DNA of 64,000 nucleotides from Burkholderiales bacterium (lineage in GTDB: Bacteria > Pseudomonadota > Gammaproteobacteria > Burkholderiales > Ga0077523): the NCBI GenBank assembly GCA_019745565.1, contig JAIESW010000067.1:124001-188000 (forward strand). Reading direction: 5' to 3'. The notes under the pieces are model-generated. The model was given only the letters and a program-made list of their open reading frames with translations, had not been told where the DNA came from and did no database searches. Made by a program: the position numbers and the translations under genes. Positions 1 through 64,000 of this stretch are shown one piece after another (position 1 is the stretch's first letter; the number at the start of each line of letters is the position of its first letter).

Positions 1-2294
1 CGGCCCGCAATGCGGTCCTGTTTCCCGGAGTCGTGTCGCCGGTCACCATCGGCCGTGCGACGTCGGTGGCAGCGGCGCAGGCGGCGGTCCAGTCGGAGCA
101 GCGCGTCGGCTTCCTGCTCCAGCGCGATGCCGAGCAGAACGACGTCCGCCCGAACGATCTGCACTGGGTCGGTACGGCCGGCCGCATCGTCCGCTACGTG
201 ACCGGACAGGACGGTTCGCACCACCTCGTCGTGCAAGGCGAGGAACGCTTCCGCGTGCTCGAATTCCTCGAGGGTTGGCCGTTCCTCGTGGCGCGCGTTG
301 CGTACATCTCGGCTGCCGACGAGAGCGGTCCCGAGATCGAAGCACGCTTCCTGCAATTGAAGGAAAAGGCCGTCGAAGCGATCCGGTTGCTGCCGAACGC
401 GCCCGACGAGTTCATTCCGATCGTGCAAGGCATGGAATCGGCCGGTGCGCTTGCGGATACCGTCGCCAACCTGATCGACGTCAAGCGCGAGGACAAGCAG
501 GACATCCTCGAGACGTTCGATCTGAAGCGTCGTCTCGACCGCGTGCTCGCACTGCTGGCCGCGCGCGTGGAAGTGCTCCGGCTCTCTAAGGAGATCGGCG
601 ACAAGACCCGGAAGGAGTTCGACGATCGCCAGCGCGAGCACGTCCTGCGCGAGCAGATGCGCCAGATCCAGAAGGAACTGGGCGACGGCGAGGACACGGC
701 CGCTGAGATCGAAGGCCTCAAGACCGCCGTCGAGGCTGCGGGCATGCCCGAGGAGACGCTCAAGCACGCGCGCAAGGAATTGAAGCGCCTCGAGCGCATG
801 GGCGAAAGCTCGGGCGAAGCATCCATGGTGCGCACCTATCTCGAGTGGTTGAGCGAGCTGCCCTGGAAGGCCGAGGACGTGAAGCCGATCGATATCGCCG
901 AGGCGCGCCGCGTGCTCGACGAGGACCACTTCGGCCTCGACAAGATCAAGCGTCGCATCCTCGAGTTCCTCGCGGTGCGCAAGCTCAATCCGGAAGGCAA
1001 GAGCCCGATCCTGTGCTTCGTCGGTCCGCCCGGCGTGGGCAAGACTTCGCTCGGCCAGTCGATCGCGAAGGCCACCGGCCGCACGTTCCAGCGCGTGGCG
1101 CTGGGCGGCGTGCACGACGAGGCGGAGATCCGCGGTCACCGGCGTACGTACATCGGCTCGCTGCCGGGCAACATCATCCAGGCGCTGAAGCGCGCCGGGT
1201 CGCGCACGGGCGTGCTGCTCTTCGACGAGGTGGACAAGCTCGGCGCGGGCGGCTTCCACGGCGATCCGTCCTCGGCGCTGCTTGAAGTGCTCGATCCGGA
1301 GCAGAACTCCAAGTTCCGCGACAACTATCTCGGGGTCGACTTCGATCTGTCGAAGGTGATGTTCATCGCCACCGCGAACCAGCTCGACACCATTCCGGGG
1401 CCGTTGCGCGACCGCATGGAGATCATCCAGCTTCCCGGTTACACGGAGGAAGAGAAGCTCGAGATCGCGCGCCGGTATCTCGTGAAGCGTCAGCTCGAGG
1501 CCAATGGTCTTAACGCCGAGCAGGCGGTGATCACTGAAGCGGCGTTGCGCCGGATAATCGGCGACTACACGCGCGAAGCGGGCGTGCGCAACCTCGAGCG
1601 CGAGGTGGGCGCCGTACTGCGGCGGGTGGCCATGCGGATCGCGGAAGGCGAGGCCGGGCCGATCACGGTGGACGCCGACGATCTGCAGGCGATCCTGGGG
1701 GCTGCGCGGTTCGAGAACGAAGTGGCACAGCGTGCCGGCCTGCCCGGCGTGGCCACCGGTCTCGCGTGGACGCCGGTGGGCGGCGACATCCTCTTCATCG
1801 AGTCGGCGAAGGTGCCGGGTTCGGGCAAGCTCATCCTGACCGGGCAACTCGGTGACGTGATGAAGGAATCGGCGCAGGCCGCGCTTACGCTCGCCAAGAC
1901 CTGGACCGGGCGCAAGCTCGACGACGTGGACATCCACGTGCACGTGCCCGCGGGCGCGACGCCGAAGGACGGGCCGAGCGCGGGTGTGGCGATGTTCCTG
2001 TCGCTCGTGTCCCTGCTCACCGACAAGCCGGTGCGTGCCGATGTCGCGATGACCGGAGAAGTATCACTGCGCGGACTAGTCATGCCCATCGGGGGTTTGA
2101 AGGAGAAGACGCTGGCTGCGCTGCGGGCCGGCATCACCACCGTCATGCTGCCGCGACGCAACGCGAAAGATCTCGACGACATCCCGAACGAGGCGCGCGA
2201 GAAGTTGAAGTTCGTGCTGCTCGACCGCGTCGAGGATGCGGTGCGCACGGCGATCGACGGGTTGCCCCCGTCCACGGAGCAAGTCGCCGCCTGA
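1..2294 (+). CDS. lon: ATP-dependent protease Lon (5' partial)
   Basis: Lon is the cytoplasmic AAA+ serine protease that degrades damaged and regulatory proteins. The frame is open from the left edge and enters with RNAVLFPGVV, typical of the very start of the LON substrate-binding domain, so only a few N-terminal residues are missing; an internal GTG at 33 is not the start. In order one sees the LON domain, a charged coiled coil, an AAA+ module with Walker A GPPGVGKTS (nt about 1023-1049) and Walker B LLFDEVDK, and the S16 protease domain. The Ser-Lys dyad is intact: Ser in DGPSAG (codon 1977-1979) and Lys in GGLKEK (codon 2100-2102). The 763 codons present match normal Lon length. The promoter lies outside the window. 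Confidence 0.97.
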   Translation, partial: ARNAVLFPGVVSPVTIGRATSVAAAQAAVQSEQRVGFLLQRDAEQNDVRPNDLHWVGTAGRIVRYVTGQDGSHHLVVQGEERFRVLEFLEGWPFLVARVAYISAADESGPEIEARFLQLKEKAVEAIRLLPNAPDEFIPIVQGMESAGALADTVANLIDVKREDKQDILETFDLKRRLDRVLALLAARVEVLRLSKEIGDKTRKEFDDRQREHVLREQMRQIQKELGDGEDTAAEIEGLKTAVEAAGMPEETLKHARKELKRLERMGESSGEASMVRTYLEWLSELPWKAEDVKPIDIAEARRVLDEDHFGLDKIKRRILEFLAVRKLNPEGKSPILCFVGPPGVGKTSLGQSIAKATGRTFQRVALGGVHDEAEIRGHRRTYIGSLPGNIIQALKRAGSRTGVLLFDEVDKLGAGGFHGDPSSALLEVLDPEQNSKFRDNYLGVDFDLSKVMFIATANQLDTIPGPLRDRMEIIQLPGYTEEEKLEIARRYLVKRQLEANGLNAEQAVITEAALRRIIGDYTREAGVRNLEREVGAVLRRVAMRIAEGEAGPITVDADDLQAILGAARFENEVAQRAGLPGVATGLAWTPVGGDILFIESAKVPGSGKLILTGQLGDVMKESAQAALTLAKTWTGRKLDDVDIHVHVPAGATPKDGPSAGVAMFLSLVSLLTDKPVRADVAMTGEVSLRGLVMPIGGLKEKTLAALRAGITTVMLPRRNAKDLDDIPNEAREKLKFVLLDRVEDAVRTAIDGLPPSTEQVAA

Positions 2295-2315
2295 GATCTG
2301 ACCGACGGTGATGGG

Positions 2316-2338
2316 GCGGCGCCCGGCGTAGCTGGGGT
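2316..2338. repeat. 23-bp dispersed repeat, copy 1
   Basis: These 23 bases (GGCGGCGCCCGGCG followed by TAGCTGGGG) recur exactly at 17827-17849. Here the motif starts 22 bp after the lon stop codon. In both copies it runs into a short G4/C4 hairpin (GGGGTGCCGCCCC here), so it may act in transcript termination or 3'-end stability. It is not followed by a U tract. Confidence 0.6.
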
Positions 2339-2446
2339 GCCGCCCCTCGGCGAGCGAGATGGGGTGGGTGATCCGCACGTTCTAGAATCTTCCTGTTCGG
2401 CGGGCGGCCGTGGCTGTCCGCTGAACCACAACTACAACTGGGGAGG

Positions 2447-2809
2447 ATGAACGTGCGACGGATCGATCTGCTGCTGTTTGCCGCTGTCTTGTGGGCCGGT
2501 CCGGTGCCGGCCCACGCGGACGAAACGACGCTGACCAACGACGAGATCACGAGCTTCGTCACCGGCAAGCGCCTGGCTGCGCAGCGCGGCCAGGCGGATC
2601 TGCGGTTGAAGTTCAACCAGGACGGCTCGCTGTCGATCCAGGACGGTCACGCCGTGGAGAAGGGCAAGTGGCGCGTGGAGGGTGACCTACTTTGCATGCA
2701 GGTTTCGAAGTGGAGCTTCGACGGCTGCGGCAAGATCGTGCGTGTCGATGGAAAGCTGAAGTTGCTCGAGCCGGCCGGGGACAGGGAGCATCTGGCGTTC
2801 GGAGGCTGA
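2447..2809 (+). CDS. small exported protein of unknown function
   Basis: 120-residue protein not assigned to a family. Residues 1-24 form a Sec signal peptide (MNVRRIDLLLFAAVLWAG...AHA, cleavage likely after AHA). The mature part looks like a small beta-sheet domain: a glycine/aspartate turn (NQDGSLSI), then KGKWRVEGDLLCMQVSKW and a second Cys in FDGCGK, so the two cysteines could form a disulphide. The W..EGDLLC pattern resembles small periplasmic lipocalin-like proteins in general, but no precise family can be named. The start is set by GGGGAGG about 6 bp upstream of ATG 2447. It is co-directional with lon (152 bp gap) and convergent with uvrA. Confidence 0.7.
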   Translation: MNVRRIDLLLFAAVLWAGPVPAHADETTLTNDEITSFVTGKRLAAQRGQADLRLKFNQDGSLSIQDGHAVEKGKWRVEGDLLCMQVSKWSFDGCGKIVRVDGKLKLLEPAGDREHLAFGG

Positions 2810-2814
2810 CGCCA

Positions 2815-2947
2815 GCCCCCATCCCAACCTTCCCCCAACGAAGTTGGGGGAAGGGGTGTACGTCCCCTCCCCCGGCTTTGCCGGGGGAGGGCGGAGGGTG
2901 GGGGCAAGCGAAGCGCCGGCTGTGCCTGGGAAGGTTGGGATGGGGGC
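2815..2947. repeat. C/G-rich palindromic element, copy 1 (between convergent genes)
   Basis: Composite palindromic element in the gap between the small exported protein and uvrA. It begins GCCCCCATCCCAACC, contains hairpin TTCCCCCAAC-GAA-GTTGGGGGAA (2830-2852) and hairpin CCCTCCCCCGGC-TTT-GCCGGGGGAGGG (2865-2891), and closes at 2929-2947 with the inverse of its first 19 bases. Related copies are at 28059-28208 and 30423-30512, with a shortened one inside uvrA. It fills the space between two convergent 3' ends, so a bidirectional terminator or REP-like role is plausible. Confidence 0.8.
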
Positions 2948-2965
2948 GAGCGAGTGTGCCTGCGC

Positions 2966-5900
2966 CTACCCGCCGTTCCCTCTCTCCGCCAGGAACTCCC
3001 CGAGCACCTTCGCCGTATGCGACCTGGTTGCCTTGGCGACGATCGCCTCCGGCGCTCCTTGCGCCACGATCTCGCCACCGGCATCGCCACCCTCCGGACC
3101 CAGGTCGATGATCCAGTCGGCCTCGGCCATCACGTCGAGGTTGTGCTCGATCACAACCACCGAGTTGCCGGCGTCCACCAACCGGTGCAGCACGCGGATC
3201 AGCTTTTCCACGTCCGCCATGTGCAGGCCCACCGTCGGTTCGTCGAGCACGTAGAGCGTGTGCTGCTGCGCGCCGGCGCGTCCGGGTCTGCCGCCGGCGT
3301 CCGATTGATCGGTACGCACCTTCGATAGTTCGGTGACCAGTTTTATCCGTTGCGCCTCGCCGCCGGACAGCGTCGGGCTCTGCTGGCCGAGGGTGAGATA
3401 GCCCAGGCCCACGTCCTGCAGCAGCCGCAGCGCGTGATGGATCGACGCGTGGGCGGAGAAGAACTCGACGGCATCGTCCACGCTCATGGCGAGCACGTCG
3501 CCGATGGACTTGCCCTTGAACTGCACCGCGAGCGTCTCGGGATTGAAGCGCTTGCCGCCGCACACGTCGCACGTGACCTTCACGTCGGGGAGGAAGCTCA
3601 TCTCGATCTTCTGCAGGCCCTGACCTTCGCACGCATCGCAGCGGCCGGCTCCGGTGTTGAACGAGAAGCGCGTTGCCTCGAAGCCGCGCATCCGTGCTTC
3701 GGTGGTTCCCGCGAACAGGCGCCGGATGGAATCCCAGAAGCCCACGTAGGTGGCCGGGCACGAGCGCGGTGTCTTGCCGATGGGGGTCTGGTCCACTTCG
3801 AGGACACGACCGACCGCTTCCGCTCCTTTCACGTCGCGACAACCGAGGAACGTCTCGCCCGGTCCACGGCGCTTGCGGCCTTCCGACACGACGTGCACGA
3901 GGTTCGCATGCAGCACGTCGCGGGCAAGCGTGGACTTGCCGGAACCGGAGACCCCCGTGATGACCGTCAACCGCCCGAGCGGCACGCGCGCATTCACTTT
4001 CTTGAGGTTGTGCAGGTCGGCGCCCACCAGTTCGATTGCAGGCATCGACGCGCTCACCGCACGCCGTGGCACCAGCGGATGCCGCAGCGGCTCGCGCAGG
4101 AACCGTCCGGTGAGCGAATCGGGCGCTGCCATCAGATCCTCGGCCGTGCCTTGCCCCACGACGTGTCCGCCGCGGGTGCCGGCACCGGGACCGAGATCGA
4201 GGACGTGAACGGCACGGCGGATGGTGTCTTCGTCGTGCTCCACCACCACCAGCGTGTTCCCCTTCGACTCGAGCCGGGCAAGGGTGTCGAGCAGGATGCG
4301 GTTGTCGCGCGGATGCAACCCGATGGTGGGCTCGTCGAGGATGTAGCACACGCCCTGGAGGTTCGAACCCAGTTGGGACGCGAGGCGAATGCGCTGGGCT
4401 TCGCCACCCGACAGCGTGGGTGCCGAGCGATCGAGCGCGAGGTAGCCCAGTCCCACGTCCTGCAGGAAGCCGAGCCGTGACTTGAGTTCCGCGAGGATGT
4501 CGCGGGCGATCTCCAGTTCGCGTCCTTCCAGCGACAACATCTGGAAGAAGTCGTCCACCTTGCCCACGGACAGCGCCGCGAGGTCGGCGATGGAGCGATC
4601 GCGGAACAGCACGTTGAGCGCGATCGGATTGAGGCGCTTGCCGTCGCAGGTGGGGCAGGGTTGCGCGTCGCCTTCGAACCACTCGTTCCACCAGATCTCC
4701 TCGCCGGTCTGCTCCTCGTCGAAGCCCTGGATCTTGAGACCCGTGCCGTAACACGTCTCGCACCAGCCGTGCTTCGAGTTGTAGGAGAAGAGCCGCGGGT
4801 CGAGTTCGGGGTAGCTCGTGCCGCACGTGGGGCAGGCGCGCTTGGTGGAGAACACCTGCTCCGTCGCTTCCGCCTTGCCCTCCAGCAGGCCGTCGAGCGG
4901 CGCGATGACGTGCACGACGCCCTTGCCGTGCTCCAACGCTGTCGCTAGCGCGGCGCGCAGCGTGGGTTCCGCCTCGGGCGTTATCACGAGATCCGCCACC
5001 GGCAGTTCCAGCGTGTGCTCCTTGAAGCGGTCGAGCCGCGGCCACTTTGCCGTCCCGATGAACTCGCCGTCCACGCGCAGATGGGTGTAGCCCTTGCCGG
5101 ATGCCCATTTGGCGAGATCGGTGTAGTAGCCCTTGCGCGCGACCACCAGGGGTGCGAGCAACCCGACGTGCTGGCCGCGATAGTCGCGCAGGATGCGCGC
5201 GACGATGCTGTCGACGCTCTGCGGTTCGATCGGCGTCCCGTCGTTCGGGCAATGCTGCGTGCCCAGCTTCATGAACAGCAGGCGCAGGAAGTGATAGACC
5301 TCGGTCAACGTGGCCACGGTGCTCTTGCGGCCGCCGCGGCTGGTGCGCTGTTCGATCGCCACGGTCGGCGGAATGCCGAAGATCGCGTCCACGTCGGGGC
5401 GCGATGCCGGTTGCACGAACTGCCGGGCATAGGCGTTGAGCGACTCCAGGTAGCGCCGCTGGCCTTCGTTGAACAGGATGTCGAAGGCCAGCGTCGACTT
5501 GCCGGAGCCGGAGACGCCGGTGATCACGTTGAAGCCGTGGCGCGGGATGTCGACGTTGACGCTCTTCAGGTTGTGCTCGCGCGCATTGCGCACGCTGATG
5601 GCCGTGCCGCCGCGGGCGGCGCGCGCCAGCGGCTGGTAGCTCATGGCCGGTTCCGCGGCTTTCGGCGCGTTGCCGGCCAACGCGGCTGCGTACTCGCGCA
5701 ACGCCTGGCCGGTGTGCGAGGTCGGATGAGCCATCACCTCGGCGGGTGTCCCGGCGCAGACGATCTCGCCGCCGGCGTCGCCGCCTTCCGGACCGAGATC
5801 GATCAGCCAGTCGGACGCGCCGATCACGTCGAGGTTGTGCTCGATCACGATCAGCGAATGGCCGGCCGCGAGCAGTTTGCGGAAGGCGCGCAGCAACTTC

Positions 5901-8683
5901 GCCGTATCGTCGAAGTGCAGACCGGTCGTGGGTTCGTCGAACAGGAAGAGCGACTTCGATGCCGTGCCGAGGTTGGCCTCGGCCAAGTGGCCGGCGAGTT
6001 TCAGGCGCTGCGCCTCGCCACCGGAAAGCGTCGGTACCGGTTGGCCGAGCCGCAGGTACTCCAGGCCCACGTCCGCCAGCGGCTGCAGGCGTGCGAGGGT
6101 TTCCTTCGAATGGGCGAAGAACTGCACGGCCTCGGACACCGTGAGTTCGAGGACCTCCGCCATGTTCCTGCCGTCGACCGTGATCTCGAGTACTTCGGGG
6201 CGGTAACGCTTGCCGTCGCAATCGGGGCAGCGCAGGTAGACGTCGGAGAGAAACTGCATCTCCACGTGCTCGAAGCCGTTGCCGCCGCAGGTGGGGCACC
6301 GGCCGTCGCCGGAATTGAAACTGAAGGTCCCCGGCGTGTACGCGCGCTGCTTCGCGGCCGGTGTGTCGGCGAACAGCTTGCGGATCGCGTCGAAGGCGCC
6401 GACGTAGCTCGCTGGGTTGGAGCGCGTGGTCTTGCCGATGGGCGTCTGATCCACCATCACCACTTCGGTGAAATGCTCGTGACCGCGCAGCTCGCGGAAC
6501 GCCCCGGGCGTCTCCGTGGGCTTGCCCTTCTGCTTGAGCAACGCCGCATACAGCACGTCCTGCACCAGCGTCGACTTGCCCGATCCGGAGACGCCGGTGA
6601 TCGTGACCAGCCGTTCCAGCGGGATCGTCACATCGACGTTCTTCAGATTGTGTTCGCCGGCACCGAGCAGTTCCAGTTTCGGTCCGCGCGGATCGGGAGC
6701 GCGCGGCGCGAGGCCGCTGTCGGCGCGCTTGCGGCCCGACAGATACGCGGCCGTCAGGGAATCGGGCGTGCGCATCATCTCGTCGGGCGTGCCGAAGAAG
6801 ACGATCTCGCCGCCGCGCTCGCCGGGTCCGGGCCCCATGTCGAGCAGACGGTCGGCCGCGAACATGATCTGCGGATCGTGTTCCACCACCACCAGCGAAT
6901 TGCCGGCGTCGCGCAGCTTCTGCATCACGGCGATCACGCGCTGCATGTCGCGCGGATGCAGTCCGATCGAGGGTTCGTCCAGCACGAACAGCGTGTTCAC
7001 CAGTGACGTCCCCAGTGCCGTGGTGAGGTTGATGCGCTGCACCTCGCCGCCGGACAGCGTACGCGACTGGCGATCGAGCGTGAGATAGCCCAGTCCCACT
7101 TCGTTGACGAAGCCGAGCCGGCTGCGGATCTCCGCCAGCAGCAGATCGGTGGCTTCGTCGAGTGCGCCCTCGAGCCGCAGGTTCTCGAAGAAGCTGCGAG
7201 TGCGCTCGGCCGGCAGCAACATGAGATCGTGGATGGCGAGGCCCGGGAGATCCTCGAGCACTTCACGCGTCCAGTCGACGCCGCGCGGCAGGAAGCGGTT
7301 CGCGGGCGCCAGTACGGCGTCGGCGTCCGCTTTCGAGCCCACGCGCCACAACAGCGATTCCGGCTTTAGTCGCGCGCCGCCGCAGGCTTCGCACGGCGTG
7401 TAGGCCCGATACTTCGAGAGCAGCACGCGGATGTGCATCTTGTACGCCTTGGTCTCGAGCCAGGCGAAGAAGCGCCGCACGCCGTACCACGTGCCCGGCC
7501 AGGACTTGCTCCAGTTCTTCCACTCCGGTTCGCCCTCCAGCACCCAGTGACGCTGCGCATCGGTGAGATCGCGCCACGGGACATCGAGCGGGATGTCGCG
7601 CTTCTTCGCGTACTTCACCAGGTCGTCCTGGCACTCGCTGAAGCTGGGTGTCTGCCATGGTTTGATCGCACCCTGGCCGAGGGTCTTCGAGGCGTCCGGC
7701 ACGATCAGGCCGAAATCGATGCCGATCACGCGGCCGAAGCCGCGGCACGTGTCGCACGCACCGATGGGCGAGTTGAACGAGAAGCGGCTCGGGTTCGGCT
7801 CGCTGTAGTGGATGTCGCAGTCGGGGCAATGCAGGTCGGTGCTGTAGCGCCAGGGTGCGTGCGGCGCTGGGCGAGGGGTGTCAGACGTTGGGCGCGAGGT
7901 ATCGAACGCAGGCACTCCTTCCCCCGCCGTTCCGGCGGGGGAAGGCTGGGATGGGGGCGCGCCGTCGTCCGCCAGCGGATACACGTTGACCCTGCCCTGT
8001 CCGACCCGCAATGCCGCCTCCAGCGCCTCCACGATCCGAGCGCGCTCCGCGTTGCCCGCCCGGAAGCGATCCTGGATCACCTCCACCGTGTCCTTCGCGC
8101 GCGCGTGGATCCGCGAATACCCCTGAGCTTCGAGCAGCTTCAGGACTTCCTCTTCCTTGAAGTTCTTCGGGACCGGCACCGGGAAGGTCACGATCAGCCG
8201 GGGATCGCCTGCTGCGCGCGCCCGCTCCGTCAGATCGTCGAAGATGGTCTGCGGCGTGTCGCGTCGCACCGCACGACCGCAGTGCCGGCAATGCAGATGG
8301 GCCGCCCGCGCGAATAGCAGCTTCAGGTGGTCGTTCAGCTCCGTCATCGTGCCCACGGTCGAGCGCGACGTGCGCACCGGATTGGTCTGGTCGATGGCGA
8401 TGGCCGGCGGGATGCCCTCGACCCGGTCGACCTGGGGCTTGTCCATGCGGTCCAGGAACTGGCGCGCGTAGGGCGAGAACGTCTCCACGTAACGTCGCTG
8501 GCCTTCGGCGTACAGAGTGTCAAACACCAGCGACGACTTGCCGGAACCGGACACGCCGGTCACCACCACCAGTTCGCTGGTGGGGATCGCGAGCGTCAGG
8601 TTCTTGAGGTTGTTCTGGCGCGCGCCGTGGATGACTATCGCTTCGCCGACGCGGTCGGTGAGGGGGGAATCGGGGGTCTTCAT
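2966..8683 (-). CDS. uvrA: double-length excinuclease ABC subunit UvrA (tandem fusion, four ATPase modules)
   Basis: DNA-damage recognition ATPase of nucleotide excision repair, cytoplasmic. At 1905 residues it is twice normal UvrA length (about 940) and contains two complete UvrA units head to tail. Four Walker A motifs GVSGSGKS are encoded near nt 8550, 6590, 5510 and 3950, each with its ABC signature (LSGGEAQR or LSGGEVQR). Zinc-finger cysteines are seen in both units (CPDCDIHY...CDTC and CPTCGTSY...CETC; CPTCGGNG...CPDC and CDACEGQG...CDVC). ATG 8683 was chosen over a longer frame because MKTPDSP leads directly into IVIHGARQNNLKNL. Double-length UvrA proteins are known in betaproteobacteria and may act as covalent dimers or be a second UvrA; a normal-length uvrA may exist elsewhere. 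About 40 residues of Pro/Ser/Thr-rich sequence interrupt unit 1 before its zinc finger, partly made of a palindromic repeat. Confidence 0.93.
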   Translation of the reverse strand: MKTPDSPLTDRVGEAIVIHGARQNNLKNLTLAIPTSELVVVTGVSGSGKSSLVFDTLYAEGQRRYVETFSPYARQFLDRMDKPQVDRVEGIPPAIAIDQTNPVRTSRSTVGTMTELNDHLKLLFARAAHLHCRHCGRAVRRDTPQTIFDDLTERARAAGDPRLIVTFPVPVPKNFKEEEVLKLLEAQGYSRIHARAKDTVEVIQDRFRAGNAERARIVEALEAALRVGQGRVNVYPLADDGAPPSQPSPAGTAGEGVPAFDTSRPTSDTPRPAPHAPWRYSTDLHCPDCDIHYSEPNPSRFSFNSPIGACDTCRGFGRVIGIDFGLIVPDASKTLGQGAIKPWQTPSFSECQDDLVKYAKKRDIPLDVPWRDLTDAQRHWVLEGEPEWKNWSKSWPGTWYGVRRFFAWLETKAYKMHIRVLLSKYRAYTPCEACGGARLKPESLLWRVGSKADADAVLAPANRFLPRGVDWTREVLEDLPGLAIHDLMLLPAERTRSFFENLRLEGALDEATDLLLAEIRSRLGFVNEVGLGYLTLDRQSRTLSGGEVQRINLTTALGTSLVNTLFVLDEPSIGLHPRDMQRVIAVMQKLRDAGNSLVVVEHDPQIMFAADRLLDMGPGPGERGGEIVFFGTPDEMMRTPDSLTAAYLSGRKRADSGLAPRAPDPRGPKLELLGAGEHNLKNVDVTIPLERLVTITGVSGSGKSTLVQDVLYAALLKQKGKPTETPGAFRELRGHEHFTEVVMVDQTPIGKTTRSNPASYVGAFDAIRKLFADTPAAKQRAYTPGTFSFNSGDGRCPTCGGNGFEHVEMQFLSDVYLRCPDCDGKRYRPEVLEITVDGRNMAEVLELTVSEAVQFFAHSKETLARLQPLADVGLEYLRLGQPVPTLSGGEAQRLKLAGHLAEANLGTASKSLFLFDEPTTGLHFDDTAKLLRAFRKLLAAGHSLIVIEHNLDVIGASDWLIDLGPEGGDAGGEIVCAGTPAEVMAHPTSHTGQALREYAAALAGNAPKAAEPAMSYQPLARAARGGTAISVRNAREHNLKSVNVDIPRHGFNVITGVSGSGKSTLAFDILFNEGQRRYLESLNAYARQFVQPASRPDVDAIFGIPPTVAIEQRTSRGGRKSTVATLTEVYHFLRLLFMKLGTQHCPNDGTPIEPQSVDSIVARILRDYRGQHVGLLAPLVVARKGYYTDLAKWASGKGYTHLRVDGEFIGTAKWPRLDRFKEHTLELPVADLVITPEAEPTLRAALATALEHGKGVVHVIAPLDGLLEGKAEATEQVFSTKRACPTCGTSYPELDPRLFSYNSKHGWCETCYGTGLKIQGFDEEQTGEEIWWNEWFEGDAQPCPTCDGKRLNPIALNVLFRDRSIADLAALSVGKVDDFFQMLSLEGRELEIARDILAELKSRLGFLQDVGLGYLALDRSAPTLSGGEAQRIRLASQLGSNLQGVCYILDEPTIGLHPRDNRILLDTLARLESKGNTLVVVEHDEDTIRRAVHVLDLGPGAGTRGGHVVGQGTAEDLMAAPDSLTGRFLREPLRHPLVPRRAVSASMPAIELVGADLHNLKKVNARVPLGRLTVITGVSGSGKSTLARDVLHANLVHVVSEGRKRRGPGETFLGCRDVKGAEAVGRVLEVDQTPIGKTPRSCPATYVGFWDSIRRLFAGTTEARMRGFEATRFSFNTGAGRCDACEGQGLQKIEMSFLPDVKVTCDVCGGKRFNPETLAVQFKGKSIGDVLAMSVDDAVEFFSAHASIHHALRLLQDVGLGYLTLGQQSPTLSGGEAQRIKLVTELSKVRTDQSDAGGRPGRAGAQQHTLYVLDEPTVGLHMADVEKLIRVLHRLVDAGNSVVVIEHNLDVMAEADWIIDLGPEGGDAGGEIVAQGAPEAIVAKATRSHTAKVLGEFLAERGNGG
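7916..7960. repeat. palindromic element copy inside the uvrA reading frame
   Basis: TTCCCCCGCCGTTCCGGCGGGGGAA is a perfect stem-loop, followed by GGCTGGGATGGGGG, the same end sequence as the intergenic elements at 2815, 28059 and 30423 (inverse orientation). It lies wholly within uvrA and is read in frame on the minus strand as APPSQPSPAGTAGEG, around residues 241-256. This stretch is absent from typical UvrA, where the region leads straight to the zinc-binding finger. The frame is intact on both sides. Confidence 0.75.
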
Positions 8684-9077
8684 GTCAGTTTGCCTGGCTG
8701 CCCCATGGCTTCGCCGCACCCCTTTCATGGCAGGGGCGATGCGTGCGTGCGGGCGGTCTCATCGTGGAATCGGGAGGGGTCGGAAAGGTCGACCCGGAAG
8801 CGATCGATTGTAGTCTCGCTGCAGTGCAAACAAACGTTGGCGCGGCACGGGGAGACTTTCCCTTGACCTGCCGGGTGGACCGTCGCACCATGTTCCGCCA
8901 ACAAAAACCATCGGCTGTATCGGGGAGGATAGGGCGCATGGCATCGATCGGCCGGGCTTGCTCGGCATTTTCGTTCGTGGTGGCGGGCAGTGGATCAGCC
9001 ATCGGAGTGACGGCAGCAAAGCCGCTGAAGCAGACCCTCTCCCAAGGGATCGTTGCGGGATCCATCGGAGCCCGCTC
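8684..9077. other. divergent intergenic region uvrA / cytochrome c
   Basis: 394 bp without a convincing gene. On the minus strand a good -10 hexamer TACAAT lies at 8812-8807, about 125 bp upstream of the uvrA ATG, with a weak -35 (GTTTGT, 17-bp spacer). On the plus strand TTGACC at 8863-8868 is a possible -35 for the cytochrome gene, but its -10 partner is poor. No LexA-type operator was recognised near the uvrA promoter candidate. Confidence 0.4.
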
Positions 9078-9437
9078 ATGAAGGCCACGATCGCGATGGT
9101 TGCGCTGATGGCGCTCGTCCTGTCGCTGGCCGTCCGGGCGGAAACCAGTCCGGATGAAGCGAAGCAGATCTACGACCAGATGTGCGCGGGCTGTCACGGT
9201 TTCAAGGGCGACGGCGGCGAGGGACACCGCGGCGGGTTCAGCCCGCACATCGGTACGCTGGCCAACAAGGCCTACATGGCGTCGGTGCCCGACGAGTACC
9301 TCGCCATGATCATCAAGAAGGGCGGCGCGGCCATGGGCAAGATCGCGACCATGCCGGCGTGGGAGCACAAGTTCAACGACGAGCAGGTCAACGCGCTCGT
9401 CAAGCACATCCGTTCCTTCGCGCCCGCCGAGCATTGA
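9078..9437 (+). CDS. periplasmic mono-haem cytochrome c
   Basis: 119-residue c-type cytochrome. It has a Sec signal peptide (MKATIAMVALMALVLSLAVRAE), haem-attachment motif CAGCH near residue 36, and a class I fold ending in the helix EQVNALVKHIRSF. A methionine for the sixth haem ligand is available in IATMPAW. It probably accepts electrons from the beta-propeller dehydrogenase encoded 113 bp downstream, the usual partnership for such pairs; this is inferred from position. ATG 9078 is chosen because GGAG lies 7 bp upstream and the signal peptide starts there; a longer upstream frame has no signal sequence. Confidence 0.88.
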   Translation: MKATIAMVALMALVLSLAVRAETSPDEAKQIYDQMCAGCHGFKGDGGEGHRGGFSPHIGTLANKAYMASVPDEYLAMIIKKGGAAMGKIATMPAWEHKFNDEQVNALVKHIRSFAPAEH

Positions 9438-9550
9438 TGCCGGCGGCCGCCGAGCGCGTCGAGTTACAGGGAGACGTCCGTAGCAAAGGAGGGCTTACGC
9501 CCACGCAGCACGGTAACTGAAGTCGAACTTCAACCGAGGAGGAGGCGAGA

Positions 9551-11212
9551 ATGAGAATACCAATCTACGCAGCAGCACTCGCATTGGTGCTGGGGTCCGT
9601 CGCGGGTTCCGCGGTGGCGGACGACCGCGCCAAGGCGGAGCCGGGCGGACCGGCGGGCAAGTGGTCGACCCGCACGCCCGTCACGCCGGATCCGAGCAAG
9701 ATCAAGGTGGCGAAGGGGTACAAGGTGTCGGTGTTCGCGTCCGGCCTGGACACGGTCACTTCCATCGCCGTCGACAAGGACGACAACGTGTGGGTCGCCA
9801 TTTCCGGCAACACGTTCGGGTTCCCGCCGGAAGGCATCGACAAGCCGCACGTGAAGATCTTCGACAAGTCCGGCAAGCTCATCAAGGACAAGGTGGGCCT
9901 GGGCACGTTCAAGTCCTTCGCGCTGAACGAGATCGGCTATTGCCCCGAGAACGGCCGGATGTACGTGGGCGACTACAGCTACGGCATCTGGGAGATCGAC
10001 GGCGTGAACGGTACGCCGAAGCTGATCATGAACGAGGTGCCGATCGGCGACCACGCACTGGGCGGCATCACCTGCCGCGACGGCTGGCTCTACTACGCCG
10101 TGGGCGCGCCCACCAACTCGGGCTTCTCCGATCCCAACATCCACGGTTGGACCGACGCGATCGACCCCTACTGGGAAAAGCGCACCACCGACGGCATGCC
10201 GCCGCTGCCGCGCGATCCGCCCTGCCGCGACATCGTGCTGACCGGCCTCAACATCCGCGACACGGAAGGCAACCTGACGGGCGCTTACCTGCCCAAGGGC
10301 ACGCCGTCCAAGCCGGGTCAGGTCATCAAGGCACAGAAGCCGTGCGGCGGTGCCATCCATCGCGCCAAGCTGAAGGCCGACAGCAGCTACACGCGTGACG
10401 ACTGGGAGGTCTATACGATGGGCCTGCGCAATTCGTCGGGCGTGGCCTTCGGACCGAAGGGTTCGCGCTTCGAGAAGGCGCTGGCCGTGAGCGACAACGG
10501 CCACAACGACAAGGGCAACCGCCGCGTGGCCAATGCGGCCGAGCGCCTGTTCATCGTCACCGAGAAGGGCCAGGACGCGGGCTTCCCGGACAAGGATGGC
10601 GACAACTTCGTCAACATCAAGCGCTCGGGACCCGATACGTACCGCGGCAACAAGTTCGACCCGACGCGGCCCAATCCCCAGCTCTACATCGGGGACAAGC
10701 CATTCGTGCCGACCCTGCCGCCGTATCGCTTCATCGACCACTCCATCGGTGTGCGCGGCACGCCGCTGATCGTGGCCAACCCCAACCCGAACGGCTACAT
10801 CAACCCGGTGCTGGAGTGGGACACGAACAACCCGATGGACGGGCTGGCATGGTCGAACCCCGGTTTCGAAGGCAAGCCGGGTGACGTCCTGTACACCGCG
10901 GTGTTCGGCATCATCGACAACGGTCCGGAAAGCCTGCGTCCCATGTGGCCGGCCGTCGTGCGCGTGGAGTTCCTGAACCCGACTGGTGTTAAGTGGAGCA
11001 TCTTCGCCGAGAACATCGACCCGGGCCCCAACGCCTACCAGAAGAAGGAGAACCGGGGCGGATTCGAGCGGACCAACGACGTCGAGTTCAGCATGGACGG
11101 CAAGAGCATGTACGTCGCCGACTACGGCGAGCTGTACGTGAACTACCAGATGGAATCGCCGTTCTACACGACGCCGAAGTCCGCGGTCGTGTGGAAGATC
11201 ACCAAGGAGTGA
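9551..11212 (+). CDS. periplasmic sorbosone/sugar dehydrogenase-like beta-propeller protein
   Basis: 553 residues with a Sec signal peptide ending SAVADD. The body has the repeated blade signatures of the glucose/sorbosone dehydrogenase superfamily (VTSIAVDKDDNVWVAI, SFALNEIGYCPENGRMYVGDYSYG, DHALGGITCRDGWLYYAVG, YTMGLRNSSGVAFGPKG, NDVEFSMDGKSMYVAD). Members are soluble periplasmic enzymes, often quinoprotein-like, that oxidise sugars or aldehydes and pass electrons to a cytochrome c. The substrate cannot be told from sequence, and PQQ ligands were not assigned. Strong Shine-Dalgarno GAGGAGG is 6 bp before ATG 9551. A short perfect inverted repeat TGAAGT-CGA-ACTTCA at 9518-9532 lies in the leader. 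A strong terminator follows. Confidence 0.82.
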   Translation: MRIPIYAAALALVLGSVAGSAVADDRAKAEPGGPAGKWSTRTPVTPDPSKIKVAKGYKVSVFASGLDTVTSIAVDKDDNVWVAISGNTFGFPPEGIDKPHVKIFDKSGKLIKDKVGLGTFKSFALNEIGYCPENGRMYVGDYSYGIWEIDGVNGTPKLIMNEVPIGDHALGGITCRDGWLYYAVGAPTNSGFSDPNIHGWTDAIDPYWEKRTTDGMPPLPRDPPCRDIVLTGLNIRDTEGNLTGAYLPKGTPSKPGQVIKAQKPCGGAIHRAKLKADSSYTRDDWEVYTMGLRNSSGVAFGPKGSRFEKALAVSDNGHNDKGNRRVANAAERLFIVTEKGQDAGFPDKDGDNFVNIKRSGPDTYRGNKFDPTRPNPQLYIGDKPFVPTLPPYRFIDHSIGVRGTPLIVANPNPNGYINPVLEWDTNNPMDGLAWSNPGFEGKPGDVLYTAVFGIIDNGPESLRPMWPAVVRVEFLNPTGVKWSIFAENIDPGPNAYQKKENRGGFERTNDVEFSMDGKSMYVADYGELYVNYQMESPFYTTPKSAVVWKITKE

Positions 11213-11343
11213 TCTGCAGGGTGTGACGCATCCCGGCGGCCTTTGCGGCTGCCGGGTGCGCTCAGGAGAAAGCGCTCAACGCGGCAGACGCCGCGTTGAG
11301 CGTTTGTTTTGCTCGAACTACTTCGAGGATGACGCCAGCTGCG
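11206..11343. repeat. duplicated convergent-terminator segment, copy A
   Basis: 138 bp that recur, diverged and with an extra loop, at 12431-12616. Shared blocks are GGAGTGATCTGCAGGG, GGCGGCCTTTGCGGCTGCC, AAAGCGCTCAACGCGGC and CTACTTCGAGGATGACGCC. Copy A spans the true 3' end of the beta-propeller gene, the terminator, and, on the minus strand, the last codons QLASSSK-stop of the gene that is complete at 12591-13001. So copy A holds a truncated gene end, and copy B holds the intact minus-strand gene. Confidence 0.8.
11273..11310 (+). terminator. rho-independent terminator of the cytochrome/beta-propeller operon
   Basis: Perfect 13-bp stem CGCTCAACGCGGC / GCCGCGTTGAGCG around an AGAC loop, followed by TTTGTTTT. 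It lies 61 bp after the stop codon. A second GC-rich hairpin (GCATCCCGGC...GCCGGGTGC) precedes it at 11228-11259. Confidence 0.85.
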
Positions 11344-11513
11344 TGCCTCATGCCTCTAGCGCCGCACTAGCGACTTAGAAAACCAGCAAGCTTACAGCAC
11401 CAAGCCGGCGACGGGACTCGCGCCGATCTGTGGCTAGAACTCGTAGTTGTCGCGCTCGATCATGGCGCGGTATACCGCGGACGCGCTGGCCTGTTCCCCC
11501 TGCTGCAATGAGG

Positions 11514-12059
11514 TCAGCACCGCCGACTCCGACGATGCGTCCAGGTGAGCAGCAGCAGACTGGTTGCAAGCAGCACAACACCGCTTGGTTCTGGTATTGG
11601 ATTGGTGTTCTGGCTCACGGTGGAAATGAAGTTCCCGCCGTAGCCCACTTGACCGCCGCCGAGAAGGCCTCCATCCCGGCCTGTCACGTCACCCGTGATC
11701 ACGAACTGGTACGTACCAGCCAGCAAGTTGTCCACGGAGAAGCTCGACGGCGAGTCATCAACAACAGGACTACCCAGACTGCCGCCTGTGAGGGTAAATG
11801 TGTCAATGACGATGTCCCGGGGTAATGACCCATCAAAGGCAAGAGAGAATCCGAAGACGTCCGCTGACCCAGTCAGCGTGAAGCTGTAGCAGTCTTCGAA
11901 GTGCTGCACCGCCCCGAATTCGTTTCCGAAACTGCGTAGCGCCGGCGGGCCCATGACGCCAAGGTTGAATTCCTCCGTGCACGGCGCCGCCATCGCTGTT
12001 GCGCCCGCCAGCAAAGTCGCTGCGGCAATTGATCGGATGAGATTCACGAGAACCTGCAT
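11514..12059 (-). CDS. PEP-CTERM sorted exported protein
   Basis: 181-residue exported protein with both marks of the PEP-CTERM/exosortase pathway: an N-terminal Sec signal (MQVLVNLIRSIAAATLLAG...AMAA) and a C-terminal IPEPSG, hydrophobic helix VVLLATSLLLLTW, and basic tail HRRSRR. In between is a beta-rich domain (FTLTGSADVFGF, GTYQFVITGDVTG) with two cysteines. Such proteins are sorted to the envelope or extracellular matrix by exosortase; no exosortase gene is in this window. ATG 12059 follows AAGGGAGA in good position. The gene sits inside a roughly 1.1-kb insert between the two terminator-segment copies, beside a second small minus-strand gene. Confidence 0.85.
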   Translation of the reverse strand: MQVLVNLIRSIAAATLLAGATAMAAPCTEEFNLGVMGPPALRSFGNEFGAVQHFEDCYSFTLTGSADVFGFSLAFDGSLPRDIVIDTFTLTGGSLGSPVVDDSPSSFSVDNLLAGTYQFVITGDVTGRDGGLLGGGQVGYGGNFISTVSQNTNPIPEPSGVVLLATSLLLLTWTHRRSRRC

Positions 12060-12213
12060 GGGTGTCTCCCTTAAAGAGCGAAGCGGAGGGGCAAGATTTG
12101 CACCACTCAGTGAAATCAACGGCTCGCGTACCCCAAGGGTGCGGCCTGTAAACCGCGTCGACGCCGCTAGCGCCCGCCGGCACTCTCGCCGGCACTCCGC
12201 ACGCGGCAGAGTG

Positions 12214-12405
12214 TCAGGGTGCCCACTCGACGGGGTCCGCCTTCGGGGACACCCCTTGCCGTGATCCCGGGTTTCGGCTCGGCGTAACCCTCGGGAAACT
12301 CGCGCGCTCGATCTGCTTCTTGGTCAGGTGCCACTCGATGACCTGCCCCTTCGCGCGGTCGGTGACGCGCCAGTGGTAGCGGTGTTCGGTCTTCACGTCG
12401 GCCAA
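12214..12405 (-). CDS. small hypothetical protein
   Basis: 63-residue frame beginning MADVKTEHRYHWRVTDRAKG and continuing IEWHLTKKQIE. It looks like the short cytosolic proteins of burkholderial genomes with an RYHWR-type strand followed by a helix and a Pro-rich end, but the family has no assigned function and the match is from memory of pattern only. It has no signal peptide. Like the PEP-CTERM gene it lies within the insert flanked by the duplicated terminator segment. It could also be a decayed remnant, because no clear ribosome-binding site is visible. Confidence 0.45.
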   Translation of the reverse strand: MADVKTEHRYHWRVTDRAKGQVIEWHLTKKQIERASFPRVTPSRNPGSRQGVSPKADPVEWAP

Positions 12406-12430
12406 GCAGATGGCGGCCGCCTACGCGGCT

Positions 12431-12616
12431 GGAGTGATCTGCAGGGCTGACGCATCCTGGCGGCCTTTGCGGCTGCCGGGTGCGGCTCAGGAAAGCGCTC
12501 AACGCGGCGGAAACCAAGACCACGAGCCACGGCTCGAGCTTTTGACTTCCGCCGCGTCCGCCGCGTTGCGTGTGTTTGCTTCTCCTCGACCTACTTCGAG
12601 GATGACGCCAACTGCG
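12431..12616. repeat. duplicated convergent-terminator segment, copy B
   Basis: Second copy of the segment at 11206-11343, in the same orientation, with about 50 bp inserted in the loop of the CGCTCAACGCGGC hairpin. It begins with the same GGAGTGATCTGCAGGG that in copy A contains the stop codon of the beta-propeller gene, although no such gene precedes it here. It ends within the 3' end of the intact gene 12591-13001. Confidence 0.8.
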
Positions 12617-13001
12617 GATCTGCCGCGACGTCCGCACCGTTCACGATCACGGTGGCCGCGAACGTGCCGTCGTTCAGTGTCCGCAGCGACTCGAGCCGGA
12701 TCTGCTTGTGCTGATGGATCATGCTGGCCAGCAGCGCGTTCAGGCGGTCGCGTTTCGTGGCGGCGCTGCTGCCCTCGAAGCCGGTCACGCCGTCGGGGCG
12801 GACGCGGATCAGCGCTTCCTCGCCGGGCGGCGACGGTTCGACGCGGAAGCGGCACCAGCCGCCCGAGTCGCAGCCGCGGAACTGGGCCTCGGCGGATTCG
12901 GATGCATGAGCCGCTGCGGTGAAGGCCGGCGCGAGCACGAGTCCGAGCGCCGTGATCGATAGTGCAAGCCGCTTCAGCGGCACTTCGGGTACGAATGGCA
13001 T
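12591..13001 (-). CDS. small exported protein of unknown function
   Basis: 136-residue protein with a Sec signal peptide (KRLALSITALGLVLAPAFTAAAHA). The mature region has a Cys pair in FRGCDSGGWCRFRVE and the predicted strands EEALIRVRPDG and GTFAATVIVNG, followed by QLASSSK at the C terminus. No family recognised. ATG 13001 is preferred because the signal sequence begins nearby; the ribosome-binding site is weak. It is divergent from the thiamine-diphosphate enzyme at 13081 (79 bp apart) and convergent with the insert. A truncated copy of its last seven codons remains at 11318-11343. Confidence 0.65.
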   Translation of the reverse strand: MPFVPEVPLKRLALSITALGLVLAPAFTAAAHASESAEAQFRGCDSGGWCRFRVEPSPPGEEALIRVRPDGVTGFEGSSAATKRDRLNALLASMIHQHKQIRLESLRTLNDGTFAATVIVNGADVAADPQLASSSK

Positions 13002-13080
13002 GCGGCTTTTGTACCACAGCCCTGCCGGACAGTCTCTCGCCGTAAACTGTCGCGCAGAGAACCCTCTGGGAGAGCTCCGC

Positions 13081-14706
13081 ATGGATGATGCGAAAAGACG
13101 GACATCGGAGTCCGCGGTGAGTCTGGGCAGTTCGGTGCGCGCGACCGTGCACGCCTTCCTGCGGCGGCAGGGCATGACTACCGTGTTCGGCAACCCGGGT
13201 TCCACCGAGTTGCGCTTCTTCCGCGACTGGCCCGCGGACTTCCGCTACGTGCTCGGCCTGCAGGAATCCTGCTGCGTGGCGATGGCTGACGGCTATGCGC
13301 AGGCGACGCGTCGTGCGGCCTTCGTCAACCTGCACTCGGCGGCGGGTGTGGGTCATGCACTGGGCAGCGTGTTCACGGCGTTCCGCAACCAGACGCCTCT
13401 GGTCGTGACGGCGGGCCAGCAGACGCGGGCGATGTTCCCCACCGACCCCTATCTCTACGCGTCGCGGGCCTCCGAGTTTCCCCACCCGTACGTCAAGTTC
13501 AGTGTCGAGCCCGCTCGCGCCGCCGACGTTCCCGCCGCGATCGCGCGCGCCTACTACATCGCGATGCAGAAGCCGTGCGGGCCCACCTTCGTGTCGATCC
13601 CCGAAGACGATTGGGACGTCGCGTCGGATCCTCTGCCCGAGCGCCACGTCGCGTTCGACATCGCACCCGACCCGGACGGGCTGGCGGCGCTCGCGAGAGC
13701 GTTGGAGGCGAGCCGCACGCCGGTGATCGTGACGGGTGCCTCCGTCGATCAGGACGCCGCGTGGGATCTTGCCGTGCAATTGGCCGAACGCCTGGAGGCA
13801 CCCGTGTGGTCGAGTCCGATGTCGGGCCGCGCGAGCTTTCCCGAGGATCATCGATTGTTCGCCGGTCATCTGCCGCCGGTGCGCGCGCAGTTGGCAGCGA
13901 AGCTGGCGGGACACGATCTGATCCTGGTGTTGGGTGCCCCCGTGTTCACCTACCACGTGCACACGTCGGGCGAGTTCGTGCCGGACGGCGCGACGTTGTG
14001 GCAACTCACCGACGACGCCGAGATCGCGGCGCGGTCGCCGGTGGGAGCGAGTCTGCGATGCTCCCTGCGCGTAGGGCTCGCACAGCTTCTCGATGGGCTG
14101 AGTGCGAGGCGGAGAGTCGAGGGCAAGGGGCGAACGCTCCCGGCGCCGCCGGCGGCCCGAGATCGGCCCTCCGGCGCTTGGCTGATGCACGCCGTCGCGC
14201 GGTTGATGCCGCCCGATGCGGCGATCGTGGAAGAGGCGCCAACCCATCGCGGTGCATTGCGCGACTTCCTGCCGATCCGTCGCAGCGGCACCTTCTACGC
14301 GGCGGCGAGCGGCGGTCTCGGCTGGGCCGTGCCGGCAGCCGTCGGCGTCGCGCTGGCACAGCCCGGTCGCAAGGTCATCTGTCTCGTCGGCGACGGTTCC
14401 AGTCTGTACTCGATCCAGTCGCTGTGGACCGCAATGGAGTGCAAGCTGCCGATCGCGTTCGTGATCTTCAACAACGGCGGCTACGGTGCCCTGCGCTCGT
14501 TCGGCAGCATGCTGGGCATCCCGGGGGCACCGGGGCACGATGTGGAAGGGGTCGATTTCGTGGCGCTGGCCCGGGGCTTCGGTTGCGAGGCGGAACGGGT
14601 CGATAGCTCCGCCGATACCGAACGTGCGCTGCGCAGGGCCTTCACGTCGCCGTCGCCCTGCCTGATCGACGTGCGCCTCGACGATGCCGTCGAGAAACTC
14701 TACTGA
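13081..14706 (+). CDS. mdlC: benzoylformate decarboxylase-like thiamine diphosphate enzyme
   Basis: 541 residues, the usual length for the POX/benzoylformate decarboxylase family. It would convert phenylglyoxylate or another aromatic 2-oxoacid to the aldehyde and CO2, in the cytoplasm. Benzoylformate decarboxylase landmarks are all present: GNPGSTEL (active-site Ser), LQES (cofactor Glu), NLHSAAG (His) and VFTYHVH (second catalytic His), plus the diphosphate/metal motif GDGSS...NNGGYG near residues 438-465. ATG 13081 follows GGGAGAG. No mandelate dehydrogenase or racemase lies beside it, so the in vivo substrate is uncertain. A second aromatic 2-oxoacid decarboxylase is encoded at 53957. Confidence 0.82.
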   Translation: MDDAKRRTSESAVSLGSSVRATVHAFLRRQGMTTVFGNPGSTELRFFRDWPADFRYVLGLQESCCVAMADGYAQATRRAAFVNLHSAAGVGHALGSVFTAFRNQTPLVVTAGQQTRAMFPTDPYLYASRASEFPHPYVKFSVEPARAADVPAAIARAYYIAMQKPCGPTFVSIPEDDWDVASDPLPERHVAFDIAPDPDGLAALARALEASRTPVIVTGASVDQDAAWDLAVQLAERLEAPVWSSPMSGRASFPEDHRLFAGHLPPVRAQLAAKLAGHDLILVLGAPVFTYHVHTSGEFVPDGATLWQLTDDAEIAARSPVGASLRCSLRVGLAQLLDGLSARRRVEGKGRTLPAPPAARDRPSGAWLMHAVARLMPPDAAIVEEAPTHRGALRDFLPIRRSGTFYAAASGGLGWAVPAAVGVALAQPGRKVICLVGDGSSLYSIQSLWTAMECKLPIAFVIFNNGGYGALRSFGSMLGIPGAPGHDVEGVDFVALARGFGCEAERVDSSADTERALRRAFTSPSPCLIDVRLDDAVEKLY

Positions 14707-14791
14707 AGCATCTCACCCACCTCGCAAGAGATACCGAAGGTCTGTGCGCCCCAGCTGCGCTGGGCGCTGCCCAACCACGGACAATGACATC

Positions 14792-15097
14792 TCAGCGGTT
14801 AGCCGGGGGTACCGCGAGCTGCCGGTCGACGCACCGCTGGATCATCACCCAGCCGCCGGCCTTCGCGCGCTTGGTGCATGCCTCGATCACGGGTGCGGCC
14901 TCCGGCGGGTAGGTCCGCAAGACCTTCTCGGCGGCCTGGTCCTGCTTGACGCAGACGTCGATCGCCTCGGCGCCGAACTCGCCGATGTCGTAGATGCAGC
15001 GTTCGACGATCTCGGCCGAGGACTGGGCGTGGCAGGCGAAGGCGTACAGCAGCGCTGCGATGCAACCGAGCTGCAGCGGTCGGCGCAGGGTTCTCAT
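14792..15097 (-). CDS. small Cys-rich exported protein
   Basis: 101 residues. A signal peptide MRTLRRPLQLGCIAALLYAFACHA precedes an all-alpha-looking mature part with four regularly spaced cysteines (VERCIYD, DVCVKQ, EACTKRA, QRCVDR), probably two disulphides holding a helical hairpin. No family is assigned. It lies 44 bp downstream of recQ on the same strand and may be co-transcribed. ATG 15097 is the first codon of the signal sequence; the longer open frame above it overlaps recQ and is not coding. Confidence 0.65.
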   Translation of the reverse strand: MRTLRRPLQLGCIAALLYAFACHAQSSAEIVERCIYDIGEFGAEAIDVCVKQDQAAEKVLRTYPPEAAPVIEACTKRAKAGGWVMIQRCVDRQLAVPPANR

Positions 15098-15141
15098 GTT
15101 CGTGGAAGCTGGTGCGTCCGCACGTATTCCTCCGTCGGGAT

Positions 15142-16950
15142 TCAAGCCGACGCAAGCAGCGCGAGCAGGTCGTCGCCGTAGCGTTCCAGCTTCTTTGCGC
15201 CGACGCCGCCGATGTCGCCGAGCGCACCGAGATCGCGCGGCCGCACTCGCGCGATCTCGGCGAGCGTCTTGTCGTGGAAGATCACGTAGGGCGGCACGGA
15301 TTGGGTTCGTGCGAGGTCGAGTCGCCAGGCGCGCAGACGGTCCATCAGTGCCATGTCCGCCGGCGGCAGACTGCTTGGTGCGACACGCCGGCTGCGCCGC
15401 GTTCCGGCGGTTTCGCGCACGCGACGCAGTTCCACGCGCTGCTCGCCCTTCAACACCGGGCGGCTCGCCTCTGCCAGCTTGAGGGCGCCGTGCGCTTCGT
15501 GGTCCACGCGGATCAGATCGAGCGCCGCGAGCTGGCGGAAGACGCCACGCCACACCGCCTCGGTAAGGTCGGCACCCACGCCGAACACACCCAGCTGATC
15601 GTGACCCCAGCGCGCCATGCGTTCCCCAGGTTTGCCACGCAGCACGTCGATCAGATGGACGGCACCGAAACGCTGGCCGGTGCGATAGATCGCCGACAGC
15701 GCCTTGCGCGCGGCTTCGGTGGCATCCCAGGTTTCGGGCGGATCCAGGCACGTGTCGCAGTTGCCGCAGGGCTGGCTCGGTTCGCCGAAATAGGACAGCA
15801 GGCGCACGCGCCGGCAGCTCGCGGTCTCGCACAGCCCGAGCAAGGCGTCGAGCTTCGCGGTGGCCACGCGCTTGAAAGCGTCATCGGCTTCCGAGGTGTC
15901 GATCAGGCGTCGCTGCTGCACCAAATCGGCCAGGCCGTAGGTCATCCACGCATCCGCCGGCAGCCCGTCGCGACCGGCGCGACCGGTTTCCTGATAGTAG
16001 CCCTCGATGCTCTTCGGCAGATCGAGGTGCGCGACGAATCGCACGTCGGGCTTGTCGATGCCCATACCGAATGCGATGGTGGCGACCATCACGATACCGT
16101 CGTCACGCTGGAAGCGGGTCTGGTGCTCGGCGCGCGTGGCCGCATCCATGCCGGCGTGGTAAGGCAGTGCGTCGATCCCCTGGTCGGCCAGCCATGCGGC
16201 CGTCTCCTCCACCTTGCGGCGCGAAAGGCAGTACACGATGCCGGACTCGCCGGCATGCTCGTCGCGGATGAACCGCAGCAATTGCGTACGCGGATCGGTC
16301 TTGTCGACGATGGTGTAGCGGATGTTCGGCCGATCGAAGCTCGAGACGTACACGCGGGCCCCGTCCAGCGCGAGGCGCTCGATGATCTCGGTGCGTGTCT
16401 GCGGATCGGCCGTGGCGGTGAGCGCAATCCGCGGCACTTCGGGAAAGCGTTCGTGCAACACCGAGAGCTGGAGGTACTCGGGGCGGAAATCGTGGCCCCA
16501 TTGCGAGACGCAATGCGCTTCGTCGATCGCGAACAGCGCTGGCCTGGAGCGTTCGAGCAGGTCGAGCGTGCGCGGGAGGGCAAGCCGCTCCGGCGCGAAG
16601 TAGACGAGATCGAGCTCACCCGCGACCAGCGCCCGCTCGATCGTGCGCGCCTCGTCCGCAGCCAGAGTCGAGTTCAGGAACGCGGCGCGAACACCGGCTT
16701 GCCGCAGCGCGGCCACCTGGTCCTGCATGAGGGCGATCAGCGGGGAGATCACGATGCCGACGCCGGGACGCAACAGCGCGGGAATCTGGTAGCACAACGA
16801 TTTGCCGCCACCCGTGGGCATGAGCACCAGCGCATCGGCGCCTTCCGCCACCGCTTCGACGATGTCGGCCTGGAGACCGCGGAATGCCGGGTAGCCGAAG
16901 ATGTCGCGCAGGACCGCGGTGGCGCGGTCGAGGGTCGGGCGGGAGGACAT
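15142..16950 (-). CDS. recQ: ATP-dependent DNA helicase RecQ
   Basis: 602 residues. RecQ is a 3'-5' DNA helicase in RecF-type recombination and replication-fork repair. Visible domains: helicase motif I PTGGGKSLCYQ, motif II DEAHCVSQWGHDFRPEY, the helicase C domain with YYQETGRAGRDG, the RQC zinc site (CRRVRLLSYFGE...CGNCDTC) and winged helix, and a C-terminal HRDC domain (ALMDRLRAWR to GAKKLERYGDDLLALL). Length and domain order match the family. ATG 16950 begins directly before the helicase domain. It diverges from the SEC-C gene. Confidence 0.96.
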   Translation of the reverse strand: MSSRPTLDRATAVLRDIFGYPAFRGLQADIVEAVAEGADALVLMPTGGGKSLCYQIPALLRPGVGIVISPLIALMQDQVAALRQAGVRAAFLNSTLAADEARTIERALVAGELDLVYFAPERLALPRTLDLLERSRPALFAIDEAHCVSQWGHDFRPEYLQLSVLHERFPEVPRIALTATADPQTRTEIIERLALDGARVYVSSFDRPNIRYTIVDKTDPRTQLLRFIRDEHAGESGIVYCLSRRKVEETAAWLADQGIDALPYHAGMDAATRAEHQTRFQRDDGIVMVATIAFGMGIDKPDVRFVAHLDLPKSIEGYYQETGRAGRDGLPADAWMTYGLADLVQQRRLIDTSEADDAFKRVATAKLDALLGLCETASCRRVRLLSYFGEPSQPCGNCDTCLDPPETWDATEAARKALSAIYRTGQRFGAVHLIDVLRGKPGERMARWGHDQLGVFGVGADLTEAVWRGVFRQLAALDLIRVDHEAHGALKLAEASRPVLKGEQRVELRRVRETAGTRRSRRVAPSSLPPADMALMDRLRAWRLDLARTQSVPPYVIFHDKTLAEIARVRPRDLGALGDIGGVGAKKLERYGDDLLALLASA

Positions 16951-17023
16951 GGTGCCCGCGAGTATGACCGCTCGGTGTCGGACCTCGCAATGCGTCGAAT
17001 AGGGTCGGATTCGGGAAAGGCTG

Positions 17024-17029
17024 TATAGT
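17024..17029 (+). promoter_or_regulatory. candidate -10 of the SEC-C protein gene
   Basis: TATAGT, 5 of 6 matches to the sigma-70 -10 consensus, 34 bp before the proposed GTG start in the recQ divergent region. No good -35 is seen at 17 bp (ATAGGG), so this is tentative. Confidence 0.35.
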
Positions 17030-17062
17030 CGCCGGCCCGGACCCCGCTCGACGTCGATCCTG

Positions 17063-17806
17063 GTGGCGCGACGGGGATTTCGCCGCAACGCCACGCCCGC
17101 CTTGAAACTCAATCCCGACAACGTGCCGCTCACCGAGGCCGACCTCGACCGCCTCGAAGGTTTGCTCGCGGCCGACGTGTTCGGCGAGCACGCCATGCCG
17201 CTCGACGCGATGCAGGGATTCCTGGCGGCGGTGATCAGTGCGCCGGACGTGATCCTGCCCAGCCGGTGGTTGCCGGTCGTATTGGGCGCCGATCGCGACT
17301 GGGAAACCGTGGAAGAGGCCCGCGAGGCGCTGACCCTTCTCATGCGCTTCTACAACGAGATCGCGCTCGACCTGCTGGATGGTCACGGCGTGGACCCGCT
17401 GCTCTACCCCGTGAGCGACGAGAGCCCCGAGCAGGACTACGCCATGTGGGCGCTCGGTTACCTCGAAGGCGTCGAGCTGGCCGATCCGGCGTGGGAAGCA
17501 TCGAGCGACCGGGACGAGGTGGAGGACCTGCTGTTTCCGTTCCTCATCCTCGCCGGCGGGCTCGAACACGATCCCGTGCTGCGCGAGTCGCTTGGGCTTA
17601 ATGCGGAAGAGCAGGCCGAGCTGGTGGAGAGCTGCCGCGAGGAACTGCCGATCGCCGTGCAGGATGCCTACGACTACTGGCAGGAGAAGCGCCGCCCCCA
17701 GACCGTGCGGCGCGAGGCGCCGAAGATCGGCCGCAACGATCCGTGCGTCTGCGGCAGCGGCAAGAAGTACAAGCACTGCTGTGGCGCGCCGCATACCGAG
17801 CACTGA
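17063..17806 (+). CDS. UPF0149/YecA-type protein with C-terminal SEC-C zinc motif
   Basis: 247 residues. The N-terminal two thirds are the helical UPF0149 (YecA-like) domain ([36 protein letters not shown]-like segment [11 protein letters not shown]). The last 25 residues are a SEC-C zinc-binding motif, [19 protein letters not shown], like the SecA tail, which in other proteins mediates contact with SecB or ribosomes. The precise cellular role is unknown. The proposed start is GTG 17063; a TTG at 17102 just before KLNPDN is an alternative, since residues 1-14 are basic and atypical. A 23-bp dispersed repeat follows the stop codon. Confidence 0.85.
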
Positions 17807-17826
17807 GATGCGACCGGCCGCGATTA

Positions 17827-17849
17827 GGCGGCGCCCGGCGTAGCTGGGG
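17827..17849. repeat. 23-bp dispersed repeat, copy 2
   Basis: Exact repeat of 2316-2338, starting 20 bp after the stop codon of the SEC-C gene. It runs into hairpin GGGGC-GCATA-GCCCC. As with copy 1 it sits between two co-directional genes. The rest of this 245-bp gap holds another small palindrome, GCATCCG-ATCGA-CGGATGC, near 17910. Confidence 0.6.
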
Positions 17850-18051
17850 CGCATAGCCCCGTGGTGTGTGTTGATCGGTGTGCGTACGTCAGGATGTCCT
17901 GAGCGCACGATGCATCCGATCGACGGATGCGCGCGTACCAGCATTCCGGCCGTGCGGTAGCGCGTGCGAAACCGATAAATCCGATCGGAGACATGGGTCG
18001 TATCTGGGGCGGGCACTTGCCCTCACCCGAACAACTCGACGGAGTAAATCC

Positions 18052-18645
18052 ATGTCCAAGATCATCGTCGCTCAACAGGCGCCGCTCGCGCGCCGCAACT
18101 TCCTCGGCCAATCCGGCGGCGTGCTGCTGTCCGCCACCGCGATCTCGCTGATGGCGGGCTGTGAAACCATGGCCCAGAGCAGCAACAAGAGCGAATCGCA
18201 GGATGTCGCCATCCTCAACACGGCACTTGGTCTCGAGCACGAGGCGATCAACGCCTATCAGCTCGGCGCCGAGAGCGGTTTGCTCGACAAGGGCGTGCTC
18301 GACGTGGCGGTGAAGTTCCAGAGCGATCACAAGGCCCACCGCGACGCGCTGATCGCGACCATCCAGAAGCTCGGCGGCAAGCCGGTGATGGAGATGAAGA
18401 TGGGCGACTACGCGAAGGCGCTGAAGGCCGACACGCTGAAGTCCCAGGCCGACGTGCTGGCGCTCGCCGCGAAGCTGGAGATGGGCGCGATCAACGCGTA
18501 TCTCGGCGTGATTCCCGCGTTCAAGAGCGGCGACCTGGCGAAGGTCGCCGGTCGACTGGCTGCCGACGAGACCATGCACTGGACCGTGCTGTCGCAGGCG
18601 CTCGGCCGACCCCTGCCGAACAAGGCGCTGTCTTTCGGCGCCTGA
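18052..18645 (+). CDS. ferritin-like domain protein with Tat lipoprotein signal
   Basis: 197 residues. The N terminus PLARRNFLGQSGGVLLSATAISLMAGC combines a twin-arginine motif (RRNFLG) with a lipobox (LMAGC), predicting export by Tat and lipid attachment. The rest is a four-helix ferritin-like bundle with repeated E-x6-Y and E...H ligands (GLEHEAINAYQLG, KLEMGAINAYLG, AADETMHWTVL), like DUF4439/stress-type di-iron proteins. Function is unproven, possibly oxidant or metal handling in the periplasm. ATG 18052 is preceded by GGAG at 18041. A cytochrome c gene follows 60 bp downstream, suggesting one operon. Confidence 0.82.
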   Translation: MSKIIVAQQAPLARRNFLGQSGGVLLSATAISLMAGCETMAQSSNKSESQDVAILNTALGLEHEAINAYQLGAESGLLDKGVLDVAVKFQSDHKAHRDALIATIQKLGGKPVMEMKMGDYAKALKADTLKSQADVLALAAKLEMGAINAYLGVIPAFKSGDLAKVAGRLAADETMHWTVLSQALGRPLPNKALSFGA

Positions 18646-18705
18646 GGCGGCGCTATCGATAGCCGCATGCATCGGAAGGTGCATGCGGCATCACGAGGAG
18701 ACACC

Positions 18706-19074
18706 ATGAACGGCCGACCCATCGTGGCGGCGATGCTCGCCCTTTGCTTCGCACATGCGCACGGCGCCGGCGATCCCGCGCGCGGCGCGGAACTCTACGA
18801 GGCGCGTTGCACCGGCTGCCATTCGCTCGACGCCAACCGGATCGGGCCCATGCATCGCCGCGTGGTGGGCCGCAAGGCTGGCAGCGTGAGGGACTACGCG
18901 TACTCGCCGGCGTTGGGCAAGTCGAAGCTCACCTGGAGCGAGGCCAATCTGGATCGCTGGCTCGCCAACCCCGAAGCCCTGGTACCCGGACAGAAGATGG
19001 GCTACTCGGTCCCGGAAAGTGCAGACCGCGCAGACATCATCGCTTACTTGCGCCGAGAGACCAGCACACCCTGA
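18706..19074 (+). CDS. periplasmic class I cytochrome c
   Basis: 122 residues. Signal peptide ends AHAHGAG; haem motif CTGCHSLDANRIGP, and the sixth ligand is in PGQKMGYSVPE, as in cytochrome c2/c550-type proteins. C-terminal helix DRADIIAYLRRE completes the fold. GGAGACACC places the start at ATG 18706. It follows the ferritin-like lipoprotein gene and may shuttle electrons for it, which is inferred only from proximity. Its 3' end overlaps the convergent regulator gene by 31 bp. Confidence 0.88.
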   Translation: MNGRPIVAAMLALCFAHAHGAGDPARGAELYEARCTGCHSLDANRIGPMHRRVVGRKAGSVRDYAYSPALGKSKLTWSEANLDRWLANPEALVPGQKMGYSVPESADRADIIAYLRRETSTP

Positions 19075-19835
19075 GAGCGGGGCGGTGCGGTTTCGGCGGG
19101 TTTCGGCCGGCGCAGCTCGCGGAACTCGTCGAGCTCCCACGGGCGCATGGCGAGCAGCAGCGTGATCGGGCGCCGGTCACCCAGGGGCAGGTGCTTCTCG
19201 TCCTCGTGCTGCTCGCCGAACTCGTTGGCCATCCGCTTCAGCCGCGAGGCCAGCACCGACTGCGTGCCCGCCGAAAGCAGTCCGTTCACCAGCAGCATCA
19301 CTTCGTTGTCGCGGTCGAAGCGGGCGCGGAAGAATTCGTTCTGGGCACGGGCCTTGAAGTATTGCTGGATCGGGCCGTTGGGCAGCCAGGAGAACGTGTG
19401 GGTCACCAGGAGCCGCACGCGGTTCTCGGGCAGCAGTTCCAGGAACCGGATCTTCTCGAGCTGCAGCAGCAGCTTGATGCCTTCGGCCTTGGTGATCTGG
19501 TAGCCGTTGACGATATCCTCGAGCGTCAGGTGATTCAGCACGCAGACGGCCATCAGCAGCAGCTTGCGGTCGCTCATGATGGCGCGCTCCTGCTCGGGCT
19601 CCAGCTGGGAGACCACGTCGTTGCCGCGGACGGTCTCGCGCGCCAGCCCGCCGAGCGTCGTTCCGGCCAGGGCGCATACCTGCTCGAAGCGTTCCAGGGT
19701 GAAGCCGCCCTTGGAGAAGAGACGTTTGACGCTCGCCTGGCTCAAACCCAGTTCCTTGGCCACGTCGGCGTAGTTGAGGCGGCGCTGCTTGAGCGCCCGC
19801 TTGAGCGCTTCGGTCAGGACGGCGACTTCGGCCAT
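19044..19835 (-). CDS. XRE/Cro-type HTH transcriptional regulator
   Basis: 263 residues. Residues about 5-60 are a helix-turn-helix of the Cro/CI type (NYADVAKELGLSQASVKRLFSKGGFTLERFEQV). A long C-terminal domain follows with a segment resembling a second winged-helix (LEDIVNGYQITKAEGIKLLLQLEKIRFLELLPENRVRL), probably a ligand or dimerisation domain. ATG 19835 is preceded by GGAGCGAG. It is divergent from the small acidic protein gene at 19983 (147 bp apart), which it might control; the target is not known. Confidence 0.78.
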   Translation of the reverse strand: MAEVAVLTEALKRALKQRRLNYADVAKELGLSQASVKRLFSKGGFTLERFEQVCALAGTTLGGLARETVRGNDVVSQLEPEQERAIMSDRKLLLMAVCVLNHLTLEDIVNGYQITKAEGIKLLLQLEKIRFLELLPENRVRLLVTHTFSWLPNGPIQQYFKARAQNEFFRARFDRDNEVMLLVNGLLSAGTQSVLASRLKRMANEFGEQHEDEKHLPLGDRRPITLLLAMRPWELDEFRELRRPKPAETAPPRSQGVLVSRRK

Positions 19836-19982
19836 AGCTCGCTCCAGGAGTCGGTAGCGCCGGATGGTACCAAGAGCTATGCATTCGGCAACCCACCCCT
19901 GGTGCTGCGCGCCCCCGCAGGCGTCGAGTTCAGCATCGGTCCCGCGTGCCCGATCCGGAGCACTCCACCAGGAGGGAACATC

Positions 19983-20177
19983 ATGATGGCAAGGCAGACG
20001 TTGGAACGAGCGTTTTCCGTGGCGCTGGCGCAGCGCAGCCGCACTCTCGGCGACGAGGGCGCCGAGCACTGGTCCTTCGAGGATGACGACGTGCTCCCGG
20101 AACTGGACGGCGACTACGATCCGGACGTCCAGCTGGCGGTCACGGCGGCCGGCCAGGAGCTGATCGAGGAAGATTGA
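19983..20177 (+). CDS. small acidic protein of unknown function
   Basis: 64 residues, strongly acidic (EHWSFEDDDVLPELDGDYDPD; ends ELIEED), without a signal peptide or membrane segment. An excellent Shine-Dalgarno AGGAGGG lies 8 bp upstream of ATG 19983, supporting translation. No family is recognised. It is divergent from the XRE regulator. A second ATG one codon later is possible. Confidence 0.6.
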   Translation: MMARQTLERAFSVALAQRSRTLGDEGAEHWSFEDDDVLPELDGDYDPDVQLAVTAAGQELIEED

Positions 20178-20281
20178 GATGACATCCCTCCCCGATGCGG
20201 CCTTGCGGCCCGTGCCCCCAGGGGCCAGTTCTCCTGGAGCGGCCCGGCGAAGGCCGAGGTGCCCGCGGGGCTCTTCCCCCT

Positions 20282-21250
20282 TCAGGCGGTGCGGCGCTTC
20301 TTCCCGGACGGGCGCGACTGCTGCGCGCTCGAGCCGGTGCTGGCGGCCTCCGCCAGCAGCCACTCCGCGAACGTCTGCACCTCCGGCCGGCGGCGCGCCG
20401 TGGGGGCGATCAGCAACCAGTAGGAGCGCTGCGTGGCGACCCGGGGGCCGAACGGCGCGATGACGCTGCCCTCGTCGAGATACTCCTGGATCAGCGGGAC
20501 CCGCCCCAGCGCCACGCCGTGACCGGCCAACGCCGCCCGCATGAGCTGGTCGAAGTAGTTAAAGGCGATCGAGCCCGCCGGCTTTACCCGCCGCACGCCG
20601 GACGCTTCGAACCAGGTGCTCCACTGCAGCCATAGTGCCGGATTGACCGGGTCCTCCAGTCGCAGCAGCACGTGGTGGCGCAGGTCCTCCGGACGCTCCA
20701 GGGGTTTCCCGGTGCGTTCGAGCAGCCCGGGTGAGCAGATGGGCATGAACTCCTCCCGGAACAGCCAGCGCGCCTCCGGTGGCGGGTCTGCATCGGGCGC
20801 ATAGCGCACCGATATGTCGATGTGCTCCCGGTCCAGATCGAGCACGCGATCGTTGGCAGCCACGCGGACATCCACGTCGGGATGCATCTGCTGGAACTTG
20901 CCCAGCCGGGGAATCAGCCACAGCGACGAGAATGCCATGGTCGAGGTCATGGTGATGCCGCGCGGGACGTTGCGCGGTGACAGGCTCTCCATCGCTTCCC
21001 GCACCTGTCCGAGCGCCGACTGGACCGCCTCGCGCAACCGGACGCCTTCCACCGTCAGCGCGAGCCCGCGCCGCTGGCGCACGAAGAGCTTCACGCCGAG
21101 GTGATCCTCGAGCGCCTGGATTTGTCGGCTGACTGCCGACTGGGTGAGATACAACTCGTCGGCCGCGTGGGTGAAGTTGAGATGCCGCGCGGCCGATTCG
21201 AAGCCCTTCAGCAGATCCAGCGAAGGCAGGCGGCGGACCGTTTCAGCCAT
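20282..21250 (-). CDS. LysR-family regulator, GcvA-like
   Basis: 322 residues. N-terminal winged HTH (LLKGFESAARHLNFTHAADELYLTQSAVSRQIQALEDHLGVKLFVR) and a periplasmic-binding-protein-like effector domain (DVDVRVAANDRVLDLDREHIDISVRYAPD) of the GcvA subgroup. LysR proteins bind T-N11-A palindromes between divergent genes; such a site is seen at 21309-21333. The divergently transcribed target candidate is the DUF2917 gene at 21388. The tail is basic (SGKKRRTA). Confidence 0.9.
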   Translation of the reverse strand: MAETVRRLPSLDLLKGFESAARHLNFTHAADELYLTQSAVSRQIQALEDHLGVKLFVRQRRGLALTVEGVRLREAVQSALGQVREAMESLSPRNVPRGITMTSTMAFSSLWLIPRLGKFQQMHPDVDVRVAANDRVLDLDREHIDISVRYAPDADPPPEARWLFREEFMPICSPGLLERTGKPLERPEDLRHHVLLRLEDPVNPALWLQWSTWFEASGVRRVKPAGSIAFNYFDQLMRAALAGHGVALGRVPLIQEYLDEGSVIAPFGPRVATQRSYWLLIAPTARRRPEVQTFAEWLLAEAASTGSSAQQSRPSGKKRRTA

Positions 21251-21308
21251 GCTTCTTGCTCATGGCATACATTCCCATTTCTCGTTTGTCCGTTGCGGAT
21301 GTGCCGAG

Positions 21309-21333
21309 GAGAATCCAGGCTGCAATGATTCTC
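21309..21333. promoter_or_regulatory. candidate LysR operator (T-N11-A type palindrome)
   Basis: Perfect 7-bp inverted repeat GAGAATC-N11-GATTCTC in the middle of the 137-bp region between the LysR gene (start 21250) and the DUF2917 gene (start 21388). Position, symmetry and spacing fit a LysR-type binding site serving both promoters. Confidence 0.6.
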
Positions 21334-21387
21334 GCGAATACCGCTACGGTCAACCGGACTGCGCGGCGAGCGGGCAAAGGAGATGCC

Positions 21388-21702
21388 ATGAACATCGAAC
21401 TGCAGGCTTCCAACATCGTCCTGGCGCGCGACGGCATGATCGCCATCCGCGACGCGCGTGGAGTGCGCCTGAGCTGCATCAAGGGTGTGCTATGGATCAC
21501 CCAGGACAACTACGTGCAGGACTTCATCGTCGGGCCGGGGCAGACCCACACCATCGACTACTCCGGTCTGACGCTGGTCACGGCGCTCGAGCCGACCACC
21601 CTGTCGGTGGGCGAGCCCAAGCCGAGCCTCGCCGCGCGCATCCTGAACTCGATCGCGCGCAGGCTCGGGTCCGGCTTGCTGCTGCGTCCCGCGCCGCTCT
21701 GA
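21388..21702 (+). CDS. DUF2917 family protein
   Basis: 104-residue protein of the DUF2917 family: small beta-rich protein with the core VRLSCIKGVLWITQDNYVQDFIVGPGQTHTI. The family is common in Burkholderiales, often beside GcvA-like LysR genes, and has no established function. AAAGGAG lies 8 bp before ATG 21388. No signal peptide. It is divergent from the LysR gene, with a candidate operator between them, so it is probably the regulator's target. Confidence 0.82.
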   Translation: MNIELQASNIVLARDGMIAIRDARGVRLSCIKGVLWITQDNYVQDFIVGPGQTHTIDYSGLTLVTALEPTTLSVGEPKPSLAARILNSIARRLGSGLLLRPAPL

Positions 21703-21709
21703 CGGCGCG

Positions 21710-22114
21710 TCAGGCGCCGGACGCCGTCAACCGTGAGCGCACGTCCTCGATGCGCTTGCGGTTGACGCCGAAGTCGCTGTGACCGAGACGCGAAGCCGAG
21801 CGTACGTGCACGATCTTCTCGCCGCTCGGCAGCCAGAACTCGACGTCGTCGACGAAACCCATCAGGGCGGATTCGTACTCGGCGTAGAGGTAGTCGTTGG
21901 TCTGCGAGACGATACGAGTCCGGGGTGTCGCACGGACGATTTCAGCGAGTGCCCTGAGCGCGGCATCCGGCGTGGTCTTGTAGGCGAGCGGCGCGATGGC
22001 GTGCGTGGGATCCTGCGCCTGGCTGTTCACGCAGTTCGGCGAAGCGGGTGCCGGCTTGAGCTTGCCGTCACGCACGCCGAGGTCGGTGGGACGCTTGCCG
22101 CTCAACAACCCCAT
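21710..22114 (-). CDS. DUF1499 family protein
   Basis: 134 residues of the DUF1499 family: SPNCVNSQ near the N terminus, TNDYLYAEYESALMGFVDDVEFWLP in the core, and the C-terminal VRSASRLGHSDFGVNRKRIEDVR. Members are often small membrane-associated or exported proteins of unknown role; this one lacks an evident signal. It starts 5 bp after the GST stop codon, and its Shine-Dalgarno GGGAGG lies inside the GST 3' end, so the two genes form a translationally linked operon. Confidence 0.85.
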   Translation of the reverse strand: MGLLSGKRPTDLGVRDGKLKPAPASPNCVNSQAQDPTHAIAPLAYKTTPDAALRALAEIVRATPRTRIVSQTNDYLYAEYESALMGFVDDVEFWLPSGEKIVHVRSASRLGHSDFGVNRKRIEDVRSRLTASGA

Positions 22115-22119
22115 GGTTT

Positions 22120-22737
22120 CTAACCTCCCGCTTTCATGCCCCGCTGCACCGCCGGGCGAGCCGCCATCGTCTCGGCCCAGCGCTGCAGGTTCGTCAGACC
22201 GGTGGCCGAATCGAGCAACGCCTTGCGCGCCACGAAACCCGGGTAGAGCATCAGGTCCGCGACACTGATCTCGCCGGCGATGAACTCGCGGCCTTCGAGC
22301 TGCCGGTCGCAATCGCGGAAGAAATTCACCAGGCGATTCTTAAAGTAGTCGGAGTTGCCTTGCGTCGTGTCGGGCATGGAGTTCTCGACGCGGAACAGGT
22401 TGCCGCTGGTGCCCGCGATGTCGCTCGCCGCCTGCATCAGCCATTGCAGCGCCGTGTATCGTGCGGCCCCGCCTTGCGGGAGAAAGCGCCCGGACTTCTC
22501 CGCCGCATAGATAATGATCGCGGCCGATTGCGTGACGGTGAGCGGCTTGCCGTCCGGCCCGTCGTCGTCGACGATCGCCGGGATCATCCCGGCCGGATTG
22601 ATCCGCAGGTATTCGGGCGTCCGCGTTTCACCCTTGCCGATGTCCAGCTTGTGCAGCCGGTAGGGCAGCTCGCATTCCTCGAGCGCCACCGTCGCCCGGT
22701 AGCCGTTCGCGGTCGGGGCCATGTATACGTCGATCAT
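22120..22737 (-). CDS. glutathione S-transferase family protein
   Basis: 205 residues with the two GST domains. The thioredoxin-like N-terminal half has MIDVYMAPTANGYRATVALEE, the cis-proline region INPAGMIPAIVDDD and the glutathione-binding TQSAAIIIYAAEK. The helical C-terminal half carries the FIAGEISVADLMLYP signature. Overall it resembles the YghU/YfcG group, which often has disulphide-bond reductase or peroxidase activity rather than classical conjugation. Cytoplasmic. First gene of a two-gene operon with the DUF1499 protein. Confidence 0.88.
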   Translation of the reverse strand: MIDVYMAPTANGYRATVALEECELPYRLHKLDIGKGETRTPEYLRINPAGMIPAIVDDDGPDGKPLTVTQSAAIIIYAAEKSGRFLPQGGAARYTALQWLMQAASDIAGTSGNLFRVENSMPDTTQGNSDYFKNRLVNFFRDCDRQLEGREFIAGEISVADLMLYPGFVARKALLDSATGLTNLQRWAETMAARPAVQRGMKAGG

Positions 22738-22782
22738 CTCGTCTCCTCCGTGTTTTCCGGCGATTCTACGGCGCGCCCGACG

Positions 22783-24030
22783 TCACGGATACGCGAAGGG
22801 CATCGGGTAGGGACGTCCGAAGGGTCGACCGGCGCGCACGGCCTGGACCGGTTTCAACCAACGCGTGCCGTGGCGGCGATTGCCCTTGGTGTCCACGAAC
22901 GCCACCGGTTCCTCGACGAGCTGCAGGATCGATACGTCGGCGGGTGCGCCCACCTGAAGCGTGCCGAGCTTCTCGACGCGACCGATCACGCGGGCAGGAT
23001 TGATCGTCGCCATCGCGATCACCTGCTCGAGGTCCAGCCCCAGGTTGAGGAACTTGCTCATGACCCATGGCAGGTACGGTTGTCCCGGTGTGTTGCCGCT
23101 GACGGCGTGGATGTCGCTGCTGATGGTGTCGGGCACGAGCCCCTGTGCGAGCGCGGGTTCCGCCACCGTGTAGTCGAAGCTGCCGCCGCCGTGTCCGACG
23201 TCGATCACGACGCCGCGCCGCTGGGCCGCAGTGGCCGCAGGCAGCACCTTGCCGTCCTGCACGATGTTGTTGCCGGCGCCGCTGTAGGCGTGTGTGAGGA
23301 TGTCGCCGGGGCGCAGGAGATCGAGCACCGCGGACAGTTCGCCCGGCGCGTCGCCGATGTGGCATTGCACGCGGAAACCGGAGCCCGCGCGTTCAGCCGC
23401 GGCGATGGCGCGCACCAGCGGCTCGAGACCGTGTGTACCCACCACGTTCTTCGACATCCGCACTTTGATGCCCAACGCTACGTCGGCGTTTTCGGCGACA
23501 GTCTTCGCGGCGGCATCCACGTCCGCGTAGTCGATGTTCAGCATCTCGCCCACCGGAAAGCCCGCCAGCCCGATACGCGAGATGTGAACGAACGCGAATA
23601 TGCGCGAGCGCGCCTGCGCGATGATGTAGTGACGCAGCGCCGAGAAGTTGCCCGCTCCGGCGTCGCCGGCGGAAACGTAGGTGGTGGTGGCGGTGAACGG
23701 CACGAGCTCGTCGGCCGGCAATCCGATTGCGGAGCCCTGCGGATACACGTGGGCGTGCAGGTCCACCAGGCCGGGCACCACCAGATTGCCGTCGGCGTCG
23801 ATGCTCTGCGATGCGCGCGCGGGATCGATGGCGGGCTCGACGGCCGCGATGTGTCCCCAGCGGATACCGACGTCGCGCCGGGCGCGCAGGCCTTGCGACG
23901 GATCGATCACCTCGCCGCCGCGGATTACCAGGTCGAACTTATCCTCGGCGAACGCGGTCAAGGTCGCTGCGGCCAGTGCACCGCTGCGCCACAGGAACCC
24001 GCGTCGTCCCGGTTTCTTCGGTTCGTTCAT
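22783..24030 (-). CDS. exported amidohydrolase/deacetylase family metallohydrolase
   Basis: 415 residues of the amidohydrolase superfamily (dihydroorotase/deacetylase-like). Metal-ligand motifs: GLVDLHAHVYP (HxH), GIKVRM with the bridging Lys, FRVQCHIGD, ILTHAYSG, and SSDIHAVSG (final Asp). The N terminus GRRGFLWRSGALAAATLTAF is Tat-like, so the enzyme is probably periplasmic, which is less common for this fold. The flanking beta-strands (FDLVIRGGEVIDPSQG and a C-terminal GTLQVGAPADVSILQ) form the usual small domain. Substrate unknown; N-acyl amino acid or cyclic amide hydrolysis is typical. Confidence 0.85.
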   Translation of the reverse strand: MNEPKKPGRRGFLWRSGALAAATLTAFAEDKFDLVIRGGEVIDPSQGLRARRDVGIRWGHIAAVEPAIDPARASQSIDADGNLVVPGLVDLHAHVYPQGSAIGLPADELVPFTATTTYVSAGDAGAGNFSALRHYIIAQARSRIFAFVHISRIGLAGFPVGEMLNIDYADVDAAAKTVAENADVALGIKVRMSKNVVGTHGLEPLVRAIAAAERAGSGFRVQCHIGDAPGELSAVLDLLRPGDILTHAYSGAGNNIVQDGKVLPAATAAQRRGVVIDVGHGGGSFDYTVAEPALAQGLVPDTISSDIHAVSGNTPGQPYLPWVMSKFLNLGLDLEQVIAMATINPARVIGRVEKLGTLQVGAPADVSILQLVEEPVAFVDTKGNRRHGTRWLKPVQAVRAGRPFGRPYPMPFAYP

Positions 24031-24179
24031 CGGGCGTCAGCGTGCCACCGCAGGGGCCGCTGGTCCAGCGGCGGCGGGTATCATCCCGCTCTCGTCTTGA
24101 ATTCCAGCCGCCCCCGCACCACCTCCACGGGGCATTGCCCGTCCCGCCCCGTCACAAGCCCGCCTCCGAAGGAATCGTA

Positions 24180-24782
24180 GTGCCACCGGTTACCCAGGCC
24201 CTGCTCGGGCTCAACATCATCGCCTTCGCGCTGCAGGGCATGTTCGGCTTCGGACTCGAAGCCAACTTCGCGCTGTGGCCGCCGGCCCAGATCAACCATC
24301 CGCAGATCCCGAGTTTCCAGCTCTGGCAGCTGCTCACCTATGGTTTCCTGCACGGCAGTTTCTGGCACCTCGCGTTCAACATGCTGGGTCTCTGGATGTT
24401 GGGCCGGGACGTGGAGCGCGTCCTCGGGTCGCGTCGGTACCTACAGTACTACCTGACGTGCGTCATCACCGCGGCGGTCGCGCAGCTCGGGGTGATGAGT
24501 CTCACGAACGCGCCGCCCTATCCGACCGTCGGAGCTTCCGGCGGCGTGTTCGGCGTGCTGCTCGCCTACGGCCTGCTGTTCCCGCGCCGCGTCGTCATGT
24601 TGCTGATCCCGCCCATCCCCATGCCGGCGCGGTGGTTCGTGATCATCTACGGCCTGATCGAGTTGTTCCTGGGTGTTACCGGCTCGCAATCCGGTGTGGC
24701 GCACTTTGCCCATCTCGGTGGGCTCGCGGGCGGGTTCTTCCTGCTGCAGTACTGGCGGGGGCGGTGGCCGTTCTCGCGGTAA
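24180..24782 (+). CDS. rhomboid family intramembrane serine protease
   Basis: 200 residues with about six membrane helices. The catalytic dyad is visible: GASGGVFG (nucleophile Ser, around residue 121) and GVAHFAHLGG (His). Other hallmarks are the WR-type loop (here FQLWQLLTYGFLHGSFWHLAFNM) with the HGSFWH oxyanion region. Rhomboids cleave membrane proteins in the inner membrane; the target here is unknown. The proposed start is GTG 24180, with GAAGGAA 6 bp upstream; the longer upstream frame is not coding-like. It is divergent from the amidohydrolase. Confidence 0.9.
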   Translation: MPPVTQALLGLNIIAFALQGMFGFGLEANFALWPPAQINHPQIPSFQLWQLLTYGFLHGSFWHLAFNMLGLWMLGRDVERVLGSRRYLQYYLTCVITAAVAQLGVMSLTNAPPYPTVGASGGVFGVLLAYGLLFPRRVVMLLIPPIPMPARWFVIIYGLIELFLGVTGSQSGVAHFAHLGGLAGGFFLLQYWRGRWPFSR

Positions 24783-24800
24783 TCCGGCAGGAAAAACCCT

Positions 24801-24887
24801 CGCCACGAAGGACACGAAGGCCACCAAGGGAGCACGAAGAAAGGCGTTGCGTGCGCGGCTTCAAGTTCTCGTGGTTTCGTGCTGCTG
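24801..24887. repeat. CACGAAGG-type degenerate repeat between convergent genes
   Basis: CCACGAAGGACACGAAGG followed by CCACCAAGGGAGCACGAAG, then an inverted partner TTTCGTGCT near 24877. Such ACGAAGGAC/CACGAAGG strings are scattered in many proteobacterial intergenic regions. Here it fills the gap between the convergent rhomboid and M81 peptidase genes. Only one copy was seen in the window. Confidence 0.4.
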
Positions 24888-24894
24888 CAGTCCT

Positions 24895-26391
24895 TCAAAC
24901 GCCCGCGAATGCCAGTCCGTTCGGCCTCGTCCTGATGCCCGTAGCGAGCCGCTTCCACGGAAAGTCGGCCGGGTCGGCCAGCATCGGTCCCGGAGCCTTG
25001 CATACCAGGATCTCCTCGGCGATGGGCGTGAAGTCCGCGCGGAAGTGCACCGAACTCTTGTTGACGAGGATGCCTTCACGCGTCGGTTCGATGCCGACGA
25101 AGCGGTACATTTCCTGATCGGCCATCTGCGGTTTCTCGCACGCGACCACCACGCGCACGCCGCCGATACGCAGGCAGGCCGAAGGTCCGAGCGTCATGCG
25201 CGCACCGCGATAGAACGGGCCGGTGCAGGTGAAGCGGCCGTCGGAGAGGCGTTCGACCGTGAAGCGGCCCTGGAACGGCGCATCGCCGGGAATGTGCGAC
25301 TTGCCGCCGAGCGCGATCTCGAGAGTGGCACCGACCCCGACCGCGTGCGCCGCGCGGGCGGCCTCGGGATCGACGATCAACCCTATGGCGGCACGCTGCG
25401 CGTTTGCTCCAACCAGAGCGCGCAGCATGCCGGTGGTATCCGAGTTGCCGCCGGCGCCGGGATTGTCCTGCGTGTCGGCGATCACCACCGGGCGCGTGGC
25501 ACGGCCCGCCACGGCGATCGCCCGCCGCACGCCTTCCTCGGGTGAGAGCACCTCCAGCGCAAAGTCCGCTTCGCGCGCTTCCACCGCTTCGCGCAGACGT
25601 TGCGCAGCGCAGGCCACGCCATCCGAATCGTCGCCGTAGGCGAAGACCACCGGACCGCATTCGGGAAAGTCCGCCGCGGGGAAGCCCGGTGTGAACGATG
25701 CCGAAGCCACGCCCGTGCCCTCGAACCGCGGCAGGTCGCGATACAGCGTTTGCGTCGGTTCGAGCATCGTGCACTGGGATCCGAGCGGAATCAGGAACGG
25801 CACGCGTTGCACCGAGACGTGCGGTTTGGGAGCGCCGTCGAACCGGCGCTGCAGCAGCGCCGCTGCGCGGGCACCGGTCTCGGCCATGTCCACGTGCGGG
25901 TAGGTGCGGTATGCGACCAACGCTTCCGCGTGTTCGACCATGCGCTTCGTGACATTCGCGTGCAGGTCGAGACTCGCCACCACGGGCACGTGCGGCCCTA
26001 CTGCCTTGCGTACTCGGGCCAGCAGCTCGCCTTCACCGTCGTCCAGGTGCTCCGTGACCATCGCTCCGTGTAGGTCGAGATAGACCGCGTCGACGCCCTG
26101 CGCCCGCTTGATGCCGGCGACGATCAGCTCGGCGATGCGCTCGAAGGCATCCTCGGTGACGTGGGCGGAAGGGCTCGCCGCGGCCCAAGCGGTGGGGATC
26201 AGGTGATGCCGCGCCTTCATCGCCGCGATGAAGCCGGCGATCGGCAGATTGATCCCGGCGACGCCGTCGAACAGATCGCCGCCTTGCAGGAGCGGCGGCC
26301 AGCCGCCGCCGCGCACGAAGGCGTCGTAGTCGGCTTTGCTGGGGGCGAAGGTGTTGGTTTCGTGCTGGAAGCCGCCGATGGCGATGCGCAT
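24895..26391 (-). CDS. M81 family metallopeptidase (MlrC-like)
   Basis: 498 residues of the M81/MlrC family, named for the microcystin-degradation peptidase of Sphingomonas, but widespread in non-degraders. Family marks: MRIAIGGFQHETNTFAP at the start, metal-site motifs YLDLHGAMV and SLDLHANVT, YRTYPHVDM, and the C-terminal domain with DTQDNPGAGGNSDT. Cytoplasmic, no signal peptide. ATG 26391 leads directly into the conserved MRIAIGGFQHETN. Physiological substrate unknown; there is no mlrA nearby. Confidence 0.9.
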   Translation of the reverse strand: MRIAIGGFQHETNTFAPSKADYDAFVRGGGWPPLLQGGDLFDGVAGINLPIAGFIAAMKARHHLIPTAWAAASPSAHVTEDAFERIAELIVAGIKRAQGVDAVYLDLHGAMVTEHLDDGEGELLARVRKAVGPHVPVVASLDLHANVTKRMVEHAEALVAYRTYPHVDMAETGARAAALLQRRFDGAPKPHVSVQRVPFLIPLGSQCTMLEPTQTLYRDLPRFEGTGVASASFTPGFPAADFPECGPVVFAYGDDSDGVACAAQRLREAVEAREADFALEVLSPEEGVRRAIAVAGRATRPVVIADTQDNPGAGGNSDTTGMLRALVGANAQRAAIGLIVDPEAARAAHAVGVGATLEIALGGKSHIPGDAPFQGRFTVERLSDGRFTCTGPFYRGARMTLGPSACLRIGGVRVVVACEKPQMADQEMYRFVGIEPTREGILVNKSSVHFRADFTPIAEEILVCKAPGPMLADPADFPWKRLATGIRTRPNGLAFAGV

Positions 26392-26563
26392 GCTGGGTCC
26401 GGAAGAGGATACTGGAGGACCGCGGAGCAGCCTCCGCGGCAGCACGCATTGTGGCCGGGAGCGCCGGACTCAGGCAACGCCGTGCGCGTCGGTCGAAGCG
26501 GACAAAAAGACGGCGACGGAGCCACCCGTAGCTCCGCCGCCGTTCAGGGGAGGCCCGTCGCTG

Positions 26564-26872
26564 CTACTTCGTGGTGGTCGTGCTGCCGGCGTCGGCCGCG
26601 CGCCCGAACTCGGCCTTCTTGCCCGCGCGGATCGTGTCGCCTTCCGCTGCGCGCCCGAATTCGTTCTTCCTGCCGACCTTGATCGAGTCGCCGTCCGCGG
26701 CGCGCCCGAATTCGGCCTTCTTGCCCGACTTGACAGTGTCGCTTTCGGCGGCCCGGCCGAACTCCGCCTTCTTGCCGGCTTTGACCACGCTGCCTTCAGC
26801 CGCGAGGACGCTCGCGGCACCGAGCGCGAACAGGGATGCGGTCAACAACGATGCGATGAAAGAGTTGCGCAT
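26564..26872 (-). CDS. exported protein made of four 17-residue repeats
   Basis: 102 residues: a signal peptide (MRNSFIASLLTASLFALGAASVLAA) followed by four perfect-register 17-residue repeats at about 29-45, 46-62, 63-79 and 80-96. The repeat core is K-x-G-[KR]-K-x-EFGRAA-x-x-D, then a Ser/Thr-rich tail (STTTTK). The repeat is lysine-rich before EFGR and acidic after it, giving alternating charge, and is likely repetitive or unstructured. No family recognised. The 51-bp DNA units differ at several synonymous sites, so the repeat is conserved as protein and not a very recent expansion. ATG 26872 opens the signal peptide. Confidence 0.7.
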   Translation of the reverse strand: MRNSFIASLLTASLFALGAASVLAAEGSVVKAGKKAEFGRAAESDTVKSGKKAEFGRAADGDSIKVGRKNEFGRAAEGDTIRAGKKAEFGRAADAGSTTTTK

Positions 26873-27052
26873 GATCGATTCTCCATGATTGAACGGTGTG
26901 TGCATTCGTGCCACCGGTCGCGGGTGGCGCCTGCGGAATGCACACTACGCCCCGGATTGATCGAAACCGTGCGGGAAAGATCACATTTCCGTCGCGCGAC
27001 GGCGGCTCGTGCGATGCGGCATCATGGCGGCCTTCGCAACGGGGAGGAGTCC

Positions 27053-28045
27053 ATGAAGATCTGCATGATCGGCGCCGGTGCCATGGGCGGCGTCTACGGC
27101 GGCCTGCTGCTGCGCGCGGGATTCGACGTCACGCTTCTGGACATTCGCAAGGACCACCTGGACGCGATCCGCCGCGACGGATTGAAGGTGGAAGGTGTGC
27201 GCGGCGAGCATGTGATCGTCATCGACGCGCGCGCGAACACCGACGGACTGCCGGCCTTCGACCTCGCGATCGTGTTCACCGATGCCAACGCCACGAAGGA
27301 TGCCGCGATCATTGCCGCGCGCATCCTGAAGCCGGACGGCTTCGCGATGACCCTGCAGAACGGCATCGGCAACGTGGAGGCGCTGATCGAGGCGCTCGGG
27401 CGCGAGCGCGTGGTGGCGGGCGTCAGCATGAACAGCGCGGCGAACCCGGCGCCGGGCCGATCGGCCTACACCAACGCAGGCATGACTTCCATCGGCGAAC
27501 TGGATGGGCGCGACACCCCGCGCATCCGCGAAGTGGCGCGCATGCTGAACGCCGCCGGGATCGAGACCGAGATCGTTCCCGATCCGATGAGCTACGTGTG
27601 GAGCAAGTTCGTGCTGAACTGCGGCATCAACGCGCTCACCGCGGCGACGGGTCTGCGCAGCGGCGAGATGTACCGCACGCCGGAAGTGAGCGCGCTGCAG
27701 GACCGCGTGATCGACGAGATCCTGATGGTGATCGAACGCAAGGGCGTGACGCTGGCCGAGCCCGATCCGCGTAAGAAGATCAAGGACCACTGCCGCATCC
27801 GCTACAACAAGCCGTCGATGATGCAGCATGTCGAGCAGGGCCGCCGGACCGAGATCGACGCGATCAACGGGGCTCTGGTGCGCGAGGCGCGGGCGCTGGG
27901 ATTGTCGGTCCCGTACAACGAAGCGGTCGTGGCGATCGTGAAGGGAATCGAGAAGAGTCGCCGGCAGACGCTGCACGAGCCGCCGATCGACTACAAGCAG
28001 CGCGAGGCGGAAGCGGAGGCGGAGGTCGCGGCGGGGAAGAAGTAG
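27053..28045 (+). CDS. panE: 2-dehydropantoate 2-reductase family protein
   Basis: 330 residues of the ketopantoate reductase (PanE/ApbA) family, NADPH-dependent, pantothenate/CoA pathway. Rossmann motif MKICMIGAGAMGGVYGGLL, TLQNGIGN, the catalytic Lys in SYVWSKFVLNCGINALTAATG, and the C-terminal NKPSMMQHVEQGRRTEIDAINGALV all match. GGGGAGGAG precedes ATG 27053. Several PanE homologues exist in such genomes with other 2-oxoacid substrates, so the symbol is by family. The C terminus carries an unusual Glu/Ala-rich tail (EAEAEAEVAAGKK). Followed by a palindromic element shared with the convergent LysR gene. Confidence 0.85.
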   Translation: MKICMIGAGAMGGVYGGLLLRAGFDVTLLDIRKDHLDAIRRDGLKVEGVRGEHVIVIDARANTDGLPAFDLAIVFTDANATKDAAIIAARILKPDGFAMTLQNGIGNVEALIEALGRERVVAGVSMNSAANPAPGRSAYTNAGMTSIGELDGRDTPRIREVARMLNAAGIETEIVPDPMSYVWSKFVLNCGINALTAATGLRSGEMYRTPEVSALQDRVIDEILMVIERKGVTLAEPDPRKKIKDHCRIRYNKPSMMQHVEQGRRTEIDAINGALVREARALGLSVPYNEAVVAIVKGIEKSRRQTLHEPPIDYKQREAEAEAEVAAGKK

Positions 28046-28058
28046 GCGGCATCGCTGG

Positions 28059-28208
28059 CCCCCATCCCAACCTTCCCCCACCGAAGATGGGGGAAGGGGC
28101 GTACAGCTTTCCCCCGGCTGCGCCGAGGCAAGTAGTGCGAGCAATGGGCTCTGCCGTCGAAGTACATCCCCTCCCCCAGCGAAGCTGGGGGAGGGTTAGG
28201 GTGGGGGC
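28059..28208. repeat. C/G-rich palindromic element, copy 3 (between convergent genes)
   Basis: Starts CCCCCATCCCAACCTTCCCCC and ends GGGGGAGGGTTAGGGTGGGGG, the same termini as the 30423 copy, but with about 55 bp of extra sequence in the middle. Contains hairpin CTCCCCCAGC-GAA-GCTGGGGGAG at about 28170-28193. Its right end supplies the stop codon (TAA) of the convergent LysR gene, whose last residues GLPPP are read from the element. Confidence 0.8.
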
Positions 28209-29173
28209 AATCCCCTCGTCTTCCCCGGGCTACGCCCGCGCCGCGGCGTTTGCACGAACGTGCCCGGCTGCCGAGCCTCTTCCACCAGCCACTGCTCCAA
28301 CGCCCGTACCGCAGGTCTGTTGCGTGCGGCGGGATCGATCACCAGATAGTACGCACGCGGCGACGCGAGGCTGCTCGCGAAAGGGGCGACGAGCTGGCGC
28401 TTCGCGAGCAGATCGTCGACCAGCGGGGAGCGGCCCAGTGCCACGCCCTGACCCGCGACTGCCGCGAGAATGACCTCGCCGTAGTTGTTGAAGCTGAGCG
28501 TGGTGGCCGGTTGCAGATCCGGCAGATGCATGGCTTTCAGCCACGGATCCCAGTCGGTGGGTATGCCGGCGTCGACGGGGAGCAGCATCTGCAGCAGCGT
28601 GAAATGTCGCAAGTCCTCCGGCGCGCGCAAGGGGTGCTTCGTCCGCTTCAGCAGTGACGGCGAACAGACCGGCAGCACGGTTTCCGCGAACAGCTGCGTG
28701 CCGTCGATCGAGCCCGCGGGCGCATAGCGGACGGCCACGTCGATGCCATCGCCGCGCAGGTCACGTCGATGGAAGCTCGCGTCGATGCGCACGTCGATGC
28801 CGGGATGGGCCTGGGTGAAGGCCGGCAACCGCGGGATCAGCCAGAGCGAGGCGAGCCCCGGCGTCGTCGTGAGTGCCAGCACCTGGCGCTGGCTCGGCTG
28901 GCGGATGCGGGCCACGGTGGTCCGCAGTTCCGCGAGCAGGGTGGTGCAGGTGTCGAACAGCCGCTGACCCTCGTCGGTCAGCACGAGCGCACGGTGGCGG
29001 CGCCGGAACAGCGCTACCCCGAGATCGTCCTCGAGCGCCTTGATCCGCCGACTCATCGCCGACTGGGTCACGAAGCGCTCGGCAGCCGCCCTGGTGAAGG
29101 ACAGGTGGCGTGCCGCCGCCTCGAACTCCACCAGGAGTTCCAGCGGCGGCAGACGGGTGGCGGGTTTACGCAT
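28196..29173 (-). CDS. LysR-family regulator, GcvA-like
   Basis: 325 residues. N-terminal HTH LLVEFEAAARHLSFTRAAAERFVTQSAMSRRIKALEDDLGVALFRR, then a GcvA-type effector domain (HPGIDVRIDASFHRRDLRGDGIDVAVRYAP; YGEVILAAVAGQGVALGRSPL). The C-terminal extension TPRRGRSPGKTRGLPPP is basic and ends inside the palindromic element, suggesting that insertion of the element changed the protein end. It is divergent from the GNAT gene at 29305 (131 bp apart), which may be its target. Confidence 0.88.
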   Translation of the reverse strand: MRKPATRLPPLELLVEFEAAARHLSFTRAAAERFVTQSAMSRRIKALEDDLGVALFRRRHRALVLTDEGQRLFDTCTTLLAELRTTVARIRQPSQRQVLALTTTPGLASLWLIPRLPAFTQAHPGIDVRIDASFHRRDLRGDGIDVAVRYAPAGSIDGTQLFAETVLPVCSPSLLKRTKHPLRAPEDLRHFTLLQMLLPVDAGIPTDWDPWLKAMHLPDLQPATTLSFNNYGEVILAAVAGQGVALGRSPLVDDLLAKRQLVAPFASSLASPRAYYLVIDPAARNRPAVRALEQWLVEEARQPGTFVQTPRRGRSPGKTRGLPPP

Positions 29174-29304
29174 GCGCAGCAGGAATGCGTAGCATTCCGA
29201 AGTTTCGTTTGAGGCCGGCTTTGCGATGGACGAGTATTCGACCGGTCGGCGGGCGGGGTCAAGTTATTCGCATTCCCTCCGAGCATGCTACGAAGGAACC
29301 GTCC

Positions 29305-29871
29305 ATGAGCCTGATGTCCTCGATCCTTGCCGTTGCCCGCCTGCGGCGTGGCCCGACCTTCGGTCTGGTCGATCACGTTCCCCTCGCCGACGGGCGTGCG
29401 GTGACGGTGCGACCGGTGCTGCCGTCCGACTTCGAAGCGGAGCGCCGGTTCGTCGTCGGCCTGTCCGCGCAGTCGCGCCATCGGCGGTTCCATGTCGGGG
29501 TCGCCGCGTTGCCCGACGCGATGCTGCAGAGCTTCACGCACATCGACTACCGCACCCACGTTGCGCTGGTGGCCGTGGCCGACGACGGGCTCATGCCCAC
29601 CCTGGTGGCCGATGCCCGCTACGTGGTGCTCGACGACTCGGCGCAGGCCGAGTTCGCCATCGCGGTGGCGGATCATTGGCAGGGCATCGGTCTTGGCCGG
29701 GAGCTGCTGACGCGGTTGGGCACGCACGCCCGCCGCAGCGGATTGCGTCGCCTCTGCGGCGACGTGCTCCGCGACAACGCAGCGATGATCAGCCTGGTGC
29801 GGAGCCTCGGCGGTCGTGTGCGGTCCCACCCTGAGGACATGCTGGTGATGCGGGCGACCTTCGACTTCTAG
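29305..29871 (+). CDS. GNAT family N-acetyltransferase
   Basis: 188 residues with the GNAT fold: N-terminal VTVRPVLPSDFEAERRFVVGLS, the acetyl-CoA loop VADHWQGIGLGRELLTRLGTHARRSG (Q-x-x-G-x-G type), and the final strand DVLRDNAAMISLVRSLGG. It resembles the acetyltransferase domain found in Pat-like protein acetylases and ProQ-type stand-alone enzymes, but the substrate is unknown. Cytoplasmic. ATG 29305 has AAGGAACC upstream. Confidence 0.85.
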   Translation: MSLMSSILAVARLRRGPTFGLVDHVPLADGRAVTVRPVLPSDFEAERRFVVGLSAQSRHRRFHVGVAALPDAMLQSFTHIDYRTHVALVAVADDGLMPTLVADARYVVLDDSAQAEFAIAVADHWQGIGLGRELLTRLGTHARRSGLRRLCGDVLRDNAAMISLVRSLGGRVRSHPEDMLVMRATFDF

Positions 29872-29921
29872 CTCGCCTTGGACCAGGCAGAATGCTCCCG
29901 GAGCATTCGGGAGACCGCACC

Positions 29922-30404
29922 ATGGCTGGATCGGAAAGACCGCGCACCGTCGTCGCCGCAGAGGCGCCGCTGCGCGCGAAGGCTTCGAACTATCCGGACA
30001 TCTTCGCGCGGCGCTTCGGCGGGCGCGACAAGCGTCCGCTCGGCGACCTGTTCGGGCTGAAGAACTTCGGCGTCAATCTGACGCGCCTCGCTCCCGGCGC
30101 GATGTCGTCGCTGCGGCACGCACACAGCCTCCAGGATGAGTTCGTGTACGTGCTCGCGGGTCGCGCGGTGCTGATCACTGACGCGGGAGAAACGCCGCTC
30201 GAAGCCGGCAGGTGCGCAGGCTTTCCTGCGGGCACGGGCGATGCGCACCATCTCGTCAATCGCGGCGACGAGGAGGTCTGGTATCTCGAAGTGGGCGACC
30301 GGACCGCGGGGGACGTCGGCAGTTATCCGGACGACGATCTGCAGGCGGTGAAGCGTGATGACGGCGGGTGGGAGTTTCGGCGCAAGGATGGGACGGCGTA
30401 TTGA
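29922..30404 (+). CDS. cupin domain protein
   Basis: 160 residues with one cupin barrel. Motif 1 is SSLRHAHSLQDEFVYVLAGRAVLITD (His-x-His...Glu metal site) and motif 2 is GTGDAHHLVNRGDEEVWYLEVGDR. Such single-domain proteins often carry annotations as transcription-associated or sugar isomerase-like cupins; the actual role is unknown. It follows the GNAT gene by 50 bp on the same strand, so co-transcription is likely. The palindromic element starts 19 bp after its stop. Confidence 0.85.
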   Translation: MAGSERPRTVVAAEAPLRAKASNYPDIFARRFGGRDKRPLGDLFGLKNFGVNLTRLAPGAMSSLRHAHSLQDEFVYVLAGRAVLITDAGETPLEAGRCAGFPAGTGDAHHLVNRGDEEVWYLEVGDRTAGDVGSYPDDDLQAVKRDDGGWEFRRKDGTAY

Positions 30405-30422
30405 CGGCCGCGCCGGTCGCTC

Positions 30423-30512
30423 GCCCCCATCCCAACCTTCCCCCAGCGAAGCTGGGGGAAGGGGTGTACATCCCCTCCCCCACTTTCAGTGGGGGAGGGT
30501 TAGGGTGGGGGC
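30423..30512. repeat. C/G-rich palindromic element, copy 4 (between convergent genes)
   Basis: The most compact complete copy: GCCCCCATCCCAACC, hairpin TTCCCCCAGC-GAA-GCTGGGGGAA, spacer GGGGTGTACATCCCC, second hairpin CTCCCCCACT-TTC-AGTGGGGGAG, and end GGGTTAGGGTGGGGGC. It lies between the convergent cupin and formamidase genes. Two stem-loops with G/C-runs would fold strongly in either transcript. Confidence 0.85.
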
Positions 30513-30534
30513 CAAGCGTTTGCCGGAGCCACCT

Positions 30535-32004
30535 CTAGGCGCTATCCCCCACGAAGATGTTCTTCTTCACGATCGCGTGCACCCCCCAGTTGCCGTCCAC
30601 CACCTGCGTCACGCCGAAGTCCACCGCCACGGACATCAGCGACACCGCTTCGTCCTCGGTCAGTCCCTGCGTCGTCATGAGGAAGTGGCGCATCTTGCGG
30701 AACGCGTCCTTGAGCGCGAGATCCACCGACGATTTGCCGTAGATCTCCGATTGCGCCTTCGCGCCGAGGTCGGCCAGGTAGTTGGGATAGCTGAACCCGT
30801 GCACCAGGAAGTCGGTCTGCGTCTCGAGCAGCGGGAAGCCCAGCTTCTCGAGCGGCGTGCCGGCCAGCGTCGCCTTCTTGTGCAGGATCAGCTGGAACGT
30901 GCCGGTGAGCGAGCATTCGATCGCGGTACCGCACAGCTCCGAATCGCCTTGCGACGCATGCGGGTCACCCACCGAGAACAGCCCGCCGGGCACAGATACC
31001 GGGTAGTACAGCGTCGCGCCCTTGCCGATGCGCCAGTTGTCGATGTTGCCGCCGGTGTAGCTGGGCGGGATCGAGTCGACCATGTCGGCTTCCTTGGGCG
31101 CCAGGCCCATCACGCCGAAGTGCGGGCGGATCGGCACGCGCACGTTCTTGAGCACTCCCCAGTTCTCCTTGATGGTGCTGTGGTCCACCGGGACGCCGGG
31201 GTAGTCGATGATCTTGTGCACGACGCCGAACGGGTCGGTCTGCGGCGTCCAGCGGAAGTTGTACAGCGCCTTGGCCCAGTCGCGTTCGCCGCTCGCGTCG
31301 ATCTCGTAGATGGTGATGACTTCGCGCTTCTTCGGTTCCTCGATGAGATCGTTGAAGTGGAAGCCCCACCACGCGGCGGCGTTGCTGCCGAAGCTCTTGC
31401 CCTTGAACTCCGGGTTCGCGCTCGGCCGCGGTTTCACATCGAGGATGCGTACCTCCAGGATGTCGCCTTCCTCCGCACCGGTCACCGCGATCGGCCCGGT
31501 GCAGATGTGTACGCCCAGGCCTTCGCCCGCGCCACGGCCGAACAGCGATGCGTCCATGGGCCCGGCGCCGCGCCGGTTCACGCCCTTCTTGGTCTTGTCC
31601 CAGAAGTAGACGCTCTCGGCGCCCGGGTCGCCCTTGACCATGCGCGCGTTGTCGTCGTTGGCGTGGTGCGTCAGCGTCTCGATGGTGACGAAATCACCCG
31701 ACTGCACTTCCACCAGCGGCTTCAGCGATTTGCTGAAGTAGCCCCAGTGCACGGTGTCGGCGGTGGCCGGGATCGAATAGTGCGAGATGGTGCTGCGCTT
31801 CATCTCGGTCTTGGCGAGCGCCAGCGACGAGGTACCCAGGCCGCCCAGCGCGGCTGCCGCGGCGGCGCTGCTCGCCAGCGAGCCCTGCAGGAAGCTGCGG
31901 CGCGAAGCGTCCGCCGGCTTCGGCAGGTCCAGTGATGCCGTGTCCAGCGGCACGTCGTGATGATGGTTCGGGTCGCTGCAGCAACCGTTGTGATGCTCGC
32001 TCAT
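30535..32004 (-). CDS. Tat-exported acetamidase/formamidase family enzyme
   Basis: 489 residues of the FmdA/AmdA family, which hydrolyses formamide or acetamide to ammonia plus the acid. Family segments: HHANDDNARMVKGD, VHICTGPIAVTGAEEGDILEVRILD, GDPHASQGDSELCGTAIE and VDFGVTQVVDGNWGVHA. Unusual is the N terminus: about 17 residues rich in His and Cys (MSEHHNGCCSDPNHHHD), then a twin-arginine signal (ASRRSFLQGSLASSAAAAAAL). Characterised formamidases are cytoplasmic; here export is predicted. GGGGAGAG precedes ATG 32004. It lies alone downstream of the eda-kdgK operon on the same strand. Confidence 0.87.
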   Translation of the reverse strand: MSEHHNGCCSDPNHHHDVPLDTASLDLPKPADASRRSFLQGSLASSAAAAAALGGLGTSSLALAKTEMKRSTISHYSIPATADTVHWGYFSKSLKPLVEVQSGDFVTIETLTHHANDDNARMVKGDPGAESVYFWDKTKKGVNRRGAGPMDASLFGRGAGEGLGVHICTGPIAVTGAEEGDILEVRILDVKPRPSANPEFKGKSFGSNAAAWWGFHFNDLIEEPKKREVITIYEIDASGERDWAKALYNFRWTPQTDPFGVVHKIIDYPGVPVDHSTIKENWGVLKNVRVPIRPHFGVMGLAPKEADMVDSIPPSYTGGNIDNWRIGKGATLYYPVSVPGGLFSVGDPHASQGDSELCGTAIECSLTGTFQLILHKKATLAGTPLEKLGFPLLETQTDFLVHGFSYPNYLADLGAKAQSEIYGKSSVDLALKDAFRKMRHFLMTTQGLTEDEAVSLMSVAVDFGVTQVVDGNWGVHAIVKKNIFVGDSA

Positions 32005-32222
32005 GTGTGGTCTCTCCCCAGTAGGCGAATGCGTTCGACGCGAACGAAATCCCGCCGCGCGCGTTGCAAGAGCGGGACCATGCGCGACATCCCGCGTGCG
32101 GTGCGCGCTTCTCGCTACCGATTCAGAGAGTTGAGCCGTGCCGCACGAGTTGCGACGCGAACGCCGGCGCACCGGCACAGTGCGGACATCGCACCGCCGG
32201 CCTCACGAAGGCGCACGGGAGT

Positions 32223-33155
32223 TCAGGCGGCGGCGTTCAGCAGCCGCTGCACCGCGTCCGGTCGAGGCAGCGGGGCCACGGCACCGTATCCGGTGCAGGT
32301 CAATGCGGCTGCGGCATTCGCGTAGCGCACCGCCTGGAAGAAGTCGTCGCCGGCGCTCAGTCGGGCGAGAAAGCTGCCGGCGAAGCAGTCGCCTGCACCC
32401 GTGGCATCCACCGCCTGGATGCGATGCGGCGCGATGCGCTCGCGCTTGCGGCCGTCGGAGGCGGCCACGCCCGCCGATCCCAGCTTGAGCGCCACGAACT
32501 TCGCTCCAAGTGCGTGGGCCCAGTCGACGATGGCATCCGGCTCGTCGCGGCCCGACAGCACACGCACGTCGTCGATGCTCGGCAGGAAGTAGTCCGCCAA
32601 TCCGATGGTGGCGTTGATCACCGCGCGTGCACGGGCCAGGGGCCACAGCTTGAGCCGCAGATTGGAGTCGTACGCGACCTTCGCGCCCGCGGCCCGGGCG
32701 GTGTCGATCGCCGTGAACGCCGCGTCGCAAGCGCTCGAGCTGATGCCCTGCGTGATGCCGGATGTATGGAGGAAACGCGCGCGACGGATCACGTCGAGCG
32801 GCAGGTTGCCGGGCGCGAGGCGGCTCGCCGCGGAGCCGGCCCGGCGGTAGCTGAACGCATGGCCTTCGGGCCCGTGCGTGACGAAGTACACCGCGGTCGG
32901 CGCCTCGGGGTCGATCGCCACCCCCGAAGCGTCGAGACCCTCTTCCCGCCAGAGATCGAGAAAGAGCCTGCCGAACTCGTCGTCGCCCAGTCGCGTCACG
33001 TAGCCGGCGCGCGCACCCTGACGGGCCGCGGCGATCATCGCATTCATGGTGTCGCCGCCGAAACCCTGCAGGTACCGGCGGGTATCGCCGGGAACCTGGT
33101 TGAACTCCACCATCGGCTCGCCGACCGACACCACATCGAGCAAGGGCGCGTTCAT
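32223..33155 (-). CDS. kdgK: 2-dehydro-3-deoxygluconokinase (PfkB family)
   Basis: 310 residues. PfkB-family sugar kinase that phosphorylates 2-keto-3-deoxygluconate to KDPG, feeding the next enzyme encoded upstream. Signatures: GEPMVEFNQ, GGDTMNAMIAAARQGARAGYVTRLGDDEFG, YDSNLRLKLWP, and the ATP/catalytic motif DATGAGDCFAGSF. It follows eda after only 7 bp, so both form an Entner-Doudoroff operon. No hexuronate dehydratase is in the window. Confidence 0.92.
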   Translation of the reverse strand: MNAPLLDVVSVGEPMVEFNQVPGDTRRYLQGFGGDTMNAMIAAARQGARAGYVTRLGDDEFGRLFLDLWREEGLDASGVAIDPEAPTAVYFVTHGPEGHAFSYRRAGSAASRLAPGNLPLDVIRRARFLHTSGITQGISSSACDAAFTAIDTARAAGAKVAYDSNLRLKLWPLARARAVINATIGLADYFLPSIDDVRVLSGRDEPDAIVDWAHALGAKFVALKLGSAGVAASDGRKRERIAPHRIQAVDATGAGDCFAGSFLARLSAGDDFFQAVRYANAAAALTCTGYGAVAPLPRPDAVQRLLNAAA

Positions 33156-33162
33156 CGGCGCG

Positions 33163-33807
33163 TCATGCCTGCACTTTGCCGAGATAGCGCGCAGCGTGTT
33201 CGATCACGCGCGCGCGATCGCCGGCTTCGAGCGCGGGGAGATCCACGATGTTGTTGCCCACGCCGACCACCACGGCGCCGGCGCGGCGATACGTTTCCAT
33301 GTTCTCGACCGAAACCCCGCCCGTGGGACACAAGGGAATGTCGGGGAACACGGCATGCAGCGCGCTGAGATGGGACGGTCCGCCGCTGCCGGCGGGAAAG
33401 ACCTTCACGACATCTGAGCCGTGGCGCCAGGCCGCGAGCACCTCGCCCGGCGTGAACCCGCCCATCAGGCACGCGCGGCCGTGCTCGTGCGCCAGCGCTC
33501 CCATGCCCGGGACGAGGCACGGCGAGACGAGGTAGTCGGCGCCGGCGTCGATGCACGCGCGTGCGGTCTCCACGTCGAGGATGGTGCCGGCGCCTACCAG
33601 GAACCCGGGAGCCATGCGCGTGCGCAGGTCGCGGATCAGCGTCATCGCGTCCGGCGTGGTCAGGGTAAGTTCGACGGTGCCGAAGCCGGCCTCGACGAGA
33701 CAGTCGATGGCCTGCCCGGCGAGTTCCGCAGTCTTGAGGCGCAGGACCGGGATGACCGACGTGGCGAGCAGTCGTGCCGCCACCGGATGCATGGATTCTC
33801 GTTGCAT
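33163..33807 (-). CDS. eda: KDPG/KHG aldolase
   Basis: 214 residues. Cleaves 2-keto-3-deoxy-6-phosphogluconate to pyruvate and glyceraldehyde 3-phosphate by a Schiff base. Catalytic Glu in FGTVELTLTTPDA, Schiff-base Lys in DVVKVFPAGSGGPSHL, phosphate loop PTGGVSVENME, and VGAGTILDVETA are all present. First gene of the eda-kdgK operon on the minus strand. ATG 33807 begins MQRESMHPVAARL; a second Met six codons in is also possible. Confidence 0.93.
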   Translation of the reverse strand: MQRESMHPVAARLLATSVIPVLRLKTAELAGQAIDCLVEAGFGTVELTLTTPDAMTLIRDLRTRMAPGFLVGAGTILDVETARACIDAGADYLVSPCLVPGMGALAHEHGRACLMGGFTPGEVLAAWRHGSDVVKVFPAGSGGPSHLSALHAVFPDIPLCPTGGVSVENMETYRRAGAVVVGVGNNIVDLPALEAGDRARVIEHAARYLGKVQA

Positions 33808-34149
33808 GGGCGAATTCTCGATGCCCGGCGCACGCAGATGCAAGTGCGGTCTGGTCCGGACCGCGACAGCCCGCAGAAAAGAGGGCGGCGCGCGATAGGA
33901 GACCCGAGTGCGCACCGCCCCTGAAGCTACAGCGGGGAGATGGTGAAACAATGCTCGAACATCGAGCCGATGCGCGTTCCAGGCGGGATTCGATACCCGG
34001 TGCGTGCCCGGTGCGACGTCCTCTGACACTTTGCCTCAGCCCCTCTTACCGATGTACTACGTATTGGCGCCGTAGATCCGACTTGGACCGGAGGGCTGCG
34101 TCGCATCTGCTAGACTTGCTGCGACGCAACAATCATCTTGGGTGTCCGT
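33808..34149. other. divergent intergenic region eda / bdhA
   Basis: 342 bp between eda (minus) and the hydroxybutyrate dehydrogenase gene (plus). No gene seen. The bdhA side carries an inverted repeat at 34097-34128 around a TAGACT hexamer. Nothing comparable was recognised near eda. Confidence 0.5.
34097..34128 (+). promoter_or_regulatory. inverted repeat around a candidate -10 of bdhA
   Basis: Perfect 9-bp arms TGCGTCGCA (34097-34105) and TGCGACGCA (34120-34128) flank CTGCTAGACTTGC, in which TAGACT could serve as -10. The repeat ends 21 bp upstream of the ATG at 34150. A protein bound here would cover the promoter, so a repressor operator is the simplest reading. A good -35 was not identified. 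Confidence 0.45.
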
Positions 34150-34932
34150 ATGTTGAAAGGCAGATCAGCGATCGTGACCGGCAGCACCAGCGGCATCGGG
34201 CTCGGGATCGCGCAGACGTTGGCGGCGCAGGGGGCGAACGTGCTCCTGAACGGCTTCGGCAACGTGCCCGAGATCAAGAAGCTGGCCGCGAAGATGGAAG
34301 CGGAGTACGGCGTGAAGGTGATCTATTCCGGCGCCGACATGAGCCGGCCCGCCGAGATCCAGACCATGGTCGCGGAGGCCGCGAGCCAGCTGGGCAGCGT
34401 CGACATCCTCATCAACAACGCCGGCATCCAGCATGTGGCGCCGGTGGACGAGTTTCCGCTCGACAAGTGGGACCAGATCATCGCGATCAACCTGACCGCA
34501 TGCTTCCACACCATTCGCGTGGCATTGCCGCACATGAAGAAGCGCGGCTGGGGGCGCATCGTGAACATCGCCTCCGCGCACGGGTTGGTGGCGTCACCGT
34601 TCAAGTCCGCCTATATCGCGGCCAAGCACGGCGTGGTGGGCCTCACCAAGACCGTGGCTCTGGAGACGGCGCAACTCGCCATCACCTGCAACGCGATCTG
34701 TCCCGGTTACGTGCGCACCCCGCTGGTGGAAAAGCAGATCGACGACCAGGCCAAGGTCCACGGGATTGCGCGCGACGAGGTGATCGAGCGCGTCATCCTG
34801 GAACGCCAGCCGTCGAAGCGCTTCGTGGGGATCGACGAAGTCGCCGCCCTGGCGCTGTTCCTCTGCAGCGAAGGTGCTGCCGGCATGACCGGCGCCGCGT
34901 TGCCCATCGACGGCGGCTGGGTGGCTCAATAG
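34150..34932 (+). CDS. bdhA: 3-hydroxybutyrate dehydrogenase (SDR family)
   Basis: 260 residues. NAD-dependent short-chain dehydrogenase interconverting 3-hydroxybutyrate and acetoacetate in PHB turnover. Cofactor motif TGSTSGIGLGIA, NNAG in ILINNAGIQHV, catalytic Ser in NIASAHGLVASPFKSAY, YIAAK as the Tyr-x3-Lys pair, and PGYVRTPLVEKQI. The HGLVASPFKSAYIAAKHG stretch is characteristic of 3-hydroxybutyrate dehydrogenase. ATG 34150 (MLKGRSAIVTG) is preferred to an upstream TTG. It overlaps the 3' end of a small minus-strand frame by 7 bp. Confidence 0.92.
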   Translation: MLKGRSAIVTGSTSGIGLGIAQTLAAQGANVLLNGFGNVPEIKKLAAKMEAEYGVKVIYSGADMSRPAEIQTMVAEAASQLGSVDILINNAGIQHVAPVDEFPLDKWDQIIAINLTACFHTIRVALPHMKKRGWGRIVNIASAHGLVASPFKSAYIAAKHGVVGLTKTVALETAQLAITCNAICPGYVRTPLVEKQIDDQAKVHGIARDEVIERVILERQPSKRFVGIDEVAALALFLCSEGAAGMTGAALPIDGGWVAQ

Positions 34933-35159
34933 CGCCCGATACCGTGCCGGCGGTCATGGCGCTGGAGCACCGTCCGGTACTCCACGTCGCCGGAGTTGCG
35001 CCGCACGAAGCACGCGCCCATGGCCTTGACCAGCGTCTGCAGCGGCCAGACCCGCGCCCACTCCCGCACCGACAGGTCGAACGCGGCGAGCGCCGCCAGG
35101 ACGCACAACGCCAGGAAGCACCACAACGGAACGTCGACGCTGCCGCTCACGGTCCGCAT
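34926..35159 (-). CDS. small single-span membrane protein (hypothetical)
   Basis: 77-residue frame with one strong hydrophobic segment, VPLWCFLALCVLAALAAF, near the N terminus and a basic, probably cytoplasmic tail (EWARVWPLQTLVKAMGACFVRRNSG). The start of the protein vaguely resembles the N-terminal anchor of membrane acyltransferases, but nothing further supports that. The ribosome-binding site is weak. It could be a gene, a remnant, or non-coding. The 107 bp between it and the next minus-strand gene end (35266) show nothing else. Confidence 0.4.
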   Translation of the reverse strand: MRTVSGSVDVPLWCFLALCVLAALAAFDLSVREWARVWPLQTLVKAMGACFVRRNSGDVEYRTVLQRHDRRHGIGRY

Positions 35160-35265
35160 ACCCTGCCGGGGAAGAGCCGGGGAGCACGGTAACGCGGAGG
35201 GCGGTGGTCAAAAGCGCACCGGCCGCCGCGATGTGCTGGCGGCGGCCGGTGCGATGGATTCCGGC

Positions 35266-35556
35266 TTACAGGTGCTCGGCGAGGATCGCGTGCGCAGCGC
35301 GCGGTTCGACCGCGGGATGCGAATGGATGGTCACGAGAGCGGGCTCGGTGGTCGTCGCATCACGGCGGTACACGATCACCGCAGGGTGGTCGCCGTTCGT
35401 GTTCACGTCGCGCGAGAAACCGTGCGCCGGGTGCAGATAGAAGCGCATCGTCTGCTCGTAGGTGGAGGCCTGATTGATGGTGCCGGGCTCGGCGGCCTGG
35501 ACGGTCGATACGGCGAACGCGGAAACGACGGCGGCTGCAAGAAGGTGGCGGTTCAT
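35266..35556 (-). CDS. small secreted protein, predicted sigma-54-controlled
   Basis: 96 residues: signal peptide MNRHLLAAAVVSAFAVSTVQA with cleavage likely after residue 21, then about 75 mature residues with an aromatic/His-rich centre (TMRFYLHPAHGFSRDVNTNGDHPAVIVYRRD) and a second His-rich part (IHSHPAVEPRAAHAIL). Seven or so histidines suggest metal binding, but no family is recognised. AAGGGGAT precedes ATG 35556. The gene is directly downstream of a kinase/receiver/NtrC-type regulator cluster on the same strand, and its upstream region has a GG-N10-GC promoter and two palindromes, so it is the likely output of that cluster. Confidence 0.72.
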   Translation of the reverse strand: MNRHLLAAAVVSAFAVSTVQAAEPGTINQASTYEQTMRFYLHPAHGFSRDVNTNGDHPAVIVYRRDATTTEPALVTIHSHPAVEPRAAHAILAEHL

Positions 35557-35629
35557 GGTGATCCCCTTGGAAGACATGCACGGTTGGTGATGTTCTCGGC
35601 GGCCTCGTGCCGTCGGTGAGCCGCTTATC

Positions 35630-35644
35630 GCACCGCGCGTGCCA
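35630..35644 (-). promoter_or_regulatory. candidate sigma-54 (-24/-12) promoter
   Basis: On the minus strand CTGGCACG-CGCG-GTGCG matches the RpoN consensus TGGCACG-N4-TTGCW: a perfect -24 heptamer and the invariant GG-N10-GC spacing (GG at 35643-35642, GC at 35631-35630). Only the less conserved Ts of the -12 box differ. It would start transcription near 35618, about 60 bp before ATG 35556. Confidence 0.7.
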
Positions 35645-35709
35645 GTGAAAAATTCCCAAGAGGATCAGGATGTTGATCGAAACCACAGCGTACGGCCGTG
35701 AACCGGTCT

Positions 35710-35725
35710 GTTGGGCCGGCCCAAC
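35710..35725. promoter_or_regulatory. activator-site palindrome 1
   Basis: Perfect 16-bp palindrome GTTGGGCCGGCCCAAC, about 100 bp upstream of the predicted sigma-54 start site. It shares TCTGTTGGGC and GGCCCAAC with the second palindrome 68 bp further upstream. Position and symmetry fit an enhancer-binding-protein upstream activator sequence. Confidence 0.65.
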
Positions 35726-35777
35726 GCGGCATGCTGACGGCATCCGCCAAATGCTTGTCGTTGCACGCATTTCGTCT

Positions 35778-35793
35778 GTTGGGCGGGCCCAAC
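35778..35793. promoter_or_regulatory. activator-site palindrome 2
   Basis: GTTGGGC-GG-GCCCAAC (extended to TGTTGGGC...GCCCAACA), centred 68 bp from the first palindrome and about 168 bp upstream of the predicted start site, ending 9 bp before the 3' end of the NtrC-type regulator gene. Paired sites of this kind are typical for bacterial enhancer-binding proteins. Confidence 0.65.
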
Positions 35794-35801
35794 ACGCCGT
35801 G

Positions 35802-37163
35802 CTAGCGCTCGGAATCCTTGAACTGCTTCGGATCCAGCGCGTGCCGGCGCATCAGGGCGTAGAACTCGCTGCGGTTGCGTTGCGCGAGGCGCGCCGCATC
35901 GGTGACGTTGCCTCGCGTCTGCTTGAGCAGCTGTACGACGTAGTCCCGTTCGAACGCCTGCTTGGCCGTGTCGAGCGGGATCTGCGGCTCGGTCGGCTGG
36001 GCGATGACCCGTTCCATCAGTGCCGTCGGGACGACGGTCTCGGTGCACAGCGCCACCGCTTTCTCGATCGCGTTCTGCAGCTGGCGCACGTTGCCGGGCC
36101 AGGGTGCGGCCATCAGCATCTCCATGCTGTCGGGCGAGAACGCGCGGACCGGACGGCCGTAGCGGGCCGCCAGGGTGCGCAGGAAGCGCGTCGCGAGAAC
36201 GGGGATGTCTTCACGGCGTTCGGCCAAGGTCGGCAGCCGCAGGGATACGACGTTGATGCGGTAGTAGAGGTCCTCGCGAAACCGTCCTGCCCGCACTTCC
36301 GCCTCGAGGTCGCGGTGCGTGGCGGTGATCAGGCGCACGTCGACCGCGACGTCCTGCACCGTGCCCACCGGCCGGACCTTGCGCTCCTGCACCGCACGCA
36401 ACAGCTTCACCTGCAGGCTCATCGGCATGTCGCCGATCTCGTCGAGCAGCAGCGTCCCGCCGTCGGCCGCGCGGAACAGCCCTTCGTGGTCACGCGCCGC
36501 ACCGGTGAAGGCGCCTCTCACGTGTCCGAAGAGTTCCGATTCCAGGAGCTGCTCGGGCATCGCGCCGCAGTTGACCGCGATGAAGGGCCCGCCGGTTCTG
36601 GAGCTCGCGCGATGCAGCGCCCGTGCGAGGAGTTCCTTGCCGGTGCCGCTCTGTCCGCGGATCAGCACGCTCGCATCGGTGCCGGCCACGAGCTTCGCTT
36701 CGCGCAGCAGCGACGACATTGCCGGGCTGCGCGTGACGATCTCCGCGCGCCACGCTTCATCCGCGCCGGCAACGTGGCCGCTGCTCGCGAGGGCACGTTC
36801 CACTTCCGTCAGCATGGCGGTGGCCTCGAACGGCTTCTGGACGAACGCGACCACGCCGCGGCGCGTGGCGGTCACCGCATCGGGCACGTTGCCGTGAGCG
36901 GTCATGATGATGACCGGCAGTCCGGCGAAGCGCTTGGTGATCTCGTCGAACAGCGCGAGCCCGTCCATGCCGGTCATGCGCAGGTCCGTCAGGACCAGAT
37001 CGACGTGCGTTACCTCGAGCTGCGCCAGCGCCTTGGCGCCGCTCTCGACCGGAATGGCCGCGTAGCCGTCCTTGTCGAGCCGCATGGCCACCACACGCAA
37101 CAGCGCCGGATCGTCGTCCACGACCAGGATCGTGGCCTTCGGGGCTTCCGCGACGGCGCTCAC
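35802..37163 (-). CDS. sigma-54-dependent response regulator (NtrC/GlrR-type)
   Basis: 453 residues with three domains. Receiver: acidic pocket DDD at 16-18, phosphoacceptor D60 (LVLTDLRM) and K110. AAA+ domain: Walker A GQSGTGKE (170-177), sigma-54 contact loop GAFTGA (217-222) and Walker B LLLDEIGD. C-terminal Fis-type HTH: KQTRGNVTDAARLAQRNRSEFYALMRRHALDP, like the GlrR/QseF group. The start is GTG 37163, overlapping the preceding receiver gene's stop by 4 bp (GTGA), so the two are translationally coupled. It would activate RpoN promoters; the closest candidate is the secreted-protein gene downstream. Confidence 0.93.
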   Translation of the reverse strand: MSAVAEAPKATILVVDDDPALLRVVAMRLDKDGYAAIPVESGAKALAQLEVTHVDLVLTDLRMTGMDGLALFDEITKRFAGLPVIIMTAHGNVPDAVTATRRGVVAFVQKPFEATAMLTEVERALASSGHVAGADEAWRAEIVTRSPAMSSLLREAKLVAGTDASVLIRGQSGTGKELLARALHRASSRTGGPFIAVNCGAMPEQLLESELFGHVRGAFTGAARDHEGLFRAADGGTLLLDEIGDMPMSLQVKLLRAVQERKVRPVGTVQDVAVDVRLITATHRDLEAEVRAGRFREDLYYRINVVSLRLPTLAERREDIPVLATRFLRTLAARYGRPVRAFSPDSMEMLMAAPWPGNVRQLQNAIEKAVALCTETVVPTALMERVIAQPTEPQIPLDTAKQAFERDYVVQLLKQTRGNVTDAARLAQRNRSEFYALMRRHALDPKQFKDSER

Positions 37164-37540
37164 GGCGGTTTGCCGCCGGTGCCCAGCTGGCGGCCGATGG
37201 CCTCGAGCAGCAGCTTGACCTCGATCGGTTTCACGAGATAGTCGTTCGCGCCCTGCGCGAGCCGGGCGGCGCGCTCCGAGTGATCGGCGCTGGCCGTCAT
37301 GAAGATGAACGGTATGCGCACCGTCCGCGGATCGGTCCGCAGGGCGGCAAGCACGGCATCGCCGTCCATCCCCGGCATCCGGAGGTCGCACAGGATGAGG
37401 TCGGGTTCGCGGGTCCGGGCGAGTCGCAGACCGTCGAGGCCGTTGATCGCCGTCAGCACCTCGAAGCCCTCGAGGGTCAGCACCCGCGCGAAGTTCGCGA
37501 GGATCGAGGAGTCGTTCTCGATCAGCAGGATCTTATGCAC
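37160..37540 (-). CDS. stand-alone response-regulator receiver protein
   Basis: 126 residues, a CheY-like receiver with no output domain. Phosphoacceptor D52 in LILCDLRMPGMDGD, Thr in FIFMTASAD and Lys in DYLVKPIE are intact; the acidic pocket is END rather than the usual DD. It probably relays or competes for phosphate between the kinase and the NtrC-type regulator, as in branched phosphorelays. It overlaps the kinase gene by 8 bp and the regulator gene by 4 bp, so the three genes form one tightly coupled operon. Confidence 0.9.
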   Translation of the reverse strand: MHKILLIENDSSILANFARVLTLEGFEVLTAINGLDGLRLARTREPDLILCDLRMPGMDGDAVLAALRTDPRTVRIPFIFMTASADHSERAARLAQGANDYLVKPIEVKLLLEAIGRQLGTGGKPP

Positions 37541-39518
37541 GGGCTCCGCCGCCGATCTCGGGAATGACGACCGTGAACGTCGAGCCCTCGCGCGGCACGC
37601 TGCGCACCGCGATCCGGCCGCCGTGTAGTTCCACCGATTTGCGGACGATCGCTAGGCCCAGACCGGCGCCGGCGATGTGATTGACGTTGCGCCCACGGTG
37701 GAAGGTTTCGAAGAGTCGCGCCTGGTCCTCCACCGGAATTCCCATACCGTGGTCCTCCACCTCCAGCAGGATCTCGCGGCCGTCGCAGACCACGCGCACT
37801 TCGATGGTCGATTCGGCCGTCGAATACTTGATCGCGTTGGTGAGGAGGTTGCCGAGGATGTGCTGCAGCAGCTCCTCGTCGACGACACGCTCGGCGCTCG
37901 TGCCCTCGAACGTCAGGAGCACCTGCTGCTGCGCGCGCACCGCAGCGCATGCTTCATCGACGATGCGTTCGCACAGCGCCCGCAGGTCGAGACGCCGCGG
38001 ACGGAACTCCAGTCGACCCGCCTCCGAACGTCCGATCAGCAGGATGTCCTCGAGCATGCGCGTCATGCGCTGCACCGAAGCCTTGATGCCGCCGATGAGA
38101 TCGGCACGCTCGCGTTCCGTGAGGCGCTCGCCGTAGTCGGCCAGCAGTTCGGTCGACGACAGGATCGTCGCGAGCGGCGTGCGGAACTCGTGCGACGTCA
38201 TCGATACGAAGCGCGACTTGAGTTCGTTCAGCTCCTTCTCGCGCGCCAGCGCCTCCACCAGCTCCGCCTCCGCGGCCTTGCGCCGGGTCAGATCCACCAC
38301 GGTCCAGATGGTGCCGACGTTGAGGTCGCGCCGGTCGATGGCACAACCGCTCACCAGGCACCAGAAGGTGGATCCGTCCTTGCGCCGAACCCGGCCCTCG
38401 GTCTGGAAGAAGCCGGTATCCACGAGCTGGCGGTTGATGAGCGGGCCCAGCTCGTCGTAGGCCTCCTGCGAACCGTAGGTATGCCGCACCGACCGGCCCA
38501 CCAGTTCGCCCGCCTGATACCCCAGCATGTCGCTCTCGAAATGCTTGTTCACCCAGACGTACTCGCGGTTGCGCACCAGGGCGATGCCCATCACCGACGA
38601 CTGCAGGATGGCTTCGCGCTCGGAGAGAGCACGGCGCAGATCCTCCTCGAGCTTGCGGCGCGAGGTGATGTCGGTGAGGACCCAGATGCTGCCCTGGGCC
38701 GGATCGTCGGGCCGGATCGCGCGGCCGCTGATGAAGCACCAGAAGAGCGAACCGTCGCTGCGTTTCATGCGAGCGCGGGTCTCGTAGATGCGGCCCTGCG
38801 TGAGCAGCGGATAAGCCTCGGCGCCGAGCGCCTCGTAGTCCTCGCGCGACGGATACAGCATCGCCGTGTTCTTGCCGGTGAGTGAGCCGCGCGGATAGCC
38901 GAACAGCTGCTCCTCCAGCATCCGGTTGCACCATTCGAGGCGGCGGTTGCGCAGCAGCCCGATGCCGACCACCGAGTGTTCGAGAATCGCCGTCTTCTCG
39001 GCCAGGGCCGCCTGCAGGCGTTCCTCGCTCTGCCGCAGGGCATCGTCCGCCGCCGTCAGTTCGGCGAGCTTCTGCGTGAGCTCCACCGTGCGTTCCGCGA
39101 TGCGCTGCTCGAGGTCGCGGTTGAGCGCCTCGATCTCGGCCTGGCTGCGCTTGCTCTCGCTGATGTCCGAGAAGGTGACCACGGCGAACCTGCGCCCGTC
39201 CGCTCGCATGATCGGACGGAAGCTCACGAGCGAATCGAAGATGCTGCCGTCGCTGCGGCGGATGCCCCATTCCAGCGGGATCTTCGAGGAGTCCGCGAAC
39301 AGTGCTTCGAGGAACTTCTCCTTGACCGCCACCACGCCGGGTGGCGCGCACATCGCGTAGTGGCGCCCGATCAGATCTTCCGGTCGATGGCGCACCAGTT
39401 CGCAGAAGAACGGATTGACGCGCGCGAACCGCCCCTGCTCGTCGATCACGCAGATGCCGATGCGCGCGACGTCGAACACGGTCGCGTACAGGTCGAGATC
39501 GAGCTGGTCGAGGTCCAC
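37533..39518 (-). CDS. PAS-domain sensor histidine kinase
   Basis: 661 residues, no membrane segments, so cytosolic sensing. Three PAS domains in tandem (about 10-125, 170-290 and 300-420), two with the PAC-like ending W..TDIT / WTVVDLTRRK, and a short coiled coil between PAS1 and PAS2. Then HisKA with MTSHEFRTPL (His443) and HATPase_c with N box NLLTNAIKYS, G1 DHGMGIP and G2 GAGLGLAIV. Ligand unknown; the PAS domains repeat WCFISGRAI / WCLVSGCAI, suggesting internal duplication. First gene of the operon with the receiver and the sigma-54 activator. Confidence 0.93.
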   Translation of the reverse strand: MDLDQLDLDLYATVFDVARIGICVIDEQGRFARVNPFFCELVRHRPEDLIGRHYAMCAPPGVVAVKEKFLEALFADSSKIPLEWGIRRSDGSIFDSLVSFRPIMRADGRRFAVVTFSDISESKRSQAEIEALNRDLEQRIAERTVELTQKLAELTAADDALRQSEERLQAALAEKTAILEHSVVGIGLLRNRRLEWCNRMLEEQLFGYPRGSLTGKNTAMLYPSREDYEALGAEAYPLLTQGRIYETRARMKRSDGSLFWCFISGRAIRPDDPAQGSIWVLTDITSRRKLEEDLRRALSEREAILQSSVMGIALVRNREYVWVNKHFESDMLGYQAGELVGRSVRHTYGSQEAYDELGPLINRQLVDTGFFQTEGRVRRKDGSTFWCLVSGCAIDRRDLNVGTIWTVVDLTRRKAAEAELVEALAREKELNELKSRFVSMTSHEFRTPLATILSSTELLADYGERLTERERADLIGGIKASVQRMTRMLEDILLIGRSEAGRLEFRPRRLDLRALCERIVDEACAAVRAQQQVLLTFEGTSAERVVDEELLQHILGNLLTNAIKYSTAESTIEVRVVCDGREILLEVEDHGMGIPVEDQARLFETFHRGRNVNHIAGAGLGLAIVRKSVELHGGRIAVRSVPREGSTFTVVIPEIGGGARA

Positions 39519-39602
39519 GGCGGAATGGAGGGGCGACGGTCCGGTCTGCGGTGAGCCGCATTATCCTCCCGTCCTGCCGGGCCGGAGAGCGTCCGGGATG
39601 CC

Positions 39603-40586
39603 ATGGGATCGCGAACGATGTTCAACGGACTGGGGCAGCGTGCGTTGACGCTGTGCTGCGTGATGCTGCTGTTCACGAGCGGGCGAGTAGCTGCCGACGA
39701 TGCGGTCGTGACCTCGGCCGTGCACTGGGTGTCGCGCGGCGAGGCTCGAATCCACGTCTGGGAGAAGTTCGCCGGCTCACCCACGGGCAAGCCGGTGCTG
39801 ATCCTTGCGCACGGCTCGGCCACGGCGGGCAAGGAGAGCTTCGATCTTGCAGTGCCCGGGCGGACCGACTACAGCCTGATGGATCATTTCGCTCGCGCCG
39901 GCTTCGACGTGTTCGCGCCGGACGTGCACGGGTTCGGTCGCTCGACGCATCCCGAGGGTTACGTCACGACCGATGCGGCGGCGGAGGACCTGGATTCGGT
40001 CGTCGATGCCGTCCGACGCGAGCGCGGCGTGCCGCGCGTGCATGTGGTGGCGTGGTCGTGGGGCACGCAGTACGCGGGGATGTTCGTCTCCGCCCATGGC
40101 GACAAGGTCGATCGTTACGTGAGCTATGCGCAGATGCACGCGGACAGCCCCGACATCGTCCGGCGCCGTGCCGACCTCGAGCGGTATCGGAGCACCGCGT
40201 GGATCGCTGTGCCGCGCGATGCCTGGAAGGCGCGCTTCCGGTCCCTGACCCCGCCGGAAGTCACCGAACCCGAAGCGATGGAGGCATTCGCCGATGCCGC
40301 CACGGCGATCGAGGTTCGCACGTCCACCGGGCCGCACCTGGACATGGTCACGCGCCTTCCGATGGTGGACCCGACCCGGATCGCCGTGCCCACCCTGATG
40401 ATCCACGGGCAGTACGACGACGTCGCCGACACGGCCGGGCTGCTACCGTTCTTCGGGCAGCTGCCGAACGCCGACAAGCGCTACGTCGTCATTCCCCAGG
40501 CGGGCCACATGATGCACCTGCAGGCGGGGCGGTACGCTTTCTTCGACGCGGTCGTCGATTTCCTGAGGGCAGGCGGATCGCGGTGA
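39603..40586 (+). CDS. exported alpha/beta hydrolase
   Basis: 327 residues. Signal peptide QRALTLCCVMLLFTSGRVAA, then an alpha/beta hydrolase fold: VLILAHGSATAGKESFD (oxyanion region), nucleophile Ser in VVAWSWGTQYAGM (W-S-W-G instead of the usual G-x-S-x-G), Asp in HGQYDDVAD and His in QAGHMMHL. Possible start codons are ATG 39603 or ATG 39618; both keep the signal peptide. Substrate unknown; esterase or lipase-like. It is divergent from the kinase operon and convergent with the antiporter gene. Confidence 0.83.
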   Translation: MGSRTMFNGLGQRALTLCCVMLLFTSGRVAADDAVVTSAVHWVSRGEARIHVWEKFAGSPTGKPVLILAHGSATAGKESFDLAVPGRTDYSLMDHFARAGFDVFAPDVHGFGRSTHPEGYVTTDAAAEDLDSVVDAVRRERGVPRVHVVAWSWGTQYAGMFVSAHGDKVDRYVSYAQMHADSPDIVRRRADLERYRSTAWIAVPRDAWKARFRSLTPPEVTEPEAMEAFADAATAIEVRTSTGPHLDMVTRLPMVDPTRIAVPTLMIHGQYDDVADTAGLLPFFGQLPNADKRYVVIPQAGHMMHLQAGRYAFFDAVVDFLRAGGSR

Positions 40587-40587
40587 A

Positions 40588-40713
40588 TCAACGTCGGGAA
40601 CGACGCAGGGCGGTGCCACTCACGAGCAGCAGGCCCGACGCCATCCAGGCCCAGGTCTCAGGTTCGGGAACCGGGGCTGCGGCCCGGGTCAGATCGGTGC
40701 TGACGCCGGGATC
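40588..40713 (-). pseudogene. orphan PEP-CTERM sorting tail (gene remnant)
   Basis: The minus strand reads PVPEPETWAWMASGLLLVSG followed by TALRRSRR and a stop: a complete PEP-CTERM signal (VPEP, hydrophobic helix, basic end). No exported protein is attached. The frame is open only about 41 codons upstream, to where it meets the stop codon of the antiporter gene in another frame, and has no start codon or signal peptide. It is best read as the 3' scrap of a deleted PEP-CTERM gene between the hydrolase and the antiporter. Confidence 0.7.
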
Positions 40714-42460
40714 AGCCGTTGTGCGCCGCCGCAAGCGCCGCCTGCTGTGCCGACTGGTGATTGTGTGCCGCTGTCATCCGCTCGAGCACGTGGCGCGTCA
40801 TGCTGAGCGCCAGTTCGTGTTCGCCGATGAAGACCATCCCCGCCTGTTCCTTCCGCAGCAGTTCGGCTTCTTCATCGCTGTGAGTACGGACCAGCGTTTC
40901 CACGTCGGGCTTCAGCGTGCGGGCGATCTCGATCATCTTGCGGGCACGGAAGGTGTCCGGGGTCGCGATGACGAGCAGGTGAGCCCGGTGCACGTGGGCC
41001 TGGATCAGCACGGCAGGATCGGACGCGTCGCCGGATACCGCCGGGATGCCGCGGCTGCGCAGCTGTTCGACCACTTCGCGGTTCTGCTCCGCCACGACGA
41101 TGGGGATGCCGCGCTCGATGAGAGCTTCGCCGATGCGTCGGCCGACCCGGCCATAGCCGACGATCAGCACGTGCTCCGTGAGCTGGCTCTGGTCCACGCT
41201 CATGGGCAGTTCCGCGAGCGGATCGTCCGGGCGTTCCATGGCGCGCGCCAGCTTCGAGCGCGAGCGGATCCATTTCTGCAGCGGCTCGATCGCGTTGAAC
41301 AGCAGCGGATTGATCGCGATCGAGATCAGCGCACCCGCCAGGATCAGGCTCTGGCCGTCGGTGGGCAGGAGCTTCATGGCCACGCCGAGGCCGGCCAGGA
41401 TGAACGAGAACTCGCCGATCTGCGCGAGGCTCGCCGAAACCGTCAGTGCCGTGTTGAGCGGGTACCGGAACGCCAGCACGATGAGGAACGCCGCCAGCGT
41501 CTTGCCCACGACGATGATGGCCACGACCACCACGACCTTGAGCGGCTCCTGCAGCAGCATCGCCGGGTCGAACAGCATGCCGACCGACACGAAGAAGAGG
41601 ACCGAGAACGCATCGCGCAGCGGCAGTGATTCGTCGGCGGCACGATGGCTCAGCGCCGATTCGCGCATCACCATGCCTGCGAAGAACGCGCCGAGCGCGA
41701 ACGAGACGCCGAACAGCTTGCCCGAGCCGAACGCGATACCCACCGCGGCCGAGATCACGCACAGCGTGAAGAGTTCGCGCGACCCGGTGCGAGCCACCTG
41801 CCACAGTATCCACGGAAACACGCGGCGGCCCACCACCAGCATCAGCGCCACGAACCCGGCCACCTGACCGAGCGTGATCAGCAGCATGGTCGTGAGGCTG
41901 CGCTCCTCCGTGACCGAGTGCCCGGCGTCGCCGCCCAGCCAGCCGGCCAGCGGCGGCAGCAGCACCAGCACCAGCACCATTGCGAGGTCCTCCACCACCA
42001 GCCAGCCGACGGCGATGCGGCCGTTGATGGACTCGAGCACCCCGCGGCTTTCCAGCGCGCGCAGCAGCACCACGGTGCTCGCGACCGACAGGGCGAGCCC
42101 GAACACCAGGCTGGCACCGAGACTCCAGCCCCAGAAGTACGCCACCCCGCCACCCATCAACGTGGCCACGGCGATCTGGGCGATCGCGCCCGGCACGGCG
42201 ATCTTGCGCACGGCCAGCAGATCTCCCAGCGAGAAGTGCAGGCCGACGCCGAACATCAGCAGCATCACGCCGATCTCCGCGAGCTGCGTGGCGAGTTCCA
42301 CGTCGGCCACGAAGCCCGGCGTGGCCGGGCCGATCATGATGCCGGCGACCAGATAGCCGACCAGTGCCGGCAGCTTGAGACGGACGGCGACGAAGCCGAG
42401 GATCAGCGCCAGGCCGAGTGCGGCCGCGATGGTGGTGATGAGCGTGATTTCGTGGGGCAA
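40712..42460 (-). CDS. Kef-type K+/H+ (CPA2) antiporter with TrkA-N domain
   Basis: 582 residues. About 12 membrane helices of the CPA2 family in residues 1-380 (LPALVGYLVAGIMIGPATPG, LLMFGVGLHFSLGDLL, the ion-site GWLVVEDLAMVLVLVL, AQIGEFSFILAGLG). A cytosolic TrkA-N/RCK domain with VLIVGYGRVGRRIGEALIERG follows. YbaL/KefB-like proteins exchange K+ for protons; Kef systems protect against electrophiles when gated by glutathione adducts. A separate KefF/KefG ancillary gene is absent. The halohydrin-dehalogenase-like gene lies 142 bp upstream on the same strand. Confidence 0.9.
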   Translation of the reverse strand: MPHEITLITTIAAALGLALILGFVAVRLKLPALVGYLVAGIMIGPATPGFVADVELATQLAEIGVMLLMFGVGLHFSLGDLLAVRKIAVPGAIAQIAVATLMGGGVAYFWGWSLGASLVFGLALSVASTVVLLRALESRGVLESINGRIAVGWLVVEDLAMVLVLVLLPPLAGWLGGDAGHSVTEERSLTTMLLITLGQVAGFVALMLVVGRRVFPWILWQVARTGSRELFTLCVISAAVGIAFGSGKLFGVSFALGAFFAGMVMRESALSHRAADESLPLRDAFSVLFFVSVGMLFDPAMLLQEPLKVVVVVAIIVVGKTLAAFLIVLAFRYPLNTALTVSASLAQIGEFSFILAGLGVAMKLLPTDGQSLILAGALISIAINPLLFNAIEPLQKWIRSRSKLARAMERPDDPLAELPMSVDQSQLTEHVLIVGYGRVGRRIGEALIERGIPIVVAEQNREVVEQLRSRGIPAVSGDASDPAVLIQAHVHRAHLLVIATPDTFRARKMIEIARTLKPDVETLVRTHSDEEAELLRKEQAGMVFIGEHELALSMTRHVLERMTAAHNHQSAQQAALAAAHNG

Positions 42461-42602
42461 GGTGTGGTTCCGGTGGCGCGGGTGATGCTGTTTGGATAGG
42501 GCCCGCGCGGCTCGAGACTGACTCGCTCAGGGCCCAGTAGAGACGACGATACCATCCACAAGTTCGCGGCGGACTGCAGATTCGTTGCAGCGCCGCGGCA
42601 GG

Positions 42603-43286
42603 TCAGCGTGTCGCCCAGCCGCCACTCACCGGAAAGACCTGGCCCACGAAGCATTCCGCGGCGTCGCTGCACAGGTAGGCCGCGAACAGGGCATCCTCCC
42701 GCGCCGACACGAGACGCCCCAGCGGCACCTCGCGCTTCAATCGTTCCTGGAACGCAGGCTTCGCCTGCAACTCGGCCGGGAAATAGGTGGGGTTGTCGAC
42801 GAAGTTCTGCGCGATGGCATTGATGCGGATGCCGAGCGGGGCGAGTTCGACGCCGACAGCCTGCGCCCAGGCGAGCTGTGCGCCGCGCGCCGCGCTGTAG
42901 GACGACGTGCGCTTCATGCCGCGCAATGCCGAGGCGCTGCCCATGACGAGGAAGCGGCCCCGGCCCCGGGCCTGCATCTGCGGCAGCACCGCCTTCAGCA
43001 GGCGCGGCAACGGATCGACCATGTGCGCGAAGACGTGACGCCATTCGGCTTCGCTGACTTCGGCGGCCGGGGTCGAAGGTGCCGGCACGGCGAGATTCGC
43101 GAGCAGCACGTCGATGTCCCCTGCAGCGGCCACGGCCGCCGCAGCCGCTGCCGGCGCGTCGAGAGCCCGCGTGTCGGCCACGATCTCGGCACCGCATTCG
43201 GACAGGGTCGCCTGCAGTGCCGGACCCATGAACTGGTCGGCCTGCGTGAGCAGGATGCGCAGACGGGAGAGATCGATGGGCGGCAT
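42603..43286 (-). CDS. halohydrin dehalogenase-like SDR-fold protein
   Basis: 227 residues with an SDR fold but no NAD(P) glycine motif. The N terminus reads LLTQADQFMG, the T-x4-F-x-G pattern (T14, F19, G21) that halohydrin dehalogenases have at the cofactor site, where they bind halide. The catalytic residues are S117-x12-Y130-x3-R134 (MGSAS...SSYSAAR), with Arg instead of the SDR Lys, again the halohydrin dehalogenase triad. NFVDNPTYFPAE parallels the aromatic substrate loop of HheC, and GQVFPVSGGW the C-terminal part. Such enzymes turn vicinal halohydrins into epoxides and back. An ordinary inactive SDR is the alternative. It is upstream of the Kef-type antiporter. Confidence 0.75.
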   Translation of the reverse strand: MPPIDLSRLRILLTQADQFMGPALQATLSECGAEIVADTRALDAPAAAAAAVAAAGDIDVLLANLAVPAPSTPAAEVSEAEWRHVFAHMVDPLPRLLKAVLPQMQARGRGRFLVMGSASALRGMKRTSSYSAARGAQLAWAQAVGVELAPLGIRINAIAQNFVDNPTYFPAELQAKPAFQERLKREVPLGRLVSAREDALFAAYLCSDAAECFVGQVFPVSGGWATR

Positions 43287-43376
43287 GGGGAATCCCGGAA
43301 TGGCGCGCGAACGCCGATCCTCCGAAGCATAGCGGCACGCGCCGCCGCCGCAAGCTGATCGAGGGGGCGAGGCGCG

Positions 43377-45605
43377 TCAGCGCCGCCGGCCGCCTCCACC
43401 GCCATGGAAGCCATGTCCGGGGCCGCTGCGCCCAGGGGCTTGTGCGATCGCAACGTTGTGCGAAGGTGCGAAGCCGCGCCCGTCCGCGTTGTTGCCGAAG
43501 GAGCGGCCTTCGAACCGGTCGCTCAACGCCGGCGCGGGCATCGTACGATGCTCGAAGTTCATCGGTCGTCCGGGATTGTCGTGCCAGGAGGACGGTGAAC
43601 GTACCGAGGCTGCGCCGGGCGCCGGACCTGCCACCGGCGGCGTGGCGCGCTGGGCCGAGGGCGGTACCGTGATCCATTGGGACCGCGAGGGCGGCATCGA
43701 CGATCCGCCGGACCACGCGCGAGGCGCGGTTGCGTCACCCCGGACGATCGTCGGGAGCGATGCCGGTGTCGACGAACGGGACGGTCCTCCGGTGATCGAG
43801 AGGGGATGTGGAGCCGCTGCGCTGCCCCAGCGGTTGTAGACATTCGTGATCGTCGTCCGGTTTGCGACGAATTGCTGGGGCACGGGTGCTGCGGGAGCGA
43901 CGCGCGTAACGATGACCGTCGAGCCCCACGGCCCCCACCAGGGGCGGAAACCCCAGTAGGGGCGCGGATAGAACGGCGGTCCCCACGGACTCCACCAGGT
44001 GTCGCACCAGCCGAACCCGAAACCCCACGTGATCGGCGGGCTGTACCAGACCGTGCCGATCCATGGGCGATAGCGCCAGCCGGTGCCGTACACGACGGTG
44101 CCGCCCGCCACATAGGAACCCACGTAGCCCGACGTGTACCCCGTGGCGACGGCGTCGTCCCCTGATCCGTAGAGGCGGACGTAGGTCACGTAATGCAGCG
44201 GCGAACTCGGCGGGATGGCGTAGATCACGGGCGGTACGTACGTCGCGACCGACCACGGGCCCATGGGGTTCGATGCAACGAACCAGACACCGTTGTCGAG
44301 GGCATAGAAATCGTTGGCGTCCACGCGGATCACCGGCATGGGTGCGTTCACGGCGGATTGCAGGCGCGTCCCGGCGATGGGCTCGAACCGTGGCTCGCCG
44401 TCGTAGGTGATATCGAGCGTGGCCGCGTTGCGCTTGACGGTGGCCACCTGTGGCACGTTCGTCGCGATGACCGCCTCCTCCGCCTGCGGTGTGCCGGGCA
44501 CCGACGCACGCACGCCGGCGACGGGACTGTCGGGCGGGATCGCCGCGAAGTCCGCCGGCAGGCTCTCGCCCGGCAACCAGCGCCAGGGGCCGTCGCGCAG
44601 CGAATCCGACTGGAACCACCGCCCAGAAAGGAGCACGTAGTGCCGCCGGTTGCGCGAGTCGAGGAAGAGCTGGTTCGGCGAGTTCGTGACGTACGACAGC
44701 CGCGTGTTCGGGATCGCGGCGTACTGCGGCGGTCCGTCGGTCTGGATCAGCTCCGTCGGCGCCGCGCTGACCACGATCTCCGGCAGGCCGTTGCGACCGT
44801 TCTGCGGTCGTTCCAGCAGATCGACGCGGCCGGTGGCTGCGGCTTCGTCGCGCAACTCTTCGAGGCCCGCCGGCGCCGCCGCAATGGGTCCCCATGGCCC
44901 GTCGATCGCCGGCGCTTCGAACCAGGCCTTCGCCACCGCGAGCGAGTACCGGTTCGTCGCGCGATCCAGAACCAGAAACGCGCGCGTGTTGATGACTCGC
45001 GAGTACGAGGTGCCGTCGATCTCCCGCAGCGCCGGTTCGCCGTCCACCGGAACCAGCAGTGCCGGCTGATCGCGATAGACGATGCGCGGCGCTTCGTCGT
45101 GCGGCGGTCGCACGCGGAACAGACGCCGGGCATTGTCGATGTCGACGTCGGCCTGCAACCGGTCGAGGGGAACGCTCCAGCCATCATCGGGAAGCTGTTC
45201 GCGGAACGCGGCGAGGAACGCTTGCTCCCGTGCCGTCGCCGTCGGAAACCGGACCTTCGTGATCGCTATGTCGCGGATGGTGACCCGCCGCGATCCGGCG
45301 TCCACGATCGTGCGCGCCGTCAACGAGATCTCGCCGTAGTCGGGCCGGGCGGCAGCGCCCGCTTGCGCTCCCACGGCGGCGCGAGCGCGCAGGCGGTCAT
45401 CCTGCCATTCGTCGAATTGCGGGTAGTACATGGTGTACGTGACGCCGTCTGCAACGAATCGCAACGGCCACGTGGTCCCCGAGGGAGCTGTCGCGGATGC
45501 TGCAGGGACGGCACCGTCTTCCGCGGTGTCGGCAAGCACGGCTGCCGCGACTCCGCCGAGGCTGAGCGCATACAACGCACCAATGATGACGACTCCGGAT
45601 CTCAT
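43377..45605 (-). CDS. large exported Trp/Gly/Pro-rich protein of unknown function
   Basis: 742 residues. Signal peptide MRSGVVIIGALYALSLGGVAAAVLA. The N-terminal 500 residues contain repeated envelope-protein-like modules (FFALDNGVWF-type strands: NQLFLDSRNRRHYVLLSGRWFQSD, FYALDNGVWFVASNPMGPWSVATYVPPVIYAIP). Then comes a Trp/Tyr/Gly-rich part (WRYRPWIGTVWYSPPITWGFGFGW) and a low-complexity Pro/Ser tail ending HGFHGGGGGRRR. This resembles large Burkholderiales proteins sometimes annotated as carbohydrate-binding family V/XII or DUF3300-like, without experimental role. GAGGAGCG precedes ATG 45605. Secretion is certain from the signal; function is unknown. Confidence 0.75.
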   Translation of the reverse strand: MRSGVVIIGALYALSLGGVAAAVLADTAEDGAVPAASATAPSGTTWPLRFVADGVTYTMYYPQFDEWQDDRLRARAAVGAQAGAAARPDYGEISLTARTIVDAGSRRVTIRDIAITKVRFPTATAREQAFLAAFREQLPDDGWSVPLDRLQADVDIDNARRLFRVRPPHDEAPRIVYRDQPALLVPVDGEPALREIDGTSYSRVINTRAFLVLDRATNRYSLAVAKAWFEAPAIDGPWGPIAAAPAGLEELRDEAAATGRVDLLERPQNGRNGLPEIVVSAAPTELIQTDGPPQYAAIPNTRLSYVTNSPNQLFLDSRNRRHYVLLSGRWFQSDSLRDGPWRWLPGESLPADFAAIPPDSPVAGVRASVPGTPQAEEAVIATNVPQVATVKRNAATLDITYDGEPRFEPIAGTRLQSAVNAPMPVIRVDANDFYALDNGVWFVASNPMGPWSVATYVPPVIYAIPPSSPLHYVTYVRLYGSGDDAVATGYTSGYVGSYVAGGTVVYGTGWRYRPWIGTVWYSPPITWGFGFGWCDTWWSPWGPPFYPRPYWGFRPWWGPWGSTVIVTRVAPAAPVPQQFVANRTTITNVYNRWGSAAAPHPLSITGGPSRSSTPASLPTIVRGDATAPRAWSGGSSMPPSRSQWITVPPSAQRATPPVAGPAPGAASVRSPSSWHDNPGRPMNFEHRTMPAPALSDRFEGRSFGNNADGRGFAPSHNVAIAQAPGRSGPGHGFHGGGGGRRR

Positions 45606-45797
45606 GGCAGCGCTCCTCGATTCAGGGCCGGTACGGACCGGCGCGCGGTGCCTCAGCGTAGGAGCGCGATGCTTACGACAACCTTTCGCGACCGGACGGT
45701 CGCGACGCATCGAACCCGCGCCCTCATGCTCCAGTGACCGTCCGATCCCCCGGTAAGTTCAAGGACGGCGACCGCGCACCTTCGTCCGGACGGGGCG

Positions 45798-46100
45798 TCA
45801 GACCTTGAACGTGCGCCGGATCTCGGGCTGCACCAGATCGATGTACTCGGGATGCTTGCGCAGATAGGCCGCGATGAACGGGCACGCGGGGATCACGTGC
45901 TTGCCCTGCTTGCGCGCATCGTCGAGCACGCCCGCGGCGATGAATCCGCCGACGCCCTTGCCTTCGTGCTCCGGCAGGACCTCGGTGTGGGTGAACATGA
46001 TGCTGTCGGAGAGCAGGTTGTACTCGGAGTATCCGACCAGCACGGCGTCGTCGAAGGCCTCGTAGCGGTGCAGCGGATCGTTGTTCTTGAGTGTGAGCAT
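45798..46100 (-). CDS. YjdJ-type small GNAT acetyltransferase
   Basis: 100 residues of the small GNAT subfamily (YjdJ/GtlA-like). MFTHTEVLPEHEGKGVGGFIAAGVLDDARKQG carries the acetyl-CoA loop, followed by the diagnostic VIPACPFIAAYLRKHPEY. The family probably acetylates small amines; substrate unknown. Cytoplasmic. It starts 18 bp after the threonine-aldolase-like gene on the same strand and is likely co-transcribed with it. Confidence 0.87.
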   Translation of the reverse strand: MLTLKNNDPLHRYEAFDDAVLVGYSEYNLLSDSIMFTHTEVLPEHEGKGVGGFIAAGVLDDARKQGKHVIPACPFIAAYLRKHPEYIDLVQPEIRRTFKV

Positions 46101-46118
46101 GGTACGGTCGGGCGGCGG

Positions 46119-47297
46119 TCAACCCGCGAGCGCGCGGCGAAGCTGGTCTGCGAGCTTCGGACCGTTCGTGCGGTTCCAGGTTTCGTTGACGTTGAGTACG
46201 AAGACCGCGCCATCGTTCCCGCGCACCGGCGCCGGCATCACCACCCCTTGCGCGCGCATGCGCTCGGGCAGGGATTCGGCCTTCGCGTCGTTGACGATCA
46301 TCCGGAAGACGTTGGTGCCGTTGGTAACGCGCTCCACGCGCAGCGGTCCGCCGGTGGCAGCCTTCTGAAACTGATCGAACACGGTGATGGCGGACGCGAA
46401 TCGCCCGACGAAGCCCTCGGCGTAGCGCCGCGCCAGCATCGCAAACGGCCAGGCATTGAACAATGCACCCCCGAACATCCTGCGAGTATGCGCCATGCCG
46501 TCGAGCGCCGCGGCCGGTCCGGCGAGTATCGCGCCGTTCACCGAGTTGAAGCATTTCCAGAGCGAGACGTAGACCGTATCGAACGGCGCCGCGTAGTCCG
46601 CGGGAGCGATGCCGGTGTAGGCCGAAGCGATGAACATGCGCGCGCCGTCGAGGTGCAGGCCGATGCCGCGGCGGCGGGCTTCCGTACACACCCGCGTCAT
46701 CTCGGCGCGATCGAACAGCTCGCCGTAGCGACGACGTACCGGGGATTCGATCGAGATCGCTCCGATCGACGCGGCGACGCGCCCCGACGCCGTGCGGGCG
46801 ACGGCACGCTCCACCTCTGCCCATGTGAACGTGGCGCGGTCGGGCGCGAGCGGCAGCAGCGTCAGGCCGCTCAGCGTCTGGCTCGCGTCGCCGGTGTCGT
46901 TGTAGACGTGGCTCACGTCCTGCACGGCCGCGCGGCGGCGATTGCCGGCGAGCGCGCGCAGCGCGAGTTGGTTCGCGAGCGTGCCGGTGGGCATGAACAG
47001 CGCGCGCTCCTTGCCGAGGAGCCGCGCGAACCAGGCTTCGGTTTCCTCCACGATGCCGCCAAGGCCGTAGATGTCCATCGCGGGCGGTTGCGCCGCGCAC
47101 AGTCGCGCGAGTTCGGCGGAAACCTCCGCCGGGGTCAACGACAGCCCATCCTGCTCGAGATGGACCAGCGCCGATGCTTCGGATGCGGAATCGGATGGGG
47201 CGCTCATGGCCGGCAATGGTATGCCGAGCGCACTCGCCGCTGCCAGTTGTCCGAAGAAACGGCGGCGTGGGAGATCCTGCGATTCGAGCTTGCTCAT
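46119..47297 (-). CDS. threonine-aldolase-like PLP enzyme with Tat signal
   Basis: 392 residues. Residues 1-31 are a Tat signal (LPRRRFFGQLAAASALGIPLPAMSA). The body is a fold-type I PLP enzyme of the beta-eliminating lyase/L-threonine aldolase group: MPTGTLANQLALRALAG, the cofactor-Asp region GLHLDGARMFIAS, and the Schiff-base Lys in VYVSLWKCFNSVNGAILAGP (SLWK, where cytosolic threonine aldolases have SxSKG). Export of a PLP enzyme implies cytoplasmic cofactor loading before Tat transport. The substrate is unknown. The downstream partner is a small GNAT. Confidence 0.83.
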   Translation of the reverse strand: MSKLESQDLPRRRFFGQLAAASALGIPLPAMSAPSDSASEASALVHLEQDGLSLTPAEVSAELARLCAAQPPAMDIYGLGGIVEETEAWFARLLGKERALFMPTGTLANQLALRALAGNRRRAAVQDVSHVYNDTGDASQTLSGLTLLPLAPDRATFTWAEVERAVARTASGRVAASIGAISIESPVRRRYGELFDRAEMTRVCTEARRRGIGLHLDGARMFIASAYTGIAPADYAAPFDTVYVSLWKCFNSVNGAILAGPAAALDGMAHTRRMFGGALFNAWPFAMLARRYAEGFVGRFASAITVFDQFQKAATGGPLRVERVTNGTNVFRMIVNDAKAESLPERMRAQGVVMPAPVRGNDGAVFVLNVNETWNRTNGPKLADQLRRALAG

Positions 47298-47633
47298 GAC
47301 GGCATCCGGGCGACATCGCTGCCACACACCGCGACGGCAGCTTCGCGACGAAGGCTACCTCAAAACGTGGATGCAGCCGCGCGGCACCGGCGTGCGGCGA
47401 ACAGCGACTCGATCCTCCAGAGGACCCCAGCAAAGATTGCCGGCTTCGTGTCCATCGCTTTCGAGGATGAGCTGCTGCGCGGGAGATGCGTCGTGAGCGG
47501 CAGCGCGTTCACCCGCTCAGTGGTGATCTGGATCATGGCGGGACACAGGCGGTGACCCGCACCGGCCGGCTTGTCGGATCGGGCCGATGCGGATCCGGGT
47601 CGCCGTGTCAGACGACGGGGTGAGGAGAGGTCG
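47298..47633. other. intergenic region, nothing recognised
   Basis: 336 bp upstream of the Tat PLP enzyme gene and downstream of the next minus-strand gene. Frames crossing it on the plus strand are antisense extensions with no start signals or family features. No hairpin terminator was recognised. Confidence 0.4.
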
Positions 47634-48104
47634 TCATTGGCAGTTCCCCGACCACTTCACGGCAGAAGTCTTGCCGGCGAGCGGCGTGAACTCCCATTGC
47701 AGCGACCCCGAGGTCTTCGCGAACTTGCCGGTGCCGCCGACGAACTTCCCGGTGCCCTTGCCACCGGTGCCGTCCGTGACGACCCAATCCTCGTTCAGCA
47801 CGTCGCCGTCCTTGTCCCTGCGTGCGCAACTGCCGCTGCCGGTCGTCTTGCCTTCAGCAGTGGTGAGGAAGCTGCCGATGCACTCCCCCGAGACGAGATG
47901 GTAGGGCGCTGCCGGATCGTCGCCCACGGTCACGCTGGTCGCGCGCAGCGTTGCGAGCGTGGTGCCCTTGGAGATTTCCGTGGGTTCCCACGACACCACG
48001 TTGTTGATGTTCGTTCCGGAGCACTTTGCAGCGAGAGCAGAAACCGGTGCGGTAGTGCAGACGAGCAGCATACCGAGGCACAGCAGTTCGTTGCGTGCGT
48101 ACAT
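47634..48104 (-). CDS. small secreted protein with GGTGKF motif (allene-oxide-cyclase-like barrel)
   Basis: 156 residues: a signal peptide ending PVSALA, four cysteines in the mature part, and a glycine-rich C-terminal region GGKGTGKFVGGTGKFAKTSGSLQW. The G-T-G-K-F-x-G-[IAT]-x-G motif is typical of small beta-barrels of the dirigent/allene oxide cyclase-like superfamily. A divergent relative is encoded at 50999. No enzymatic role is known for the bacterial members. Confidence 0.72.
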   Translation of the reverse strand: MYARNELLCLGMLLVCTTAPVSALAAKCSGTNINNVVSWEPTEISKGTTLATLRATSVTVGDDPAAPYHLVSGECIGSFLTTAEGKTTGSGSCARRDKDGDVLNEDWVVTDGTGGKGTGKFVGGTGKFAKTSGSLQWEFTPLAGKTSAVKWSGNCQ

Positions 48105-48405
48105 GTTGTCTCCCTTTGGATGTTGGCGTCATGCCGCGTCGCCGGCCGGCGAGCGGATCCCCCGCGCGAGCCATGCATCACCGGAGATCGTCCGCACCGT
48201 CGGCTTGACGCAGCGGCGGTGGGAGAAGGTGCACCGAACTGCGGGTGCGGGCCACCCCGTCGCGCGGGGGGAGGCCACGTTACGGGCCGGCGGCTTACAG
48301 ATTGCCCACCGATTGGTTTGCGGGCCGGGATCGGACGCGCACGTGGCCCGGCAGCCCCGGCCGGAGCCCGATCGGCCCCCCGGCTCGCCCCGCGAGAGGC
48401 GGGAC
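48105..48405. other. intergenic region with a GC hairpin
   Basis: 301 bp. Near its right end CCCCGC-GAGA-GGCGGG (about 48389-48405) forms a stem-loop just after the stop codon of the HTH gene (minus strand), a possible terminator without a clear U tract. No gene seen. Confidence 0.4.
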
Positions 48406-48885
48406 TCAGCTCTTCGCGCGGCTCCGCGATTTCGGTTTGATGCCGAGCCCTTCCAGATACTTCTTCACGTCGCGCTTGCCGACCGACCGGAGCGCCACGA
48501 TCTTCTGGATCTGCTCGGCACGCGGGCGCGCATTGCCGAGTTCCCAGTTGTAGACCGACTGACCGGTCACGCCGAGCACCTTGCCCATCTCGGCAGCGGA
48601 CAACCCGAGGCGGGCGCGCAGCGACTTGAGGCCCTTGGCACCGAAGCGGATGGGCGTACCCGCCGATTCCGATGCCGATTCCGTTGCCGCCCCGGAAGCG
48701 CTTTTGCCGGCGCGCCGCCCGAATTGCGCGATCTGCTTTTCCAGGCTCGCAACTTTGGATTTGAGCGCGGCGATCGCGTGCCGGTACTGGGCGGAAGCCT
48801 TCTTGGTCGCGAGGAGTTCGGCGCGCAATTCCCGCCGCGCCAAACGCGTGATTTCCTGCTTGAGGATGGTGCCGATGTTGGGCAT
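48406..48885 (-). CDS. HTH DNA-binding protein with N-terminal coiled coil
   Basis: 159 residues. Residues about 1-55 are a charged helix or coiled coil (ITRLARRELRAELLATKK, ALKSKVASLEKQIAQFGRR), and the middle is Ala/Ser-rich. The C-terminal half is an XRE-type HTH (SLRARLGLSAAEMGKVLGVTGQSVYNWELGNARPRAEQIQKIV) with a basic tail. It resembles phage- or antitoxin-like MqsA/HigA regulators only in the HTH. ATG 48885 is preferred to an upstream TTG. Its promoter would lie in the long gap before the permease gene. Confidence 0.8.
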   Translation of the reverse strand: MPNIGTILKQEITRLARRELRAELLATKKASAQYRHAIAALKSKVASLEKQIAQFGRRAGKSASGAATESASESAGTPIRFGAKGLKSLRARLGLSAAEMGKVLGVTGQSVYNWELGNARPRAEQIQKIVALRSVGKRDVKKYLEGLGIKPKSRSRAKS

Positions 48886-49359
48886 GGACAACCTATAGTG
48901 TTTGACGAAGTTTTAAAGCGACCCGGGCCCAGGCCGTGCTGTGGATTGATGTCGAGACTTCTACGGACGAACGGTACTCCTTTCGTGCGCGCGCGGCGGG
49001 GTGCGCCTCGACCACTCGGAGTCCGGCGCCCCGTGCGGAGCCGGACAGTCAAAGTTTAGCGCAGTCCGGTCTTGGGGAGGGTTATCCACAGCCGACCGCT
49101 CGTGGGGCCCGGCGGCCAAGTCGGCGCGGCTTTCATCGCACCACTCCGGGGCGGCGGCGGCTGAAATAGTGCGCCGGATCGCCGGAGGCCGGAGGCCGCT
49201 GGCACCAACCCACTGAATCCTAAGCGGCCCGCGACGGGCGGCAGCTCGAACATCCGTGGTCCGCTTATTGCCGTTGCCTCCTTTAGCTCTGAGCGCCGCA
49301 AGGCCCTCGAGGCACCTCGGCCCACCGCACTGCGTGGCCACCAACAGGGGAGACGACGC
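48886..49359. other. divergent intergenic region with a perfect DnaA box
   Basis: 474 bp between the HTH gene and the permease gene. TTATCCACA at 49082-49090 is an exact DnaA-box sequence, but solitary. Near 49222-49265 AAGCGG...CCGCTT could close a leader hairpin of the permease mRNA. I looked for a purine, xanthine or guanidine riboswitch pattern and found none convincing. No gene seen. Confidence 0.45.
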
Positions 49360-50940
49360 ATGACGACGGCAAAACCGGCAATCTGGGTCCCCGGAGACTG
49401 GAACGCCTTCTTCGGTTTCGGCACCAACATTCTCGTCAACATGCTGGTGCTGACGGGCCTGCTCCGTTACGTGCTGCAGATGCCCGACGAGATCGTATTC
49501 GGACGCATACTGCCCGCGTGCGGACTGATGCTCTTCATGAGCACCATGTACTACGCGTACCTCGCGTACAAGCTCGCGCAGAAGACCGGCAGATCCGACG
49601 TGTGCGCGCTGCCTTCCGGCACCAGCGTTCCGCACATGTTCGTCGTCGTGTTCGTGATCATGCTCCCGATCAGCCTGAAGACGGGCAACCCGATCAAAGG
49701 GTGGGAAGCGGGGCTCGCCTGGGTCTTCATCCAGAGCTTCGTGCTCATGATCGGCGGCTTCATCGCGCCGTACATCCGTCGCATCACGCCGCGCGCCGCG
49801 CTGCTCGGCACCCTGGCCGGTGTGTCGATCGCGTTCATCTCGATGCGCCCCGCGCTGGAGATGTACATGACGCCGGTGATCGGCGTCGTGTGTTTCGCCA
49901 TCATCATCGCGAGCTGGTTCGGCGGCGTGCGCTACTACAAGGGCATTCCTGCCGGGCTGGTCGCCATTGCGGTGGGGATGCTGGTCGCCTGGGGTTCGGC
50001 ACTGCTCGGCTTCAGCTATGGCGGCATGAGTCTCGATAGGCTCGCCAACTCGTTCTCGAGCTTCGGCTTCTCGCTGCCGATCCCGGCGATCGGCCACGTG
50101 TTTTCCGGCTTCGAGTTTCTCGGGATCATCCTCATCACCGCGATCCCGTTCGGGATCTACGACCTGGTGGAAGCCATCGACAACGTCGAGAGCGCCTCGG
50201 CCGCCGGCGATAACTTCCCCACCACGCGGGTGCTGACCGCCGACGGCATCATCAGCCTGATCGGCTGCCTGATGGGCAATCCGTTCATCCTCGCGGTCTA
50301 CATCGGCCATCCCGGCTGGAAGGCGATCGGCGGGCGCATCGGCTACTCCGCGGCCACCGGCATCATGGTGATCCTGCTCTCGTGGCTGGGGATCATCGCG
50401 GTGATGATGTCGTTGATCCCGGTGGTGGCCATCGCACCGATCCTGCTGTACATCGGCATGTTGATCGGCGCCCAGGCCTTCCAGGAAACGCCGAAGAGCC
50501 ACGCACCGGCCGTCATCCTGACGCTCGTGCCGCATGTGGCGGCATGGGGCAAGCTGCAGATCGACAACGCGCTCGGCGCCGCGGGCACCAGTGCCGCCGC
50601 GGTGGGCATCGACAAGCTGGGACAGGTGGGCATCCTGTATCACGGCCTCGAGGTGCTGGGCGGCGGCGCGATCCTCACCAGTCTCGTGCTGGGTTCGGTC
50701 GCGGTCTTTCTGATCGAACGCGAGTACGTGAAGGCATCGGCGTTCGCATTGGTCGGCGCCGTCATGACCTTCTTCGGCTTCATGCACGGCGAGCACATCG
50801 GTTTCGCCCAATCGCCGACGGTGGCGCTCAGCTATCTCGCGGTGGCGGTAGTGCTGTTCGCGTGCAAGTACGCGACCGCTACGCCCAAGGCGGTGGAGCA
50901 TCACGAGCACGGCGGTCCGATCGCCGAGCCGGCGGGTTGA
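49360..50940 (+). CDS. purine/xanthine-type (NCS2/AzgA-like) permease
   Basis: 526 residues with about 12-14 membrane helices. The motifs SDVCALPSGTSVPHMFVVVF, WEAGLAWVFIQSFVLMIGG, IPFGIYDLVEAIDNVESASAAGDNFPTTRVL and GHPGWKAIGGRIGYS place it in the nucleobase:cation symporter-2 superfamily, nearest the AzgA-like branch. It imports a purine or related ring compound across the inner membrane; the exact substrate is unknown. GGGGAGAC precedes ATG 49360. The C terminus is a short His-rich cytosolic tail (VEHHEHGG). A strong terminator follows. Confidence 0.87.
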   Translation: MTTAKPAIWVPGDWNAFFGFGTNILVNMLVLTGLLRYVLQMPDEIVFGRILPACGLMLFMSTMYYAYLAYKLAQKTGRSDVCALPSGTSVPHMFVVVFVIMLPISLKTGNPIKGWEAGLAWVFIQSFVLMIGGFIAPYIRRITPRAALLGTLAGVSIAFISMRPALEMYMTPVIGVVCFAIIIASWFGGVRYYKGIPAGLVAIAVGMLVAWGSALLGFSYGGMSLDRLANSFSSFGFSLPIPAIGHVFSGFEFLGIILITAIPFGIYDLVEAIDNVESASAAGDNFPTTRVLTADGIISLIGCLMGNPFILAVYIGHPGWKAIGGRIGYSAATGIMVILLSWLGIIAVMMSLIPVVAIAPILLYIGMLIGAQAFQETPKSHAPAVILTLVPHVAAWGKLQIDNALGAAGTSAAAVGIDKLGQVGILYHGLEVLGGGAILTSLVLGSVAVFLIEREYVKASAFALVGAVMTFFGFMHGEHIGFAQSPTVALSYLAVAVVLFACKYATATPKAVEHHEHGGPIAEPAG

Positions 50941-50960
50941 CGCGTGCTGAGACGTGATGA

Positions 50961-50987
50961 AAAACGCCGGCTTCGAGCCGGCGTTTT
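50961..50987. terminator. bidirectional rho-independent terminator
   Basis: AAAACGCCGGCT-TCG-AGCCGGCGTTTT: a perfect 12-bp stem with A4 and T4 ends, between the permease gene and the convergent secreted-protein gene, so it can terminate both. Confidence 0.9.
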
Positions 50988-50998
50988 CCCTGATGCGC

Positions 50999-51529
50999 CT
51001 ACTCGTCCAACCAGTATTCGCCCGCCGACTGCTGCTCGAGCGATTTGGCTCCCGGCGCACGTGAGCCCGAGCCCCTCATCTGCCCGCGGATGCCCTTGAA
51101 CTTTCCCGTGCCTCCCAGGTAGTTTTCCACGAACGTGAAGTGTCTCGTCCCGTCAGGATCGGCCTGCGTGGTGCCGGTTGATCGGCTGAAGACCCTGTTG
51201 CCGTCTTCGAGGGTGTAGACGGTGTACGTGGTGAACGGGCCGTTGCCGCCGATGTAGTCACTGGATCCGCGGGTGAGGCTCTGTTTGACGAATACGCCGC
51301 CGAAGGCAAGGTCCCGCGCCGGGAAGCTGTAGCGGATCTCATAGACCCGGACCTGATGGCCCGGGATATCGTCGACGTCGATCGCATGTTCCTGGAGATA
51401 TTGCGAGGTCGTGGTCGGCGGGCGGGTGACCGAGTACTTCTGCTGGGCAGCAGCTTCGTCGGTGGAGATGCCCAGGCCGGCGCCTGAGAGCAGCAACAGA
51501 CCGATGGATGCACCAATGTGAGTGTTCAT
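50999..51529 (-). CDS. secreted allene-oxide-cyclase-like barrel protein
   Basis: 176 residues. Signal peptide MNTHIGASIGLLLLSGAGLGISTDEAAA, then a beta-barrel-like domain: VRVYEIRYSFPARDLAFGGVFVKQS, FTTYTVYTLEDGNRVFSRSTGT, and GGTGKFKGIRGQMRGSG. The last motif matches the dirigent/allene oxide cyclase-like superfamily, in which G-T-G-x-F-x-G-I-x-G is the family mark. It is related in architecture to the protein at 47634. Function in bacteria unknown. GGGGGAAAGAC lies just before ATG 51529. Confidence 0.75.
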   Translation of the reverse strand: MNTHIGASIGLLLLSGAGLGISTDEAAAQQKYSVTRPPTTTSQYLQEHAIDVDDIPGHQVRVYEIRYSFPARDLAFGGVFVKQSLTRGSSDYIGGNGPFTTYTVYTLEDGNRVFSRSTGTTQADPDGTRHFTFVENYLGGTGKFKGIRGQMRGSGSRAPGAKSLEQQSAGEYWLDE

Positions 51530-51733
51530 GTCTTTCCCCCATGAGGATGGCGTGGCGGCCGCCGGGCGGCTTCGGTCGCTCTTCGTGCGGCGCGCGGGCC
51601 AGAATAGGCCCCGACGCCTTACGGATCGCACACAGTCCGGACCCGATCGGACGGCTCGCCATCCGATCTCACGGAAACCGCCGGCTCCGGGCCGGCGTTC
51701 TCGATGGTGCAGAGGTGCGATCCGAGGATCGCT

Positions 51734-52021
51734 TCAGGTCGTCCGTATGGACCGCAAGTCCTGTTCGCCGAGTACGAGGTGCCGATCCAGCGGGACACCG
51801 TGCGAATAGAGGCTCGCCTTGACGGCGAGTTCGAGTTCCCGTCGATTCCTGCGGATGAAACGATGCACGCTGTCCTCGTCGCTCGGCGTTGCACCCATCA
51901 GGTGCGCCAGCACTTTGCGCTCGATCGAAGCGCGAACCATTCTGCCGTCGACATCGACCAGCAGTTCGACGGGCAGCGAGGGAAGGACGCGACAGTCGGT
52001 GCCCAGAAGTGAAACGTTCAT
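51734..52021 (-). CDS. DUF1488-like small protein
   Basis: 95 residues, cytoplasmic, no signal. An N-terminal strand pair (PVELLVDVDGRMVRASIERKVLAHLMG) and a C-terminal helix (EDSVHRFIRRNRRELELAVKASLYSHG) follow the DUF1488 layout (R-N-R...I/L-E..A...Y..G). The family has no known function. ATG 52021 has GGGAGG 5 bp upstream. The assignment is from pattern only and could be wrong. Confidence 0.6.
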   Translation of the reverse strand: MNVSLLGTDCRVLPSLPVELLVDVDGRMVRASIERKVLAHLMGATPSDEDSVHRFIRRNRRELELAVKASLYSHGVPLDRHLVLGEQDLRSIRTT

Positions 52022-52375
52022 GAGGCCTCCCTGGAACAGGTGGGGCGCGCAGGGGCATCGTGCCCTCCGGTAGTCATCCCGTTCGAGGCGTCCCGACAAT
52101 GGGTACGACAGGACCGCGAAAGGGGAGTTCGCCACGGTTGCCGGATTGCGATCGGTGACTCGTCACGATCCCATCGAGAGGGATCGCGGCGCGGTTCGGT
52201 CAGCGCTACTCGGAGGGGGCGCTTCCCTGGTCCGTGACCTGAGCCGGCGCTTCCGCCTCCAGGGGCGCAGCTCCGCCGGGAATCTCCACCGTGAGTTCCA
52301 GCGACTGATGGCGCCCCGGCGATGCCGGATCGGAAGCCGTTGTGCTGCGCTGGTCTCGATCAGACCGTCGTCAGA
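52022..52375. other. intergenic region with a short degraded frame
   Basis: 354 bp. On the minus strand, directly after the DUF1111 stop, one frame reads PASPGRHQSLELTVEIPGG and on to QVTDQGSAPSE-stop (about 52206-52330) with protein-like composition but no start codon, so it may be a gene remnant. A small hairpin GGTCT-CGATC-AGACC lies at about 52354-52368. Nothing else recognised. Confidence 0.35.
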
Positions 52376-53824
52376 CTAGATCGATTCCACATATAGGACC
52401 AATGCTTCCCGATCCTTCATGGACATCGTCCGGAACCGTTCTCGCGAAGCCTCCGCTTCACCGCCGTGCCACAGGATCGCCTCGATGACCGAGCGCGCGC
52501 GCCCGTCGTGCAACAGCGCAGTGCTGCCGTTGACCGTCTTCGACAACCCGAGCCCCCACAACGGCGGTGTGCGCCAATCGCGCGGACCGGCCTGGAAATC
52601 GGGCCGGTAGTCAGCGAGTTCTTCGCCCATGTCGTGCAGCAGCAGGTCGGTGTAGGGGCGGATGGTCTGATTCGCCAGCTGCGGGAGATGCGGCACCTTT
52701 GCCGCAGTCCTCAATTCGGGCACGTGGCAGACGGCGCACTTCGCTTCGACGAACAGGGCGGCGCCGCGCGCGAAGCGAGGATCGGCCACTGAACGCCGCG
52801 CAGGCACCGCGAGACCCTGCAGCCAGAACTCCATCTCGACCCAGTCGTTGTCGATCAGTTCGCGCGGTGCACCCGGCGTTTCGTCCAGGCAGAGCGCCTG
52901 CGCCGGCGGGCAGTTCTGCGCCGGGAAGAGTTCGGAGGTGACGCCCATGTCGCCGATCGCCGCGGCGGCGATCTGCTGCCTGAGGCTCGGCTGATTCGCC
53001 TTCCAGCCGAAGCGGCCGAGTGCGTGACGGCCGTTCACGGCGTCCCATACGCGATTCGGCCGGCCGCGGACCCCCTCGGCGGTCTGTCGTTCCGCGATCG
53101 CCAGCAGCGTCTCCTCAGGGACAGTCTCGAGCAGCCCGAGACCGACCAACGCCTGTGCGTTGCGTACCGACGTCATGGCACCTGCACCGAGGGGACCGAA
53201 GCGAAGATTCTCGATGCGCAGTCGCGGCTCGCGCAGTTCGACCGTTTCCCCGTCGGCAAAGGTGACCGTGCGCGTCTTCCAGTCGAGATACAGGTCCGCC
53301 TCGGGCGGCACCGGCTCGGTGCTGTACGCGTCATCCGCCGTGCGGCCCTGCAGAGAGTCGTTCTGGAACTGGTCGCCGTAGTGCGGGTCGGCGCGCGGTG
53401 CACCTTGCTCGTCCGTGCCCGGGAGGCTCAGACGAACGATCATCGAGCGCAACTGCTGATTCGCCTCGGTGGGCGGAGCGCCGCGCCCTGCGTTCGCGTG
53501 GCAGATCGAGCATCGATCCGCGATGAACGTGGGGCCCAGTCCCCAGTCGCCGTTCACGCCGGCGAAGACCACCCATCGGCGATGGAAGTGGCCCCGTCCC
53601 ATGTCGAAGGCCTTGCGCTGCTTGTAGTCCAGCACCGCAGCCGGTTCGGCATACGCACTCGAATCGGTGCGGGCGACGGTGAAGGTGCCGGCCGACAGGG
53701 CTTCGTCCGGAATGTGGTCGGCGTCGGCGGAGAGGATCGACGGCGGCAGCAGGCACGCGAGCATGAAGCTGCATCCGGAAACCATGCCGGCTGTGGATGG
53801 ACGACGGGTTGCGATCTGGCTCAC
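52376..53824 (-). CDS. DUF1111 di-haem cytochrome c oxidoreductase-like protein
   Basis: 482 residues. Exported (N-terminal hydrophobic segment MVSGCSFMLACLLPPSIL), with two c-type haem sites, CSICHANAGRG near 106 and CAVCHVPELRT near 365. Family segments: NGDWGLGPTFIADRC, GRFGWKANQPSLRQQIA, and a C-terminal PPLWGLGLSKTVNGSTALLHDGRARSVIEAILWHGGEA. DUF1111 proteins are MauG/CcpA-like di-haem proteins (often called thiol oxidoreductase), and some lie with iron-uptake genes. A paralogue is encoded at 57119. Divergent from the decarboxylase gene at 53957. Confidence 0.88.
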   Translation of the reverse strand: MSQIATRRPSTAGMVSGCSFMLACLLPPSILSADADHIPDEALSAGTFTVARTDSSAYAEPAAVLDYKQRKAFDMGRGHFHRRWVVFAGVNGDWGLGPTFIADRCSICHANAGRGAPPTEANQQLRSMIVRLSLPGTDEQGAPRADPHYGDQFQNDSLQGRTADDAYSTEPVPPEADLYLDWKTRTVTFADGETVELREPRLRIENLRFGPLGAGAMTSVRNAQALVGLGLLETVPEETLLAIAERQTAEGVRGRPNRVWDAVNGRHALGRFGWKANQPSLRQQIAAAAIGDMGVTSELFPAQNCPPAQALCLDETPGAPRELIDNDWVEMEFWLQGLAVPARRSVADPRFARGAALFVEAKCAVCHVPELRTAAKVPHLPQLANQTIRPYTDLLLHDMGEELADYRPDFQAGPRDWRTPPLWGLGLSKTVNGSTALLHDGRARSVIEAILWHGGEAEASRERFRTMSMKDREALVLYVESI

Positions 53825-53956
53825 CTTGGCTCGTCAGTTCACGCGGGTCAGGGGCCGTCTCGGTTGTCGGCCGCACGAAACGTACGCAGAGTAGCATCTC
53901 GCCCATCCAAGCCGGCCGACGAGTCCGTCCGACCCGTCCCCGGAGGATCATCGCCC

Positions 53957-55585
53957 ATGAACCTCACCGAATCGCTCCTGCACGCGCTCAAGGCCAACGG
54001 TGCACGCCAGATCTTCGGCATCCCCGGCGATTTCGCGCTGCCGTACTTCCGCATCATCGAAGAGTCGCAGATCCTGCCGCTCTACACCCTTTCGCACGAA
54101 CCCGGCGTGGGCTTCGCGGCCGATGCATCGGCACGGGTCAACCGGTCAATCGGTGTGGCTGCCGTCACCTACGGCGCGGGCGCGCTCAACATGATCAACG
54201 CGGTCGCGGCCGCCTATGCCGAAAAGTCGCCCGTGGTGGTGCTCTCGGGCGGACCGGGCAAGGGCGAGGCGAGTTCCGGTCTGCTGCTGCACCATCAGGC
54301 CAAGACCCTCGATTCGCAGTTCCGCATCTACGAGGAGATCACCTGCGACCGCGTGCGCCTCGACGATGCCGAGCGGGCGCCGACGGACATTGCCCGCGTG
54401 CTGAGCAGCTGCCTGAAGCACTCGCGGCCGGTCTACATCGAGATCCCCAGAGACATGGTGGGTGTGCCTTGTGGGCCGGTACCGGAGCTGGCGCCGGTGA
54501 CGGTGGACGACGAGGCGCTGGCCGCGTGTGCGGACGAGGTGCTCGAACGCATCCAGAGCGCATCGACGGCCGTGCTGATGGTGGATGTGGAAGTCCGCCG
54601 CTTCGGTCTCGAGGAGAAGGTGGCCGAACTGGCACTTCGGCTGTCGCTGCCGGTGGTCACGTGCTTCATGGGTCGTGGCCTGCTGTCGGACTCCGACGCC
54701 TCGCTCGTCGGCACCTACATGGGTGTGGCCGGCCTGCCGGAAGTGACGCGGCTGGTGGAGAACTCCGACGCCCTGGTCCTGCTCGGCGTGATCCTTTCCG
54801 ATACCAACTTCGCGGTTTCGGAGAAGAAGATCGATGTCCGCAAATCCATCGTGGCGTGCGACGGCGAAGTGCGGCTCGGCCATCACGTCTATCCGAAGAT
54901 CCCGCTCGGCGCGCTCGTCGATGCCTTGCTCGCACGAACTCAACCGCGAGCAAGACCGCACAACGTCGTACGTACCACTTATCCGCGCGGACTGGTGGCC
55001 GACGGCAGCGAGATCACGCCGAACGACATCGCCGTCGCGGTGAACGACCTGATGGCCGAGCACGGCAAGATGCCGATCGCGTGCGACGTGGGCGACTGCC
55101 TCTTCACCGCGATGGACATCGAGCACACGGCGCTGGTCGCGCCCGGCTACTACGCCACCATGGGTTTCGGTGTGCCCGCAGGTCTCGGGCTGCAGGCGGC
55201 CACGGGACAACGCCCTTTGATCCTGGTCGGCGACGGCGCATTCCAGATGACCGGCTGGGAGTTGGGCAATTGCCGGCGCTACGGATGGGATCCGATCGTG
55301 CTGCTCTTCAACAACGCATGCTGGGAGATGCTGCGGACGTTCCAGCCCGAGTCGCGCTTCAACGTCCTCGACACCTGGGGCTTCGCCGAGATGGCTGCAG
55401 GGCTCGGCGGGAACGGGACTCGCGTCCGCACGCGCGCCGAACTCAAGACCGCGATCGATCGCGCGTTGGCGCGACGCGGTCAGTTCCAGTTGATCGAGAT
55501 CATGATCCCGCGCGGCGTGCTGTCGCAGACGCTGGAGCGGTACGTGAAGGGCGTCAGGCGACTCGCGGCGGCGCAGCCCGGTTGA
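53957..55585 (+). CDS. ipdC: phenylpyruvate/indole-3-pyruvate decarboxylase
   Basis: 542 residues. A thiamine diphosphate enzyme very similar in length and sequence pattern to the Azospirillum brasilense phenylpyruvate decarboxylase (IpdC/PPDC): FGIPGDFALPYF, LSHEPGVGFAADA (cofactor Glu), GLLLHHQAKTLDSQ with the HH pair, MGDCLFTAMDIEH-like GDVGDCLF, and GDGAFQMTGWELGNCRR...NNACWEMLRTFQPES for diphosphate binding. It would make phenylacetaldehyde or indole-3-acetaldehyde, a step to phenylacetate or auxin. GGAGGATC precedes ATG 53957. No aminotransferase or aldehyde dehydrogenase is adjacent. Confidence 0.9.
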   Translation: MNLTESLLHALKANGARQIFGIPGDFALPYFRIIEESQILPLYTLSHEPGVGFAADASARVNRSIGVAAVTYGAGALNMINAVAAAYAEKSPVVVLSGGPGKGEASSGLLLHHQAKTLDSQFRIYEEITCDRVRLDDAERAPTDIARVLSSCLKHSRPVYIEIPRDMVGVPCGPVPELAPVTVDDEALAACADEVLERIQSASTAVLMVDVEVRRFGLEEKVAELALRLSLPVVTCFMGRGLLSDSDASLVGTYMGVAGLPEVTRLVENSDALVLLGVILSDTNFAVSEKKIDVRKSIVACDGEVRLGHHVYPKIPLGALVDALLARTQPRARPHNVVRTTYPRGLVADGSEITPNDIAVAVNDLMAEHGKMPIACDVGDCLFTAMDIEHTALVAPGYYATMGFGVPAGLGLQAATGQRPLILVGDGAFQMTGWELGNCRRYGWDPIVLLFNNACWEMLRTFQPESRFNVLDTWGFAEMAAGLGGNGTRVRTRAELKTAIDRALARRGQFQLIEIMIPRGVLSQTLERYVKGVRRLAAAQPG

Positions 55586-55672
55586 CTGCCGTCAGCCGCC
55601 GAAGCGCGTCCCGAGGTCAATGCCCGGATGCATGGACCTGTCCGCGCGCTGTCGTGGCTCGCCGGTCGACGG

Positions 55673-56839
55673 TTATGGCTTCGAGCTCGCGCTCGCCTGC
55701 CGGAACTCGTCCGGTCGCAATGCGAACTCGGTGCCGTATCCGCCGACAGCGAGGCGAGCCGCGATCACTTTGGTGACTTTGGCGAGTGAGCTGAAGTGGT
55801 CCGACCCCTCTACGGGAACACAGTGCAACTGGGGGTTCCTGGACTTCTGGCAAAGCGCCGCGAAGTCCTCGGTGTTCGCCGGGCCGTTCGTGCCCTCGAT
55901 GATGTAAGTCGGCGCGGAGATCCCGCTCAGCCAGTGGATCGGTGAGCGCAGTTTGATCTCACGCGCGCCATACTCTGCGAAGTTCACGGGCACGACGGAA
56001 GGCGGATATCGGGTCACTTCGGCGACCGGGCCGAAGGCGAACACCGCCTTGAAGCGACCGCTCGACTCGGCTGTCAACAGAGCCAGGGTGCCACCCGTAC
56101 TGTGGCCACCCAGATGGATCTGAGTCGGATCGACATAGGCAAACCGCGCCAGATGGTCGGCAGCGGCCAGCACGTCCTCCACTTCACCGAACAGGAACTC
56201 CTTGCCGCCGGGATTGGCGTTGCCGCCACGCAACGTGGGAAACATCATGATCAGACCGGCTTCGCGGAACGCCTCGGCCGACTGGTCGTTGGATTCCGGC
56301 CCCGGCGACCAGAAATCATCGAGCGAATTCGAATCCCCTCCGGTCAACCAGATGATGGCGGGATGCTTCTGCCCGTCCTTCGGATCGGGCGTTACGAATG
56401 CGGGGAGTGTCAGATTGCGGCTGCTCGTGTAGTCCGTCCGTACGAACAGCTGCGGTGGCGGATGAGGCAGCGGTGGCGTACCGCTGGCAGGCACGGAGAT
56501 GGCGGTCTGGAAACCGCTTCGAGCTTGTTCCAGACTCTCCTGGGATTCGGCGGCCGCAGTGCTGGTCGGCGCGACCGGCGCTTCTGCGCGGGCACGCTGC
56601 ACCTCGGTCTTCTGCCGATTGATCTCGACGAAGGAGGCCTTGTCGATGCAGTCGTAGTATCGATTGATCGTATAGCCTTGCTGCATGGCGTCGTTGCGCT
56701 TTTGCGCGGACCTGAGGGGTGGCCCGGCACACGCTGCTTCGTCGTATTCCGGCTTCGGCGAGCGATCCCGCACGAACAGCATGAATGCGCCGAACGCGAT
56801 GATCATTGCAACGAGGCCTTGCAGCGACCTGTTTCCCAT
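55673..56839 (-). CDS. membrane-anchored or exported prolyl-oligopeptidase-like hydrolase
   Basis: 388 residues. An N-terminal hydrophobic helix (GLVAMIIAFGAFMLFV) acts as anchor or uncleaved signal, then an alpha/beta hydrolase of the S9/acetyl-esterase kind: HPAIIWLTGGDSNSLDD, nucleophile Ser in IHLGGHSTGGTLALL (GHSTGG), Asp in YIIEGTNGPANTEDF, and His in VEGSDHFSS. A Cys pair in the linker (AACAGPP; YYDCIDK) fits a periplasmic location. Substrate unknown. It lies between the two DUF1111 genes, on the same strand as both. Confidence 0.8.
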   Translation of the reverse strand: MGNRSLQGLVAMIIAFGAFMLFVRDRSPKPEYDEAACAGPPLRSAQKRNDAMQQGYTINRYYDCIDKASFVEINRQKTEVQRARAEAPVAPTSTAAAESQESLEQARSGFQTAISVPASGTPPLPHPPPQLFVRTDYTSSRNLTLPAFVTPDPKDGQKHPAIIWLTGGDSNSLDDFWSPGPESNDQSAEAFREAGLIMMFPTLRGGNANPGGKEFLFGEVEDVLAAADHLARFAYVDPTQIHLGGHSTGGTLALLTAESSGRFKAVFAFGPVAEVTRYPPSVVPVNFAEYGAREIKLRSPIHWLSGISAPTYIIEGTNGPANTEDFAALCQKSRNPQLHCVPVEGSDHFSSLAKVTKVIAARLAVGGYGTEFALRPDEFRQASASSKP

Positions 56840-57118
56840 CCGTCATCCGTCCGAGCGTGGTGTCGGTTCCGTCACAGTGTGGCTCTGTGCTGCAGAGTAT
56901 AGGGTGCAGGCACCGACGAAAACGCACACGAGCCACAGAGCCATGGGCCGGATGCTTGCTGTCAGAACGCGATGCTGCGGGCGCTGCAACGAGTCAGAAG
57001 CCACGGAGGTCGGTTCCGGAGCAGTTTCGAGTGGTGACACGATGTATCTGGCGACTACGAAAGTCGGATGGACTTCGATGGGCCCCGCGCCGCATTCAAG
57101 CTCGATAGCAAGGATTTC

Positions 57119-58555
57119 TCAGATCGATGCCAAATAGAAGAGTAGTGCTTCTCTCTGATCTCGCGCCAGCTTCCGGTACGCGTCGCGAGAAATCGCCGCC
57201 TCGCCGCCGTGCCAAAGAATGGCTTCGGTCGCGTTCCTCGCGCGCCCGTCGTGCAGCATCGGCGCGTACTCGGCGCCCAGTACCGTCTTCGCCAACCCCA
57301 GTCCCCACAGCGGCTGCGTCCTCCAATCCCGCCCCCCCGCCTTGAAATCCGGCCGGTGGTCCGCAAGGCCTTCACCCATGTCGTGCAACAAGAGATCGGT
57401 GTAAGCCCGCACCTTCTGGTTCTCGAGCATCTTGAGGTGCGGCACCTTCTCGGCGGTTCTCAACTCGGGTACGTGACACACGGAGCACTTCGCCTCCACG
57501 AACAGCTTCTCGCCCTGTTTGAACTTCGGGTCCTTCACGTTGCGGCGCGCCGGCACCGCGAGGGCCTGTTCCCAGAACGTGATCTCGTTCCAGTCGTTCT
57601 CGATCAGTTCGGGCTGGTTGCCGGGCGGTTGATAGGCACAGTCGGTCTGCGGCCCCGGACAGTTTTGCTCCGGATAGAGATCTGACGTAACACCCAGATC
57701 GCCGGCATAGGCGCTCGCGATCTGCTGCCCTACGCTCGGTTGATTGGCCTTCCAGCCGAAGCGGCCCAGGGAGATCTTCTTGTTGACGTCGTCGCGCACG
57801 TAGTTGGGCCGGCCGTTGAAGCCCTGCGCCTTCTGTTCCTCCGCGATCTTCAGGATGGTTTCCTCGGGTACCGCTTCGAGCAGGCCGAGGCCCTGGATCG
57901 GTTGTGCCATGCGCAGCGAGATCATGGTGTCGTCGCCGATCGCGCCGAACCAAAGCTTGCCCCAGCGCACCTTCGGCTTGCGCAGTTCCACCACTTCACC
58001 GTCGGCGAGCGTGACCTGGCTCGTCTCCCAGTCGATGAAGACTTCGGCTTCCGGCGGCACGCGATCGCCGAGGAAGGTGTCGTCGCGATCCTGCCCCATC
58101 AGCCCCTGGTTCTGGATCTGGTCGCCGTAGGCCGGATGCGGCTTCGGGCCACCGTGCTCGGTCTCGCCCGGAATGCTGAGGCGCACCAGTACGGCCATCA
58201 CCTGTTCGTCCGCCTTCTCCGGCGGCATGCCGCGCCCGGCACGAACGTGACAGGTCACGCACTTGTTGGTGATGAACGTGGGGCCGAGACCCCAGTCGCC
58301 GCCGATGGACGGGAACTGCACCCACCGCTGGTTGAAGTGATGCCGCCCGCGCATGAACCTTTCCTGCACCTTGTAGGGCAGGCCGTTCGGCGCCTGGTCG
58401 AACGCGTGCTCGTCGAAGCGGGCAACGGTGAGGGCGCCGGCCGATAGTTCCTCTTCCTCGAGCGCACCGGTGGGGTCCACACCCAGAGCGATTCCGGCAC
58501 AGGCCAGCGTTCCGACGGCGATCAGCGCGGCTCTACGGCGGATTTTCGGTGTCAT
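57119..58555 (-). CDS. DUF1111 di-haem cytochrome c oxidoreductase-like protein (paralogue)
   Basis: 478 residues. Signal peptide RRRAALIAVGTLACAGIALG, and two haem motifs CVTCHVRAGRG and CSVCHVPELRT. It matches the protein at 52376 along its whole length (NQRWVQFPSIGGDWGLGPTFI, GRFGWKANQPSVGQQIAS, PLWGLGLAKTVLGAEYAPMLHDGRARNATEAILWHGGEA), clearly a paralogue, perhaps half identical by eye. GAGGATC precedes ATG 58555. The 279-bp gap on its 3' side (56840-57118) shows nothing notable. Confidence 0.88.
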   Translation of the reverse strand: MTPKIRRRAALIAVGTLACAGIALGVDPTGALEEEELSAGALTVARFDEHAFDQAPNGLPYKVQERFMRGRHHFNQRWVQFPSIGGDWGLGPTFITNKCVTCHVRAGRGMPPEKADEQVMAVLVRLSIPGETEHGGPKPHPAYGDQIQNQGLMGQDRDDTFLGDRVPPEAEVFIDWETSQVTLADGEVVELRKPKVRWGKLWFGAIGDDTMISLRMAQPIQGLGLLEAVPEETILKIAEEQKAQGFNGRPNYVRDDVNKKISLGRFGWKANQPSVGQQIASAYAGDLGVTSDLYPEQNCPGPQTDCAYQPPGNQPELIENDWNEITFWEQALAVPARRNVKDPKFKQGEKLFVEAKCSVCHVPELRTAEKVPHLKMLENQKVRAYTDLLLHDMGEGLADHRPDFKAGGRDWRTQPLWGLGLAKTVLGAEYAPMLHDGRARNATEAILWHGGEAAISRDAYRKLARDQREALLFYLASI

Positions 58556-58672
58556 CGAGATCCTCACTGCGGGCTCCTCGTTGTTGTGTCCGGCCTTGCC
58601 GGTACGGTAAGCCAAGCAGCGACTCGAATACAACCGCGTCAACGGGCAGGGACCGTTGACACGTGTAACACC

Positions 58673-59335
58673 CTATTCCGCCACGAACCCCAGTTCGCGA
58701 TGGCTGCCGTCGCAGAACGGCTTGTTCTTCGATGCACCGCAGCGACAGAGCGCGGCTTCCTGCCCCTGCCAGGCGAGCCGTCCGCCGCCGTCGAAGATCT
58801 GCATCTCGCCGTCCAGGCGCAGCGGACCGTTCTGCCGCAGCGTGATCTTGAGCCCTGGGTTGGGCGGGGCTTTCGCGGGCTTCGAGTCGGTCGGTCCCGT
58901 CACGAGGCCGAGATCGGAAAACCCGGTCTTGGCGTGCGACCGGTCGCAGAACGGCTTGTTGGCCGATTGTCCGCAGCGGCACAACGCGACGCGCGTGTCC
59001 TTCGCCACCGTCCCGCCGTCGGACCCTCGAACAATCTCGATCTCACCGCGCACATGCAGGGGACCGTCGCTGGCGATGGTGACTGCATTGACCTTGGCAG
59101 GTCGCTCGGATTTCGTGCCGTTGCCGAACTGATACTTGAGCGCGCCCGACGGGCAACGCTCGATCACGCCCATGACGGCCGTGGCGCTGGCCGCGTTCGC
59201 ATCCACCCAAGGCTTGCGCGAGGTGTCGAACACCTTCGGCAGGCCGCGCACGCACTCGGCTGCATGGATGCAGATCGCAGCGTCCCACGTGACGGTGATC
59301 GTGTTGCCCTTGTAGACGTGAATCCTGGATCCCAA
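58673..59335 (-). CDS. ferredoxin-like plus double CDGSH iron-sulphur protein
   Basis: 220 residues. The N-terminal third is a divergent 4Fe-4S-type domain (Fer4_19) with AAICIHAAECVRGLPKVFD and ERCPSGALKYQ. Two CDGSH iron-sulphur domains follow: CRCGQSANKPFCDRSHAKTGF and CRCGASKNKPFCDGSHRELGF (C-x-C-x2-[S/T]-x3-P-x-C-D-x2-H, both complete). Such proteins carry redox-active 2Fe-2S clusters in the cytoplasm. No ATG lies between the upstream region and the domain; TTG 59335 is proposed because GGGAG stands 7 bp before it and the homologous N terminus starts there. It is 67 bp downstream of the isochorismatase-like gene. Confidence 0.87.
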   Translation of the reverse strand: MGSRIHVYKGNTITVTWDAAICIHAAECVRGLPKVFDTSRKPWVDANAASATAVMGVIERCPSGALKYQFGNGTKSERPAKVNAVTIASDGPLHVRGEIEIVRGSDGGTVAKDTRVALCRCGQSANKPFCDRSHAKTGFSDLGLVTGPTDSKPAKAPPNPGLKITLRQNGPLRLDGEMQIFDGGGRLAWQGQEAALCRCGASKNKPFCDGSHRELGFVAE

Positions 59336-59402
59336 CGCGGAACTCCCGAACGGCGAATGCAGCAGTATCCGCGAACCTTGCGCGTGACTCAATCCGCAAG
59401 AG

Positions 59403-60002
59403 TCAACGCGCGAGGTCCTTCGTGCGGGCCACCACCACGGCGAAGAGGTCGGCGATGCTCGCGAGGCTCGCGTCGTGGATGCTCTGCGCCGGAACGACAC
59501 CGCCCGAGGGCTTCGGCAGATCGCGCGTGGCCGTGGCGCCGGCCACGACCGTCACGTTGTAGCCCAGGTTGAATGCGCCGCGCGCTGTCGAGTTGACGCA
59601 CATGTGGGTCATGAAGCCCGCGAGCACCAGGTTGGTCGCGCCGATGGCCTGCAGCCGCTCGTGGAGATCGGTGCCGACGAAGGAGTTGGGATAGTTCTTC
59701 ACCACCACCGGTTCGTTGCCGCCCGGTGCCACCGCTTCGGCAATGCGCCCGATGTCGGCATTGATGTCGAACAGCGATCCCGGGCCGTCGTCCTGCTGGA
59801 TGTGGAACACCGGAATACCCGCGTCCCTGGCAGCGGCGAGGAGGCGTTGGGCTTCGGCGAGCGCTTCCTCCACGCCGGTGAGTTGCAGGGTACCTTGACG
59901 ATATGTGTTCTGGCAGTCGATCAGGACGAGGGCGGAATCCTTCAGGGGATGCGGCTCGGCGGGGAGACCGACGACCGCACGCAACGTGGTGGCTTGAGTC
60001 AT
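59403..60002 (-). CDS. isochorismatase-family cysteine hydrolase
   Basis: 199 residues with the catalytic triad of the family: Asp in LVLIDCQNTY, Lys in VVKNYPNSFVGTDL and Cys in FMTHMCVNSTARGA. The family includes nicotinamidase, biuret hydrolase and N-carbamoyl hydrolases, so an amide or carbamoyl substrate is likely. That would fit the divergent urease-like operon 241 bp away, but it is inference from position. Cytoplasmic. ATG 60002 starts MTQATTLRA. Confidence 0.87.
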   Translation of the reverse strand: MTQATTLRAVVGLPAEPHPLKDSALVLIDCQNTYRQGTLQLTGVEEALAEAQRLLAAARDAGIPVFHIQQDDGPGSLFDINADIGRIAEAVAPGGNEPVVVKNYPNSFVGTDLHERLQAIGATNLVLAGFMTHMCVNSTARGAFNLGYNVTVVAGATATRDLPKPSGGVVPAQSIHDASLASIADLFAVVVARTKDLAR

Positions 60003-60243
60003 GGGATGGCGTCGAGCGGAGAGATTGCCTTCAAGTCTACGCGGTCGCGTGGTACCGCTGCAGGTGTTGCCGGATGGTGCGCCAACCAGCCGCAGGCACC
60101 ATCGCGGAGCGCGCCGGTCGACGTCGGCGAGGTACCGTCGGTGGTCTTCCCTGCGATGGAGATGAGGCGCTGCTGCATCATGGTCGCGGCACGGAACCTG
60201 CCGCAGGTTCGCCACACCCGTCAGCCCCACCCAGGAGACCGCC

Positions 60244-60942
60244 ATGATGAATCTGACGCCCACCGAGATCGACCGACTCACCCTGTTTACTGCGGCGGAA
60301 CTTGCGCGCCGCTACCGGTCCCAGGGGATCCGCCTCAGCCATCCGGAGGCGGTCGCCCTGATCACCGATGAAACGCTGACGGCCGCGCGTCGCGGGTTGA
60401 GCCATGCGGAGTTGGTGAACTTCGGTGGGCAGCTGCTCACCACCGACGACGTGGAACCCGGTGTCGCTTCGATGATTCCCTACATCGCGCTCGAGGCCTC
60501 CATGACCGAGGGCACCAAGCTGGTGGTTCTGTTCGATCCGGTGAAGCCCGGCATGCAGCCGCCGGCAGACGAGCCGGTTCCGGGCGAGATCATTCCCGCC
60601 GGGGCCGACGTCGAGTTGAACGTGGGGCGCCGTCGCGTCACGGTGGAAGTGCTCAATAGCGGCGACCGCGCCATCCAGGTGCGCAGTCACGCGCATTTCT
60701 TCGAAGTGAATCGCGCGCTGCGTTTCGACCGGGCGCAGGCCTTCGGCATGCGGCTCGACCGCCCCTCCGGTACCGGCGTGCGGTTCGAACCGGGTGTGCT
60801 CGTGAAGGTCGATCTCGTGGCGATCGGCGGGACCGGCGAGGTGCACGGCTTTGCCAATCTCACCGATGGTTCCATTCACGATCCTGCGGTCAGGGCGGCA
60901 GCGCTCGATCGTGCGCGCCAGCGCGGCTACCTGGGGGCGTGA
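60244..60942 (+). CDS. ureAB: fused urease gamma-beta subunit
   Basis: 232 residues. Residues 1-100 align with the urease gamma subunit (MNLTPTEIDRLTLFTAAELARRY, GVASMIPYIALEASMTEGTKLV), and residues about 108-232 with the beta subunit (PGEIIPAGADVELNVGRR, GDRAIQVRSHAHFFEVNRAL, GMRLDRPSGTGVRFEPG). Most bacteria have separate ureA and ureB; fusion is known in Helicobacter and some others, and is less common in betaproteobacteria. The two halves are joined by a short Pro-rich linker (MQPPADEPVPG). The alpha-subunit gene starts 1 bp after its stop. No ureD lies upstream; a divergent isochorismatase-like gene is there instead. Confidence 0.9.
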   Translation: MMNLTPTEIDRLTLFTAAELARRYRSQGIRLSHPEAVALITDETLTAARRGLSHAELVNFGGQLLTTDDVEPGVASMIPYIALEASMTEGTKLVVLFDPVKPGMQPPADEPVPGEIIPAGADVELNVGRRRVTVEVLNSGDRAIQVRSHAHFFEVNRALRFDRAQAFGMRLDRPSGTGVRFEPGVLVKVDLVAIGGTGEVHGFANLTDGSIHDPAVRAAALDRARQRGYLGA

Positions 60943-60943
60943 C

Positions 60944-62650
60944 ATGGCAACCCTATCCCGAGCCGCGTACAACAATCTCTACGGACCGACCCGAGGCGAT
61001 CTGGTTCGGCTGGCGGACACCTCGCTCCTCGCGGAGATCGAGCACGACTTCACCCATCCGGGCGACGAACTCACGACCGGCGCCGGCAAGGTCATGCGTG
61101 ACGGCGAAGGCTTCGAACCCGGAGGCACGTACGCATCCGGTGCCCTGGACATGGTGGTGCAGAACGCCACCATCATCGATGCCGTCGCCGGCATCGTGAA
61201 GGCGGACATCGGCATCCGCGACGGGCGCATCGTCGCCGTCGGCAAGGCCGGGAACCCCAGGATCATGGACGGGGTCGATCCGCGGCTGCGCTGCGGTCCG
61301 AACACCACGGTCGTGCACGCCGACGGTTTCATCGTCACGGCCGGTGCCGTGGAAGCCCACGCGCATTTCATCTCGCCGCAGCAATGCTGGCACGCGCTCG
61401 CGGGCGGTACGACGACCATGATCGGCATGACCCCGGGCCCGCACTTCGACGTGAGCTGCTCCGGACCCAACGTGCTTGGGCGGCTGATCCAGGGCGCCGA
61501 CGAGTTTCCGCTCAACTTCGGGTTCCTCGGCCGCGGCTGCATGGACGTGGGCGCGGTCGAGGAATCGGTGGCCGGCGGCGCGCTGGGCGTGAAGATCCAC
61601 GAGGACTACGGGGCATCGCCCGCGGTGCTGGACGGTTCCCTGCGCGCGGCCGATCGCAACGACTTCTCCGTCCATATCCACACCGACACCATCAACGAGT
61701 TCGGCTTCTGCGAAGACACCATGGCGGTGATCGGCGACCGCACCGTCCACATGTATCACACGGAGGGCTCCGGCGGCGGGCACGCCCCCGACCTCGTGCG
61801 GGTGAACGGCTATGCCAACGTTCTGCCGTCGTCGACCAACCCGACCAATCCGTTCACTCCCTCCGGCTTGAACGAGGGCGTGCCGATGACCATGCTCGCG
61901 CACTTTCTCAACTTCGGCATCCCCGAGGACGTGGCGTTCGCGGAAGCGCGCGTGCGGCCGCAGACCATGGTCGCGGAGGATCTCCTGCACGACATGGGCG
62001 CCATCTCCATCTTCGCCACGGACACGCAGGGCATGGGGCGGTTGGCCGAGAACGTCGCCAAGTGCTGGCAGCTCGCGTCGGTCATGAAGGACCGGGTCGG
62101 CCGCTTGCCGGAGGAGCGCACCACTCGCGCGGACAACGAGCGCATCAAGCGCTACGTCGCCAAGTACACCGTGAATCCCGCCATCGCCGCAGGCATCGAT
62201 GCTCACGTAGGATCGATCCAGTCCGGGCGCATGGCCGATCTCGTGATCTGGCCGCGAGCGAGCTTCGGCATCAAACCGTTCCTCGTCATCAAGGGCGGCT
62301 TCGTCGCCTGGTCGGTCATGGGCGACGGCAACGGCAGCATCTTCATGGCCGAGCCCATGGTGCAGAAACCCATGTGGGGCGCGCTCGGCCGGGCGAAGAA
62401 CGCACTGTCGGCGGTGTTCGTGAGCAAGCTCGCGCTGGAATCGGGAGCCCGGGAGAAGCTGGACACGCAGAAGCCCTGGCTGGCGATCTCGAGCGTGCGT
62501 CGCTTGCGCAAGACGGACATGATCCGCAACGACGCTTTGCCGTCCATCGAGGTGAACGCCCAGACCTTCGAGTGCTTCGCGGACGGCAGGCGGTTGTGGG
62601 CCGAGCCGGTGACCCGCGTACCGCTGTCGCGGAAGTACATGCTGAGATGA
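60944..62650 (+). CDS. ureC: urease alpha subunit (atypical active-site flap)
   Basis: 568 residues, the usual length. Nickel-site residues are present at the Klebsiella positions: H139/H141 (EAHAH), K217 and H219 (GVKIHEDYG), H246 (IHTDT), H272 (YHTEG) and D360 (ATDTQGMG). The mobile flap reads MLAHFLNFGIPEDV: catalytic H320 is kept, but Cys319 is Ala and the following HLD is FLN. The loop after GTTTM lacks the usual GGGTGPAxGTxATTC and reads IGMTPGPHFDVSCSG. The enzyme may be a urease insensitive to thiol reagents, or act on a related amide. No ureDEFG maturation genes are seen nearby; ABC transporter genes follow. Confidence 0.88.
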   Translation: MATLSRAAYNNLYGPTRGDLVRLADTSLLAEIEHDFTHPGDELTTGAGKVMRDGEGFEPGGTYASGALDMVVQNATIIDAVAGIVKADIGIRDGRIVAVGKAGNPRIMDGVDPRLRCGPNTTVVHADGFIVTAGAVEAHAHFISPQQCWHALAGGTTTMIGMTPGPHFDVSCSGPNVLGRLIQGADEFPLNFGFLGRGCMDVGAVEESVAGGALGVKIHEDYGASPAVLDGSLRAADRNDFSVHIHTDTINEFGFCEDTMAVIGDRTVHMYHTEGSGGGHAPDLVRVNGYANVLPSSTNPTNPFTPSGLNEGVPMTMLAHFLNFGIPEDVAFAEARVRPQTMVAEDLLHDMGAISIFATDTQGMGRLAENVAKCWQLASVMKDRVGRLPEERTTRADNERIKRYVAKYTVNPAIAAGIDAHVGSIQSGRMADLVIWPRASFGIKPFLVIKGGFVAWSVMGDGNGSIFMAEPMVQKPMWGALGRAKNALSAVFVSKLALESGAREKLDTQKPWLAISSVRRLRKTDMIRNDALPSIEVNAQTFECFADGRRLWAEPVTRVPLSRKYMLR

Positions 62651-62870
62651 CGAAGGTCGCCTCCGTGCCCGGCCGGAAGACTCACTACATTGGTGCACGA
62701 GGTCTACCCGGGCGCACGTTCCGGGCGCATACTCCGCGCGGTCCGGACGCGGGGAACGGCGATTTCCCTTTGCGTTCCGGGGCTCGGTGCAGGCGTGCAG
62801 CGGATCCGAAGGCCGGCACGCTTTCTGCGATGCGCAACCCGCACTTGGTGTGGCTCGGATCTCAACTGCC

Positions 62871-63725
62871 GTGAGCGCTGTACCGTTCTTCTTCGACATC
62901 CTGGCCTACAGCGCGATCTTCGTGCTGGTCGTGCTCGGTCTCGGCATCATCGCCAGCATGATGGGCATCTTCAACTTCGCGCACGGCGAGTTCGTGCTGC
63001 TGGGTGCCTTCACGGTCTACATGTTCCAGCAGAAGGGCATCCCGACCTGGGTCGGGATGATCGCGGCGCCCTTCGTCGTTGCCATCGTCGGGCTGATTCT
63101 CGAGCGCATCGCGATCCGGCGCTTCTACACCGCGCCGATCGTCGCGATGCTGGGCACCTACGCGATCGCGCTCGCGCTGAGGGAGGCCGTGCGCGCGCTG
63201 CTCGGAGGCCGCTTCCACAACGTGGATGCACCGCTGGCCGGTTCGTTCGTGCTGGGCGAAGTGTCGATCTCGCAGTGGCGATCGGCCGTCATCGTCATCA
63301 CGGCGATCGTGATGGTGTTGTGCTGGTTGCTGCTTACCCGGACGAAGTTCGGGCTCCAGATGCGAGCCGCCCTCGAGAATCCGGCGCTGGCCCGCGCATC
63401 GGGCATTTCGGTCAACCGCGTGTATGCGACGACGTTCGCGTTCGGCAGCGCGCTCGCCGGTCTGGCCGGCGGCCTGATGGTGCCCATGTATTCGATCAGC
63501 GCGGACATGGGCGTCCCGTTCCTCATCAAGTCCTTCCTCGCGGTGATGCTCGGCGGCATGGGCAGCTTCGAGGGTTCCATCGCCGGTGCGGCACTGGTCG
63601 GCGCGTCGAGCGCAGCGCTGCCCTGGGCCATCAAGCCCGTGGTGGCGGATCTGCTCGTGTTCGTCATTGCAATCGTCATCGTAAAGTTCCGGCCCGAGGG
63701 CCTTCTATCCACCTGGAGGAAATGA
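62871..63725 (+). CDS. branched-chain amino acid/urea-type ABC transporter permease
   Basis: About 284 residues with eight or so membrane helices of the LivH/UrtB family: GIIASMMGIFNFAHGEFVLLGAFT (the conserved NFAHGEF motif), ALALREAVRALLGG, GLQMRAALENPALARASGI and KSFLAVMLGGMGSFEGS (the coupling EAA-like GGMGS loop). Start options are GTG 62871 or an upstream GTG at 62850; the ribosome-binding site is weak. It lies 220 bp after ureC and 3 bp before the binding-protein gene. It probably imports the substrate of the urease-like enzyme. Confidence 0.88.
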   Translation: MSAVPFFFDILAYSAIFVLVVLGLGIIASMMGIFNFAHGEFVLLGAFTVYMFQQKGIPTWVGMIAAPFVVAIVGLILERIAIRRFYTAPIVAMLGTYAIALALREAVRALLGGRFHNVDAPLAGSFVLGEVSISQWRSAVIVITAIVMVLCWLLLTRTKFGLQMRAALENPALARASGISVNRVYATTFAFGSALAGLAGGLMVPMYSISADMGVPFLIKSFLAVMLGGMGSFEGSIAGAALVGASSAALPWAIKPVVADLLVFVIAIVIVKFRPEGLLSTWRK

Positions 63726-63728
63726 TCA

Positions 63729-64000
63729 ATGAGCCAAGACGATCTCAAGGGGCGACTCGATTCCGAATCACGCCGGTTGTTCCTGCAACGCTCCACCGCC
63801 CTCGCCGGGATGGTGGCCCTCGGCGGCGGCAGCTATGTGCTGAATCCGAAAGGTGCCTGGGCCGCCGACCCGATCAAGATCGGCATCGCGACCGACCTGA
63901 CCGGCGCCATCGGTTACGCCGGCATTCCGAACCTCAACGTCGCGAAGATGGTGGTGGAAGAGATCAACGCCGCCGGTGGCCTGATCGGCCGGCCGCTCAA
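63729..64000 (+). CDS. Tat-exported ABC transporter substrate-binding protein (3' partial)
   Basis: First 90 codons only; the gene runs off the right edge. The N terminus ESRRLFLQRSTALAGMVALGGG is a twin-arginine signal (SRRLFLQ), and the mature start ADPIKIGIATDLTGAIGYAG is that of type I periplasmic-binding proteins (LivJ/UrtA/FmdD class), which bind amino acids, urea or amides. GGAGGAA lies 8 bp before ATG 63729, and the gene overlaps the reading context of the permease stop closely (3 bp gap), so they are co-transcribed. Confidence 0.88.
   Translation, partial: MSQDDLKGRLDSESRRLFLQRSTALAGMVALGGGSYVLNPKGAWAADPIKIGIATDLTGAIGYAGIPNLNVAKMVVEEINAAGGLIGRPL

Follow-up and report, generated by a model that had tools for sequence, protein, structure and literature searches.

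What does the gene at positions 42603 to 43286 of the window (the whole stretch of 64,000 nucleotides analysed here, from a Burkholderiales bacterium) encode, and what might its product do for the cell? Pfam and NCBIfam assign the product to generic SDR families only, and no NCBIfam cut-off is reached. The first-pass annotation had proposed a halohydrin dehalogenase (HHDH) hidden as a generic SDR, a fair wording since generic SDR is all that these two resources return. It had placed the gene correctly and given no strand; the open reading frame lies on the minus strand, with its ATG start at 43286 and its stop codon at 42603-42605. HHDHs work without a cofactor and turn halo-alcohols into epoxides, a reaction that is reversible with anions (PMC4989007). 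Motifs, identity to HheD2, a tree and a structural model strongly support the proposed HHDH identity, and leave very little doubt that the gene, called hheD below, encodes a cofactor-independent D-type enzyme (HheD subtype) of 227 amino acids with an SDR fold. The query extends the HheD branch, a subtype defined and characterised before, by a new sequence that Pfam and NCBIfam label merely as generic SDR.

The first line of evidence is the pair of motifs. HHDHs are defined by T-x4-F/Y-x-G and S-x12-Y-x3-R, and ordinary SDRs by T-G/A-x3-G/A-x-G and S-x10-14-Y-x3-K (PMC11976700, PMC4989007). The HHDH pair has led to 37 HHDH genes, of which 19 were chosen and expressed, all of these 19 being confirmed as active (PMC4989007). 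Both signatures are present in the hheD product at the residues given in the first-pass annotation. Motif 1, T14-QADQ-F19-M-G21 (residues 14-21; 43224-43247, minus strand), is the predicted nucleophile/halide pocket segment and replaces the NAD(P) glycine motif, and motif 2, S117-x12-Y130-x3-R134 (residues 117-134; 42885-42938, minus strand), is the predicted catalytic one. Neither T-G-x3-G/A-x-G nor Y-x3-K, as found in NAD(P)-dependent SDRs, can be read in the protein: T14 is followed by QADQFMG, and the residue closing Y130-x3 is R134. The same genome gave 48 matches to the product at E <= 0.001, that is, 47 SDR paralogues besides itself. A T-x4-F/Y-x-G string occurs within the first 120 residues of two of these 47, and the two HHDH motifs occur together in none of them. 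By aligned position, both motifs are kept in 79 of the 80 best orthologues. These paralogue and orthologue counts show that the motif matches exceed chance.

A loop at residues 160-171 (Q160-NFVDNPTYFP-A171; 42774-42809, minus strand) aligns with the halide/substrate loop of HheC and HheA. In full it reads N161-FVDN-P166-TYFPAE, so that the NxxxxPTYFPAE loop noted earlier is indeed present; its sequence is nearer to HheD2 and HheA (NFFNNPTYFP) than to HheC (NYLHSEDSPYFYP). In the alignments and the model, Ser117, Tyr130 and Arg134 are shown at the positions of the HHDH catalytic triad, and the T-x4-F-x-G segment together with the NFVDNPTYFP loop is shown to fill the site that holds the cofactor in NAD(P)-dependent SDRs and that would form the halide/nucleophile pocket of an HHDH.

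Comparison with proteins of known structure points to the same family and to one subtype within it. The top PDB sequence matches are HheD2 (7B73; PMC9629495, PMC5892878) at 318 bits, HheD8 (8XXB) at 278 bits and HheB at 166 bits, with ordinary SDRs below 78 bits. Over aligned residues, the product is 67.7% identical to HheD2, 61.6% to HheD8, 43.2% to HheB, 30.1% to HheA2, 28.9% to HheG and 25.5% to HheC. HheD19-38 are 57-95% identical to verified D enzymes, and identity between subtypes is given as below 30% (PMC4989007). The values for HheD2 and HheD8 fall in the D range and those for A, C and G at 25-30%; the 43% shared with HheB exceeds the quoted between-subtype limit.

HheD2 is the closest likeness. 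It has both motifs in common with the query, and of the 29 residues compared in motifs, triad and loop, 28 are shared; only residue 18, which motif 1 leaves free, differs, whereas catalytic residues and those lining the pocket are the same. About a third of the residues nevertheless differ, the query branches elsewhere in the D clade, and HheD2 is gammaproteobacterial whereas the named relatives of the query genome are Betaproteobacteria/Burkholderiales. HheD8 shares the motifs and the loop at 62% identity, and its solved entry, the triple mutant A69F/M124P/R127G, contains chloride. Judging by the name of this mutant, A69 and M124 of the query are as in wild-type HheD8, whereas T127 stands in place of an arginine. 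HheB (4ZD6) has the same triad, but its motif 1 has Tyr for the Phe of the query and its loop reads QHWTQNKEYFW against QNFVDNPTYFP. A fourth comparison is offered by HheD12, a subgroup D enzyme from P. pelagia CL-AP6 (PMC6922532): in this Halopseudomonas (Pseudomonas pertucinogena) lineage, the hheD of CL-AP6 is 69% identical to the query, and the genomic surroundings are unlike those seen here.

Structure prediction agrees with this assignment. The AlphaFold2 model, built on a 70-row alignment, has a pLDDT of 94.5 and a pTM of 0.91; a model from an orthologue-only alignment had weak loops at residues 118-126 and 162-164, and the broader alignment cured both. With Foldseek against the PDB, the four HheD2 chains rank first (TM on query 0.95-0.96, 0.6-0.9 Å), followed by HheD8 (1.4 Å) and HheB (about 1.4 Å); NAD(P)-dependent SDRs come after the HHDHs, at 2.2 Å or more and with 28% identity at most. 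The lack of a halide pocket in a model had been named as a finding that would speak against an HHDH. The model points the other way: it superposes on HheD2 with a TM of 0.96 at 0.6 Å, the pocket residues are identical, and an SDR-like fold is predicted with a halide/nucleophile pocket at the cofactor site, the pocket being judged by residue identity and global superposition. HHDHs are homotetramers (PMC4989007).

A tree of 47 rows was then used to place the query, comprising references (HheA2, HheC and HheG as PDB sequences), orthologues, same-genus and same-order copies and, as the only outgroup, seven SDRs of the same genome. HheD2, HheD8 and the query share a clade (support 93/88), which HheB joins as its sister (99/90). 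Clustering with ordinary SDRs was not seen: those of the same genome form one group, separated from the query by a 100/96 branch. The deep order of the HHDH subtypes is unsure because the HheG, HheA2 and HheC branches are long, but the position of the query among the D-type enzymes does not depend on it. Several forks within the D clade are weakly supported, which leaves it unsure as well which characterised D enzyme is closest.

If the enzyme works like its characterised relatives, Ser117 and Tyr130 would bind the hydroxyl of the substrate, and Arg134 would lower the pKa of Tyr130. The hydroxyl proton would pass to Tyr130 while the oxygen attacks the neighbouring carbon, displacing the halide into the pocket and leaving an epoxide. 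In the reverse direction, an epoxide would be opened by halide, azide, cyanide or nitrite (PMC4989007). Thermostability is higher in several D-type enzymes than in HheC (PMC4989007), and since HHDHs serve epoxide chemistry, the query is a usable biocatalyst candidate.

A scan of genome contigs gave at least 270 confirmed relatives, the best 80 of which were analysed. These 80 are 66-91% identical to the query and mostly from Pseudomonadota; records labelled Phycisphaerales, Deltaproteobacteria and Desulfatitalea contribute one or a few loci each. In its own genus, hheD is present in 10 of 12 genomes, the query genome included (68-100% identity), and in a sample drawn evenly from the class, in 5 of 369. 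The distribution is therefore patchy but not rare, and the earlier description of the family as small overstated its rarity, D-type homologues being numerous in Pseudomonadota. Plasmid spread was looked for in PLSDB, which gave no match to hheD at E 1e-40. A conserved operon was sought across the hheD family and not found, neighbours being shared by close relatives only. Those examined directly next to hheD are housekeeping genes or unrelated ones, among them the genes for DUF6172, GNAT, DnaT, a RadA-like protein, HSP20, a glycosyltransferase, a translation-factor-type GTPase and pyruvate phosphate dikinase. The gene appears to stand alone rather than to form part of a conserved operon. D-type genes are retained by many unrelated bacteria without a common operon.

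One alternative keeps the HHDH fold and triad, and gives the protein another epoxide- or nucleophile-related reaction as its natural job, for example the addition or removal of an anion other than a halide, dehalogenation being an incidental activity. We regard this as possible, though the less likely course. Further physiological functions of HHDHs could not be excluded in a review that knew of only two HHDH genes accompanied in their operon by an epoxide hydrolase gene (PMC4989007), and no neighbour common to the present family points to organohalide breakdown. Moreover, six Halopseudomonas-type carriers of hheD have neither a haloalkane dehalogenase nor an EHN epoxide hydrolase. Against this stands the over-representation of both gene families in genomes with hheD, which fits halo-alcohol breakdown. 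Predicted haloalkane dehalogenases occur in 17 of 42 hheD genomes and in 21 of 369 genomes of the class draw (Fisher p 4e-9), and predicted epoxide hydrolases in 8 of 42 and 12 of 369 (Fisher p 3e-4; the count of 12 being those above the Pfam cut-off), both uncorrected for kinship, genome size and sampling. The family names in these counts are predictions, and scoring was uneven, with at most six candidates per genome in one set and all in another. The comparison is confounded, and we take the co-occurrence as a lead, not as a result.

A more far-reaching idea is that of an organohalide route in three steps, by haloalkane dehalogenase, halohydrin dehalogenase and epoxide hydrolase, kept by the genus as a standing, unlinked part of the genome. 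In the query genome (G000), a predicted haloalkane dehalogenase (C93:39463-40332, L151) scores above the NCBIfam NF002043 cut-off and has the Asp nucleophile in VCQDWGG, and a predicted EHN-type epoxide hydrolase with GGDWGS lies on G000 contig C33 at about 784-1456 (L150); both are on other contigs and unlinked to hheD. Within the genus, the epoxide hydrolase is found in 12 of 12 genomes and the haloalkane dehalogenase in 10 of 12, regardless of hheD detection. We consider such a route rather doubtful. If it were true, D-type HHDHs would be there for organohalides of natural origin and not for industrial pollutants.

The local neighbourhood had suggested another theme, in which hheD and an adjacent Kef-type antiporter cooperate in defence against electrophiles. 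The genes around hheD are all on the minus strand, in the order threonine-aldolase-like gene (Beta_elim_lyase), GNAT, an open reading frame of 777 amino acids, hheD and a YbaL-like CPA2 antiporter with a TrkA_N domain (40712-42460), which we list as a downstream neighbour not shown to belong. As the first-pass annotation had stated, the antiporter gene has hheD upstream of it; the two genes share a strand and are 142 bp apart, and this adjacency is preserved in the nearest sister genome. The protein is however YbaL-like, and not KefB or KefC: it scores 655 bits with the NCBIfam YbaL model, just below its cut-off of 700, but only 238 with KefC (752) and 220 with KefB (804). It falls so far short of the KefB and KefC cut-offs that the known electrophile-gated role of these two proteins is not transferable to it. 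Furthermore, it stands next to hheD in just one of 62 relatives having at least 2.5 kb downstream, namely the nearest sister, and elsewhere hheD is flanked by unrelated genes. On the antiporter scores and the rarity of the adjacency, the Kef link is rejected as a general theme, and cooperation between the two genes is very improbable.

The upstream neighbour, the reading frame of 777 amino acids (43377-45710, minus strand), is likewise not shown to belong. It has no Pfam or NCBIfam match, and its C-terminal half is rich in Gly, Pro and Trp. The two nearest relatives lack it at the site between GNAT and hheD, as a result of either a local gain in the query genome or a loss in the relatives. The nearest sister (L010/L100, 91%) otherwise has the same order, antiporter included, and the other (L009/L101, 90%) has the same upstream part on a contig that ends downstream; the remaining same-genus copies of hheD are at other sites, with other neighbours. 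Promoter-like and terminator-like sites above chance were not found in 40600-46200. Two hydrolases near hheD were considered as epoxide hydrolases and rejected. The alpha/beta hydrolase at 39603-40586 (plus strand) has AWSWG as its nucleophile motif, in which Ser replaces the Asp of epoxide hydrolases, and is likely an exported esterase-like protein, its N-terminus resembling a signal peptide; in a Comamonadaceae-like clade (L024), the hydrolase whose gene converges on hheD also has a Ser nucleophile, in GHSMGG.

The remaining reading, an ordinary NAD(P)-dependent SDR oxidoreductase with coincidental motif matches, draws on the generic Pfam and NCBIfam names and the unreached NCBIfam cut-offs, and is given next to no weight, being ruled out by the tree and model, which place the protein in the HheD clade, by its 68% identity to a solved HHDH, and by motifs (no NAD glycine-rich motif, Arg in place of the catalytic Lys, a motif pair seen in 0 of 47 SDR paralogues).

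Three homologues deserve mention in their own right. The one exception among the 80 best orthologues (L056, 2938-3618) has Ile for Thr14 (IIQANEFMG) and an intact S-Y-R triad, and thereby varies in nature a residue of motif 1 supposed to be fixed; two natural variants at this threonine are mentioned in a 2025 paper (PMC11976700). In a genome of the same order, L099 (G029:C5:123879-124532), 39% identical, combines the S/Y/R triad with T-x4-Y-x-G; in the tree it comes off just outside the group of HheB and HheD, and may represent another HHDH subtype. Finally, the hheD of a contig labelled Deltaproteobacteria (L081, JAGDMS010000310.1) clusters tightly with those of two genomes of the query's genus, which reflects either a binning error or a recent transfer.
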